From a virus, in the IMG/VR virus record IMGVR_UViG_3300046517_001040, positions 1-38,884 of that record: DNA of 38,884 bases. One strand, 5' to 3'. Positions 1-38,884 of this stretch are shown in pieces (position 1 is the stretch's first letter; each line of letters starts with the position of its first letter). The translations under genes and the position numbers were made by a program. Under the pieces are notes generated by a model. It made no database searches, was not told the DNA's origin, and saw nothing but the letters and a program-made list of their open reading frames with translations.

Positions 1-23
1 GTCATAGCGCGGCGACCTGGCAT
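1..23 (-). CDS. terS: Probable N-terminus of terminase small subunit (partial, runs off the left edge)
   Basis: Only the first seven codons are visible, reading MPGRRAM on the minus strand. An AAGGA motif lies immediately before the ATG and the start is 23 nt after the stop of the HNH-like gene. P27-family small terminases commonly begin with an MPGRR- or MRGRK-type sequence, and an HNH gene just before terS is usual in HK97-type phages. If the right edge (38884) is joined to base 1, the frame continues directly into the P27-like C-terminus at 38614-38884. The identification rests on position and a very short peptide, so it is tentative. Confidence 0.4.
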
Positions 24-46
24 TCCTTTGGGTCCCCCCCCGCCTG

Positions 47-340
47 TCAGGTTGGATGGTCGACTGCCTCGACCGGCCTGCCCTGCTTGCTGCGCTCGTA
101 ATGCGATGCACAAAGGCATTGACCATTCGATAGATCAAAGGGTTGAGCACCGTCCTTCACGTCAGTGATGGTCACTGCGTACATGCGGTGTTGGGGCCAC
201 CTGTTGGGACAACGGTAGGCGTGGTCGAATGCTTCACACCGACGACCAGCACGGGCAACGACTGTGCCGTACCAGGATAGGAACTCGGGTGTGCCGGGCT
301 TGGTGGGTAGGGTGAGGGTGCGCAGTCGCTTGGATGTCAC
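47..340 (-). CDS. HNH-endonuclease-like protein (97 aa), active site apparently degenerate
   Basis: The first half carries GRRCEAF and a second cysteine, and the second half carries DLSNGQCLCASHYERSKQG, the layout of small phage HNH proteins (Cys pair, central DH motif, NGQxLC, CxxCH/K). The usual central Asp-His is not there: the aligned segment reads MYAVTITDVKDG, and the second zinc-binding Cys is CASHY rather than CxxCH. The fold is probably HNH but catalysis is doubtful. The start is a GTG at 340 with GAAGGG nine nt upstream. It sits directly before the presumed terS start, where HNH proteins often help terminase cut cos. A catalytically dead structural partner is an alternative. Another complete HNH gene lies at 36547-36825. 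Confidence 0.6.
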   Translation of the reverse strand: MTSKRLRTLTLPTKPGTPEFLSWYGTVVARAGRRCEAFDHAYRCPNRWPQHRMYAVTITDVKDGAQPFDLSNGQCLCASHYERSKQGRPVEAVDHPT

Positions 341-662
341 ACCACATAGCCCTTCTTTGCCACGACGTTGGCCGTGGGTGAGTTAGTTTAGGCTAGAGTC
401 TGTCGGATAGCGGAGGAAGGAAGGATCGCCTGTAGAGCCAACGTAGGGGAAAATGCTGGGCTAGGCGTAGTATCCCACTGTGCCATGAGGGACTGGTCCT
501 GGTGGTACCATAAGTTTCATACACCCGCAAGTATTTGGGAACTAGCCTTTGGTATCGGGTATTATGGTGCCAACTCGACCCCGCACCCATCCCCCTCTGT
601 GCCCCAGCGGGTTGAGCCGAAGCGGCCGGATCGTGGAAGCCCCTTTCTGCGATCCGGTTGTC
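341..662. other. 322-bp non-coding region, candidate cos/packaging region
   Basis: No ORF here has phage-like composition or a credible start. The stretch lies between a Zn-ribbon-like gene and the HNH/terS pair, where cos is expected in HK97-like phages. It contains an 11-bp inverted repeat with one mismatch (503-513 and 562-572), an exact 8-bp inverted repeat (626-633 and 650-657) and a small CCACG/CGTGG dyad near 361-378. It is less GC-rich than its neighbours. I cannot identify a cos cleavage point from sequence alone. Confidence 0.35.
626..657. repeat. Perfect 8-bp inverted repeat (stem-loop)
   Basis: CCGGATCG at 626-633 is followed, after 16 bases, by its exact complement CGATCCGG at 650-657. 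It lies 5 bp beyond the stop of the 663-989 gene. There is no T-run after either arm, so a simple rho-independent terminator is unlikely. A terminase-binding element or an mRNA-end stem are both possible. Confidence 0.45.
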
Positions 663-989
663 TTAGGTCGCCGGCTCGGCCTGCTGCCACTCGCCACACC
701 AATCGCCCCCAGTCGTGCCAGGCCAAGACGACTCCCCTAAATAGGCTTCTTCCCATTTGCCAGTATTGCGCTGGTTCTTCTTGCCTTTATCGCCGACTTC
801 CCACGCAATGATGCTCAACAGGTTCAGCACTTCGTATTCGAAGTCACCCAGGGAAGAACGCGGTGCATGGCGGTGACACGCTGCGACCCGGTCATCAGGG
901 TGATCCTCCGGCTTGAAGATGTATTGATCTCCACGCGCCCAAAATTCACAAGTGTCGCAGCGTTTTGTCGGATGTCTGTGCCCAGTCAT
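663..989 (-). CDS. Small Zn-ribbon-like phage protein (108 aa)
   Basis: The protein begins with CDTCEFW at about residue 11, has AACHRHAP near residue 37 and ends with DWCGEWQQ near residue 96. That arrangement of C-x-x-C, C-R-x-x-P and D-W-C-G-E is typical of small phage and prophage proteins of unknown function, presumably binding one metal ion. The ATG at 989 overlaps the stop of the upstream DUF6362 gene in a TGATG junction, so it is translationally coupled. The middle (residues 55-75) contains a hydrophobic LLSIIAW segment too short for a confident membrane span. It ends with TAA just before the non-coding region. Confidence 0.6.
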   Translation of the reverse strand: MTGHRHPTKRCDTCEFWARGDQYIFKPEDHPDDRVAACHRHAPRSSLGDFEYEVLNLLSIIAWEVGDKGKKNQRNTGKWEEAYLGESSWPGTTGGDWCGEWQQAEPAT

Positions 990-1483
990 CACACCACCGG
1001 CCTTCCCTGCCGTTGCAGTTCGCGCGCGATGATCCAACCACCGGCAGTGACGTAGCGGTAGAACGTCGAGCGTGACCAACGGCGTTTCAGCAGCAGCCTG
1101 CGCAACGAGCGCCCATACGCGATGGCGGTGGCCCATTGCGACAGGCAAAGGCGTTCTTCCGGATACGGTGCGAGGATGATCCGCAGCCAGTCGTGCGCCT
1201 GTTCCATGCGGCCAATGTCGGCGGCGGTGACGCCCGAGCCGGCATATTCCCAGGAATGCAACACCTGCTCGCGCGCCTCGGTGGCACGGCCGACGATGTC
1301 GGAGAATTCGATCACCATCGAGGGCCAGGCGTTTGAGACGGCGCGCTGGCGCAGATGCGGCAAGCGGCGTTCGGTCGAATAGGCGTGGACGAGCCGCATT
1401 TGCACCCACGCCGCGTTCCACTGCGCCGGCGGATCGTCGGCGTGGTCGGCGTCGAGCGTGATGGTGGTTAGGCGCGGCATCAT
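989..1483 (-). CDS. DUF6362 family phage protein (164 aa)
   Basis: The family signature is visible: an N-terminal helix with AVSNAWP (residues 48-54), a central ADIGRMEQAHDWL segment (about 89-101), and a C-terminal helix-turn-helix-like part, RRWSRSTFYRYVTAGGW (about 134-150). DUF6362 proteins occur in early or terS-adjacent regions of alphaproteobacterial phages; the function is unknown, but the C-terminal part suggests nucleic-acid binding. The ATG overlaps the stop of a 25-codon ORF upstream in an ATGA junction. A related role in packaging or late regulation is inference from position only. Confidence 0.65.
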   Translation of the reverse strand: MMPRLTTITLDADHADDPPAQWNAAWVQMRLVHAYSTERRLPHLRQRAVSNAWPSMVIEFSDIVGRATEAREQVLHSWEYAGSGVTAADIGRMEQAHDWLRIILAPYPEERLCLSQWATAIAYGRSLRRLLLKRRWSRSTFYRYVTAGGWIIARELQRQGRPVV

Positions 1484-1557
1484 TGCCTCACGATGAAGTT
1501 GATGGCTTGCACGGTTTCACGGCTGCACGCTGTATCCAAACGCTCGCCCGTTGCCAT
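1480..1557 (-). CDS. Possible 25-aa small ORF
   Basis: An ATG at 1557 opens 25 codons whose TGA overlaps the ATG of the DUF6362 gene as ATGA, the junction used throughout this operon. No good Shine-Dalgarno site precedes it. It is in the same frame as the upstream coiled-coil gene, separated only by that gene's TAA and 11 codons, so it may be a detached tail of that gene rather than an independent protein. It has no recognisable family. Confidence 0.3.
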   Translation of the reverse strand: MATGERLDTACSRETVQAINFIVRQ

Positions 1558-1590
1558 CGCGGTTGCGGGAGGAAATACCAGGACAGACGA

Positions 1591-1971
1591 TTACTGTGCT
1601 TCATCCACCGCTTCGGCCTGCACTACGGCTTGCGCCGCTAGCGTCGGAACGCCGGCCTGCGCGAGTAGGTGCTGGATCGAGTTGAGGATGGTCGCCAAAC
1701 TGACTTGCTGATCCTTGGCGAGGTCACGCTCCAGCAAACAAGTGGTGGCGCGGCTTTCCAGCATGACGCGTTCGCGCTTCATCACATCCAGCTCGGTTTC
1801 GAGACTGCGGATCAGAACCCTAGCGTCAGCCAGATCACGATAAGCCGTGTCGAGTTCGTGCTCGCGTGTTTGCTGGCTTTCGATGAAGGCGTTCATCGCC
1901 TGCGTGCGAAATGACGGCAGGTTCGGCGTGGGCGCCGGCGGCTTGGTTCCGTTGGTCGTGATGTTGTTCAT
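1591..1971 (-). CDS. Coiled-coil protein, unknown function (126 aa)
   Basis: Residues about 28-85 are heptad-like and charged (LIRSLETELDVMKRERVMLE), predicting a coiled coil, flanked by a Pro-rich N-terminus and an Ala/Val-rich C-terminus. The ATG at 1971 has AGAGGGG six nt upstream, one of the better ribosome sites of this operon. Its 5' end overlaps the 3' end of the 1835-2152 ORF by 137 nt in a different frame. The function is not recognisable; a small oligomeric early protein is all that can be said. Confidence 0.6.
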   Translation of the reverse strand: MNNITTNGTKPPAPTPNLPSFRTQAMNAFIESQQTREHELDTAYRDLADARVLIRSLETELDVMKRERVMLESRATTCLLERDLAKDQQVSLATILNSIQHLLAQAGVPTLAAQAVVQAEAVDEAQ

Positions 1972-2152
1972 CGTGGTCCCCTCTGTTGGTCGTGATGGGC
2001 GTGTTGGCGATGGTGTCGAGCGGCGCCAGCACGGCGAAGTACGGATCGAGCCGGCGGCGGCGGCATGCGGCTAGGAACAGCCGGTCGGCGAGACGGCCGA
2101 GCCGCCAGGCGCGCAGCTCGCGGCGGTCGTCGTGGGTGTCGGCGGCGGTCAT
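1835..2152 (-). CDS. Arg-rich hypothetical protein (up to 105 aa), C-terminal half overlaps the next gene
   Basis: The ATG at 2152 overlaps the stop of the DUF1376 gene as ATGA, supporting translation. The first 60 residues (RRELRAWRLGRLADRLFLAA and following) form a plausible basic amphipathic helix. Beyond about residue 61 the frame runs through the start of the coiled-coil gene and becomes His/Arg-rich low-complexity sequence, as expected for an out-of-frame overlap. Either the real protein ends earlier in relatives, or the long overlap is genuine. The function is unknown. Confidence 0.45.
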   Translation of the reverse strand: MTAADTHDDRRELRAWRLGRLADRLFLAACRRRRLDPYFAVLAPLDTIANTPITTNRGDHDEQHHDQRNQAAGAHAEPAVISHAGDERLHRKPANTRARTRHGLS

Positions 2153-2754
2153 GCGGCACCGCCGGCTGTTTTCTTCTCGGCTGACCGCTTTGGCGAGGCT
2201 GGCTGGGTGACAGGTCCCGGAGCGAGCGCGCCATCACCGAGCGCCGTAGCGAGCGCAGGGGCCGGGAGGTTATCCACAGCCCCTTCCTCTACTGTTACAG
2301 TAGTCTCTTTCTTTCTTTCTTTCTTATAAGAGCTTGAGCAAAATCCAAGCAAACCGACCTGTTTTGCTTGACGGTTTGCTTGCCAGTTTGCTTGCGCCTT
2401 TTTTGACAACTCGGCGGCGATCGTGCGGGTATTGGCAGATTTCCAGCCGCCGATTTGTCCAGAGATAGAACGCCTTACGCTGACAGCTTCAGCTTTTGCT
2501 CGTTCTTTGGTCGCCCGTTTATTGGTGCCATCCGCCTCAAAAAATTTTGCAATGGCTGGCCAGAGACCCTGCATACGGAATAGCGAAATTTTTAACAGTC
2601 CGGCCTGCCGCTTCCGGTCCAGAGGTATCCGGCCGGTACGCCAACATTCGTGCAGGAGGAGGATGTAGGCGGCATGCTCCTCGAACGAGAGCGCCGCCGT
2701 ATCGGCGTGGTAGTCGTCGATGTAGAACGTGATCCAGCGCCGACGCTTGGCCAT
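2149..2754 (-). CDS. DUF1376 (YdaU-like) protein, probable replication-associated factor (201 aa)
   Basis: Residues 7-50 match the DUF1376 pattern: WITFYIDDYHADTAALSFEE, then a YILLLHECWRTGRIPLD segment. This domain is found at the N-terminus of phage and prophage replication-initiation-type proteins. The remainder is basic and low complexity, ending Ala/Pro-rich, with no helicase-loader or second replication domain, so it is shorter than many relatives. Codons around KKERKKE are made of a CTTT/AAAG tetranucleotide repeat (2307-2325). The start lies two nt after the stop of the upstream 80-aa gene. Confidence 0.65.
   Translation of the reverse strand: MAKRRRWITFYIDDYHADTAALSFEEHAAYILLLHECWRTGRIPLDRKRQAGLLKISLFRMQGLWPAIAKFFEADGTNKRATKERAKAEAVSVRRSISGQIGGWKSANTRTIAAELSKKAQANWQANRQAKQVGLLGFCSSSYKKERKKETTVTVEEGAVDNLPAPALATALGDGALAPGPVTQPASPKRSAEKKTAGGAA
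2307..2325. repeat. CTTT tetranucleotide repeat inside the DUF1376 gene
   Basis: Four full CTTT units plus a partial one (2307-2325), read on the minus strand as AAAG repeats encoding alternating Lys/Arg/Glu. One unit gained or lost would shift the frame and remove the Ala/Pro-rich tail. The tract is short for active phase variation. Confidence 0.7.
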
Positions 2755-2756
2755 GG

Positions 2757-2999
2757 TCAGCCCTCAAAATCGATCGACTGGACGCTGCCGCCGCTGGTCG
2801 GCGGCATCGGCATGCGCCGCGGCGATCGGGTGCCGTGCGGATGGCTGACCGTGGCGCGCTCGGGGTGTTCCTGCGCCAACAGGTCGAGCATCCGTTCCGA
2901 TGCCGCCTCGCGCGCCGCCGTTTCGGCGGGATCGACGGCCAGCGCCTCGCCTGGGACTTGCTTGAACCGCCGGGTTCCGCGCGGCATGCCGGTTTTCAT
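2757..2999 (-). CDS. Hypothetical protein (80 aa)
   Basis: The start at 2999 is an ATG overlapping the stop of the methyltransferase as ATGA. The N-terminus MKTGMPRGTRR is also encoded, with one difference, by the 21-aa ORF at 3706-3771. The middle is Ala/Glu-rich and probably helical (EALAVDPAETAAREAASERM), and the C-terminus is Pro/Arg-rich. No family is recognised. It is one of a chain of coupled early genes. Confidence 0.5.
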   Translation of the reverse strand: MKTGMPRGTRRFKQVPGEALAVDPAETAAREAASERMLDLLAQEHPERATVSHPHGTRSPRRMPMPPTSGGSVQSIDFEG

Positions 3000-3004
3000 G
3001 ATTT
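2969..3004. repeat. Direct repeat copy A (36 bp), paired with 3741-3776
   Basis: Identical to 3741-3776 except for one base. It spans the start of the 80-aa gene and the stop of the upstream methyltransferase. The same gene-boundary sequence therefore occurs twice, 772 bp apart. Confidence 0.85.
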
Positions 3005-3709
3005 GAACTCCGGATTGCTGGCGGTGAGCGGCACTTTCCATATTTCATGCCAACTCAATTGCTGGGCGGGTGCCGGCCGTTCCACGAACATGTCCGGGGC
3101 GTCTAGCGCAGCCTGGATGCGGCGACATGCGATGTCGAAGTATTTGGGCTCTATCTCGACGCCGATGAACCGGCGGCCGAGCTTGACGGCGGCGACTCCG
3201 GTTGTCCCGGAGCCCATGAAGGGATCGAGGATGATAGTGCAATCTTCCGGCAACTGCTCAATGCACCACTTCATTACGTCGGTAGGCTTTTGGGTCGGGT
3301 GAGATCGCGTTTCCTTTACCTTCATGTACGGGCCTGACCATAGATGCCGAACCATCCGGCTCGACTTTCCGAGGTTAGTCCATGCCATTTCAAAGTCTGC
3401 GAATGTCGTCGGATCGTTTTGTTTGTCCCAGATTAGCCAATGACCGCTGGGAGGGAGCGCATAGTAGTTGCCACCGAAAATGATCTGAACCCGCGATATG
3501 GCGCGAGCGGCTTCCACAGCATCGTCTGCAGTTGATTTATCCCAATCGAACTTTTGGTATTCGGCCTTTCCGACCCTGCCGCCGTCCATGCCAATCCCAT
3601 ACGGGGGATCCGTAACTACGGCATCCACCTTGCCCAGCGTCGGCAATATCTCCCGGCAATCGCCCAGGTAGAGTGTCACGCCCTCGGCTAAATGCTCGAC
3701 GCGGCTCAT
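2996..3709 (-). CDS. DNA methyltransferase, N4/N6 type (237 aa)
   Basis: An S-adenosylmethionine-dependent amino-methyltransferase. TDPPYGIG at residues 33-40 is the catalytic DPPY motif, HPTQKP is at 137-142 and the SAM-binding DPFMGSGTT is at 162-170; catalytic before SAM-binding is the beta-type order used by CcrM/HinfI-like enzymes. The length is that of a catalytic core alone, without the extra C-terminal domain of CcrM, so the target is not predictable. The start MSRVEH at 3709 overlaps the stop of a 21-aa ORF as ATGA. No restriction endonuclease is seen nearby, so protection of phage DNA or regulation is more likely than restriction-modification. Confidence 0.88.
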   Translation of the reverse strand: MSRVEHLAEGVTLYLGDCREILPTLGKVDAVVTDPPYGIGMDGGRVGKAEYQKFDWDKSTADDAVEAARAISRVQIIFGGNYYALPPSGHWLIWDKQNDPTTFADFEMAWTNLGKSSRMVRHLWSGPYMKVKETRSHPTQKPTDVMKWCIEQLPEDCTIILDPFMGSGTTGVAAVKLGRRFIGVEIEPKYFDIACRRIQAALDAPDMFVERPAPAQQLSWHEIWKVPLTASNPEFKS

Positions 3710-3735
3710 CCGTGGGTTCCTTTGCGGTGATGCGT
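3706..3735. repeat. Direct repeat copy (30 bp), paired with 4457-4486
   Basis: 26 of 30 bases match 4457-4486. On the minus strand both copies encode the end THHR(K/R)GTHG of the upstream ORF, its stop, and the overlapping ATG of a methyltransferase. Confidence 0.75.
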
Positions 3736-3771
3736 TGCGCGCCGGGTTCCGCGCGGCATGCCGGTTCTCAT
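3706..3771 (-). CDS. 21-aa chimeric mini-ORF at a gene junction
   Basis: The ORF begins MRTGMPRGTRR, almost the same as the 80-aa gene at 2757-2999, and ends THHRKGTHG, almost the same as the C-terminus of the GcrA-like protein at 4457-4888. Its ATG overlaps the MT-A70 gene stop and its TGA overlaps the methyltransferase ATG, so ribosomes can pass through it. It looks like the remnant of a recombination between gene-boundary repeats, and may now serve only to couple translation of its neighbours. Confidence 0.5.
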   Translation of the reverse strand: MRTGMPRGTRRATHHRKGTHG

Positions 3772-3776
3772 GATTT
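3741..3776. repeat. Direct repeat copy B (36 bp), paired with 2969-3004
   Basis: 35 of 36 bases match 2969-3004. It holds the ATG of the 21-aa mini-ORF and the stop of the MT-A70 gene; both genes upstream of the two copies end in Lys-Ser-stop. Confidence 0.85.
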
Positions 3777-4460
3777 TGGCTCCCATCCAGGACCGCCTGA
3801 TGCCTCGCGTTCGCGAATGGCCGCATAGGCGTCATCCAGTGAGCCAGCCAAGTCTGCCGCGGAATCGTAGTCGTGCGGGCGGTTGAACTTGCCGACCTCG
3901 TTGCCCCATGCGGTCCAGCCCGGACGCTGCTGGCGCGCGAATAGTTCTAGGTATGGACCAGCGACCAACCGCTCGATGCGCCCGTGCACGCAATCGGGCT
4001 TGCGCGAATGTTCCCGTCGCGGCTCGATGATGGCTTGGCGAACATCGGCATTGAGCCGTTTAGGACTGCCGCGTGTCGCCAGCAAGCAGGGCTCGGTGTT
4101 GGCACGAGTCCAATAACCTAAGCCCATCTCGCCATCGTAATCGTTACGAAATAGCTCAAGTTGATTGGTGTGCGCCTTAGTCCAATTAAATGCACAGGTC
4201 TTGTATCTAAAACCCCACGCACTAATGACATCTAATAATTCGGGCAGGTAAACCCAGATTCCCCACATAAACAGAGCACAATTATCGGTGGCCAATTCTC
4301 GCACCGGCAAAGCAGCGATGTCCTCAATGGACATGACTCCATAATGGCAGGAAGCATCCCTATTTCCGCCTGCTGGCGTGTTCCATAGGTTCATAAACTG
4401 CCACGGCGGGTCAGCGAGAATCGCGCCGTAATGCCCGCGCGGAATCGCTTCCATGTTCAT
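3768..4460 (-). CDS. MT-A70 family N6-adenine methyltransferase (230 aa)
   Basis: ILADPPW at residues 14-20 gives the DPPW catalytic motif of the MT-A70 family. It is followed by the expected YGVMSIEDIAALPV region, ALFMWG (about residue 62), and a C-terminal REHSRKPD segment (about 150-157) that is conserved in phage members. These enzymes methylate adenine N6 in DNA in bacteria and phages. The ATG at 4460 overlaps the GcrA-like gene stop as ATGA; a second ATG two codons on is possible. With the enzyme at 2996-3709 this is one of two methyltransferases in the same coupled operon, and they probably have different targets. Confidence 0.85.
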   Translation of the reverse strand: MNMEAIPRGHYGAILADPPWQFMNLWNTPAGGNRDASCHYGVMSIEDIAALPVRELATDNCALFMWGIWVYLPELLDVISAWGFRYKTCAFNWTKAHTNQLELFRNDYDGEMGLGYWTRANTEPCLLATRGSPKRLNADVRQAIIEPRREHSRKPDCVHGRIERLVAGPYLELFARQQRPGWTAWGNEVGKFNRPHDYDSAADLAGSLDDAYAAIREREASGGPGWEPKS

Positions 4461-4486
4461 CCGTGCGTTCCCCTCCGGTGATGCGT
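4457..4486. repeat. Direct repeat copy (30 bp), paired with 3706-3735
   Basis: Covers the end of the GcrA-like gene and the start of the MT-A70 gene; 26 of 30 bases match the junction at 3706-3735. Confidence 0.75.
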
Positions 4487-4888
4487 GTCGCAGTACGACG
4501 AGCCGTCGCGGCGGTGATCGCCGCAGAACCGGAATGGGCTATCGCCGGTCGGCCAGCGGCAGTGGTGTTCCTGCAGTTCATCGATGGTGAGCTCGCCGAT
4601 CGGCGTGGGCGGAGGTGGCGGCGGTGGTGGTGTCACATGCACGGCGACCGGCCGCGGTTGCTTCGGCGCCGCGCGTTTCTTCTTGGTCGGCGTCGGCTTG
4701 CGCGGTTTCTTGCGCGACAGCGGCCGCACGAACCCGTTGCGGTGCACCAGGCCGATGATGGCGTTCTTGGTGACGCCGATGTCGAGCCGGCGCGCGATCT
4801 GGCCGGCGGTGAATCCGGCTTCCCACAACTGCCGCACCTGCTCGCGGCGCGCGTCGGTCCACTCCACGTTCGGCCAGGCTTGCGGCAT
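4457..4888 (-). CDS. GcrA family cell-cycle regulator homologue (143 aa)
   Basis: The N-terminal 50 residues match the GcrA DNA-binding helix-turn-helix: WTDARREQVRQLWEAG, GQIARRLD, TKNAIIGLVHRNG. A Lys/Pro-rich linker with eight consecutive prolines follows (about 87-94), then the GcrA C-terminal signature CRWPTGD (110-116), FCG (121-123) and YCDTH (132-136). In Caulobacter GcrA binds sigma-70 RNA polymerase and activates promoters carrying GANTC methylated by CcrM. Here it directly precedes two DNA methyltransferases in a coupled operon. That suggests methylation-dependent control of phage or host promoters; this is inference. The ATG is eight nt beyond the upstream stop with a weak AGGG site. 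Confidence 0.85.
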   Translation of the reverse strand: MPQAWPNVEWTDARREQVRQLWEAGFTAGQIARRLDIGVTKNAIIGLVHRNGFVRPLSRKKPRKPTPTKKKRAAPKQPRPVAVHVTPPPPPPPPTPIGELTIDELQEHHCRWPTGDSPFRFCGDHRRDGSSYCDTHHRRGTHG

Positions 4889-4896
4889 GTCACGCC

Positions 4897-5397
4897 CTAT
4901 CGTCGGCGAGCCAAGGGGCGACCCAGACCGCGGCGGATCTCGCCCAGCGCATCAATTTGAGGGCGATGAAAGTCCTCGTCGCAAACGCCCAAGGCAGTTT
5001 CCGCTCGGGCCAGCGTGTCCCCCAGCCGTTCGGCTTCATTGATCGCCTCTTGTAGGTGCTGCCGGTGGCGGCGCATGGCGCCAAGCTTGAACGCCGAGTT
5101 GACGATCACCCACCATTTCGGTTTTGCGTCAGTCATGATTTCCGCCAGAAAATCGAGCCCATGTTCGGACCGAAGGAGAGCGGCGAGTTCGTCGGATGAG
5201 AAGGCGCGCTCGCCGCTCAGTTTCTTGCGCGCGGCACCGTCAGAAAGCCCCAAAAGGCGGGCCAAAGCCTTGCGTGTGTGTTGCGGGAATAAAGTCTTGA
5301 AGACCGTGATGATGGCCCCGTTGTGGGGCAGTGATGGCCCCATTTCGGAAGCCATCTGATTTGCTGTCGTGCTGGCGCTCAGCGATGGTCCACGCAT
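4897..5397 (-). CDS. HTH regulator-like early protein (166 aa)
   Basis: Residues about 43-70 (RKALARLLGLSDGAARKKLS) look like a helix-turn-helix, followed by a helical, charged C-terminal half (RRHRQHLQEAINEAERLGDT). This resembles phage transcriptional activators placed directly after cro, but no specific family is recognised. I chose the ATG at 5397, which has GGGGCGAGGG upstream; a GTG at 5412 would add five residues and touch the stop of the Cro-like gene. Position second in the early operon fits a CII/Q-like or replication-control role, which is unproven. Confidence 0.55.
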   Translation of the reverse strand: MRGPSLSASTTANQMASEMGPSLPHNGAIITVFKTLFPQHTRKALARLLGLSDGAARKKLSGERAFSSDELAALLRSEHGLDFLAEIMTDAKPKWWVIVNSAFKLGAMRRHRQHLQEAINEAERLGDTLARAETALGVCDEDFHRPQIDALGEIRRGLGRPLARRR

Positions 5398-5411
5398 GAG
5401 CCCTCGCCCCA

Positions 5412-5639
5412 CTATCGAGATGCTGCTGTTTCGGTGCTGCGCCGTGGTGCAGGAACGGCGATGAAATCATTCGGCGTAACGGCGCCGCCTGTGGCCTTCA
5501 TAATTTCGAAGGCAAGCGCCATCGACGGCATGTCGCCGGTAAGGATTTGGGCAATGCGCCCCTGGGTGACGCCGACGCTCTTTGCGAACGCCTCCTGCGT
5601 CAGGCCCTCTTGAGTTGAAAACCAGACGGAAAATCGCAT
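5412..5639 (-). CDS. Cro-like HTH repressor (75 aa)
   Basis: Residues about 12-34 (GLTQEAFAKSVGVTQGRIAQ) are a typical XRE/Cro helix-turn-helix, followed by a short dimerisation-type tail. It is divergent from the CI-like gene, the classic switch arrangement. An ATG at 5657 would add six residues but lies upstream of the transcription start predicted from TTGACC-N18-TAATAA. The ATG at 5639 is therefore preferred, about two nt from that start, which would make the mRNA effectively leaderless. A perfect dyad (5641-5655) covers the promoter -10, implying direct repression. Confidence 0.8.
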   Translation of the reverse strand: MRFSVWFSTQEGLTQEAFAKSVGVTQGRIAQILTGDMPSMALAFEIMKATGGAVTPNDFIAVPAPRRSTETAASR

Positions 5640-5640
5640 G

Positions 5641-5655
5641 GCTAATTTTATTAGC
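5641..5655. promoter_or_regulatory. Operator-like palindrome GCTAAT-N3-ATTAGC
   Basis: Perfect 6+6 bp dyad with a three-base centre, overlapping the -10 of the Cro promoter. A shorter related site GCTGATTAGC lies at 5659-5668, and an unrelated perfect dyad, CATTATTAATG, at 5681-5691. Probable binding sites for the CI-like and Cro-like proteins. Confidence 0.65.
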
Positions 5656-5677
5656 ATTGCTGATTAGCGGCGGTCAA
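5648..5677 (-). promoter_or_regulatory. Predicted sigma-70 promoter for the leftward early operon
   Basis: Minus strand -35 TTGACC (5677-5672), 18-bp spacer, -10 TAATAA (5653-5648). The predicted start near 5641 falls about two bases before the chosen Cro ATG. The -10 box lies inside the 5641-5655 palindrome. Confidence 0.6.
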
Positions 5678-5733
5678 TAGCATTATTAATGAGAGTGGAT
5701 GGACCAGATAGGGGCTCCCGCCAAAATGGTGGG

Positions 5734-6090
5734 ATGGCAAAGAAAACAATTCCTGAGGTGAAAGTTCGAACGCGTTTCAAGCAACCAAAACAGCGCACAT
5801 TCCTTCCCCAGTGGCGAAAATATCGCGATAACATTACCCAAGAACGCTTGGCCGAACGGGCAGAGGTGAGCCAAGGCATGATTTCTCAGCTGGAAACCGG
5901 ACAAAGCGATTACACAGGCGAACTGCTGGAAAAACTTTCCTATGCGCTGCGGTGTGAGCCCGCCGACCTCATTATGCGTAACCCCCTTGATACTGAGGCT
6001 CCCTGGTCAATTTGGGAACGCCTCAAGCCAGAGCAGCGCAAGCAAGCCATCCGCCTATTAAAGGCGCTCGCAGAGGATGACGCCGCCTGA
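5734..6090 (+). CDS. CI-like XRE family repressor, short form (118 aa)
   Basis: Residues 34-55 (TQERLAERAEVSQGMISQLE) are a clear XRE helix-turn-helix, followed by SYALRCEPADLI typical of the family and a short C-terminal helix. There is no LexA/S24 autoprotease domain, so RecA-driven self-cleavage is not expected and induction must work differently. The start MAKKTIPEV is chosen because GGTGGG lies just upstream. It is the first rightward gene, divergent from the Cro-like gene across a 94-bp control region, and is the likely lysogeny repressor. Confidence 0.75.
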   Translation: MAKKTIPEVKVRTRFKQPKQRTFLPQWRKYRDNITQERLAERAEVSQGMISQLETGQSDYTGELLEKLSYALRCEPADLIMRNPLDTEAPWSIWERLKPEQRKQAIRLLKALAEDDAA

Positions 6091-6161
6091 CGAGGCGGGT
6101 GCAGCAGTTACGTCGGTCCACGCTTCCTATTTGAAAAATATCAACCACACTAATTTTTCGC

Positions 6162-6190
6162 TTGCGCCATCATATTAGCGATGCTATTAC
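6162..6190 (+). promoter_or_regulatory. Predicted promoter with operator-like dyad for the rightward recombination operon
   Basis: TTGCGC (6162-6167), 17-bp spacer, TATTAC (6185-6190). Within it ATTAGC-GAT-GCTATT (6174-6188) is a near-perfect dyad using the same ATTAGC hexamer as the switch-region operator. It lies in the 173-bp gap between the repressor and the next gene. Confidence 0.45.
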
Positions 6191-6263
6191 GGCTGCCTGC
6201 CGGACCTGCCACATCATCCCGATGGTCGGCGCGGCAATCACAGCCCAAGGAGGGCTATCTCTG

Positions 6264-7232
6264 ATGACTTGGTCTCCGAAGTTTACGCTCGATCTCCAAT
6301 CCGCCAGCAGCAAAGCGTTCGATAAGGTGCTGGAAGATTTCGAGGCGTGGCGGCAGACGCAGAAGCCGCGCGAGCTCGATCTCACCAACGGCTGGAAAAC
6401 GGTAACGCAGGAAACCGCCGAAAGCATGCTCCTGTGCAATCCGGTCGGCGCCAACCGCAAGCCGACGTTGCCGACCGTCAAATACTATGCCCGTCAAATG
6501 CTGCACGGCGATTGGAAGAAGACCGGGCAAGCGATCCTCTTCGATACCGATGGTAAGTTGATCGACGCCGGCCATCGGCTGTGGGCGTCGTACCTATCGG
6601 GCGCTTCGTTTGAGACCTTCGTCATTGGCGATGTGCCTGCCGATCCGACGCTGTTTGCCTTCATCGACAACTGCAAGGCCCGCTCGGCCGCGGATGCTCT
6701 GGCGACGGCCGGTCTTAATGGTCTGTCTAAGCAAATCGGTAGTGTCGTCAGCATGGCGATGCAGTTCGAGCATGGTTGCTTCACTGCCAGCGCCAAGAAG
6801 CCATTGGATCGGGTGTCGCCGATCGAGGTCGTTCACTACGCCCAGGAGAATGAGAACCTGCGGCTTGGCGTGCGGCTGATGGCTGGCGAGCACAAGGCTG
6901 CGGCCAAGGTACTGGCCTACAAAGACGTGGCGAGCTTCCTGGCCTTCCAGATCATCGAACTTCACGGCGAGGAAGTCCTGGACGAGTTCATGGGTGAACT
7001 CGGTCAGGTCAAGGATGAGACCGAAGAAGGCTCACCGATCGCCGCTTTGCAAAAGGTGATGGAAGACGACCAACACAGCGGCGAACCGATGAAGAAACAT
7101 CAGGTTCTCGGCCACGCCATCAAGGCGTTCAACGCCTTTGTCTCAGGCGAGCATGTGAAGAAGCTGACCTTGCGGGTCAACGAGACGTTTCCACGCTTCG
7201 TGAAACCGCAGCCGACTGAGCAAGCCGCGTAA
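6264..7232 (+). CDS. ParB-like (ParB/Srx fold) phage protein (322 aa)
   Basis: Residues about 60-115 contain PTVKYYARQMLHGDWKKTGQ followed by ILFDTDGKLIDAGHRLWAS, the pattern of a phage ParB-like nuclease family in which G-x-HR corresponds to the ParB GERR box. Next comes a DPTLFAFIDNCKARSAADAL segment, also conserved in that family. The C-terminal half is helical and unrecognised. There is no ParA and no parS-like array nearby, so plasmid partition is not supported; a nuclease or ATP/CTP-binding role is possible. The start is MTWSPKF, with AAGGAGGG upstream. Confidence 0.6.
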   Translation: MTWSPKFTLDLQSASSKAFDKVLEDFEAWRQTQKPRELDLTNGWKTVTQETAESMLLCNPVGANRKPTLPTVKYYARQMLHGDWKKTGQAILFDTDGKLIDAGHRLWASYLSGASFETFVIGDVPADPTLFAFIDNCKARSAADALATAGLNGLSKQIGSVVSMAMQFEHGCFTASAKKPLDRVSPIEVVHYAQENENLRLGVRLMAGEHKAAAKVLAYKDVASFLAFQIIELHGEEVLDEFMGELGQVKDETEEGSPIAALQKVMEDDQHSGEPMKKHQVLGHAIKAFNAFVSGEHVKKLTLRVNETFPRFVKPQPTEQAA

Positions 7233-7247
7233 CTGGAAATTCTATTT

Positions 7248-7275
7248 GGAGGCACCCGGTCGGTGCTTCCCTTTT
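7248..7275 (+). terminator. Possible rho-independent terminator or attenuator
   Basis: GGAGGCACC (7248-7256), five-base loop, GGTGCTTCC (7262-7270) pair with one G-T wobble, followed by C and TTTT. It sits between two same-strand genes, so partial termination is more likely than a full stop. Confidence 0.5.
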
Positions 7276-7292
7276 CTCCTTGGGAGAGGATG

Positions 7293-8177
7293 ATGAATAC
7301 GACGACGCTGTTAACCGTGCCGCAAGATGGCACCGCGCTCGATGTTCTGGCGATGCGCTACCGGGCTGCATTCGACAAGGTGCGCGGCACTCGTGAGCAA
7401 TGGATCGAGGCTACGCTTGAATTTGCCACTGTCATCCTGGATGCGCGTGAGCTCCTGCCCGTGCATCAGGAATACAGCCGTTGGCTCACTCGCCATCAGT
7501 TAGAACACCTTTCCCCCAATGATCGGCGGGCGTTAATTGGGTTTGGCGAGATGCATCGCAAAGACCCCGAAGCGGCTCGCCAGATGCTGGAAAAGAATTG
7601 CGGTCATTCCTGGCGCAATATTTGGGAAAAGAAGTCAAACCCGGAAAAACGTGCCCTTATCACGAAGGATAAGGGCACACTTTCGCATAGATCTGGCTCA
7701 AGTCTGCGCAAACGGCGCAACGTCGTCCCCGACGTGATGCGGGACGACTATGTTCCCGGTATACGGGTTATGCGGTTGCGCCGCCTGCACGCCAGCGGCA
7801 GCACGCCACAAGTGCAGAGCGATCCACCGCCCGCTCGACCAGAGCGGAAGGCAGTCAAGTTAAAGGGTCTCACGCGCGAGCAGGTCGATCCCGATTTTGT
7901 CGGCACGCCGCTCGAATTCGCCACCAAATACGGGCACGTCAATTTACAGACAAAGCAACAGATCGATCACAACAAGCATCAAGAGAAATTGATGGCTTGG
8001 CTCGGTCTGGTGTCCGACCACGAACGAACGGCGCGCGCATTACTCGCTGCTGCTGTCGATCCCGAAACGCTGCGCCAATGGATGAGCAAGCCTGCCAAGG
8101 CCGAGAAACTGCGGACGTGGTTGAGCAATATCGAGCGCGCCTGCGAGAGCCTGCGCAAGTGCGAGCCCGATAAATGA
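7293..8177 (+). CDS. Unknown phage protein (294 aa)
   Basis: No family is recognised. The N-terminal 120 residues are helical (ALDVLAMRYRAAFDKVRGTR, then a conserved-looking HSWRNIWE). The middle (about 120-185) is basic and low complexity, and the C-terminal third is again helical, ending in KAEKLRTWLSNIERACESL. Two ATGs (7290 and 7293) follow GGGAGAGG; the second has the better spacing. The TGA overlaps the next ATG. Position between the ParB-like gene and the recombination genes suggests DNA metabolism or replication, without direct evidence. Confidence 0.6.
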   Translation: MNTTTLLTVPQDGTALDVLAMRYRAAFDKVRGTREQWIEATLEFATVILDARELLPVHQEYSRWLTRHQLEHLSPNDRRALIGFGEMHRKDPEAARQMLEKNCGHSWRNIWEKKSNPEKRALITKDKGTLSHRSGSSLRKRRNVVPDVMRDDYVPGIRVMRLRRLHASGSTPQVQSDPPPARPERKAVKLKGLTREQVDPDFVGTPLEFATKYGHVNLQTKQQIDHNKHQEKLMAWLGLVSDHERTARALLAAAVDPETLRQWMSKPAKAEKLRTWLSNIERACESLRKCEPDK

Positions 8178-8362
8178 CCGACCCCACCATCGACATCATC
8201 GCCCACCTGTCGCGCCGCGACCTGGCGCGGGCCATTGCCGCCTGTGACAACATCACCGGCGCGGTCAACCGTCTCGAAAAGCTGGTCACACAGGCGCAGG
8301 CCGAGTTGGCCGAGTGGCAGCGCGAACTGGAGGCCATGTGCGAGCGGGCGGAACGGCCATGA
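8174..8362 (+). CDS. Small helical protein (62 aa)
   Basis: Starts and ends in ATGA overlaps with its neighbours, so it is coupled on both sides. The C-terminal half (VNRLEKLVTQAQAELAEWQR) is a probable coiled coil. Length and composition fit a small accessory protein of the recombination operon. The family is unknown. Confidence 0.55.
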   Translation: MTDPTIDIIAHLSRRDLARAIAACDNITGAVNRLEKLVTQAQAELAEWQRELEAMCERAERP

Positions 8363-8688
8363 CGGATCTGTTCGCATTCGCCGAGGCCAAGCGGCAGCGC
8401 GATGCTGGCATGGAACGGGCCGCGGTGCATACCGAGGACTTCTGTGAGTTCGCCTATGCCTGCCTAGTGCGGATCGCGCGGCGGCAAGTTCATCTGCACA
8501 TCGACGATTTGCTTTTGGAGCTCGACGGCCGCCGGCCGTCTAGTCCGAACGCCATGGGCTCGATCTGGATGCGCGCCATCCGCAACGGCGTGATCCAGCA
8601 CTCGAACCAGACGCGGCCGTGCATCACCGATGCCGGCAAGCATGCGCATCGGTATCCGATCTATTTCTCCCGCATATGCAAGGGCTGA
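8359..8688 (+). CDS. Winged-helix-like phage protein (109 aa)
   Basis: From about residue 35 the sequence HLHIDDLLLELDGRRPSSPN, then AMGSIWMRAIRNGVIQ and a HRYPIYF ending, follows a phage family in which a helix, an A-x-G helix and a short beta hairpin resemble a winged helix. Members are commonly annotated as hypothetical or DNA-binding and sit near recombination genes. The start at 8359 overlaps the previous stop as ATGA. DNA binding is inferred from the predicted fold. Confidence 0.5.
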   Translation: MTDLFAFAEAKRQRDAGMERAAVHTEDFCEFAYACLVRIARRQVHLHIDDLLLELDGRRPSSPNAMGSIWMRAIRNGVIQHSNQTRPCITDAGKHAHRYPIYFSRICKG

Positions 8689-8689
8689 A

Positions 8690-9475
8690 ATGCTGACGCC
8701 CGCACAGATCGACGCCCGCCGCGGCAAGCTGACCGCATCGCGCGTGGCGTGCCTGATGACGGCCGACACCGCCAAGATCATGGCGTTGTATCTGGAACTG
8801 ACCGACGACCCGGCGTTTGTGCCGGAAGACTTGTCCGAGGTCTGGCCGGTGCGGCTCGGCGAATGCACCGAACAGCTTTCGCTCGACTGGTTTGAACTCA
8901 AACGAGGGCCGGTATCGCGCCGCGGCGAGGTCGTCGCGCATTCCAACGGCTGGGCGGCTTGCACGCTTGACGGCTGGTCCGATCTGCACGGTTGCCCGAT
9001 CGAGACGAAACACTGCGGCGGCCACGAGCCATTCGAGGTGTTGGTCAGCCGCTATCAGCCGCAACTGCACTGGCAGATGGCGATGACCGGCGTGAAACAA
9101 TGTGCGCTGTCGATCATCCTTGGCGCCCGCGAGCCGATCGTCGACCTCGTCGAATGGGACGAGGACTACGGCGCGGAGTTATGGCAGCGCGCCACCGCGT
9201 TCATGGCTTGCGTGCAGTCACGCACACCGCCGGTCAAGATCGACGGGCCGGTGGTGCCGCCAATACCGGGCAAGGTCTATGACATGGAAGGCAACAACAC
9301 ATGGGGCGCCGAAGCGGCCCTATGGCTCGAGAACGTCGCCGCCAAGCGGCAAGCCGAGCAGGCCGAGAAAACCTTAAAGGCCATGGTCCCCGCCGATGCC
9401 AAGAAAGCATTCGGCCACTCGATCACCATCACCCGCGACCGCGCCGGTCGCCTTTCATTGCGCGAGGCAACATGA
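8690..9475 (+). CDS. YqaJ-like phage recombinase / exonuclease (261 aa)
   Basis: Lambda-exonuclease-type double-strand DNA 5'-3' exonuclease for phage recombination. RRGKLTASRV (10-19) is the family's N-terminal motif, GECTEQLSLDWFE holds the helical Glu (about residue 61), CTLDGW (91-96) the metal-binding Asp, PIETK (103-107) the Glu-x-Lys, and QPQLHWQM (123-130) the Gln/His helix. All PD-(D/E)xK residues are present, so it is probably active. It is followed by its likely annealing partner in an ATGA overlap. The start MLTPAQ is two nt after the preceding stop. Confidence 0.85.
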   Translation: MLTPAQIDARRGKLTASRVACLMTADTAKIMALYLELTDDPAFVPEDLSEVWPVRLGECTEQLSLDWFELKRGPVSRRGEVVAHSNGWAACTLDGWSDLHGCPIETKHCGGHEPFEVLVSRYQPQLHWQMAMTGVKQCALSIILGAREPIVDLVEWDEDYGAELWQRATAFMACVQSRTPPVKIDGPVVPPIPGKVYDMEGNNTWGAEAALWLENVAAKRQAEQAEKTLKAMVPADAKKAFGHSITITRDRAGRLSLREAT

Positions 9476-10365
9476 ATAACCTGGCACCGTCCACTCCCGG
9501 CGACCTGATCGAACGAGTTGTCATCAAAGGCGACCTTTCCAAACTGACGCCGGAACAGAAGAGTAACTATTACTTTAAGGTATGTGAAAGCCTCGGTCTA
9601 AACCCGCTGACAAAGCCTTTCGCTTACATCACCCTTAATGGCAAAGAGGTGCTTTACGCGCTGCGCGACTGCACCGACCAACTGCGCAACATTCACGGCG
9701 TTTCGGTCGAGGCCCTGAGCGAGAACCAGCGCGAAGGCATCTACATAGTCACGGCCAAGGTGCGCAACACCAAGGGCCGCACCGACGTTGCCACAGGCGC
9801 CGTCAGCATCACCAACCTGCGAGGCGAGTTGTTGGCTAACACATTGATGAAGGCCGAGACCAAGGCTAAGCGCCGCGCCACTCTGTCGATCTGCGGACTC
9901 GGATTCCTGGACGAGACGGAGGTCGGCGACATCCCCGGCGCAGAGACAACGCCGCGCCAGGCGCCGCCGATCGCCCCGCTGAAACTGGCGGTGCCGAAGG
10001 CCAACCCTGCCACCTATCACGAAGACATGCGCAGGGATCTGGACCGGGATCCGATCGAGAAGCAACACGACCCGGAAACGGGAGAAGTTCGGGAGATCGA
10101 CGAGCCCCATCCGTCCGATCCCGATGCCTCGGCCGCGCCTGAAGGTTTTGATTTCGGCGCGGCCGAGGAGCATTCCAAGGAAACCACCACCGACCTTATC
10201 AAGCGACTCGACGACGCCTTGGCGATCGCGGCGGCGAAGGGGACTGCAGCCCTCAAGGAAGCATGGGACGAGGTCGAACCGGCTGACCAGCGGCTGATGA
10301 GGGCCGCTCTTAACAGGCGGCATAAGCCGGCGGCAGCGGAAGCGGATAAGGGCGCGGCGCCATGA
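9472..10365 (+). CDS. Putative single-strand DNA annealing protein (297 aa)
   Basis: Residues 25-150 contain YYFKVCESLGLNPLTKPFAY, ALRDCTDQLRNIHG, GAVSITNLRGELLANTLMK and AETKAKRRATLSICGLGFLD. This N-terminal domain resembles phage proteins annotated as RecT-like or single-strand DNA binding, and lies directly downstream of the YqaJ exonuclease, which normally pairs with an annealase. The C-terminal half is acidic with a disordered linker (EDMRRDLDRDPIEKQHDPET), comparable to partner-binding tails. The annealase role is inferred from gene pairing; the similarity to RecT or ERF is not strong by eye. Confidence 0.6.
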   Translation: MNNLAPSTPGDLIERVVIKGDLSKLTPEQKSNYYFKVCESLGLNPLTKPFAYITLNGKEVLYALRDCTDQLRNIHGVSVEALSENQREGIYIVTAKVRNTKGRTDVATGAVSITNLRGELLANTLMKAETKAKRRATLSICGLGFLDETEVGDIPGAETTPRQAPPIAPLKLAVPKANPATYHEDMRRDLDRDPIEKQHDPETGEVREIDEPHPSDPDASAAPEGFDFGAAEEHSKETTTDLIKRLDDALAIAAAKGTAALKEAWDEVEPADQRLMRAALNRRHKPAAAEADKGAAP

Positions 10366-10640
10366 CGAAGTTCAGCGAGCAACCCGGCTTCATCCCGCCG
10401 TACCAGGACGCGGAAACGTTGGCCGATCACCTTTGCATTTCGGTGCGCACGATCGACGAGTGGACCAAAATCGGGCGCCTGCCGCCGCCGCGGGTGAAGG
10501 CCGGCAAACGGCTGTGGAAGTGGAAAGACGTGGAGAAGTGGCTTGATGGCGACTCCGCCATGGTATCATCGTCGCCCGACGAACTGGCATCCCGCATAAC
10601 GGAGGCAACCCGTGCAGCCATCGCGGCCCGTGCCCGCTAG
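10362..10640 (+). CDS. Excisionase-like HTH (MerR/AlpA type) protein (92 aa)
   Basis: Residues 14-62 (YQDAETLADHLCISVRTIDE, then GRLPPPRVKAGKRLWKWKDV) are a winged HTH of the AlpA/excisionase type. It overlaps the upstream stop as ATGA and its 3' end overlaps the integrase start, so a directionality factor (Xis) coupled to integrase is the natural reading. A small transcription regulator is the alternative. Confidence 0.7.
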   Translation: MTKFSEQPGFIPPYQDAETLADHLCISVRTIDEWTKIGRLPPPRVKAGKRLWKWKDVEKWLDGDSAMVSSSPDELASRITEATRAAIAARAR

Positions 10641-11535
10641 GATTGATCGCGGCTCGTTCGCCGCCGTCATCCGCGCCTATATGACGAGCCCAAAGTTCCA
10701 GGGTTACGCGCGCAATACCCGCGTGATGTGGGCGCGCGAACTAGCCCTAGCCGAACTCCCCCCGCTCGGTGCGCTGCCGGTTGCCCAGGTCCGACCCTCC
10801 CTCATACAGGCCTTCCTCGATGGCTACGTCGGTCGCCCCGGTAAGCAGATGGCGGCACTGACGGCACTGAAGCAGCTAGAGCGCTGGGCGGTGGTGCGCG
10901 ACCTGTTGCCGAATGCGATCACGCTCGGCGTCGAGGTCGAGCACAGCGACGGTGGCCATGTGCCGTGGTCGGACGAGCATGTGGCGATCGCGGAGGAATT
11001 CGCGCGGCCGGACCTGGCGCGCGTCATCACCCTCGGTGCCAATACGGGGCAACGGGGCAGCGATCTCGTCAAAATGCGCTGGACCGATATTGAGACATTC
11101 CGCGATCGTCCCGGCATCAACGTCGTGCAGGTCAAGACCAAGCGGAAGCTATGGGTGCCGCTGACCGGCACGCTACAGGCCGCCATGGCGACCTGGGAGC
11201 GAGCGCCGGGCTTCATCTTGTTGAGGGCCACAGGAGCGCCGTGGACGCGCGCCGACCTGAGCAAGGCATGGGAGCGGGAACGGCAGAATAACGAATCCTT
11301 GGCCAGCCTGCGGGCCGCGGGACTCGTCCTGCACGGGCTGCGGGCGGCGGCGTGTGTGCGGATGTCTCGGAGCGGTGCCAGTACCCGGCAGATCGCCGAT
11401 ATCATCGGCATGTCCGAGGCGATGGTGGCGCGCTACTGCCGGCTGTCGGCCCAGCAGGAAAACGCCTCGGCGGCGATCGTCCACCTGGAGGGAACGCCGC
11501 GAGAACACGTCGCCAATCGGTGGCAGAAGAAATGA
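10612..11535 (+). CDS. int: Tyrosine-type site-specific integrase (307 aa)
   Basis: An N-terminal core-binding domain (about 12-100) precedes the catalytic domain. Arg148 in NTGQRGSDLVKMRW, Lys175/177 in VQVKTKRKLWVPL, His241-x-x-Arg244 in VLHGLRAAA, and Tyr275 in MVARYCR fit the family. The second His/Trp position, normally GH before the Tyr helix, reads IGMS with Met267, an unusual substitution. The start is a GTG at 10612 with GGAGG six nt upstream, inside the end of the excisionase-like gene. It integrates the circular phage into the host chromosome; attP should lie nearby, perhaps in 11862-12113. Confidence 0.88.
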   Translation: MQPSRPVPARIDRGSFAAVIRAYMTSPKFQGYARNTRVMWARELALAELPPLGALPVAQVRPSLIQAFLDGYVGRPGKQMAALTALKQLERWAVVRDLLPNAITLGVEVEHSDGGHVPWSDEHVAIAEEFARPDLARVITLGANTGQRGSDLVKMRWTDIETFRDRPGINVVQVKTKRKLWVPLTGTLQAAMATWERAPGFILLRATGAPWTRADLSKAWERERQNNESLASLRAAGLVLHGLRAAACVRMSRSGASTRQIADIIGMSEAMVARYCRLSAQQENASAAIVHLEGTPREHVANRWQKK

Positions 11536-11861
11536 CCGACATTGTCGAGCGGCTGCATAACCTGTCGGACGATCTACATGCCCACCCGGTAGGTGAGTTA
11601 TGGGCGGGGCTTGATGATGCCGCCGACGAGATCGAGGCGCTGCGCGCTGGCATGCGGATGGCGATTGTGCAGCACGAGGCCGAGATCGGACGGATAGGTA
11701 TTGCCATGGGAGCACAAGCCGACGAGATCGAGCGGTTGCGGGCAGCGTTGGCACGTCTCGTTACTGATTACGAGGATGTTCCTGATCCCACGGATGACGA
11801 CGGTCAAGCCGTCTTTCAGCAGGCCCGCGAAGCCCTCGCGACCCTGAAGAACGGACGGTGA
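11532..11861 (+). CDS. Coiled-coil early protein (109 aa)
   Basis: The ATG overlaps the integrase stop (ATGA). The sequence is predominantly helical: MTDIVERLHNLSDDLHAHPV, DDAADEIEALRAGMRMAIVQ, and QADEIERLRAALARL form two heptad-like blocks. Similar short proteins with EIERLRAAL repeats are common in alphaproteobacterial phages and of unknown function. It is acidic and lacks membrane segments. Confidence 0.55.
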   Translation: MTDIVERLHNLSDDLHAHPVGELWAGLDDAADEIEALRAGMRMAIVQHEAEIGRIGIAMGAQADEIERLRAALARLVTDYEDVPDPTDDDGQAVFQQAREALATLKNGR

Positions 11862-12113
11862 ATGATGGGCCAGAAAAGACCTGGGTTTGGTTATAGTAAC
11901 CCATTGATAATGGCTAATGTCCGATATTCGGCTACTATGGCCGAATTGTGGAAGTCCTTGAATTTTCAAGGAAATTGCCTGTGTGGCTCTGCAGCCACGC
12001 CCCCTATTCCGACATCTACCGACATTCGTCACGGACGTACCGCCGAGCCCATTCCGTGGGCTGCGCGGTGCCTCTTTGGAATTCCGGGCACCTTCACCTA
12101 ACGGAGAACTCTC
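11862..12113. other. Non-coding region with five short dyads; possible attP or regulatory region
   Basis: A 79-codon frame from 11862 is open but has no family likeness and no ribosome site. Instead the segment holds dyads at 11883-11902 (GGGTT/AACCC), 11901-11913 (CCATT-GAT-AATGG), 11921-11931 (CCGATATTCGG), 11956-11971 (CCTTGAA-TT-TTCAAGG) and 11983-11998 (GTGGCT-CTGC-AGCCAC). The last four are perfect. Position between the integrase cluster and a moron-type gene fits attP with arm sites, or promoters and terminators separating a moron. I see no tRNA end. Confidence 0.4.
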
Positions 12114-12875
12114 ATGAGAAATGTGCTGCTAGCATCAGCCGCCGCGCTGATGCTGTTACCGATGTCAGCGAAGGCCGACATCATTCTGGGCGGCCAAAAC
12201 TGGACCGGCACGGGTACCACCCTAACCCTGTCCGCGACCGTGCCGGGCGGCAACCAACCGCAGAATGCACCGTGCATCATCTGCGGCGAGAACCAACCGC
12301 AGCAACCGGCAGGCTTCGGCTATAACGACTACAGCAACGCTGGCAATCTGACCACCATCGAAGCCTTCAGCGATCAGGGCAACGGTGGCCGCAACTTCTT
12401 GGCCGACAACACCTTCGCCACCGGCTACACCATCGGCAGTGGCTCACCGCTGCTGACGTTCCTGTTGGCTAACGGTGCCACTCCCGGCAGCTTAGGCTTC
12501 TCGATCGGTGTCGACATCAACGATACCGGGACAGCACAAACCCTCAACTCATTCTACTTCCTCGATCTGACCACGCACACAGTGCTGTCGTCGTTCACGG
12601 GCGGCACCACGGGCAACGTGCCTGACATCAACAACGGCACCGGCTTCCCGGACTACACGATCAGCGGCTTGACGCTCAACGGCGTCAGCGTGGGCGATAC
12701 GGTTCTGTTCGTCGCCCGCATGTCGGGCCTCAACGACGGGCCGGACTCGTTCTTCATTGAGCCGGGGCCAGCGGTTGCCGTTCCTGGTCCGGTGGTCGGC
12801 GCTGGCATTCCGGGGCTGATCGCGGCTGGCATGTTCATGGTCGGCCTGGCTCGTCGCCGCAAGAAGCTGGTGTAA
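12114..12875 (+). CDS. Secreted protein with PEP-CTERM-like sorting signal (253 aa), probable lysogenic-conversion gene
   Basis: A Sec signal peptide is visible (residues 1-21, MRNVLLASAAALMLLPMSAKA). A Gly/Thr/Asn-rich secreted domain follows, with CIIC at 54-57. The C-terminus has VPGP (223-226), a hydrophobic span (about 229-245) and RRRKK (247-251), the tripartite layout of PEP-CTERM anchors, in the VPGP variant seen in Bradyrhizobiaceae. Such proteins are processed by exosortase and sent to the envelope or matrix by the host. GGAG precedes the ATG. It has no role in phage assembly that I can see and is isolated by dyads upstream and a terminator downstream, so it looks like a moron acquired from a host. 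Confidence 0.75.
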   Translation: MRNVLLASAAALMLLPMSAKADIILGGQNWTGTGTTLTLSATVPGGNQPQNAPCIICGENQPQQPAGFGYNDYSNAGNLTTIEAFSDQGNGGRNFLADNTFATGYTIGSGSPLLTFLLANGATPGSLGFSIGVDINDTGTAQTLNSFYFLDLTTHTVLSSFTGGTTGNVPDINNGTGFPDYTISGLTLNGVSVGDTVLFVARMSGLNDGPDSFFIEPGPAVAVPGPVVGAGIPGLIAAGMFMVGLARRRKKLV

Positions 12876-12880
12876 TCATC

Positions 12881-13030
12881 ATGCGAAAGATCGCGCGCTT
12901 CGATGCCAGGATATTGGCAGAAGGCCTGCTGGCCGATGGCCTTGATGTCAGTCGCCTTACACCAGAAGGGCGGTAAGAACTGCGACGCGCGCTCGACAAG
13001 GTGCTGGAGCTGGCAGGCGCAAAAGTGTGA
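12881..13030 (+). pseudogene. Small helical ORF interrupted by an in-frame TAA
   Basis: An ATG at 12881 gives 31 codons ending SRLTPEGR, then TAA at 12974-12976. The same frame continues with ELRRALDKVLELAGAKV to a TGA at 13028-13030. Both halves read as one 49-residue amphipathic helical protein in which the TAA would come from a single substitution, for example of GAA. The upstream 31-aa piece may still be made. The function is unknown. Confidence 0.5.
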
Positions 13031-13034
13031 AAGG

Positions 13035-13065
13035 CGGCCACGGAAAATTCTGGGGCCGTTTTTAT
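13035..13065 (+). terminator. Rho-independent terminator
   Basis: CGGCC (13035-13039) pairs with GGCCG (13054-13058) across a 14-base loop, followed directly by TTTTT. It closes the PEP-CTERM-like transcript and argues that the next gene does not start at the GTG at 13027. Confidence 0.55.
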
Positions 13066-13083
13066 CTCGGAGGACTACCGCCG

Positions 13084-13629
13084 TTGAGCGACATACAACC
13101 TAAGCTCAGAATTTTTCCGATGACGATCGGGCAGGCAAACACGCTTGTTGCCCATTGGCATCGCCATCATAAACCATTGGCACAGGCAAAATTCTGCATC
13201 GGCGTTTGCGACGAGGCGGGCGGGCGGATTTGCGGCGCAGCCATAGTCGGTCGGCCGGTCGCACGCGTACTCGATGAAGGAACGAGCCTTGAAGTGAACC
13301 GATGCGTCACGGATGGCACGCCAAACGCTTGCAGTGCACTCTACGGAGCCGTTGCGCGGGCTGCCAAAGCCCTCGGTTACCTTCGGGTTTTCACTTACAC
13401 GCGCGTTGATGAGCCCGGTGCGTCCCTTCGGGCAGCTGGCTGGATTTTGGACGACCCTGCCATCCGCGCTCGTTCCTGGAATATGCCCGGTCGGGTGCGC
13501 GTAGACCGGACTGAGATTATCGGGCGGCAAAGATGGATTTGGGCGAGTGGCTTGCCACCGATTGACGCCAAATTTCCATCGCTTTCGGATCACGCAAACG
13601 GGATGCAAGATATGTTCGCGGGGAGATGA
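13084..13629 (+). CDS. XF1762 family protein (GNAT-like fold, 181 aa)
   Basis: The sequence reads MTIGQANTLVAHWHRHHKPL, then KFCIGVCDEAGGRICGAAIV, VGRPVARVLDEGTSLEVNR, NACSALYGAVARAAKALGY, and EPGASLRAAGW, the conserved series of the XF1762 phage/prophage family related to acetyltransferases. Its substrate is unknown. I place the start at the TTG at 13084, which has CGGAGGA ten nt upstream and gives the usual N-terminus; a GTG at 13027 in the same frame would overlap the preceding stop and run through the terminator hairpin. Role in the phage is unknown, possibly protection or host modification. Confidence 0.75.
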   Translation: MSDIQPKLRIFPMTIGQANTLVAHWHRHHKPLAQAKFCIGVCDEAGGRICGAAIVGRPVARVLDEGTSLEVNRCVTDGTPNACSALYGAVARAAKALGYLRVFTYTRVDEPGASLRAAGWILDDPAIRARSWNMPGRVRVDRTEIIGRQRWIWASGLPPIDAKFPSLSDHANGMQDMFAGR

Positions 13630-13632
13630 TGT

Positions 13633-13842
13633 GTGAAAGGCTATCCCGGCGTCAGCATAGAAATCGTCCGCTACAAGCCGCGCCGCGGAAAACTGAAAGA
13701 CCGGAAGAAAATCTACGTCTACTACAAGGCGCGGATTACTGTTGGTGGCCGGGTTATCCAACTCGGCCACTTTTCTACGCCCGAAGCGGCGGCAAAAGCC
13801 TACCGGAAAGCTAAGATGACAGCCGCTCGATCGTCCGCATGA
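13633..13842 (+). CDS. Stand-alone AP2-like DNA-binding domain protein (69 aa)
   Basis: YYKARITVGGRVIQLGHFST (about 30-49) followed by PEAAAKAYRKAKM matches the three-strand plus helix AP2 fold seen next to HNH domains in homing endonucleases. Here no nuclease domain is attached. The GTG start at 13633 follows GGGAGA. The 3' end overlaps the convergent 13811-13930 ORF by 32 bp. It may bind DNA as an accessory to one of the HNH genes, or be a fragment of a former homing endonuclease. Confidence 0.65.
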   Translation: MKGYPGVSIEIVRYKPRRGKLKDRKKIYVYYKARITVGGRVIQLGHFSTPEAAAKAYRKAKMTAARSSA

Positions 13843-13930
13843 TGGCGTGGCGCATGCGGCGATGGCATTGGTCCTCGCGCATTACCGCCGCCAATAGCCG
13901 CAGCTCGTGCCGCAATTCACTCCTGGTCAT
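13811..13930 (-). CDS. Possible 39-aa protein after the endolysin
   Basis: The ATG at 13930 lies 14 nt inside the end of the endolysin gene, and the TAG at 13811 is inside the convergent AP2-like gene. The protein is helical and basic (MTRSELRHELRLLAAVMRED, then RRMRHAIMRTIERLSS). It is the last leftward gene of the late operon. Small size and missing ribosome site keep confidence low. Confidence 0.4.
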   Translation of the reverse strand: MTRSELRHELRLLAAVMREDQCHRRMRHAIMRTIERLSS

Positions 13931-14483
13931 CTGGCGCGTCAACGGCCTGTGGCATGTTACCGAGGTCGAGCGGCTTGATGACGGCATCGGGTTTGCCGTC
14001 GTAGTTCTCGTCGGGAATATTCTGGAACAGTAGACTCTCGCTCGCGCGCCGGCGAGTCAGTCCAGCAAGCACTTTGCCGCCGCCCTTGTTCCACTTGGCA
14101 AACTCCTTTGCCGCGCCTTCGAAGTCGCCGGCATTTACTTTTTTGAGGAGGGTGCTTTTGTTGAGGTTTCCTGATCCGACGTTGTATGTGAAGCTGACGA
14201 GGGCGTCGAACTGGTACGGCTGGAGATCGACTGTGACAGCCTTACGTACATCGCGCTCAAATCCCCCCATATCTTCCAGAAACGCTTGATTGCATTCCGC
14301 CATCGTCCATCGAGAGTTCTCATCAAATTTTCTCCCGTGGTGATTGGTGTGGCCCCAGCCGATTGTGAGAACGCCAGCCGGACAGTGATAGGGATGATAC
14401 AACTCTCCCCGCTTTTGCAGGCAGCTCTCAAAGTGTTTGATTAGGTTTGCGCCAGCGGGCGTTAGACTGAGATCTTCGTTCAT
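13917..14483 (-). CDS. Endolysin, GH24 phage lysozyme (188 aa)
   Basis: A T4/P22-type muramidase cutting peptidoglycan. LIKHFES gives the catalytic Glu (about residue 19), GVLTIGWGHT (37-46) the conserved active-site strand, and DALVSFTYNVGSGNLNKSTL and TRRRASESLLF the expected C-terminal lobe. There is no N-terminal signal or SAR segment, so release needs a holin. The C-terminal 25 residues after LLFQN are acidic and non-conserved. It overlaps the upstream membrane protein as ATGA, so the two form the lysis unit. Confidence 0.9.
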   Translation of the reverse strand: MNEDLSLTPAGANLIKHFESCLQKRGELYHPYHCPAGVLTIGWGHTNHHGRKFDENSRWTMAECNQAFLEDMGGFERDVRKAVTVDLQPYQFDALVSFTYNVGSGNLNKSTLLKKVNAGDFEGAAKEFAKWNKGGGKVLAGLTRRRASESLLFQNIPDENYDGKPDAVIKPLDLGNMPQAVDAPDDQE

Positions 14484-14767
14484 GGCCGAACACCGGGGTT
14501 CACTGAGAGATTTTTCGTCATCACGTCGACGATCCGATCGAGGGATTGTTTGTTGGCCTCGGTCTGTTTTTCGAGCACGGTGAGCCGGTTATTTATTTCC
14601 TGCAGATGTGGACTGCCGCGTATTTCCAGCGTGCTCACCCTGTTTTCAAGATTAACCGAATAGGCAATCAGAGAAGCGCCGCCGACGGCGATTGCGGTGG
14701 CCTGTGCCACCAGGAAATACACAAGGGCCTGGTTGTCGGAAAACCACGACCGGACCTTGTCGATCAT
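14480..14767 (-). CDS. Single-span membrane protein, holin or spanin-like lysis accessory (95 aa)
   Basis: One transmembrane segment (about residues 14-38, YFLVAQATAIAVGGASLIAY) is followed by a coiled-coil-type tail (LQEINNRLTVLEKQTEANKQ). It is directly before and coupled to the endolysin. Holins of this layout (one N-terminal span, charged coiled tail) and inner-membrane spanins are both possible; the tail is short for a spanin. No outer-membrane lipoprotein partner is seen. Confidence 0.6.
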   Translation of the reverse strand: MIDKVRSWFSDNQALVYFLVAQATAIAVGGASLIAYSVNLENRVSTLEIRGSPHLQEINNRLTVLEKQTEANKQSLDRIVDVMTKNLSVNPGVRP

Positions 14768-14773
14768 CGAAGA

Positions 14774-15358
14774 TCAAAGGCTTGTCGAGAAGTTCACATT
14801 AAGCGTGTCGCCGTTCACCACCGCCTTGTCGCCGGTCGAGAACGTGCCGGCCGACCACAGCACGCCGCCGGTATCGTCCTTGGTGTTGACTGCGCCGGTG
14901 CCGAAGTTCAGGAACGCACCCTTGACGGTGCCGCTCGAGGTGATGGCAAACGACAGCGCCGCCGACAATGCCTTGCCGCCGGCCGTCGCCGCCGACCAGA
15001 CCGCGGTCTTGCGATTGCCGCTATAGGTCGGCGCATTGGTGCCGCCGGCTTCCAGCCAGCCCGAATGTGAGGCCATGGTGTCGCCCGCCGCGACGGCTGT
15101 GTACGAGGTCGACGAGATCAGTCCCATGTACGGCCCGACCACGGTGTAGGCCGAGCCGGCAAACGCCGTGTCCAGCATCAGGTTTTTGCCGACCGTGCAG
15201 ACGACGTTCTCGATGGTGTCGCGCCATTTGACGCGGCCGTCCGGCCCGCGGCATTCAATCTCATATCGACCGTGTGCCTCGGCCTGCTCGCCGATGCCGC
15301 TGCCTCGGATGATAGATGCGTCGGCGCATTCGCGCGCCTGCGCGCGTTCGTCGGTCAT
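14774..15358 (-). CDS. Phage structural protein, unknown role (194 aa)
   Basis: A well-known but unassigned phage pattern: GRYEIECRGPDGRVKWRDTI, VGKNLMLDTAFAGSAYTVVG, SSTSYTAVAAGDTMASHSGW, then a Gly/Ala/Ser-rich beta region ending VVNGDTLNVNFSTSL. Copies occur in many tailed phages, often near fibre genes. AGGAG lies just before the ATG. It is probably a particle protein or fibre partner. Confidence 0.65.
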   Translation of the reverse strand: MTDERAQARECADASIIRGSGIGEQAEAHGRYEIECRGPDGRVKWRDTIENVVCTVGKNLMLDTAFAGSAYTVVGPYMGLISSTSYTAVAAGDTMASHSGWLEAGGTNAPTYSGNRKTAVWSAATAGGKALSAALSFAITSSGTVKGAFLNFGTGAVNTKDDTGGVLWSAGTFSTGDKAVVNGDTLNVNFSTSL

Positions 15359-15381
15359 GGTTATCTCCTGTTAGGAAGCCG

Positions 15382-17817
15382 TCACGATAGGACGACTTTT
15401 GGGTCCAAATAGTATGTCGCACTGGCCTTGCCGACACGCACGCGGGCGTGGATGTAGCCGGCGAGGCCTGGCTTTGGTGACGACAGCACAGCGACGAGCT
15501 TGAACGACGACCAGCCGGCAACACCGCCGCCGCCGCCACCGCCGGTGGCATCCGGAGCACTAAAACCTGACGGCGCCGTGAAGGCGAATGTCGTCTGCCC
15601 GAAATTTCCCTTCATCGTGTCGGTCGACGGGCCGCCGGCGGCAAACGCCACAAAGGCCGTGTAGGGTTGCCGGATGCTGGCAACCACGCCGCCCGTGCCG
15701 GTGGCTGGATTGGCGCTCGGATCCCCGTTCCAGTTGCCGCCGTTCTTGCGGAACCAGAGCCGCATATTATCCATGTCGGCCGCCACGCCGATCACGTCGT
15801 TGGCGGCAACACCGCCGAGGTCCTTGCCGGTGTTGATGCCGTTCGGCGTGTAGACGATGGACGAGGAAGAACCCAGAACCACGCCGGTCTTGTTGTTGCC
15901 GGCGGTGGCCGGGCTGGCCGTCACCGGATCGGTCGGCGTCATGTAGCCGATGCTGTTGCCGTTCAAGATCGAGGTCTGTAGCGTGATCTCGAAATATTGC
16001 TTCACGCCCAACTGGCTGATCGCTGGCCCGGCAAAGTCCGAGCTATTGACGCCGGCAATGCTGGTGTTCGGATGCGTGACCGTCAGGTTGCCGTTCGATA
16101 GCGTCACGCTGCTGGGCGCGCCGTCGAAGGTCATGAAGGTGGTACGCGGCGATGGCTCGTCGCCCGCCTTCAGCAGCGAAACCCCGCTCCACACCGAATC
16201 ATCCGACGCCACCGCTGCGGGCGATGCCAACAGGCTTGCCTTGGTGGTGGTGACCATGCTGCCGAGCGGCGTCGATGCCGAGCCGAGATATTCCACCTCA
16301 AGCCAGATTTCGTCGTTGGTCGGTATGTAATAGGAATTCACCGTGCCATACACCGTCACCGTGACGTTCGATCCGGTCACAGTATTCCAGATCGCATAGG
16401 GTTCGGCCTTGAACGGCCGCAGCCATTGCGCGTTGGCGGTAGTGACGAGCTTGCGCGATTGCGCCTGGCCGGTCGGATCGGCAGCGCCGCCGGTGCGGGT
16501 GATCGTCGTCTCGGTGGTCTCGGTGCCTTCATATTGGTAGCGGTTGGACTTGTAGGCCCCCACGCTATTATCAGAGCGGATTATTTGAACCGTCAATCCG
16601 GAATTGGCTGGAGTGGCCACCGTCATCGCGGCGTTCAGCTTGCAATCCTTGACCAGCACGGAACCGAACACGCTGCCGCTCACGGTAGTAATCAATCCGC
16701 CGGTCAGTTGGCTTAGGTCCAAGGCCTCCAGCACGACGGAAGGGTTCAAACTCGAAAGTGTCATGAGAAAGTTTGGCACCGTCGAGCCCGATACCAATAT
16801 TGGAGCCGTGTTCTGCCAAACGAACGAGCCGCATGCCATGGAGATCTGTTGCCCTGCCGCGGCAAATTTGACCGTCGTGTTGTTAAAGACAAGATTGCCG
16901 ACATTTCCCGTGTTCAACACCGAGCCGCCACCCGTGCTCGCAAGATCAAACGAACATCGGTCGCAATAAAGGTTGCTGGAGGTGGAACTCACAGTCAGAT
17001 TGGTGTTGCCGCTCTGTCCGACGCCGGCCCGCATCGTGAGGCCATAAAGGTAATAGCCGCCACTCGCCGGCGCAAATTGCAATGCCACCGCTGCCGTGGT
17101 TGAAATCACGGCCCCTGTTGTCAGATCGCTCGATGCCGGTGGATAAGAGCCGGAGTGATTGTGACAGATAAACCTGCTTATCGTTGCAGGCGTGCCGCTT
17201 GGTGCAATAGCGATCGCCGTTGTTTGGCTCTCGGCGTGATTGTCGCCGACATAGACGGTGTTGCCGGCCGCAAACCAGTTGGCGGCGCAGGCACTCGCCA
17301 ACCGCGCAAAAGGCGCTTGCCCGCCAGTGAAATTGCCGACCGCGCCGAGTGAGGTCCAGGTGGTGGTGCCTTCGGTGGTGGTGGTGCCGGCGGTATTGCT
17401 GAATGCCGGCTCAGATGCTCCCAGCGTTCCCGCCGTCGAGCAGATCTGATAACTGGCTCCGCTGTTGCGCTGGATGATGGCGCCGAGCGTCGGCGTGCCA
17501 AGCGCCTTCATTGCGGTCCAGTTGGCGGTGTTGGTGAGGTCGCCATTGACCGCGCTGGCACCTGTGCATTCCTGGAACGTCACCGTGCCGGACGTTGTCT
17601 TGGCCCCGCGCGTCAGCGTCCAGGCCGGCTCCGTCGAGGATGTGCCAGCGACGATGACGACGAAGACCCGTTCGCTGCCAACCGCCGGCGCCGTAAGTTG
17701 GCGCACGAGTTGGCCGGCCGTGTAGGCGGTCGAGGCGGCAAACTGCGCCACGGCATAATGGCCGGTCGAGGTGCCGTTGCCAAAATTCACGTACCAGGTG
17801 CTATCCGCGAAGGCCAC
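15382..17817 (-). CDS. Large tail fibre / tailspike-like protein (811 aa)
   Basis: The N-terminus (about 25-50, STAYTAGQLVRQLTAPAVGS) has the Y-x-x-G-x-x-V pattern of particle-attached carbohydrate-binding modules, repeated twice more by residue 160. Residues about 170-430 are Ser/Thr/Asn/Val-rich with short repeating strands, consistent with a right-handed beta-helix. Near 640-720, VIGVAADMDNMRLWFRKNGG suggests a SPRY-like domain. A Gly-rich linker (GGGGGGG) precedes a C-terminal beta domain. It is the likely host-receptor protein. Catalytic activity on polysaccharide cannot be judged. Confidence 0.7.
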   Translation of the reverse strand: MAFADSTWYVNFGNGTSTGHYAVAQFAASTAYTAGQLVRQLTAPAVGSERVFVVIVAGTSSTEPAWTLTRGAKTTSGTVTFQECTGASAVNGDLTNTANWTAMKALGTPTLGAIIQRNSGASYQICSTAGTLGASEPAFSNTAGTTTTEGTTTWTSLGAVGNFTGGQAPFARLASACAANWFAAGNTVYVGDNHAESQTTAIAIAPSGTPATISRFICHNHSGSYPPASSDLTTGAVISTTAAVALQFAPASGGYYLYGLTMRAGVGQSGNTNLTVSSTSSNLYCDRCSFDLASTGGGSVLNTGNVGNLVFNNTTVKFAAAGQQISMACGSFVWQNTAPILVSGSTVPNFLMTLSSLNPSVVLEALDLSQLTGGLITTVSGSVFGSVLVKDCKLNAAMTVATPANSGLTVQIIRSDNSVGAYKSNRYQYEGTETTETTITRTGGAADPTGQAQSRKLVTTANAQWLRPFKAEPYAIWNTVTGSNVTVTVYGTVNSYYIPTNDEIWLEVEYLGSASTPLGSMVTTTKASLLASPAAVASDDSVWSGVSLLKAGDEPSPRTTFMTFDGAPSSVTLSNGNLTVTHPNTSIAGVNSSDFAGPAISQLGVKQYFEITLQTSILNGNSIGYMTPTDPVTASPATAGNNKTGVVLGSSSSIVYTPNGINTGKDLGGVAANDVIGVAADMDNMRLWFRKNGGNWNGDPSANPATGTGGVVASIRQPYTAFVAFAAGGPSTDTMKGNFGQTTFAFTAPSGFSAPDATGGGGGGGVAGWSSFKLVAVLSSPKPGLAGYIHARVRVGKASATYYLDPKVVLS

Positions 17818-17823
17818 TTAGCT

Positions 17824-18258
17824 TTACCCCTCGATCAAGATCACGGTCGGTTGCACGGCCATCGGCGGGATCGGCCCGTCGAGCGCCAGCACACCGTCGA
17901 AGCTGGAACTGACAACCTTGGTGCCATCGACCGCGTCGGCCGCGCTCGCGGTTTCCACCACCGCGGCGCTGATGGCGGTCGGCACCGCCCCGGAAATCGT
18001 TGCGATGGCGGTGATGGCCTCGTCGACCCGCACCGCATAGACCAACCCGGCATTGACAGTTGCGGTTGCGCTCGCCGCCTCGCGCATGATCTGGCCGAGG
18101 AAGGCATCGACAAACTCGCGCACCGAGGCCGGGTCGTCGACCAGCGTGGCAAACACGACATTGCCGGTGCCGGGTGCATCGATCGCGGTCGTCGTCTCTG
18201 CAACGTCTGCCGCGATCGCCGCGCGGCGCCGCAGCAAACTGACGTTACAGACGAGCAT
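17824..18258 (-). CDS. Tail-associated hypothetical protein (144 aa)
   Basis: Ala/Val/Thr-rich throughout, with repeated helical blocks (VREFVDAFLGQIMREAASAT, ISAAVVETASAADAVDGTKV). It starts at the base next to the preceding stop and lies between two tail proteins. No family is recognised. The second-last part (DGVLALDGPIPPMAVQPTVI) resembles a beta terminus of particle proteins. Confidence 0.5.
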   Translation of the reverse strand: MLVCNVSLLRRRAAIAADVAETTTAIDAPGTGNVVFATLVDDPASVREFVDAFLGQIMREAASATATVNAGLVYAVRVDEAITAIATISGAVPTAISAAVVETASAADAVDGTKVVSSSFDGVLALDGPIPPMAVQPTVILIEG

Positions 18259-19338
18259 TCATGCCGCCGGATTAAGATCGCTTAGGAGACCACCACACAT
18301 GGCTATGATCGCATTGGTTCCGGGTGGATCGAGGCGCTTCCAAATTGGAACACCATGCTCGTCAGTAACCAATATCGCGGCCTCGGATTTGCCACCGCCG
18401 GGTGGCGGTTGGCCGCCGCCCGCAGGATCATAAATGCCACCAGCAACCACCCACTGGCCACCGGCAGTGGCCACGCAAGTTACCGCCGAGAGGCCAGGAC
18501 TTGAGGGAGGCAGGGCGCCCTCGCCGGAACCCGTTACGATGATTCCGGTCCCTAAACTGTAACCAATTCCGCCGAAAAGATAGTTGAGTGACATCTTGTC
18601 ATTAGGTTGGATCAACAGATCCTTGTCCTTGTCGTACCCGTAATTCCCATCCGGGACATTATATCCGTTGAAATCCAGCACCCTTGGACTGCAATGAGAG
18701 TTCAATAGTCCGGCTGTATCATCCGGCCAGGGTGGCAGTGGTTCAAAGGTCGGCCCCTCGATCTTGACTTGGTGGCGGCCGGCCTCGCTCCAGCTGAAGC
18801 CATCGGACGATGAAAACAACAGGTCAGTCTCGGCCTGCCAGTTGTACTCGGCATCGTGATCCAAAAAGTGATCGGTCTGGTGCCCAGCAGCAAAGAACAT
18901 CTGTGCCACCTCGTCCCACGCAACCGCCCAAACACTCGCACCCAGATAGGTGTCGCTGGTTGTCTCAAAGGTGAATACTCGTGACCAATCCCTGCCGTTC
19001 TTCGACGCCATGATGATGCCGGGCGAAGTCGCGTTTCCGTTACCGCCCACGATGACAAACACTGGTTTCTTCTCGATCACATTCCCGGCGGCATCTTTGA
19101 TGCTGGTCATTCCGTATGAACAACCCGTGGGAAATGGGATAAAATGATCCGGATCCGGGCCGACAAAACCCAAAGTGCCGAGATCTTCCCAAACCGCAGT
19201 CTGATCGTTCTGATCATCCAGTTCCAAATAATAAACATTGCCGTTGCTATTGATCGCAATGAACACGCCGCCGCCGGATGCCCAATGCACATTGACAATG
19301 TGCGTTAATGCGTCCTGCGGGAAACCGGCGGTCGGCAT
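18259..19338 (-). CDS. BNR/sialidase-like beta-propeller tail protein (359 aa)
   Basis: Two sequences, IIMASKNGRDWSRVFTFE (about 108-125) and LLFSSSDGFSWSEAG (about 173-187), fit the BNR Asp-box rule (S-x-D/N-G-x-x-W). Other parts, such as GGVFIAINSNGNVYYLEL and VFVIVGGNGNATSPG, are strand-turn repeats as in six-bladed propellers. Such domains occur in phage fibres that bind or cut surface sugars. I see no complete sialidase active site. It probably forms part of the host-binding apparatus with its fibre neighbours. Confidence 0.55.
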   Translation of the reverse strand: MPTAGFPQDALTHIVNVHWASGGGVFIAINSNGNVYYLELDDQNDQTAVWEDLGTLGFVGPDPDHFIPFPTGCSYGMTSIKDAAGNVIEKKPVFVIVGGNGNATSPGIIMASKNGRDWSRVFTFETTSDTYLGASVWAVAWDEVAQMFFAAGHQTDHFLDHDAEYNWQAETDLLFSSSDGFSWSEAGRHQVKIEGPTFEPLPPWPDDTAGLLNSHCSPRVLDFNGYNVPDGNYGYDKDKDLLIQPNDKMSLNYLFGGIGYSLGTGIIVTGSGEGALPPSSPGLSAVTCVATAGGQWVVAGGIYDPAGGGQPPPGGGKSEAAILVTDEHGVPIWKRLDPPGTNAIIAMCGGLLSDLNPAA

Positions 19339-19961
19339 CAGATATCAGTGCGCAGGAACGGCAGTGTCACCGACAACCCGGACGGCGTGGCGTTGGCGGA
19401 TTGCGCAACCCGCAGCGCGTAGATGTCGCCCTCGGCGAAATCCGTGGTGGCGGGAATATTGAATGCGCCGGACTGGCCGCCGCCGCCGTCAGGCGTAGCG
19501 CCGGCGATGAACGTGATGGTGCCGATCTGCACGCGGTTCTTTTCGATCGCCAGGATAATATTGGTCCCAGCCCCGATGGCAACATCGAGATAGGCATAGG
19601 CATGGGCGTTGCCGCTCATGAGCCTCATGGTGCGGCTGGCGGCGGCCTGAAACATCAGTTCACCCGGCGATCGCTGGGCAGTGCCAGGCACGAAGATCGC
19701 CGCATCAAAGTTCACGTCATAGAGCGGCATCCAGAACGAATAGAGCGGATTGCCGGAACCATCGACGGCATTGGGATTGAACACCGCCGGCAGTGCCGGC
19801 GTCGTATGGTTGACGAGGATTTGGAACATGCCGACGCCCGGCACCGAGACCATCTGGCCGGTGGTGTATGGCGTGCTGTTGGTCCACTGCCCGACATAGG
19901 TGATGGTAGCGATCGGCAGCGGAATGACTTGTGACGTTCCGTCGGTGAAATGAAACGTCAT
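19338..19961 (-). CDS. Fibre/adaptor protein, downstream part of an apparently split gene (207 aa)
   Basis: The N-terminus MTFHFTDGTSQVIPLPIATI, then YVGQWTNSTPYTTGQMVSVP, is what normally follows an IDS(V/I)-type segment within one phage protein that begins ITYVTTG-WG. Here that first part is encoded by 19974-20132 in the same frame, with a TAA between. The C-terminal 130 residues form a beta-rich domain (MLMSG-like turns, AYLDVAIGAGTNIILAIEKN). There is no ribosome site before 19961, so reinitiation after the upstream stop is likely. It probably attaches fibres to the tail tip. Confidence 0.6.
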   Translation of the reverse strand: MTFHFTDGTSQVIPLPIATITYVGQWTNSTPYTTGQMVSVPGVGMFQILVNHTTPALPAVFNPNAVDGSGNPLYSFWMPLYDVNFDAAIFVPGTAQRSPGELMFQAAASRTMRLMSGNAHAYAYLDVAIGAGTNIILAIEKNRVQIGTITFIAGATPDGGGGQSGAFNIPATTDFAEGDIYALRVAQSANATPSGLSVTLPFLRTDI

Positions 19962-19973
19962 GCTGTTGGGCGT

Positions 19974-20132
19974 TTAGGTGACGCTGTCGATGCGTTTGCC
20001 TTCGGCCAGGTCCGCGTTCAGCGCGACGATGCGCTGATCGACATCGTAGAAATTGCCGTCGACCTGCGCCGCGCTATTAGGCGTGCCGGTACCCGCGCCC
20101 CAGGGACCTGTGGTGACATAGGTAATGGTCAT
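19974..20132 (-). CDS. Upstream part of the split fibre/adaptor gene (52 aa)
   Basis: Codons from ATG 20132 read ITYVTTGPWGAGTGTP, then AAQVDGNFYDVDQRIVALNA and KRIDSVT before TAA. This is the standard N-terminus of a phage fibre/adaptor family, whose full-length members continue straight into the sequence now starting at 19961. The start is adjacent to the stop of the 20133-20567 gene. If the split is real, this is a 52-residue head-group peptide; if the stop is an error or is suppressed, both parts make one 264-residue protein. Confidence 0.65.
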   Translation of the reverse strand: MTITYVTTGPWGAGTGTPNSAAQVDGNFYDVDQRIVALNADLAEGKRIDSVT

Positions 20133-20567
20133 TTAAGCCAACGACGCATCAGCTTCGGGAACGTAGTGGATAACCTTGTCCGGGACTAACAGCTCCCAGT
20201 TAATCGGAACCTGCTTATCCCACTCCTCGTCGCCGTAAAGCATTTTAAGAGCATTACCATCCTCGGTTTCGAACCTGGATTTTTTCGCAATCTCAACATC
20301 GACGTAATTATCCTTGTTGACGGTAGTACCGTCCTTTTCCAACTGATGGATCCTCGTCACGTCGACCACCCGCGTGCTCTCCGTCTGCTGCTTCTGTTTC
20401 GATAAGCTCACGCTAAAACTATGTGGCAGATCGATCAGCCGGCCGCCCGAGCCGCTGAACGTGGCGATGCCCTTATCGGGATTGTCTTCTGGCGCCAAGG
20501 CTCGCGCCGGCGCCGGCCGGATGCTCGGAAATACGACCGGGCGGACGACGACTTCAAGACCAGCCAT
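20133..20567 (-). CDS. Phage tail protein, conserved unknown (144 aa)
   Basis: The pattern VVVRPVVFPSIRPAPARALA, followed by DKGIATFSGSGGRLIDLPHS and DNYVDVEIAKKSRFETEDG, recurs in many siphovirus tail-tip clusters without known function. I use the ATG at 20567 (TGATG overlap with the stop of the tail-tip protein); a GTG one codon earlier is possible. Its acidic C-terminus and lack of membrane segments fit a soluble tail component. Confidence 0.6.
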   Translation of the reverse strand: MAGLEVVVRPVVFPSIRPAPARALAPEDNPDKGIATFSGSGGRLIDLPHSFSVSLSKQKQQTESTRVVDVTRIHQLEKDGTTVNKDNYVDVEIAKKSRFETEDGNALKMLYGDEEWDKQVPINWELLVPDKVIHYVPEADASLA

Positions 20568-22663
20568 CACACCATCTCAAGGTCGTAGCCGGTCGGGATT
20601 TTCAGGTCGGTGACCTGGATGTCGTAGTCGCTGGAAAACTCGCGGCCCATTGACTTGAGCTTGAATGTTGCCTTGGTCTCGACTTCCTTGAGCGCATTGT
20701 TGACCGCATCGGCTCGCGCCTTGACGGCATCTTGCCGCGCCTGGTCGGTCGCCGCACCGATCGGCGCATTCATCGGCGCGGCCACCCAAAACACGGTGTC
20801 GTAGATGTGAGCGCGCTGCGCGGCCGGCGGGTTCTCGACGACGAGCGGCGTGGCGATTACGTCCTGCGCCGTCAGCACCGACAGGAACTCGATCCCGTCG
20901 TCGTTCGGATCAGAGCTTGGCGGCGCATAGCCGACCGAGGTGTCGAACAGCACGGTGCGGCCGGTGAACTGTTGATAGTCGGCGCCGGTATAGTCGACGG
21001 TGGCATAGGTCGGATCGCCGCCCGATGCCACCGCCGAGCCGCCGCGGCCGATGGCGCAACCGATGCGGACCTCGCAATCGATCTTGCCGTCCGAGCCGTT
21101 GAGAGCCAGCGAATAGCCGACGATCTTGCCGAGCGCCTCGCCAACCCGCGGCTCGATCAGGAACGCATTTTTACGCAGCGTGATCTCTGGCATGCGCGAA
21201 AGTTTCGGCGCAAACGCGATTTCGACCACCCTGGCTCGCTGCAGCAGATGCGCCCGCGCCAGCGCGATCAAGTGCTCCAGGCTTTGGTTGCCGCGCTCGG
21301 TCGCGATGTAGGACCGCCGCCGCGGATCGCCGATCGGCACATAGGCATCGGTGCCCTCGCCGATGCTCTCGCTGAGGTTGACCGACTTGACATCATCGAT
21401 GCGCAGAGCCTCGCCATCCTCGGGATCGGTCAGGACATGCTGCACGTCGGCATAGAGCGAGAACGTCACGATCTCGGTGCATTGCCGGTTGGCCTTGTAG
21501 CCCGCCAGCAGCGTCGGGATGGTGTGGTTGAGCGGCAGAATGGCGGCCACGCCGGAATAGCTGCGGCTGTACGATGAGGTATAACGCTCCTGCCCTGCCC
21601 CCGCGCCCCCCTCGGACTCGCTTCCTGACCCGTCCCCTGAACTCTTCTTTTTGTTTTCGCTCCCTGAAAGAGTGACGCTGATCTTATCCTGCGTCACCAT
21701 CTCGGCGTAGTTGATCGAGCCCGGCGGAATGGCGATCGAACTGGTCGTCTCCGAATATGTGGTGGTGACGGTCGACGGCCCGAACCACGACGTGTCGGGA
21801 AACACCACCTTGTTGGTGCTGCCGCCGGTGTGGCTATGGACCTCAAGATCATAGGGTGAACTGGCGGTCGCCTCGGTGACCGACCAGCCGTCACCAATGC
21901 CGGCGCCTGCCTTCGGCCAGTTGTCGAAAGTGAAACTATAGGACGAGATGGCGCCGCGAACCGTATAGGCGGGATCGTTCGGCCAGTTTGAGATCAGGTA
22001 TTGGGTCAGGTCGACGTTGCCCTGCGCCTGTTGCGTCCAGGTATATTCGGCGCTGACATCGACGCGCGCTAATGGCCCGCTGGTCAGGTTGAGCGCGAGC
22101 CCATCATACAACACCTTGCCGTCTTCGCTCGCGCCGTCGAATTCGACCAGGCCGTCCTCGCCGTCGACCTCGTCGGAGACCGTCAGCACCAGCGTCTCGC
22201 GGTCGTAATGCCAGACCGCGCTATAGCCTTCCAGCACGACCTCGGGATCGGTGCGCCGCGCCTTGTCGATCACCACCTCGTCATAGTACGGCAGCACCCG
22301 CAGGCTATCGGCGAGCGCAGCCTTCTGGCTCACCAGATCGATCGGCCGCGCCACAAACTCCAATGTCACTAAGTCCTCAAACAGGCTGGTGGGAACGCCG
22401 ACCAAGCGACCGCGGAAGCGGATCAGGTCCGGCCCGCAATCGAGCGCGAACCAGCACCAGATCTTGCGGCCGGGACCGAGCAGGCCGATCGGGTTGCCGC
22501 CGTCGTTGTACGGTCGCCGCACGGCCACGGTGAGGCTCGCCGGATCGCCCTCGTCCTGCTTGAGCGTGAACGAGAACACAGCCTCGTCCCAGCGCATGTG
22601 TTCGGGCAGAAACTCGGTCTCGCCGGGATCGGTCCAGGCGAAATACGGCAGGCCAGCGGGCAT
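20567..22663 (-). CDS. Tail tip / baseplate-hub-like protein (698 aa)
   Basis: A large protein at the position of host-specificity (J-like) or distal-tail hub proteins, between the tape measure and the fibres. Its N-terminal 200 residues (YFAWTDPGETEFLPEHMRWD, then LTVAVRRPYNDGGNP and RFRGRLVGVPTSLFEDLVTL) are hub-like beta domains. A charged Ser/Gly-rich insert lies near 355-375 (KKKSSGDGSGSESEGG), and a helical C-terminus ends FSSDYDIQVTDLKIPTGYDL. The start MPAGLPYF overlaps the preceding TAA. The family assignment is by position and composition. Confidence 0.65.
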   Translation of the reverse strand: MPAGLPYFAWTDPGETEFLPEHMRWDEAVFSFTLKQDEGDPASLTVAVRRPYNDGGNPIGLLGPGRKIWCWFALDCGPDLIRFRGRLVGVPTSLFEDLVTLEFVARPIDLVSQKAALADSLRVLPYYDEVVIDKARRTDPEVVLEGYSAVWHYDRETLVLTVSDEVDGEDGLVEFDGASEDGKVLYDGLALNLTSGPLARVDVSAEYTWTQQAQGNVDLTQYLISNWPNDPAYTVRGAISSYSFTFDNWPKAGAGIGDGWSVTEATASSPYDLEVHSHTGGSTNKVVFPDTSWFGPSTVTTTYSETTSSIAIPPGSINYAEMVTQDKISVTLSGSENKKKSSGDGSGSESEGGAGAGQERYTSSYSRSYSGVAAILPLNHTIPTLLAGYKANRQCTEIVTFSLYADVQHVLTDPEDGEALRIDDVKSVNLSESIGEGTDAYVPIGDPRRRSYIATERGNQSLEHLIALARAHLLQRARVVEIAFAPKLSRMPEITLRKNAFLIEPRVGEALGKIVGYSLALNGSDGKIDCEVRIGCAIGRGGSAVASGGDPTYATVDYTGADYQQFTGRTVLFDTSVGYAPPSSDPNDDGIEFLSVLTAQDVIATPLVVENPPAAQRAHIYDTVFWVAAPMNAPIGAATDQARQDAVKARADAVNNALKEVETKATFKLKSMGREFSSDYDIQVTDLKIPTGYDLEMV

Positions 22664-23046
22664 TAACTGATCGCCCTTTGCTCGGCTTCCAGCGACCACG
22701 CCACTTCGGCCGCCCACTCGTCGCGCGAGGTGTTCCAGGCGGTGACCTTGGCCAGAATGGTCAACACGTCGCCGGCGCCATTGGCGGCGCCGAGGCCGGG
22801 AATGCAAGTGATGGTGACATCCATGCCGGGCCAGACATCGGTTAGCTCCGGCGCCTCATGGTCGGTGCAACTGATCGCAATCTTGTACTGGCGGAACTGC
22901 GCCACCGAGATGTCGGTGAGCTGGCCGCGGCAATCGCGCGCCACGTTCTTGGCCTGGTCGATCGGCGTCAGCGTCATCGTGATGCCCCTCACGGCGTATT
23001 GCGAGAAGTCAACGCCGTCGATCGCGAGCAGCGTATAGGCCGGCAT
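22663..23046 (-). CDS. Tail protein downstream of tape measure (127 aa)
   Basis: Short beta-rich protein, MPAYTLLAIDGVDFSQYAVR, then CRGQLTDISVAQFRQYKIAI, with two TAATG junctions linking it to the tape measure and the tail-tip gene. Position corresponds to the distal tail / Dit-like gene, though it is smaller than most Dit proteins. The ending RDEWAAEVAWSLEAEQRAIS is helical. Confidence 0.55.
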   Translation of the reverse strand: MPAYTLLAIDGVDFSQYAVRGITMTLTPIDQAKNVARDCRGQLTDISVAQFRQYKIAISCTDHEAPELTDVWPGMDVTITCIPGLGAANGAGDVLTILAKVTAWNTSRDEWAAEVAWSLEAEQRAIS

Positions 23047-25262
23047 TAGGAAAACCGGCTCGGCTTGCGGCCGCCCGAGCGCACTTGTGCCATCGCGGCG
23101 GCCTTGCGCAATTGCTCGACCACGCCGGACGAAGCGCGCAGCCCGGTGATCTCAGGCAGGCCGGGGAAGTTGATGGTGACGGCATTCATGCCCCCGCCGG
23201 CAAAGGCCGGAATGCCGACCGGACCCACCATGCCGCCGAGCGCAAAATGGCCCATGCCGCGCCGCAGGGTTTCCAGGAACGCCAAGACGCCCGGCTGCGC
23301 CACCGCCCGCGCCGGCACGATGTATTCGCCCCTGGACACCCAGGCGAGGTTAGAGTCGGAGGTGCCCGAGCCGCGCCCGCCAAGTAGGCCGCCGGCCGCG
23401 TGGCCCTCACCGCCGGCAGGAACCGGCGTGCCCGAACCGCCGCCAAACCCTAGCTTGGCCACCATCGCCTTCCATGCGTCGACGATCCACTGCCAGGCAT
23501 TGGCAACCGGCGTCGTTACGAAGTCGGTGATTAACTGCCTGCCGGTAGCGAGCGCGCTGGAAAACCCGCCCTGGATCATCCCGGTGAATGTGTCGACGAG
23601 CCACTGCCAGGCATTGGCGATCGGCGTTGTGACCCAGTCCGAAATTAGCTTCCCGCCTTCCGTTACTAGCCGCTCTAAGAACAGGCCGATGCCGGTGATG
23701 GACTGGCCGGCCCAAGTGCCGAGCTGGACAAACCCCGAGCCGATCTGGCCGACGATGGTATTAAAACCCTCGACGAGCCGGGCCGCCAAGGTAATGAACG
23801 CCGCTTCCACATCATCCAAGGCTTTGCTGAAGATCGCGCCAAGCCGTGCTACAGCTGAAGTTTGCATGGCCTGGTCGAGACGAATCTTTGCATTCTCGAC
23901 ATCCTGAATGCTGGTGGTCATGTCGTCGAAGGATTTGCTGGCCGCCGGGCCGATTAGCGCACCCGTTTGGCTGATCCGCTGGAACAGGTCCGGGATCTTG
24001 GTGGCCTCGCCGCCAAACCGGCGGACGCGGTCAACGTCAGTTTCCGAGAACCCGACGGTCGCCCCAAAGGCCAAGGCGTCTTTCAGCGTCGGAGCGTTGG
24101 CAATGATTTTCAGAAACTCTTGCCGGGCATCGCCGGTCGTGTCCTTGACCTCTTTCAGCCTGGCATTGAAGGCGGCGATCTTGGTCGCCGCCGTCGTTGC
24201 CTCGTCGAATTTGATCCCTTTCTGACCTTCCTGGATTTGCTTGATCAACGGGATGACTGTCGACAGTTTGTTGGCCTGGGCGGTGGCGCTTGCTTCAGCC
24301 GCCTTCTTGACCGTCTCTTCGGCTGCCGCCTGACTATTTGTTTCTGTCGTGAGTTGCCGTTTGATCTCAGCAATACGCTGCGCCGCCCGCCATTGCCCTT
24401 CCGGGTCTCCCGCTTGACCAGCGCTCAATCGCGCTTCTATCAGCGCCTTTTCTGCCTCAAGAGCGGCTTGTGTCGACGCCTTGATCTTGTCGCCGGCGTC
24501 GAAGTCCTTCAGGGTCTCGTCGAGCTTGATGACGGCAGAGCGGGCGGTTTCGGATTTGATGCCGATCTGCTCAAGTGCCGCCGAGCCCTTTTGCAAACTC
24601 TCGAACGATGTCCCAGCCGAGGTTTGCGCCAGCGTCTGCAGTTGGTGGTTGAGTTCTTCGTAGCCCTTAGCGGCCGCAGTCGCCGTCTTCTCTAAGATGG
24701 TCAAACCAACAGCAGCGGCAGCAACAGCGGTGCCGGCGACCGTTAATCCCACCGCCGTCGGGCCGATGATCTCGGCCAGAATGCCAAGCGCCTTGGTGGT
24801 GCTGTTGGCCTGGAAGGCCAGTTTGACGAGTGCCTTGGTGAGGCTTTCGTGTCTGGTGACCGCCAGGCCGATCTCGGCACCGACTTTCGCAATTTCGAGG
24901 CCGAGCTTGATCAGTTTGGCGGCGGTTTCTGCGGACTCCAGCGAAAGATTTGAATAGGATTTTGATGCCTCGTCGGCGGATGCCGCTGTTTGCCGCAACC
25001 CCTCGGCCGCGGTGGTGCTGGCTTCGGCGGCGTTGCCGATGCCCCCGGCCGCCTGGTCGCCGGCCTCGCCCGCTGCAGCCAGTCCCTCGGCCGCCGTCGT
25101 CGCCGCCTTGCCGGTGTCGGTGAACCCGCTGGCGCCCGCCTCGCTGGCCTGCTGAATTTTTGCGGCCGAGTCGGTGGCGGCCTGCGCCAATTGTTCAAGC
25201 GCCTTCCTGATCTCGTCGCCGCCCTCCAGGGTGATCTTCTGGCTTATGGTCTTGCCGGCCAT
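23046..25262 (-). CDS. Tape measure protein (738 aa)
   Basis: It sets tail length and passes into the host envelope at DNA entry. The first 130 residues are Ala/Glu/Thr-rich repeats (KALEQLAQAATDSAAKIQQA), followed by hydrophobic stretches near 175-210 (GPTAVGLTVAGTAVAAAAVG), long helical regions, then two near-repeats of NAWQWLVDTFTGMIQGGF type (about 560-625) and a Gly-rich C-terminus. 738 residues implies a tail of roughly 110 nm at 0.15 nm per residue. It follows the tail chaperones as expected. Confidence 0.85.
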   Translation of the reverse strand: MAGKTISQKITLEGGDEIRKALEQLAQAATDSAAKIQQASEAGASGFTDTGKAATTAAEGLAAAGEAGDQAAGGIGNAAEASTTAAEGLRQTAASADEASKSYSNLSLESAETAAKLIKLGLEIAKVGAEIGLAVTRHESLTKALVKLAFQANSTTKALGILAEIIGPTAVGLTVAGTAVAAAAVGLTILEKTATAAAKGYEELNHQLQTLAQTSAGTSFESLQKGSAALEQIGIKSETARSAVIKLDETLKDFDAGDKIKASTQAALEAEKALIEARLSAGQAGDPEGQWRAAQRIAEIKRQLTTETNSQAAAEETVKKAAEASATAQANKLSTVIPLIKQIQEGQKGIKFDEATTAATKIAAFNARLKEVKDTTGDARQEFLKIIANAPTLKDALAFGATVGFSETDVDRVRRFGGEATKIPDLFQRISQTGALIGPAASKSFDDMTTSIQDVENAKIRLDQAMQTSAVARLGAIFSKALDDVEAAFITLAARLVEGFNTIVGQIGSGFVQLGTWAGQSITGIGLFLERLVTEGGKLISDWVTTPIANAWQWLVDTFTGMIQGGFSSALATGRQLITDFVTTPVANAWQWIVDAWKAMVAKLGFGGGSGTPVPAGGEGHAAGGLLGGRGSGTSDSNLAWVSRGEYIVPARAVAQPGVLAFLETLRRGMGHFALGGMVGPVGIPAFAGGGMNAVTINFPGLPEITGLRASSGVVEQLRKAAAMAQVRSGGRKPSRFS

Positions 25263-25268
25263 CGATCG

Positions 25269-25808
25269 TCAGCCCTTGATCCGGTTGTCGTAGAATTCAC
25301 CCATGCGATCGGCCGCCTGAGCAAAGATGCGATAGAGATCGAACCGCTTACGGATGTTGACCTGGCTGACGCCGACGAACAGCGGCCCCAGTTCCCGCTT
25401 GGCGGCATCGAATAACAGCGGCGGCTTACCGGCCACGTTCACCGACACCAGTTTGCGGCCGTACTGGCGCGGCGAGTGGATGCCGGGCGGCAGGTTCCGC
25501 TCCAGTGGTAGCCACAGCAACGGCCGGCCGCTGATCGTGGCGCCGCGCTCGAACACACCCGCGAACGCAATGGTATGAAAGATCAAGGCCGCCGGATTGC
25601 CGGTGTCCTTGTTGGCATAGAATTTAGACTTGAGCGCCGCCGGCCAGCGCGCGGAAAACCCAGCCCCGGCGATGTTGGCCCGTCCCTGCCTGACCGCCAG
25701 GTCGGCGACGTCCTGCACCGCGCCGGCCTCGGCCGCCTCGATCTGGCTCTCGATGTCCTCGATCCATTCTTTCCAGGCCGCTTCCTGCGCCGAAAATGCC
25801 AGTTTCAC
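25269..25808 (-). CDS. DUF6441 family minor tail protein (179 aa)
   Basis: The pattern LADLAVRQGRANIAGAGFSA-like, FARWPAALKSKFYANKD, AALIFHTIAFAGVFERGATI and PLLWLPLERNLPPG fits DUF6441 phage proteins, found between chaperone and tape measure genes. The GTG at 25808 overlaps the preceding TGA as GTGA and has AAGGAG eight nt upstream, better than the GTG at 25817. The role is probably tail completion or minor tail. Confidence 0.7.
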   Translation of the reverse strand: MKLAFSAQEAAWKEWIEDIESQIEAAEAGAVQDVADLAVRQGRANIAGAGFSARWPAALKSKFYANKDTGNPAALIFHTIAFAGVFERGATISGRPLLWLPLERNLPPGIHSPRQYGRKLVSVNVAGKPPLLFDAAKRELGPLFVGVSQVNIRKRFDLYRIFAQAADRMGEFYDNRIKG

Positions 25809-25957
25809 CCTCCCCACTCCTTGATGGTCTTTTCGATCGCCTTGCCGTCGCCCTGCGCGCCGAGGGCGGTGACCGCCAGATCCTGTGCGCGCTCCATGCC
25901 GTCGAGCTGGGCGCCGAATTCGAGGTAGGCAGCAACCTGTCGCGGCGTCAGCGTCAT
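25805..25957 (-). CDS. Tail assembly chaperone, second part (50 aa; possibly a frameshift extension)
   Basis: ATG at 25957 overlaps the 154-aa chaperone stop as ATGA, and the product ends IEKTIKEWGG. However, the same frame is open and protein-like far upstream of this ATG (ALAEIGLAVTALVRRGFPP, then DHTMTLTPRQVAAYLEFG). This is the -1 frame relative to the upstream gene. That is the G/GT arrangement of tail chaperones, where a -1 ribosomal shift makes a fusion. So this may be translated both as the 50-residue piece and as the end of a longer fusion. It overlaps the DUF6441 start as GTGA. Confidence 0.6.
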   Translation of the reverse strand: MTLTPRQVAAYLEFGAQLDGMERAQDLAVTALGAQGDGKAIEKTIKEWGG

Positions 25958-26418
25958 TGTATGGTCGGGCGGGAAGCCGCGTCGGACGAGGGCGGTGACG
26001 GCGAGGCCGATTTCCGCAAGCGCACCTTGATCGTCTTTGCTCCTTCGCCCGCGCCGACGAGGCTCGTCAACTCCTCGACGAAGGAGCCTATCCCGTTTGG
26101 GAATGTCAGCCCGAAAATGGCCTTGAGGAATTTCAACTGGTGTTCGAGCAGTAATTTGGCCGCGGGTTGCTCGTAGGTTTCGTCGGCGAGATGCCCACAG
26201 CCGGCCGCGATGATCGGCCCGACCGCGGCGCCGCAGCCCCGGATCAGGCGCAGGACAAAGTCGCCGCCAGTACCGTCGAGCAGCGATCGCAACTCTGGAA
26301 ACCGAGCGACGATGGATGCGATGGCGTCGAGCGACAGGCCGCGCACCGTGATCCGCATGCCGTTGATTTTGACCACCTCGACCGCAGTCGAGGGAGCAAT
26401 ATCCAATAGGTCAGCCAT
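25954..26418 (-). CDS. Tail assembly chaperone, G-like (154 aa)
   Basis: Position between tail tube and tape measure, and the sequence (MADLLDIAPSTAVEVVKING, ALDAIASIVARF-like helices, LLEHQLKFLKAIFGLTF), match tail-chaperone proteins that bind the tape measure during tail polymerisation and are absent from the particle. The C-terminal 22 residues (KSASPSPPSSDAASRPTIQ) are low complexity, unlike a natural domain end, consistent with a zero-frame tail beyond a frameshift site. The start lies two nt after the tail-tube stop. Confidence 0.7.
   Translation of the reverse strand: MADLLDIAPSTAVEVVKINGMRITVRGLSLDAIASIVARFPELRSLLDGTGGDFVLRLIRGCGAAVGPIIAAGCGHLADETYEQPAAKLLLEHQLKFLKAIFGLTFPNGIGSFVEELTSLVGAGEGAKTIKVRLRKSASPSPPSSDAASRPTIQ
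26033..26101 (-). other. Candidate -1 ribosomal frameshift region of the tail chaperone
   Basis: CCCAAAC at 26101-26095 is a perfect X-XXY-YYZ heptamer in the chaperone's zero frame (Pro107-Asn108). About 60 nt downstream a GCA-AAG (26040-26035) offers an A-AAG slip. From there the -1 frame reads a convincing protein into the 50-aa chaperone ORF. The second site gives the more natural fusion; CCCAAAC alone would add an Arg-rich stretch. Confidence 0.5.
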
Positions 26419-26420
26419 GG

Positions 26421-26954
26421 TTACGGCCCTGCCGGCGGGACATCGTCGCGGATGGTCCAGACGCCGAAGTCGCCGGCGGTGCCCTTCATCACCTCGGCTT
26501 CTAGTTCGATCGTCGTGAAATCGTCGGCGTCGGTAATGAAACTGAAATCACCGGACGGCACGAACGAGACGGTTGCGTCAAAGTCGACCTGCTGGCCGAT
26601 GTCGTTGGTGCCGACCACCTTGATGTCGCCGATGAATTCGGCTTTCGACAGGCCGGATAGTGTAACCACGCCCGGCGTTGTGGCGTCCGTCGTGGCGAGC
26701 GCGAACATGGCGAGGTTTTCCCCGGTGATCTCGTCGAGCGTTAACTTGATCGTCGCCCCTATTTGCGTGATGGCAGTGAAATCCTTTGTCTTAATCCCTT
26801 CGCGACTGCTGAAATGTTCCTTCTTGGTCACCGCCGGCGTGTAGACGAACTTCGGCGCATTACCGAGGTCTACATAGTCGACGCCGCCGACCTCCTTGAA
26901 GCTGACGATGCCTTTGCCGATGTGATAGTTCTGAACGTCTGGTGACGTGGCCAT
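26421..26954 (-). CDS. Major tail tube protein (177 aa)
   Basis: MATSPDVQNYHIGKGIVSFK starts a beta-rich protein with PAVTKKEHFSSREGIKTKDF and ENLAMFALATTDATTPG segments typical of siphovirus tube proteins, which hexamerise into the tail tube. Size (177 aa) and place, after tail terminator and before the chaperones, are standard. The C-terminus EVMKGTAGDFGVWTIRDDVP is conserved in such proteins. Confidence 0.75.
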   Translation of the reverse strand: MATSPDVQNYHIGKGIVSFKEVGGVDYVDLGNAPKFVYTPAVTKKEHFSSREGIKTKDFTAITQIGATIKLTLDEITGENLAMFALATTDATTPGVVTLSGLSKAEFIGDIKVVGTNDIGQQVDFDATVSFVPSGDFSFITDADDFTTIELEAEVMKGTAGDFGVWTIRDDVPPAGP

Positions 26955-26957
26955 GGC

Positions 26958-27413
26958 CTATAGCTCCTCTATTTTCAGGGAATACTTGAACATGAACTGC
27001 GCACGCAGCGCCCCTTGCAGCGAGCGCCCCCAACCGAGATCGGTCTGGCAACCGAGATAGCGAATGGCGCCGTTGCCATTGCGCCCGGTCTTCACAATCT
27101 GCTCGTTGAGTTCGGTATCGGTGAGCACGCGGCGGATCAGTTCGCGCCGCAGCGTGGTGAGGTCGGAACCGACCTCGTCGGCCTGCTGTACGATGATGAT
27201 CTCGGGATGCATGCGAACCGGGTAGGGCCGATTGGATGGATGCGCTGAGAGATCGGAAGCGCCATCGGTTTCCTCGTCGCCGTCGAACACGCGGGCGGCC
27301 GGCAACTCCTCTTCCTCGATGCTGATGTTGTTACGCTGCGCCGAACGGATGTTCGGAATGCTGGTGACCACCTCGAGGAGCCGCGCGAGGATGTCCTCGC
27401 GCACGTCCCTCAT
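26958..27413 (-). CDS. Tail terminator / minor tail completion protein (151 aa)
   Basis: MRDVREDILARLLEVVTSIP, then a V-shaped beta region (YPVRMHPEIIIVQQADEVGS), DLTTLRRELIRRVL and a C-terminal FMFKYSLKIEEL strand agree with the tail terminator group that caps the tube. It overlaps the head-tail joining gene as ATGA. The family call is by position and secondary-structure pattern. Confidence 0.6.
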   Translation of the reverse strand: MRDVREDILARLLEVVTSIPNIRSAQRNNISIEEEELPAARVFDGDEETDGASDLSAHPSNRPYPVRMHPEIIIVQQADEVGSDLTTLRRELIRRVLTDTELNEQIVKTGRNGNGAIRYLGCQTDLGWGRSLQGALRAQFMFKYSLKIEEL

Positions 27414-27772
27414 CCGGGCGCGGCCTCTTTCAGCAGAAACCGCACCTCGCCCAGGTCCTCGCCCATCGGACTGCCGCGCAGTTCATACGACCGCACGATC
27501 CAGGTCCGGCCGTTGAAGGCGAGCACCGCATCCAGGTAGTCGTCGCGGACGATGCTGTGGCCCGACAATTCCGGAATACGGGCATAGGCGCCGGGGCCGA
27601 CGCTGTTCACGCTCGCGGCCTGTCCCGCGGTCGAAACCGGCAGCGCCTTCGGCCGGGTGTCGTCAATGACGGTGATGGCAAGATCGGCGCCGCCCGGCAC
27701 GGTCAGCACCGCCGGCACGCCGATCTCGGCATAAACCGGATCGAACAGCATGGCGCTATAGTCGATGGTCAT
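27410..27772 (-). CDS. Head-tail joining protein (120 aa)
   Basis: A small beta protein (DYSAMLFDPVYAEIGVPAVL, then IVRDDYLDAVLAFNGRTWIV) placed between a connector and the tail terminator, as for lambda FII-like stoppers. RTWIVRSYELRGSPMGEDLG followed by a strand to the end is typical of this protein class. Identification is mainly positional. Confidence 0.55.
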   Translation of the reverse strand: MTIDYSAMLFDPVYAEIGVPAVLTVPGGADLAITVIDDTRPKALPVSTAGQAASVNSVGPGAYARIPELSGHSIVRDDYLDAVLAFNGRTWIVRSYELRGSPMGEDLGEVRFLLKEAAPG

Positions 27773-27774
27773 CG

Positions 27775-28002
27775 CTAATGCACTGGCCCGATCAGGTGTA
27801 TCGTCGGAATGCCGATCAGGAGACTGACGATCATATACAGCGCGATGAGCGCCACGATGACCATGAATATCTTCTGCACCATCAGCGGCACCGGGAAGCC
27901 GATGGCTTCCATCAGCCAGAGCACGATGTAGCCAATCAAAACCAGGACCGCGACGACGATGGCTACGTTGATGATGCCGAGTAACAGGCCGGTCAGCGAC
28001 AT
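27775..28002 (-). CDS. Small two-span membrane protein among the head-tail genes (75 aa)
   Basis: Hydrophobic segments at about 5-30 (LLLGIINVAIVVAVLVLIGY) and 43-65 (KIFMVIVALIALYMIVSLLI) separated by a short loop, with few charges. It resembles small Thivi_2564-type membrane proteins and could be a holin. Its place between the adaptor and the joining protein is unusual for a lysis gene. Alternatives are an entry-blocking (superinfection) protein or a second holin. Confidence 0.55.
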   Translation of the reverse strand: MSLTGLLLGIINVAIVVAVLVLIGYIVLWLMEAIGFPVPLMVQKIFMVIVALIALYMIVSLLIGIPTIHLIGPVH

Positions 28003-28014
28003 GACGTGACCTCG

Positions 28015-28653
28015 CTAAACATAGAACCGCATGTATGCGTTGAGCAGGGAATTGACCGAGTCGAGCAACGGCGAGGCGAAACCCTTTTGGCCGAACACTT
28101 GCACCGGATCGAAATACTGCACGCGCGTGTCGCCGTGCGAGACCGAGCGCACACCGTTGAAGGCGCCCATGCGCGCCTGCATGCGCGCCGCCTGGATCAG
28201 CAGTATGGTCGCCTGCTTCAGCGCCGGCGGCGCCGCGTCCGGCAACTGATAGCCGCCGCTATAGGTCACGGTGACCGGTTCCGTCCAGGCGCCATCGATG
28301 CGCAGTTTGCCGGATGCGTTCTCGATCTCGTAACTGGCCGGATCGAGAGTAGTGCCGCGCGGCGACTCGACCGCGGTGAGGTCGGCATCGGCCACCGGGT
28401 AATGGGACAGGAACAGGCGCGGCGTATCGAATGGCGGCGTGTCGCCGCGCCAGGTTTCCGCCACGGTCTCGTAGGCGAACACGCGATTGCACATGGTGGC
28501 GACCACGTCGCTGTACTGGTCGATCCACAATTGTAGTTGCGCGTCCTCGGCGGTGTTGGTCGGCGGAATGTTGAGCAGAGTTTTCAACTCGGCCAGCGTC
28601 AGCAATGCGTAACTGTCGGCCGGCTGCAACACCTTTACCCAGACATCGGCCAT
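28015..28653 (-). CDS. Head-tail adaptor (gp6-like connector, 212 aa)
   Basis: LTLAELKTLLNIPPTNTAED, then AQLQLWIDQYSDVVATMCNR and the W-R-G segment ETWRGDTPPFDTPRLFLSHY are typical of HK97 gp6 / phage QLRG-type adaptors that form a ring below the portal. The C-terminal half (ALKQATILLIQAARMQARMG) continues the helical bundle. The start MADVWVK overlaps the collagen-like gene stop as TGATG. Confidence 0.75.
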   Translation of the reverse strand: MADVWVKVLQPADSYALLTLAELKTLLNIPPTNTAEDAQLQLWIDQYSDVVATMCNRVFAYETVAETWRGDTPPFDTPRLFLSHYPVADADLTAVESPRGTTLDPASYEIENASGKLRIDGAWTEPVTVTYSGGYQLPDAAPPALKQATILLIQAARMQARMGAFNGVRSVSHGDTRVQYFDPVQVFGQKGFASPLLDSVNSLLNAYMRFYV

Positions 28654-29423
28654 CAGCGCGCCTCGTCGTGGAACTGCTCGAACAGACCGCGCAGCTCGAG
28701 CGGCGGCGCCTCGCTCTGATCGGACAGGATCGGGATGGCGGCATAGGCTTTGCGGTCGATGCGCCAACCGAGGATCACCGGCGCGGAAACTCCCGGCAGT
28801 CCGCGAGCGCCGACTTCACCACGCTCGCCGCGAACTCCTGGCGGCCCCTTGATGCCCTGCCGGCCGGCAGACGCGATCAGTTGCCAGCCCTCGCCGGGAC
28901 AGGGACCGGGCTGGTCGCGGCGGGCAATGAAACTCGACCCGCCGACCGCGGCGATGTCGAGCGCCGCATAGATCTCGGCTTCGTTCCAGGTGCCGCGCAC
29001 CTTCGGCATGACGGCATCGCGACCGGGGCACGCGAGGCAGATCCAGTCGGCATGCCCTGGCGCCTGCCCGGTGTCGCGGCTGGCCTGCCAGGCACCACCC
29101 GCATGGGTGACCACGGTGCCGGCGTAGTGAACAGTCTCGGGCGCCCATTCCCGCACGATCGGCAGTTTGCCGGTCTCGCCCTTCGGGCCGCGCTCGCCGG
29201 CATGGCCGTCGACACCGTCGCGTCCGGCGGGGCCTATCTTGCCCGGTTCGCCGCGGTCGCCCTTCTCGCCAACGTCACCCTTCTGGCCACGCTTGCCTTC
29301 CGGGCCGGGCAGGCGGGCGAGTGCGCGCACTTCGGCCAGCGCCCGCTGTGCCATCGCCAGACAGGTGCCCAGGCCTTCGATGATGGTATATTGCGGGGCA
29401 GGAATGATCGGCTTCTCTGTCAT
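28653..29423 (-). CDS. Collagen-like repeat protein with a carbohydrate-binding-type module (256 aa)
   Basis: Residues about 38-86 are Gly-X-Y repeats (GPEGKRGQKGDVGEKGDRGE and following) long enough to form a trimeric collagen helix. A globular module follows (EWAPETVHYAGTVVTHAGGA, then W-x-A-S-x-D-T-G-x-A-P), matching carbohydrate-binding modules of particle proteins. A second short Gly-X-Y run occurs near 200-222. The start has GGGGAGG just upstream. It is most likely a trimeric fibre on the capsid or neck, consistent with its place among head genes. Confidence 0.75.
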   Translation of the reverse strand: MTEKPIIPAPQYTIIEGLGTCLAMAQRALAEVRALARLPGPEGKRGQKGDVGEKGDRGEPGKIGPAGRDGVDGHAGERGPKGETGKLPIVREWAPETVHYAGTVVTHAGGAWQASRDTGQAPGHADWICLACPGRDAVMPKVRGTWNEAEIYAALDIAAVGGSSFIARRDQPGPCPGEGWQLIASAGRQGIKGPPGVRGERGEVGARGLPGVSAPVILGWRIDRKAYAAIPILSDQSEAPPLELRGLFEQFHDEAR

Positions 29424-29437
29424 GCCCTCCCCTTTAT

Positions 29438-30055
29438 TCATGCTGCTAACAGCCACGCCACGATGGCAGCGGCCTCGTCGTCGTCATGTTGTCCGATAGC
29501 GGTGCCGGCAATATTGCCGATCACGCCGAAGCCCTTGCCGCACACGACGGCATTGCCCGAACCATCGGCACCAAGTTCTTTGAACACCGCAACCGCCGCG
29601 CCGGCCTGACCGCGTTCACCGCATGCTGCGGCCTTGACTGCCAGCCGCGTCGCACTGCAGCCAGCAACGCCGGCCGCGCCTGCAGCATTACCGCTGACAT
29701 GGCGCAGCACTGCGGCGCCGTTACTGGCGGCAACGACGACGCCATGAGCCTCGCCGACCAGCGGTGGCAGGATCGCATGGCCATAACCCTCGACCGTTTC
29801 AGGTTGCAGCGGGCGGCGATAACCGCCGCCGATGATGACGCCGATAACCGCCGGCTGAACGGCCGCATCGAGTTGATCGAGCGCACCGGCCACCTCGACG
29901 ACGATGACGGTACCGACAGCCGCGACAACCGCATCGATCCGATCGGTTGCACCGGCCGCCTCCGCTACGTCTGCGTCGATGCAAACGATGCGTCCATCGG
30001 CAGTGACGCAGTGAGTGTCGGCAGTCCAGAGCGTACTGTCGGCAGTGACGGTCAT
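29438..30055 (-). CDS. Ala/Val/Gly-rich hypothetical structural protein (205 aa)
   Basis: Unusually rich in Ala, Val and Gly with few aromatic residues (AAAGATDRIDAVVAAVGTVI-like). Central segment (GVIIGGGYRRPLQPETVEGY) is the only distinctive part. It starts in an ATGA overlap with the 93-aa gene. No family is recognised, and the composition suggests a beta-solenoid or extended particle component of the fibre group. Confidence 0.45.
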   Translation of the reverse strand: MTVTADSTLWTADTHCVTADGRIVCIDADVAEAAGATDRIDAVVAAVGTVIVVEVAGALDQLDAAVQPAVIGVIIGGGYRRPLQPETVEGYGHAILPPLVGEAHGVVVAASNGAAVLRHVSGNAAGAAGVAGCSATRLAVKAAACGERGQAGAAVAVFKELGADGSGNAVVCGKGFGVIGNIAGTAIGQHDDDEAAAIVAWLLAA

Positions 30056-30333
30056 CTATTTGCTGGAGCGAACTGTCCTACGAAGTCGCTCAGAACTAAC
30101 GGCGGCTGGCCTTCGATCGCGCGAATGCGGTTTTCGTGATCGTACAGAACGGTAGTTTCCGGCTGCGGTTCTGGTGTTGTCGGTTCTGGCGGCACATACG
30201 GATCAGGCACTCCACCATCAGCAAGCCATTCTTGATATTCGACCCAATCGCGGTTGGCCGGATCGTTGGGGACGCAAGCGCCATCAGTGGTGCGGATCAC
30301 GCTCTCAGTTGCGGTGAGTTGATAATCGGCCAT
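30052..30333 (-). CDS. Fibre-associated small protein, chaperone-like (93 aa)
   Basis: SVIRTTDGACVPNDPANRDW, then VEYQEWLADGGVPDPYVPPE is a common phage pattern of proteins encoded directly after fibre genes and probably involved in fibre assembly or attachment. A Pro/Glu linker and a short charged C-terminus (DHENRIRAIEGQPPLVLSDF) follow. The start MADYQLTA overlaps the upstream fibre stop. Confidence 0.6.
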   Translation of the reverse strand: MADYQLTATESVIRTTDGACVPNDPANRDWVEYQEWLADGGVPDPYVPPEPTTPEPQPETTVLYDHENRIRAIEGQPPLVLSDFVGQFAPANR

Positions 30334-31814
30334 CACAGCCTCGCATCTAACGAAAATGTAGCAGCAAAAACATAACAATCACCACTGGCAGAGCTTACCA
30401 GTGTTGGTCGAATCTCTTTGTTTGTAGGAACGGCAAGTGTATAGCTTGAAACATTTGAGGAACTGCTACCAGCGGCAACTCGCACATTTGTTGGTACAGC
30501 ACGCATTTCAACCGGAAGAGAGCATGTATATGCGTAGACAGAGCCAGCACCCGCAGCATTAAGACGAATATCCGGCATTATCAGTTGCCAATATCGTTTG
30601 CACGCAACCAACTCCTGATCATACGGCCGCATGATCAGCGGCGAACGGGCAGCGGATGGCGCGTCGATGCCGGGGATAACGACGACACCGGCAATCTGCA
30701 GGGCATCGCTCGTCGAACCAACACCGTTGAATGTTCCTGTCGCACCAAAAAATTGACCGGCATTCCATGCGCCAGGAGTAGTCTGAACCGAACTGCCGCA
30801 CATCATCGAAATTATGATATGTAGTGCTTTAGTGTTGTTTGTGGCCCACGCCGCCGTCGTGTCGCCGGGAATGGTGATTGTCTTATATTCCCAGGTAGAT
30901 GCCGAATTGACGGTGAAAGTGAACACATAGCTGCGGGCGGGTACAGCTCCCATCGCCGACCCCGAATAAGTGCCGACGCGATTGGAATACACCCAAAACC
31001 CAATCGTAATTGGCTGTGCGCTGGCTGTGCCCCAAGCGAGACGACTGATGCGGTATCCCTCCAGGGGAAGAACATACATGCAGTAATCGCCTGCCGCAGG
31101 CGATGCGTTTGCTGTGGAAACCGCCGCCCGCAAGCATGAGGTAAACCCTGAAGGACCTGTGGGCGCCTGTGCCGCAGAAATGACTTGAGCGCCGGCAGAT
31201 TGTATATTCCACCCATCAACAACGTATTTTGTTGCGTTGGATATAGAAACATTACTACTTCCATTCTCCTGGCTCACCTCCATCGAGCCGTTGATCTGCA
31301 TGCCGTTGTAGGCGAGTGCATCGAACGGAGCAGCATAAACGCCGCCGACCGGAGGTGTGACGGCCGCCAATACCGGCGCATTCGGCAGTGTCCCGCCGGA
31401 CGCGGTAACGGCAACCGTGAATTCCCAGTAGGTCGTCTTGTCTACCGGCGCGGCCGTCACATCGAACTTGACGTAATTGGTATTGTCGTTCTTGTCCTGC
31501 AAAATCAACTTGGCGCCGGTCGTTGCGACCGAAAGGAATTGTTTGATGTTTATTCCGGACGACGTTGTCTGGCTTACCCACAGTTTGGTAGTCGATGCCT
31601 GCACCGCCTGATTAAATCGAACCTGCCCGGAAAGCGGCGGCTCGGTGGTACTGTTGTTGAACAGATACTGGATCGTATTGCCGGTCGGCACATTGGCGGC
31701 AACGCCTGAATAAAGTTCAGTGAAATTGCCATTGCACTTGTCGAACGAGATGCGCAGTTGATCGCCGGTGCCGTCGTTTGCCACCGCGCCGATGTTGATG
31801 ATCTGCTGGGCCAT
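30333..31814 (-). CDS. Fibre / receptor-binding protein (493 aa), inserted in the head gene cluster
   Basis: The N-terminal 45 residues (MAQQIINIGAVANDGTGDQL and FDKCNGNFTELYSG) are a typical phage fibre attachment motif (N-D-G-T-G-D-x-L-R). Near 175-200, MQINGSMEVSQENGSSNVSI with YVVDGWNIQ is a carbohydrate-binding domain type seen in many fibres, and the rest is beta-rich to the C-terminus. The start overlaps the preceding stop. It is unusual to find it between portal and adaptor genes. Confidence 0.7.
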   Translation of the reverse strand: MAQQIINIGAVANDGTGDQLRISFDKCNGNFTELYSGVAANVPTGNTIQYLFNNSTTEPPLSGQVRFNQAVQASTTKLWVSQTTSSGINIKQFLSVATTGAKLILQDKNDNTNYVKFDVTAAPVDKTTYWEFTVAVTASGGTLPNAPVLAAVTPPVGGVYAAPFDALAYNGMQINGSMEVSQENGSSNVSISNATKYVVDGWNIQSAGAQVISAAQAPTGPSGFTSCLRAAVSTANASPAAGDYCMYVLPLEGYRISRLAWGTASAQPITIGFWVYSNRVGTYSGSAMGAVPARSYVFTFTVNSASTWEYKTITIPGDTTAAWATNNTKALHIIISMMCGSSVQTTPGAWNAGQFFGATGTFNGVGSTSDALQIAGVVVIPGIDAPSAARSPLIMRPYDQELVACKRYWQLIMPDIRLNAAGAGSVYAYTCSLPVEMRAVPTNVRVAAGSSSSNVSSYTLAVPTNKEIRPTLVSSASGDCYVFAATFSLDARL

Positions 31815-32173
31815 CAGGGCATCGCCAACCGGAACGAGCGCAGCCGCACCGGGCTGTTGCGGTAGATCCTGGTGGTGTTGAGCCGGATCACGGCGCCGGA
31901 ATTCTCGTCGCCGACATCGCAGGAAAACACCTCGCCGCCGTCGCGCGCGAGGATGCGTGCCACTGAGGCACTGCCCTCCGCGATGGCGGCATCCTCCTCG
32001 GCGATCTTGTTGAGCACCAGTTCGCCGCCGGTCGCGTCCTGTGCCGCTGGGTTGGATAGTTTCAACACCGCCAGGATTTTCCCGTTGTCCGAAAGTTCGA
32101 TGCTGCCGCCATCCATCAGATCGGCCAGCACGTCGAGCATGGCGTTGCTCGCCGCCTCCGACAGGACGATCAT
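31814..32173 (-). CDS. Phage hypothetical protein upstream of fibre (119 aa)
   Basis: Alternating helix and strand (EAASNAMLDVLADLMDGGSI, then VLKLSNPAAQDATGGELVLN) with conserved-looking SASVARILARDGGEVFSCDV. It is coupled on both sides by overlaps. Similar proteins accompany fibre genes and may be small baseplate or fibre adaptors. The function is unknown. Confidence 0.5.
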   Translation of the reverse strand: MIVLSEAASNAMLDVLADLMDGGSIELSDNGKILAVLKLSNPAAQDATGGELVLNKIAEEDAAIAEGSASVARILARDGGEVFSCDVGDENSGAVIRLNTTRIYRNSPVRLRSFRLAMP

Positions 32174-33813
32174 TCGTAGACCGGCACGAAGGCGCCACTC
32201 TCGTCGCGCTCGATGCGCGTGACCCTGGGCGGCGGTGTTATCTCGGCGAGCGGCGGCAGTTCGTGCAGTTGCCGCGTTGCGCTGGCGATCCGCTCGGCCA
32301 GCTCGGGCGGCAGCCGGGCGTTCTCGCCATTCTCGTCTGTTGGCCCCGGCTCGTCGTTGCGCGCGGCCTCGAGCCGGTTAGCCTCGATCCGGTCGGCCAC
32401 CATGCGCTGGAATTCGGCAATGCCGGTGCGCAATTCGGCGATCATCGCCTGCGCCTGCACCTCGGATGCCGAAGGCTTGGGTGCCGGATCCGGTGCGGTT
32501 GGCGGTGGCGGGGCGGGCGCCGCCGGGATTTTGCCGATCTGGCTCAGCGGCACGACCTGCTGCTGCACGCGCGGCTCGTCGCCGAACTCGACGCTTTCCA
32601 ACCCTTCCATGTTGCGCGCCTCGTTGGGCGAATAGATGCCGCCCTGTACGCCGCGCGCCAGGCTGTCGATGCGATCTTTCATCGCCGAGCGCAGCAAGGC
32701 GGCGGTGTCGAATTCGACATATTCGTCGGGCTGGCCGGTGAGGTTGAACAGCAGGCCGAAGGCTTCCTCGATGTGGTTGAGCGCAAAACCGAGCCCGCTG
32801 GCGACCCAGCGTTGCATCAGCAATTCGGTCGAGCTGAACGGACTGCCACCGATGCCGAGGATCTGCAGCGGGATGCTAAACGCGAGCGCTATATGTTCAT
32901 TCGACAGTTTCAGCATCTCGGCGGTGGCGGCGTCCTTGCCGCTTTCCGCCCACGGCTGCACTTTCAGGCCGGCGGTGAGGATCGGCGTGCCGCCTTTGTG
33001 CAGGCCCTTGGCCTGCTCGTTCCAGCGGTCGCGCAGCGCCTGCACCTGGTCCTTGTCGAGCGTGAGGTCGGTCGAGAGCACCGCCGACGGCCGCGCCTCG
33101 TTGAGGTAGTAGCGCAACTGCTGCTGGCCGATCGCGGCGTTGACACCGATGTCGCTATAGGCGGCGAGGATCGGGCTTTCGCCGATCAGCGGCACCGGCC
33201 AGCGATTTTTAACCGTATGCAGCCGGATGTGCAGCACGTCGCGTTGCGGCACGATCAGCGGTTCGCCGCCGAGCCGTTTCTCGATCACCTGGTTGCCGAA
33301 CAGTTGGTAGAAGATCTCGCCGTTGTTGCCGAGCCGCGGATAGGACAGCAACGGGTCCATCAGGTGCAGCTCGTCGATCTCATAACGCGAATTGCGCAAG
33401 CCGAGCGCGTAGGCGTTGCCGTGCAGGTAGAGCGCGCGGGTGGCGTTCAGCATGAAGTCTGAGATCGACTGGTAGTCGTTGGGATGGCGCAGCAACCGCG
33501 AGAGCGCCGAGGTCTTGACGCGCTCGCGGCCGCCTTTGTCGTTCAGCCGCCAATGGTCGCCGGGGCAAGTGGCCACGGTCTGCGCATAGGCCGAGACGCA
33601 AGCCTCGACCATGGCCGACTGTGACGATGCGCCAACGACGTTGTAGCCGTTCTGCCACCAGTTCCAGCTGTCGCCGACATCGGCCGGCAACCAGCCGCCA
33701 CTGACTGGCAGGAACCACGGCCCGGCATGGGCCTCGCCTTCGGCCTTGGTCACGAGCGTCGGAACGCCCCCGGCCTTGACGCGATAGCGAGGCTTGGCGG
33801 TCGGCTCAGTCAT
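32170..33813 (-). CDS. Portal protein, HK97 family (547 aa)
   Basis: Dodecameric DNA entry ring at the capsid vertex. Family marks include ALSRLLRHPNDYQSISDFML, GNAYALGLRNSRYEIDELHL, DVLHIRLHT, SPILAAYSDIGVNAAIGQQQ and the stem-region ALAFSIPLQILGIGGSPFSS, followed by a clip-like C-terminal half and a Pro-rich, helical tail (about 450-547). The start overlaps the stop of the 109-aa gene by eight nt. The full set of domains is present. Confidence 0.9.
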   Translation of the reverse strand: MTEPTAKPRYRVKAGGVPTLVTKAEGEAHAGPWFLPVSGGWLPADVGDSWNWWQNGYNVVGASSQSAMVEACVSAYAQTVATCPGDHWRLNDKGGRERVKTSALSRLLRHPNDYQSISDFMLNATRALYLHGNAYALGLRNSRYEIDELHLMDPLLSYPRLGNNGEIFYQLFGNQVIEKRLGGEPLIVPQRDVLHIRLHTVKNRWPVPLIGESPILAAYSDIGVNAAIGQQQLRYYLNEARPSAVLSTDLTLDKDQVQALRDRWNEQAKGLHKGGTPILTAGLKVQPWAESGKDAATAEMLKLSNEHIALAFSIPLQILGIGGSPFSSTELLMQRWVASGLGFALNHIEEAFGLLFNLTGQPDEYVEFDTAALLRSAMKDRIDSLARGVQGGIYSPNEARNMEGLESVEFGDEPRVQQQVVPLSQIGKIPAAPAPPPPTAPDPAPKPSASEVQAQAMIAELRTGIAEFQRMVADRIEANRLEAARNDEPGPTDENGENARLPPELAERIASATRQLHELPPLAEITPPPRVTRIERDESGAFVPVYE

Positions 33814-34135
33814 GCGTGGTCGTGCGGGTCTGGTAGGCGCCGCGGCTGGCCGGCTTGCCCTCGATCTGCCGCTTGTCGGTTGCCGCCGGCACGATGCCCG
33901 GATCGGGCGGCGAGCCATCCGGCTCGTGCTCGACGATATGCACGCCGAGCGCTGCCATATCATTCTCTTCCTGGGTCGGAGTTGGTTTGACCTCGCCGGC
34001 CACGCCACGCTGCTCGGCGTGGGCTTTCTCGCGCGCCTCTTTCTCCTCGGCCAGCCGCTTCTTGGTGGCTTCCTTGTGAGTTTCCGCCGCCTTGGCGCGT
34101 TCCTGTGCCTGATGTTCAGTGTTTTGATCGGCCAT
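33806..34135 (-). CDS. Charged helical head-cluster protein (109 aa)
   Basis: A long Glu/Lys/Ala-rich helix (QAQERAKAAETHKEATKKRL and following, to about residue 45) is followed by an acidic, Pro-rich part (EENDMAALGVHIVEHEPDGS). AGGAGG five nt upstream selects the ATG at 34135. Lying between capsid and portal genes, it could be a scaffold or head accessory protein; no family is recognised. Confidence 0.55.
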   Translation of the reverse strand: MADQNTEHQAQERAKAAETHKEATKKRLAEEKEAREKAHAEQRGVAGEVKPTPTQEENDMAALGVHIVEHEPDGSPPDPGIVPAATDKRQIEGKPASRGAYQTRTTTHD

Positions 34136-34175
34136 GATGGCCTCCTGTTTCACATGAAACTTTTAGATGGCAATT

Positions 34176-36356
34176 TTACCAAGTCACGCCAGCCGACCAT
34201 GCGACCACGCCGGCACGCCGGATGGTCCAGTTGATGGGCAGGATCAGCCGCAGTGCGAGTGAGTCCGTCTGCCACATCGACTTGACCGGCGCCGCCACCG
34301 TGGCAGGCGCGCCAACGGTGCCGATGTCGAGCGGTGTCGTGTCTTCCATATGTAGGGTCGCCTGATCGCTGATCTCGAACCTTGGCGCATCGCCACCCAC
34401 CGCCACGAAGTCGGCGGCATCGATGGCGATCACGGTGCCGAGCGGGACCGTGCCCGAGTCGATCACCGGCCAGCCGCCCAATTGCCCGGCCTGGATCTCA
34501 CTGCGATACGGGAACACGCCGGCGCCGGGAGCCGCAACATAGAGCGCGCTGTTGATCTGTTGCGGGTTCATCAGCCAGACCGGATTGCGCACGTTGCCCT
34601 TGGTGCCGGTCAGGAGCGCACCGGAAATCGCCTTGATATCGCCGGTCAACGCAGCAAAGCCGCCACCGGCGGTCGGTGTCAGTCCACTGACGCCGTTGAG
34701 AATGCCGGCCGGCCGCACGGTGGTGGCCGGGTTGGCATCGAGCAGCACCGAGTCGAGCGAGATCGCGGTGTCTTCCTGCACGCCGTCGCGCAGCAAGCCC
34801 TCGATCGCCGGCACGGAATGTTCCGACAATTCCCTGGTCCAGGTGGTGATCACCGCCATTTTCTTCGGCGTCAGGATCTGCGAGGTGAACAGGCCCTGGC
34901 GAACCGGGATCGGCAAGCCTTCACCGACGAACGAGCCGGCGATGGTCGGCGTGGTGGCCCGCGTCGGGATCGAAATCTTGCCGGCAGTACCAAAACTGAG
35001 CGACAGCCCCTTCATCGCCAACCGCGGGAACACCGCTTTCGGATAGAGCACTTCCATGAAGGCGGTGAACAGCGTCTGCGCCAGTTCGGCGGCCCAGCCG
35101 GTCTGCGTCGTGGTGGCGATCGTGGAAGCGGCTCGCGCGGAGTATTCGAGCATGGCCCTGGTTGCTTCATCGTCACCGTAGATCTCGCGCATCTTCTCGG
35201 CACACGAAACCCGGTCGCGATGGGCGAGCAGTTGCACGGTGCCGGCCCGTACCATGTGGTCGATGGCGCTCAGTTGCTTGCGCGGCGGCGCACTGAACGG
35301 GCGTGAGGCCGAGATCTGGCGGGCGGGGACTGCGGGTGTGGGCGCGCGGACCACCAGCGCGTGGCTATTGCCGCCGCTATCGTCGGAGGTGGCGGCGAGA
35401 TGGCGCTCGGCATCGCGCAGCCCGGCAAGGGTGCGCTCCTCGATCGCGATGCGATTTTTCAGTTCGTCGGCCGTTGTCAGTTGATCGTCGCTGACGTTGG
35501 CGTCGTCGGTCTTGGCCCAGTGGTCGTTGAGCTGGTCGCGCAGTCCATTCAACCGCTGCTCGGCAGCGGTAATTCGTTGAGCATACGACATCGTCGTACC
35601 CTTCCCTGTATCTGATGAATTCCTGGCTTGCCCGCCGGTGAGCCCGCGCCGACGCATGCCGTTGTCTTTGCCTTTCCCGGCGAAAACGACATCGATGGTG
35701 GCGGGCGAAATCTGCAGTGACTTGGCGACGGCCAGCGCATTCGGGTTGGCTGGCACCGAGACCAGTGAAGTCTCGATCAATTCGGCCTTGGTGAAGTACA
35801 TGCCGTCGGATTCCGGCCGCGGCTTGGAACCCTTCGGGCGGAAGCCAACGCTGACGGCGCGCAGGATACCGGCGTCGATCAGCTTGCGGATCTCGTCGAT
35901 GCGGTCGCTGGTGCCGGCCGGTGCCAGCTCGAGATGGCCGCGCAGCTGCTTGTCGACGACGCGGACATTGGTCCACTTGCCGATCGGGGCGTTGCTGTTG
36001 TGGTTGAACAGCGCGATCGGGTTTTTCTGGAAATTGCCGATATCCCAACCGTCCGCCAGGATGATGTCCTGCAGCCGGTCTGGGGTTTCGTCCGACAGCA
36101 CGAACTCGCGGCCATTGACCTGGCCGGTATGGGTCTTGTGGCAGATGCCGGTGGTGCCGGACATGGCCATGTCGTCCTCGGCGGCGTCGTCGTCCCAGAT
36201 CAATTGGCAGACGTTGAGGTCGCCGACCTGGTCGCCGCAGCGGCTCATGAATTCCTCGTAGCTCTCGCCGTCGTTCGGATAGAGCTCGCCCTCTTCCATG
36301 CCGCCCACGTCTCCGCCCTGGCGCCGTTGTGTGCGCATGGCCGTCATCCTTTTCAT
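34176..36356 (-). CDS. Prohead protease - major capsid protein fusion, HK97 type (726 aa)
   Basis: N-terminal residues 32-55 (ESYEEFMSRCGDQVGDLNVC) form a small motif known ahead of phage proteases. A S78-type protease follows: NFQKNPIALFNHNSNAPIG with His119, and ETSLVSVPANPNALA with the catalytic Ser (197 or 200). After a linker (GMRRRGLTGGQARNSSDTGK) comes a helical delta domain (MSYAQRITAAEQRL, 256-330) and an HK97-fold capsid (to 726; PRLAMKGLSLSFGTAGKISI). An internal ATG at 35591 with GGAAGGG upstream could give the 471-residue capsid alone. M4 or M7 could be the true N-terminal start. Confidence 0.88.
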   Translation of the reverse strand: MKRMTAMRTQRRQGGDVGGMEEGELYPNDGESYEEFMSRCGDQVGDLNVCQLIWDDDAAEDDMAMSGTTGICHKTHTGQVNGREFVLSDETPDRLQDIILADGWDIGNFQKNPIALFNHNSNAPIGKWTNVRVVDKQLRGHLELAPAGTSDRIDEIRKLIDAGILRAVSVGFRPKGSKPRPESDGMYFTKAELIETSLVSVPANPNALAVAKSLQISPATIDVVFAGKGKDNGMRRRGLTGGQARNSSDTGKGTTMSYAQRITAAEQRLNGLRDQLNDHWAKTDDANVSDDQLTTADELKNRIAIEERTLAGLRDAERHLAATSDDSGGNSHALVVRAPTPAVPARQISASRPFSAPPRKQLSAIDHMVRAGTVQLLAHRDRVSCAEKMREIYGDDEATRAMLEYSARAASTIATTTQTGWAAELAQTLFTAFMEVLYPKAVFPRLAMKGLSLSFGTAGKISIPTRATTPTIAGSFVGEGLPIPVRQGLFTSQILTPKKMAVITTWTRELSEHSVPAIEGLLRDGVQEDTAISLDSVLLDANPATTVRPAGILNGVSGLTPTAGGGFAALTGDIKAISGALLTGTKGNVRNPVWLMNPQQINSALYVAAPGAGVFPYRSEIQAGQLGGWPVIDSGTVPLGTVIAIDAADFVAVGGDAPRFEISDQATLHMEDTTPLDIGTVGAPATVAAPVKSMWQTDSLALRLILPINWTIRRAGVVAWSAGVTW

Positions 36357-36546
36357 TTTGTGGTGACTGCTCTAAACTCAGCGTTCCCGTGGTTCAGGGC
36401 GAAAATCGGAAGCCGATCCGGACTGCAATGCCGGATGTTTTGCAGCGGTAAACTGAGCAACGCCTCTCGTCATCAGCGCCAGTATGCTCAGGCATCGAGT
36501 GGGATTTCCCTTTCGGGGGATGCGTGAGCGAGACCACGGGAACTCT

Positions 36547-36825
36547 TCACCGTCGGTCAAGCGGCCAGCCGTCGGCATCGACGCCGGGCCGGGGCCGCTC
36601 CATCATTTTCTTCGTGGAATTGTGGCAGGTCTCGCAGAGCGACTGCAGTTTGCCGAGCACGAACTTGTCCCAGTTGCCGCGGTGCGGTTCGACGTGATCG
36701 ACAACAGTAGCGCGCACCACCAGGTGGCGATCGGCGCAGAACTTACAGAGCGGATGGGCACGCAGTTGCGCCCGTCGCCGCCGCAGCCAGTAGGCGGTCG
36801 AATAGAACTGCGGCCAGTCGCCCAT
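36547..36825 (-). CDS. HNH endonuclease (92 aa)
   Basis: HPLCKFCADR (zinc Cys pair), VVDHVEPHRGNWDKF (the catalytic Asp-His) and LQSLCETCHNSTKK (second zinc pair with Asn-Ser) make a complete HNH active site. In HK97-like phages a gene of this type near terminase is required for specific cos cutting. It lies between the capsid-protease fusion and the 113-aa gene. The 190-bp gap beyond it contains no confident gene; a 33-codon Cys-containing frame is open there but unsupported. Confidence 0.85.
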   Translation of the reverse strand: MGDWPQFYSTAYWLRRRRAQLRAHPLCKFCADRHLVVRATVVDHVEPHRGNWDKFVLGKLQSLCETCHNSTKKMMERPRPGVDADGWPLDRR

Positions 36826-36828
36826 CGG

Positions 36829-37170
36829 TCAGGCGGCGGTCTCGACCGCGATGGCGAACTTGCAGTCAGTTTTTTGCGCCACCGGGTGGCTGCGGGTGCC
36901 GCTTCTGAACTTGATGAAATTGATCGACTTGGTCCAGGCTTCCGCCACCACGATGCCGGTATTGGCTTTCGCCGCCAGCGTGACCTCGCCGCCGGCCATG
37001 TACAGATCGTTGTAGAGGTTGCCGTCGGATGAAACCTGGAATGTCAGGTTGGCCGCGGTGAATTCCTGCGGCACGGTGATGCGCACGATGGTGCCGGCCG
37101 AGCAGTCAGCACCGTCGGAAAGGCTTTCGCCCGCGGCAATGGTAGGGCCGTCTACGATGGTCAGCGGCAT
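36829..37170 (-). CDS. Phage structural protein near terminase (113 aa)
   Basis: Beta-rich, MPLTIVDGPTIAAGESLSDG, then IVRITVPQEFTAANLTFQVS and NLYNDLYMAGGEVTLA, ending SHPVAQKTDCKFAIAVETAA. This protein recurs in alphaproteobacterial phages between terminase and capsid genes and is probably a head decoration or minor particle component. It starts 14 nt after terL's stop and precedes the HNH gene by three nt. Confidence 0.6.
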   Translation of the reverse strand: MPLTIVDGPTIAAGESLSDGADCSAGTIVRITVPQEFTAANLTFQVSSDGNLYNDLYMAGGEVTLAAKANTGIVVAEAWTKSINFIKFRSGTRSHPVAQKTDCKFAIAVETAA

Positions 37171-37184
37171 TGCAAATCCCTCCC

Positions 37185-38777
37185 TTAGCCGATGAGGCTT
37201 TCGATATCGACCGGCTTGATCGCGGCATCGCGCGCACGCAGCCCGAGCAGCATGGCGAGCGCCACCGCGCCGTCGATGCGGAACCGCGCCTTGCCCTTGT
37301 CGAGCTTGCGGTTGCCGGCCGGATCGGTGGTGGCGATCGCGTTACCCATGTTCCAATTCAGTAACGGATTGTTATTGTGCACCAGCGAGCGTTCGGTGAT
37401 GGCCAACTCGAGCGCATCGATGGCCGGCGCCATATCCTTGAAGCCCTGGCCCCACGGCACGACCCGCAAGCCATCGCCCTTCTCGCCGTCCTTGTAGGTC
37501 TGCAGCCCGAGCCGATCGAACTCGCGCATCAGTTCGTTGATGCGCCAGCGATCGTAAGCCAGGCCGCGAATGCGATAACGCTGCGTCAGCTCGGCGATGT
37601 AGAGCGCCACCACCGAGGGATCGATGCTCTTGCCGGGCGAGGTCTTGAGGTGCCCCGCCTCGTGCCATTCCACATAACGCAAATTGCCGGCGCCGAAGTC
37701 GCGGTTGGAATGGTCGCGCAGCAGATCGGCCGGCTTCCAAAACAGCGACTGCACCCGCATCGGCTCGTCGACCGAGCCCATCACCAGCGCGGTCAGATCC
37801 CAGACGCTCGACAGATCGACGCCAAGATAGACCTCCTCGCCGTCGATAAACTCAGCCGGCCCGGCACAGGCAAACCATTCGGCGCGGGCGATCAGCGAGG
37901 CATTCGGCGATACCCGCTGATTCAGGAACAGGTTGCGCACCTTCGGCTCTTCCGCCGGCATGCGCAGCGCCTTGTAGACCGCGGTGGCCAAATCCTCCCT
38001 ATCGCGAAAGATGCCGAGCGCCGGGTTGGCCTTCGACCACTGACTCTCGTCATCGAGCGCGCAGTCCTCGTCGGCGGCGTAGAGATGGCAGACGATGGCC
38101 GGGTCGGTCTTGGCCAGCCCGTCGTCGATCAGTTTCGAAAGGATATGCTCGGGATCGTTCGACTGCGTGCTGATCGTTACAAACAGCGGCTCGTCGCGGC
38201 CACCGAACGAGGTGTCGAGCACGTCGTAGAGGTCGCGACTTTTGGCCTGCGCCAGCTCGTCGTAGATCACCAGGCTCGGCAGGTAGCCGTGCTTGGTGCC
38301 GGCCTCGGCCGAAATGGCGCGGTAGATCGAGCCGGTCGGCCGCGCCACCATGGTCTTGGTCGACGGCACCACCTCGACCATCGCCATCAGCTCGGGCTCC
38401 AGCTCGACGATCTGGCGGGCGAACTTGAACACGATCGCCGCCTGGTCGCGGTCGTTGGCGGCGCTGTAGATTTCGCCGTTCGGAATCGCTTCCGGCCCGA
38501 TCAGATGCGCCAGCGCCAGCGCCGCGATCAGCGCGGTCTTGCCGTTCTTGCGCCCGATCGACAGGATCGCCCGCCGCACCACGCGCCGCCCGTTGCGGTG
38601 CGGCTCGTAGATGTCACGAAGCCAGTTTTTCTGAAACGGCGCCAGCTTGAACCGCTTGCCCTGGCCCTTCCCACTCGGCACCGTCAGACACTCGATGAAC
38701 TTGATGACCTTGGCGGCCCGCCGCTTGCCGTCCGGTGTCCTCACCGCCAACGAGGCCGGCGAACTTCGACCGGGCAT
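37185..38777 (-). CDS. terL: Terminase large subunit, HK97 type (530 aa from the chosen start)
   Basis: ATP-driven DNA packaging motor with nuclease. Walker A is SIGRKNGKTA, Walker B LVIYDE (about 169-174 from the chosen start), with the coupling Thr/Ser in LFVTISTQSNDPEHILSKLI. The nuclease Asp appears in YLGVDLSSVWDLTALVMGSV and a second acidic motif in the C-terminal third (FRIDGAVALAMLLGLRA). The in-frame ORF continues to 38843, but that part overlaps the small-subunit reading frame. I therefore start at the ATG at 38777; a GTG at 38744 is also possible. Confidence 0.9.
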   Translation of the reverse strand: MPGRSSPASLAVRTPDGKRRAAKVIKFIECLTVPSGKGQGKRFKLAPFQKNWLRDIYEPHRNGRRVVRRAILSIGRKNGKTALIAALALAHLIGPEAIPNGEIYSAANDRDQAAIVFKFARQIVELEPELMAMVEVVPSTKTMVARPTGSIYRAISAEAGTKHGYLPSLVIYDELAQAKSRDLYDVLDTSFGGRDEPLFVTISTQSNDPEHILSKLIDDGLAKTDPAIVCHLYAADEDCALDDESQWSKANPALGIFRDREDLATAVYKALRMPAEEPKVRNLFLNQRVSPNASLIARAEWFACAGPAEFIDGEEVYLGVDLSSVWDLTALVMGSVDEPMRVQSLFWKPADLLRDHSNRDFGAGNLRYVEWHEAGHLKTSPGKSIDPSVVALYIAELTQRYRIRGLAYDRWRINELMREFDRLGLQTYKDGEKGDGLRVVPWGQGFKDMAPAIDALELAITERSLVHNNNPLLNWNMGNAIATTDPAGNRKLDKGKARFRIDGAVALAMLLGLRARDAAIKPVDIESLIG

Positions 38778-38884
38778 TGCCGGCAGCGACTCCGGCGGCG
38801 ATGCGGGCCCGGCTGGCCGGGGTAAATCCAAACTCACAGGCATGTTTCATCATCTCGCTACTGGCCACGCTGGCGATCGTGAGC
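38614..38884 (-). CDS. terS: C-terminal part of terminase small subunit, P27-like (partial at the right edge)
   Basis: From the right edge the minus strand reads LTIASVASSEMMKHACEFGF, then TPASRARIAAGVAAGNARSK and FAGLVGG. EFG-x-TP-x-SRAR followed by SKFAGL is the C-terminal signature of P27-family small terminases, which recognise cos and recruit TerL. The frame then runs on to 38614 in a Gly/Arg/Gln-rich tail overlapping terL by at least 130 nt; such a long overlap is unusual, and the tail may be non-conserved. Joined to base 1 the frame continues into the MPGRRAM start. Confidence 0.7.
   Translation of the reverse strand, partial: LTIASVASSEMMKHACEFGFTPASRARIAAGVAAGNARSKFAGLVGGEDTGRQAAGRQGHQVHRVSDGAEWEGPGQAVQAGAVSEKLAS

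Follow-up and report, generated by a model that had tools for sequence, protein, structure and literature searches.

A phage-borne GcrA-family gene and two stacked methyltransferase cassettes in an early operon

Gene content of the early operon

The window analyzed here is the complete 38,884-nucleotide stretch of IMG/VR virus record IMGVR_UViG_3300046517_001040. It contains a leftward early operon in which a GcrA-family gene is followed by two methyltransferase genes, a small conserved gene and a replication gene; terS was not identified within the window. The features are as follows, from right to left.

5689-6090 (+): CI-like HTH repressor, divergent (PF01381, 37.6 bits)
5412-5657 (-): Cro-like HTH protein (PF01381, 33.7 bits), with which the leftward early operon begins
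4897-5412 (-): 171-aa ORF with no known family; a homologue also lies ahead of GcrA in relative L273
4457-4888 (-): GcrA-family protein, 143 aa (PF07750); HTH at about 10-53, Pro/Lys-rich linker, sigma-interacting-like domain at about 97-142
4457-4491 (-): direct repeat D2, copy 1 (repeat search), GcrA 3' end; 35 nt, 83% to 3706-3740
3768-4460 (-): MT-A70 family methyltransferase, 230 aa, cassette 1 (PF05063; phrog_359)
3740-3783 (-): direct repeat D1, copy 1 (repeat search; 44 nt, 91%), following MT-A70; a remnant of the beginning of the small gene
3706-3740 (-): direct repeat D2, copy 2 (repeat search), remnant of the GcrA 3' end ahead of the N6_N4 gene
2996-3709 (-): beta-order N6_N4 methyltransferase, 237 aa, cassette 2 (PF01555)
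2968-3011 (-): direct repeat D1, copy 2 (repeat search), following the N6_N4 gene; the beginning of the intact small gene
2757-2999 (-): small conserved gene, 80 aa; in empty-slot relatives it comes straight after GcrA
2149-2754 (-): DUF1376/primosomal-like replication gene, downstream in the operon (PF07120, 44.7 bits; phrog_3992)

The GcrA-family protein

The product of 4457-4888(-) matched PF07750 over its whole length (92.8 bits, cut-off 26.9) and carries the motif CRWP...C...C..H at its C-terminus, besides the N-terminal HTH; the HTH and the CRWP signature had been described in the original prediction. The phmmer matches were 7ye1, 5yiu and 5yix. In the AlphaFold model (mean pLDDT 82.7), residues 4-53 aligned by VIA-align with the GcrA DBD 5yiu (Z 9.0, rmsd 1.4, 49 aligned, 47% identity), while residues 97-142 resembled the GcrA SID 5yix_B (Z 7.1, rmsd 2.2), a likeness of predicted fold only. 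Residues W10, R50, C110, C122, C133 and H136 were invariant among 29 phage GcrA-like proteins. By profile, phmmer and model, the gene encodes a true, full-length GcrA-family protein of the sigma-70-cofactor-like kind. Its score against the NF050816 GcrA cell-cycle equivalog (77 bits, below the cut-off of 280) indicates a family member other than the cellular orthologue.

The recognition helix reads TKNAIIGLVHR, as opposed to the canonical TRNAVIGKVHR. Because of this departure, it is not certain that the protein would bind GANTC promoters of the host, which counts against the interpretation preferred below. The protein had no relatives in the genome contig collection, which thus yielded no cultured lysogen or host.

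The two methyltransferases

The product of 3768-4460(-) matched PF05063 (85 bits, cut-off 23.9), with the DPPW active-site motif present as ADPPW, and that of 2996-3709(-) matched PF01555 (91.5 bits, cut-off 26.7), with DPPYG ahead of HPTQKP and DPFMGSGTTG, the motif order of the beta class. Both families had been correctly predicted behind GcrA. The latter gene has an in-frame upstream ATG at 3835. The GC contents of the two genes (0.563 for MT-A70 and 0.567 for N6_N4) contrast with that of GcrA (0.69; comparison range 0.69-0.70). The nearest solved structures of the MT-A70 enzyme were METTL3-like chains; its closest relative (71%, in L003) does not adjoin GcrA, and the isolate-phage MT-A70 enzymes listed reached about 40-48% identity at most.

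CcrM is about 350 aa long and has a C-terminal DNA-binding extension. The phmmer matches of the 237-aa N6_N4 enzyme were DpnA and CcrMI chains, but it scored 69 bits against 830 for the CcrM equivalog, over profile positions 181-254 only. BLASTP with phiLM21 p027 gave best E values of 0.29 (MT-A70) and 0.24 (N6_N4). Assignment of the enzymes to the CcrM or p027 type was therefore rejected. No restriction endonuclease families were found among the scanned neighbours of either gene, as had been predicted, so neither enzyme has the cognate endonuclease alongside that would mark a type II restriction-modification system.

The three genes had also been described as coupled. The stop of GcrA does share ATGA with the start of MT-A70, but the two methyltransferase genes are parted by 58 bases containing a scar, with no simple overlap. 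Moreover, phage MT-A70 genes with quite different neighbours usually overlap the preceding gene as well, and the ATGA is therefore, on its own, no evidence of coupling. The upstream genes in other phages (helicase loader, DnaB, HNH, unknown) likewise gave no support to a universal activator partner for MT-A70.

An exchangeable slot behind GcrA

The scar between the methyltransferase genes is composed of remnants of the two genes that flank the pair. At a threshold of at least 29 matches in 35, position 4457 is the only place in the window, besides 3706-3740 itself, that matches D2; the second D2 copy also aligned with the end of the L002 GcrA gene (36 nt, 91.7%, E 2e-7). The first D1 copy is identical to the start of the L002 small gene at 20 of 20 nt. 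The interlocking D1 and D2 repeats show two stacked cassettes, in a slot bounded by the 3' end of GcrA and the 5' start of the small gene.

The small gene has a 79% identical counterpart in L002/L185, which there overlaps the stop of GcrA. This empty arrangement, GcrA and then the small gene, was observed in eight records (L002/L185, L100, L102, L103, L271, L273, L274 and L276), whereas the slot of a ninth relative, L014/L275, holds MT-A70 alone. Scans of whole records, some of them fragments, detected no PF01555 in any of the nine relatives and MT-A70 in just two, in one of which it lies outside the slot and on the other strand. The expectation that reader and writer are kept together thus failed for this GcrA module, eight relatives of which have neither enzyme in the slot (again with some fragment records). 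The MT-A70 protein of L014 bears the C-terminal tail of the N6_N4 enzyme of the window (AWDEMWKAPLRASNPEFKA / SWHEIWKVPLTASNPEFKS; 58 nt at 83%). Neither a filled nor an empty slot is favoured as the ancestral state.

An origin of GcrA and methyltransferase as one mosaic block was rejected, since the nearest MT-A70 (that of L003) is without GcrA and the nearest GcrA (L002, 89%) is without MT-A70. A DNA block that includes GcrA (4457-5403) is about 91% identical in L002, whereas the adjacent switch gene differs. The stacked cassettes with their common boundaries show phages exchanging unrelated methyltransferases at a single junction.

Association of GcrA with methyltransferases in other phages

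Phage GcrA genes adjoin orphan methyltransferases far above chance. In independently drawn samples, phage GcrA had MT-A70 as its most frequent Pfam neighbour, and MT-A70 likewise had GcrA. Of 14 dereplicated loci in which MT-A70 occurs within 5 kb of GcrA, 11 have it within 1 kb (P about 4e-6); with related MT-A70 genes collapsed, the same holds for 6 of 7 clusters (P about 4e-4). In the MT-A70 tree, adjacency to GcrA was made or broken at least seven times, and both gene orders occur; GcrA was often downstream of MT-A70, up to 0.7 kb off, or absent. Four other phages (L195, L198, L199 and L200) carry a second, unrelated methyltransferase family 81-99 bp behind GcrA. The association is real at the level of families. 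Crowding of early operons could still be its sole cause, although the concentration of MT-A70 within 1 kb of GcrA speaks against this. In the literature, of which coverage was incomplete, no paper was found that treats both GcrA and MT-A70.

Distribution of GANTC sites

GANTC is strongly depleted in the window (37 sites versus 168 expected, 22% of expectation), and only 2 of the 37 sites are intergenic. There is none in 4812-9895, which spans the early regulatory region, and consequently none near 5.6 kb, where a count of the methylated motif had been proposed. Intergenic YGAKTCG was likewise lacking in the window, and intergenic GANTC was not enriched in GcrA-bearing phages. The MT-A70 gene contains a cluster of six sites (scan P about 0.009), which is read as the mark of a recent, lower-GC arrival rather than as a regulatory site. 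The GANTC count was rejected as support for promoter control, the sites being depleted and not intergenic.

Interpretation of the locus

At a probability of roughly 0.58, the early phage GcrA redirects the sigma-70 polymerase of the host at promoters that the host has methylated, and the methyltransferases are exchangeable accessories. On this reading the phage is temperate and lambdoid, infects an alphaproteobacterium and carries its own GcrA as an early gene; the likeliest role of the protein is to bind the host's sigma-70 RNA polymerase and steer it to promoters with GANTC methylated by the host's own CcrM, an enzyme assumed from lineage. The host may thereby be pushed into a replicating state, or phage transcription may be boosted. 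The orphan methyltransferases of the slot, MT-A70 and then beta-order N6/N4, are most likely self-modification or anti-restriction accessories, which would be expressed with GcrA and be dispensable to it. Promoter control by GcrA alone is plausible. A GcrA-dependent prophage operon described in Brevundimonas (PMC7987155) and the known phage GcrA of phiCbK (PMC3556154) count in favor of this interpretation. Against it stands the reciprocal enrichment of GcrA and MT-A70, which exceeds what unrelated accessories would predict, unless it is explained by early-operon crowding.

The original prediction suggested that the mark read by the phage GcrA is set by the phage's own enzymes, such that one or both would lay m6A on phage or host promoters. 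GcrA-family identity and methyltransferase adjacency have stood, but this pairing appears improbable in the present phage. The mutual preference of the two families is consistent with it, as are the second methyltransferase family behind GcrA in four phages, the C5 methyltransferase about 490 bp from GcrA in Atu_ph08, and the GANTC-specific methyltransferases of some alphaproteobacterial phages (PMC5537653). Conversely, GcrA is kept in relatives without either enzyme, the enzymes are exchangeable and unlike CcrM or p027, and a GANTC mark would presumably already be made by the host. A single, fixed m6A mark is also hard to reconcile with the several partner chemistries (MT-A70, N6/N4, C5). No GANTC-type sites were found at phage promoters, in a comparison that covered GANTC only, and the enzymes' own motif may differ.

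An equally doubtful proposal is a modular unit of alphaproteobacterial phages, in which a GcrA activator has a plug-in methyltransferase slot and one reader takes on different, unrelated writers (MT-A70, beta N6/N4 and in some cases C5), downstream or upstream of it. With writers swapped in this manner, the phage could alter the mark met by GcrA-loaded polymerase; alternatively, GcrA would direct the methyltransferase.

Still less probable is that MT-A70 acts on RNA, altering translation or induction instead of marking DNA. A STEC prophage enzyme of the same family, M.EcoPA8orf6770P, is reported to act on 16S rRNA (PMC10810198), and the DPPW motif and METTL3-like structural neighbours would fit such a role; M.EcoGV, a close relative of the STEC enzyme, however, is quoted in PMC10810198 as methylating GATC in vivo upon overproduction, no partner that binds RNA was found in the present analysis, and sequence cannot tell the substrate. 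The prediction of two DNA methyltransferases was accordingly correct as to family, but the MT-A70 enzyme is not safely one that acts on DNA, both substrates being possible. It is very unlikely that GcrA is a specificity subunit complexed with MT-A70, directing its sites as does PNB-2, whose gene immediately precedes the MT-A70 gene of the STEC phage (PMC10810198): MT-A70 enzymes can depend on a nucleic-acid-binding protein from an adjacent gene (PMC10810198), a description that fits GcrA, directly upstream here, and a PerC-family gene precedes the phiV10 MT-A70, but upstream neighbours vary in other phages, GcrA is often downstream, distant or absent, and it persists without MT-A70.

Phage GcrA has been known since phiCbK; this locus and its relatives provide natural pairs with and without methyltransferases. 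Since the same GcrA module occurs with zero, one or two of them, dependence on a phage mark versus host CcrM is directly testable.

Comparison with known systems

The GcrA of Caulobacter crescentus is a sigma-70 cofactor that reads CcrM-methylated GANTC. The protein of the window shares its DBD-linker-SID order and matches both folds, but is phage-encoded and shorter (143 versus 173 aa), with Leu (GLVHR) in place of the canonical helix Lys (GKVHR). The GcrA proteins of phiCbK-like phages and Agrobacterium phage Atu_ph08 are also phage-borne, with a suggested effect on the transcription of the host (PMC3556154, PMC6630229). Neither has a stacked slot: gp222 of phiCbK has no annotated methyltransferase nearby, while in Atu_ph08 GcrA is immediately preceded by a GapR-domain gene and followed, two genes on, by a C5 methyltransferase. 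Like phiLM21 p027 and other CcrM-mimicking enzymes, those of the window are orphan methyltransferases in the early region of an apparently alphaproteobacterial phage (PMC5537653), but p027 is GANTC-specific by experiment and shows no detectable similarity to them. Finally, phage MT-A70 adenine methylases (the phiV10 family, M.EcoGV and M.EcoPA8orf6770P) share the Pfam family, the early or accessory position and the stop/start overlap with the preceding gene, yet they belong to Gammaproteobacteria and have a different upstream partner.

Genes of the early region

All three genes of the original prediction, encoding a GcrA homologue and two methyltransferases, are real, and each scored well over its Pfam cut-off. 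The principal features of the region, including two direct repeats (D1 and D2) detected in a repeat search, are as follows.

Features of the early region
2149-2754, minus: DUF1376/primosomal gene, near the methyltransferase genes
2757-2999, minus: small gene (80 aa)
2996-3709, minus: N6_N4 (N6N4) methyltransferase (PF01555, 91.5 bits)
3768-4460, minus: MT-A70 methyltransferase (PF05063, 85 bits)
4457-4888, minus: GcrA (PF07750, 92.8 bits)
5412-5657, minus: Cro-like gene
5689-6090, plus: CI-like gene, divergent from the Cro-like gene
2968-3011 and 3740-3783: direct repeat D1 (44 nt, 91%)
3706-3740 and 4457-4491: direct repeat D2 (35 nt, 83%)

The window, an IMG/VR virus record of 38,884 bases, also encodes a YqaJ/RecE-like exonuclease, an integrase and an HK97-type large terminase. 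These genes, together with the Cro/CI pair and the DUF1376 gene, mark the phage as temperate and lambdoid, with GcrA as the third gene of its leftward early operon. The set of families and the depletion of GANTC point to an alphaproteobacterial host; a genome-contig collection searched for relatives of the window GcrA yielded no host genome.

Several other genes deserve mention. An ORF of 171 aa without family (4897-5412) is inherited with GcrA as a single block, at ∼91% identity in the sister record L002, while the switch gene beside the block differs between the two; a homologue also stands 5' of GcrA in the phage locus L273. Two conserved-looking plus-strand genes lie at 6162-7232 (sole match phrog_5931, of unknown function) and 7263-8177 (no family match). 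The plus-strand gene at 13027-13629 matches Mom of Pfam only weakly (PF25680, E 0.085, below cut-off) and is a possible candidate for DNA modification. The product of 12114-12875, kept at 74% identity in the related locus L014, is a predicted secreted protein with a C-terminal VPGPVVGAGIPGLIAAGMFMVGLARRRKK-type PEP-CTERM-like anchor, an unusual phage cargo.

Identity of the GcrA protein

The window protein is a member of the GcrA family. It matched the C. crescentus GcrA chains (full-length, DBD and SID) in phmmer searches. In an AlphaFold model built from 29 phage GcrA sequences (pLDDT 82.7), residues 4-53 superpose on the GcrA DBD (5yiu; Z 9.0, rmsd 1.4), and the sigma-interacting domain (5yix; Z 7.1, rmsd 2.2) is matched by residues 97-142. 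W10, R50, C110, C122, C133 and H136 are invariant across the 29 sequences. Orthology to cellular GcrA was ruled out (77 bits versus a 280-bit cut-off).

The recognition helix reads TKNAIIGLVHR. Among distinct phage GcrA sequences, Lys stands at the position of this Leu in 54 of the 59 that have no methyltransferase next to them and in 18 of the 30 that do. Methyl-GANTC binding by the window GcrA cannot therefore be assumed.

An exchangeable slot behind GcrA

In L002, whose GcrA is 89% identical to that of the window, there is no methyltransferase, and the GcrA stop overlaps the start of the small gene; in the window, the small gene comes after both methyltransferases. A search with the small-gene family recovered L268-L276, all with GcrA upstream: in eight records nothing lies between the two genes, and in a single one (L275/L014) the junction holds an MT-A70 gene. 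In whole-record scans of nine relatives, several of them fragments, MT-A70 was present in two (inside the slot in the record of L014; elsewhere, on the opposite strand, in that of L100) and PF01555 in none.

Between the MT-A70 and N6N4 genes of the window lies a scar, consisting of the first ∼32 bases of the small gene and then a GcrA 3' end, and repeats D1 and D2 interlock. The order is therefore GcrA end, MT-A70, small-gene start, GcrA end, N6N4, small-gene start, i.e., two stacked cassettes, each within an identical frame. The GC content of both methyltransferase genes is 0.56-0.57, versus 0.69-0.70 in GcrA and the small gene. The C-terminal end of the L014 MT-A70, AWDEMWKAPLRASNPEFKA, is the counterpart of the window N6N4 tail, SWHEIWKVPLTASNPEFKS, a pattern present in no other ORF among the loci compared, and the DNA of the two ends is 83% identical across 58 nt. 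Either the N6N4 gene was replaced by MT-A70 in the L014 lineage, or the two were fused by deletion; on both readings, the shared tail records exchange within the slot.

Association of GcrA with methyltransferases

At the family level, this association exceeds chance. Among 86 loci selected through GcrA, independently of methyltransferases, MT-A70 occurred within 5 kb in 17, on either side of GcrA, within 1 kb in 12 of these and on the same strand in 16. It lay within 1 kb in 11 of 14 after dereplication (P about 4e-6) and in 6 of 7 by clusters (P about 4e-4). Of the 50 records searched in the sample selected through MT-A70, 13 contained PF07750; excluding L002, which had been chosen via GcrA, GcrA lay no more than 1.2 kb from MT-A70 on the same strand in nearly all of these. 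In the N6N4-selected sample of 50 records, 16 contained GcrA (15 above the cut-off), and the two genes were 81-99 bp apart in L195, L198, L199 and L200. MT-A70 was the commonest Pfam family within 1 kb of GcrA (10 ORFs, 61 dereplicated loci), and GcrA the commonest within 1 kb of MT-A70 (10 ORFs; DUF1376, 7). Mapped on the MT-A70 tree, adjacency to GcrA requires 14 changes under parsimony, and at least 7 when well-supported branches are counted. Crowding in early operons, for which these counts were partly controlled, contributes to the association; the recurrent company may reflect expression in the same early phase or a genuine functional connection.

In the isolate Agrobacterium phage Atu_ph08 (MF403009; locus L298, 1027-2013), a GapR-domain gene lies directly 5' of GcrA, placing two alphaproteobacterial chromosome/cell-cycle proteins in adjacent genes, and a C5 methyltransferase is found two genes beyond GcrA.

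GANTC and GATC sites

The proposal that GcrA reads marks placed by these methyltransferases is unsupported, with some evidence against it: GANTC is depleted and seldom intergenic, and the enzymes are unlike phiLM21 p027 and CcrM. The window contains 37 GANTC sites versus 168 expected under a dinucleotide model (22%), while control motifs of equal composition reach 57-108% of expectation. The original prediction had called for a count near 5.6 kb, and positions 4812-9895 contain zero sites. Only 2 of the 37 are intergenic, YGAKTCG has no intergenic occurrence in the window, and no intergenic GANTC enrichment was detected across 61 GcrA-bearing loci (ratio 0.95). The MT-A70 gene itself holds six of the 37 sites, with seven in 3862-4811 (scan P about 0.009), a cluster consistent with a recent arrival from which GANTC has yet to be purged. 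GATC is over-represented (331 observed versus 218 expected), which is no more than a lead.

Proposed role and comparison with known systems

GcrA binds sigma-70 region 2 and stimulates open-complex formation at methylated promoters (PMC3667746, PMC7403470), and Brevundimonas has a prophage operon that depends on GcrA (PMC7987155). By analogy, the phage GcrA would act in the same way, and the promoters of an alphaproteobacterial host would already bear the CcrM mark. The simplest reading of the methyltransferases would make them orphan accessory enzymes, protecting or marking the DNA of the phage.

Phage enzymes of experimentally proven GANTC specificity exist (PMC5537653), but one of the GANTC phage enzymes, phiLM21 p027, is unrelated to both window methyltransferases, and the N6N4 enzyme is far removed from CcrM. 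Among phage MT-A70 enzymes, GATC methylation is reported for M.EcoGV, and 16S rRNA methylation for M.EcoPA8orf6770P, together with the neighbouring HTH protein PNB-2 (PMC10810198). In Escherichia phage phiV10 (locus L278, 1730-2639), the MT-A70 gene overlaps that of a PerC-family activator, a gammaproteobacterial parallel to the GcrA-MT-A70 pair; the upstream neighbours of MT-A70 in other phages differ from this PerC gene.
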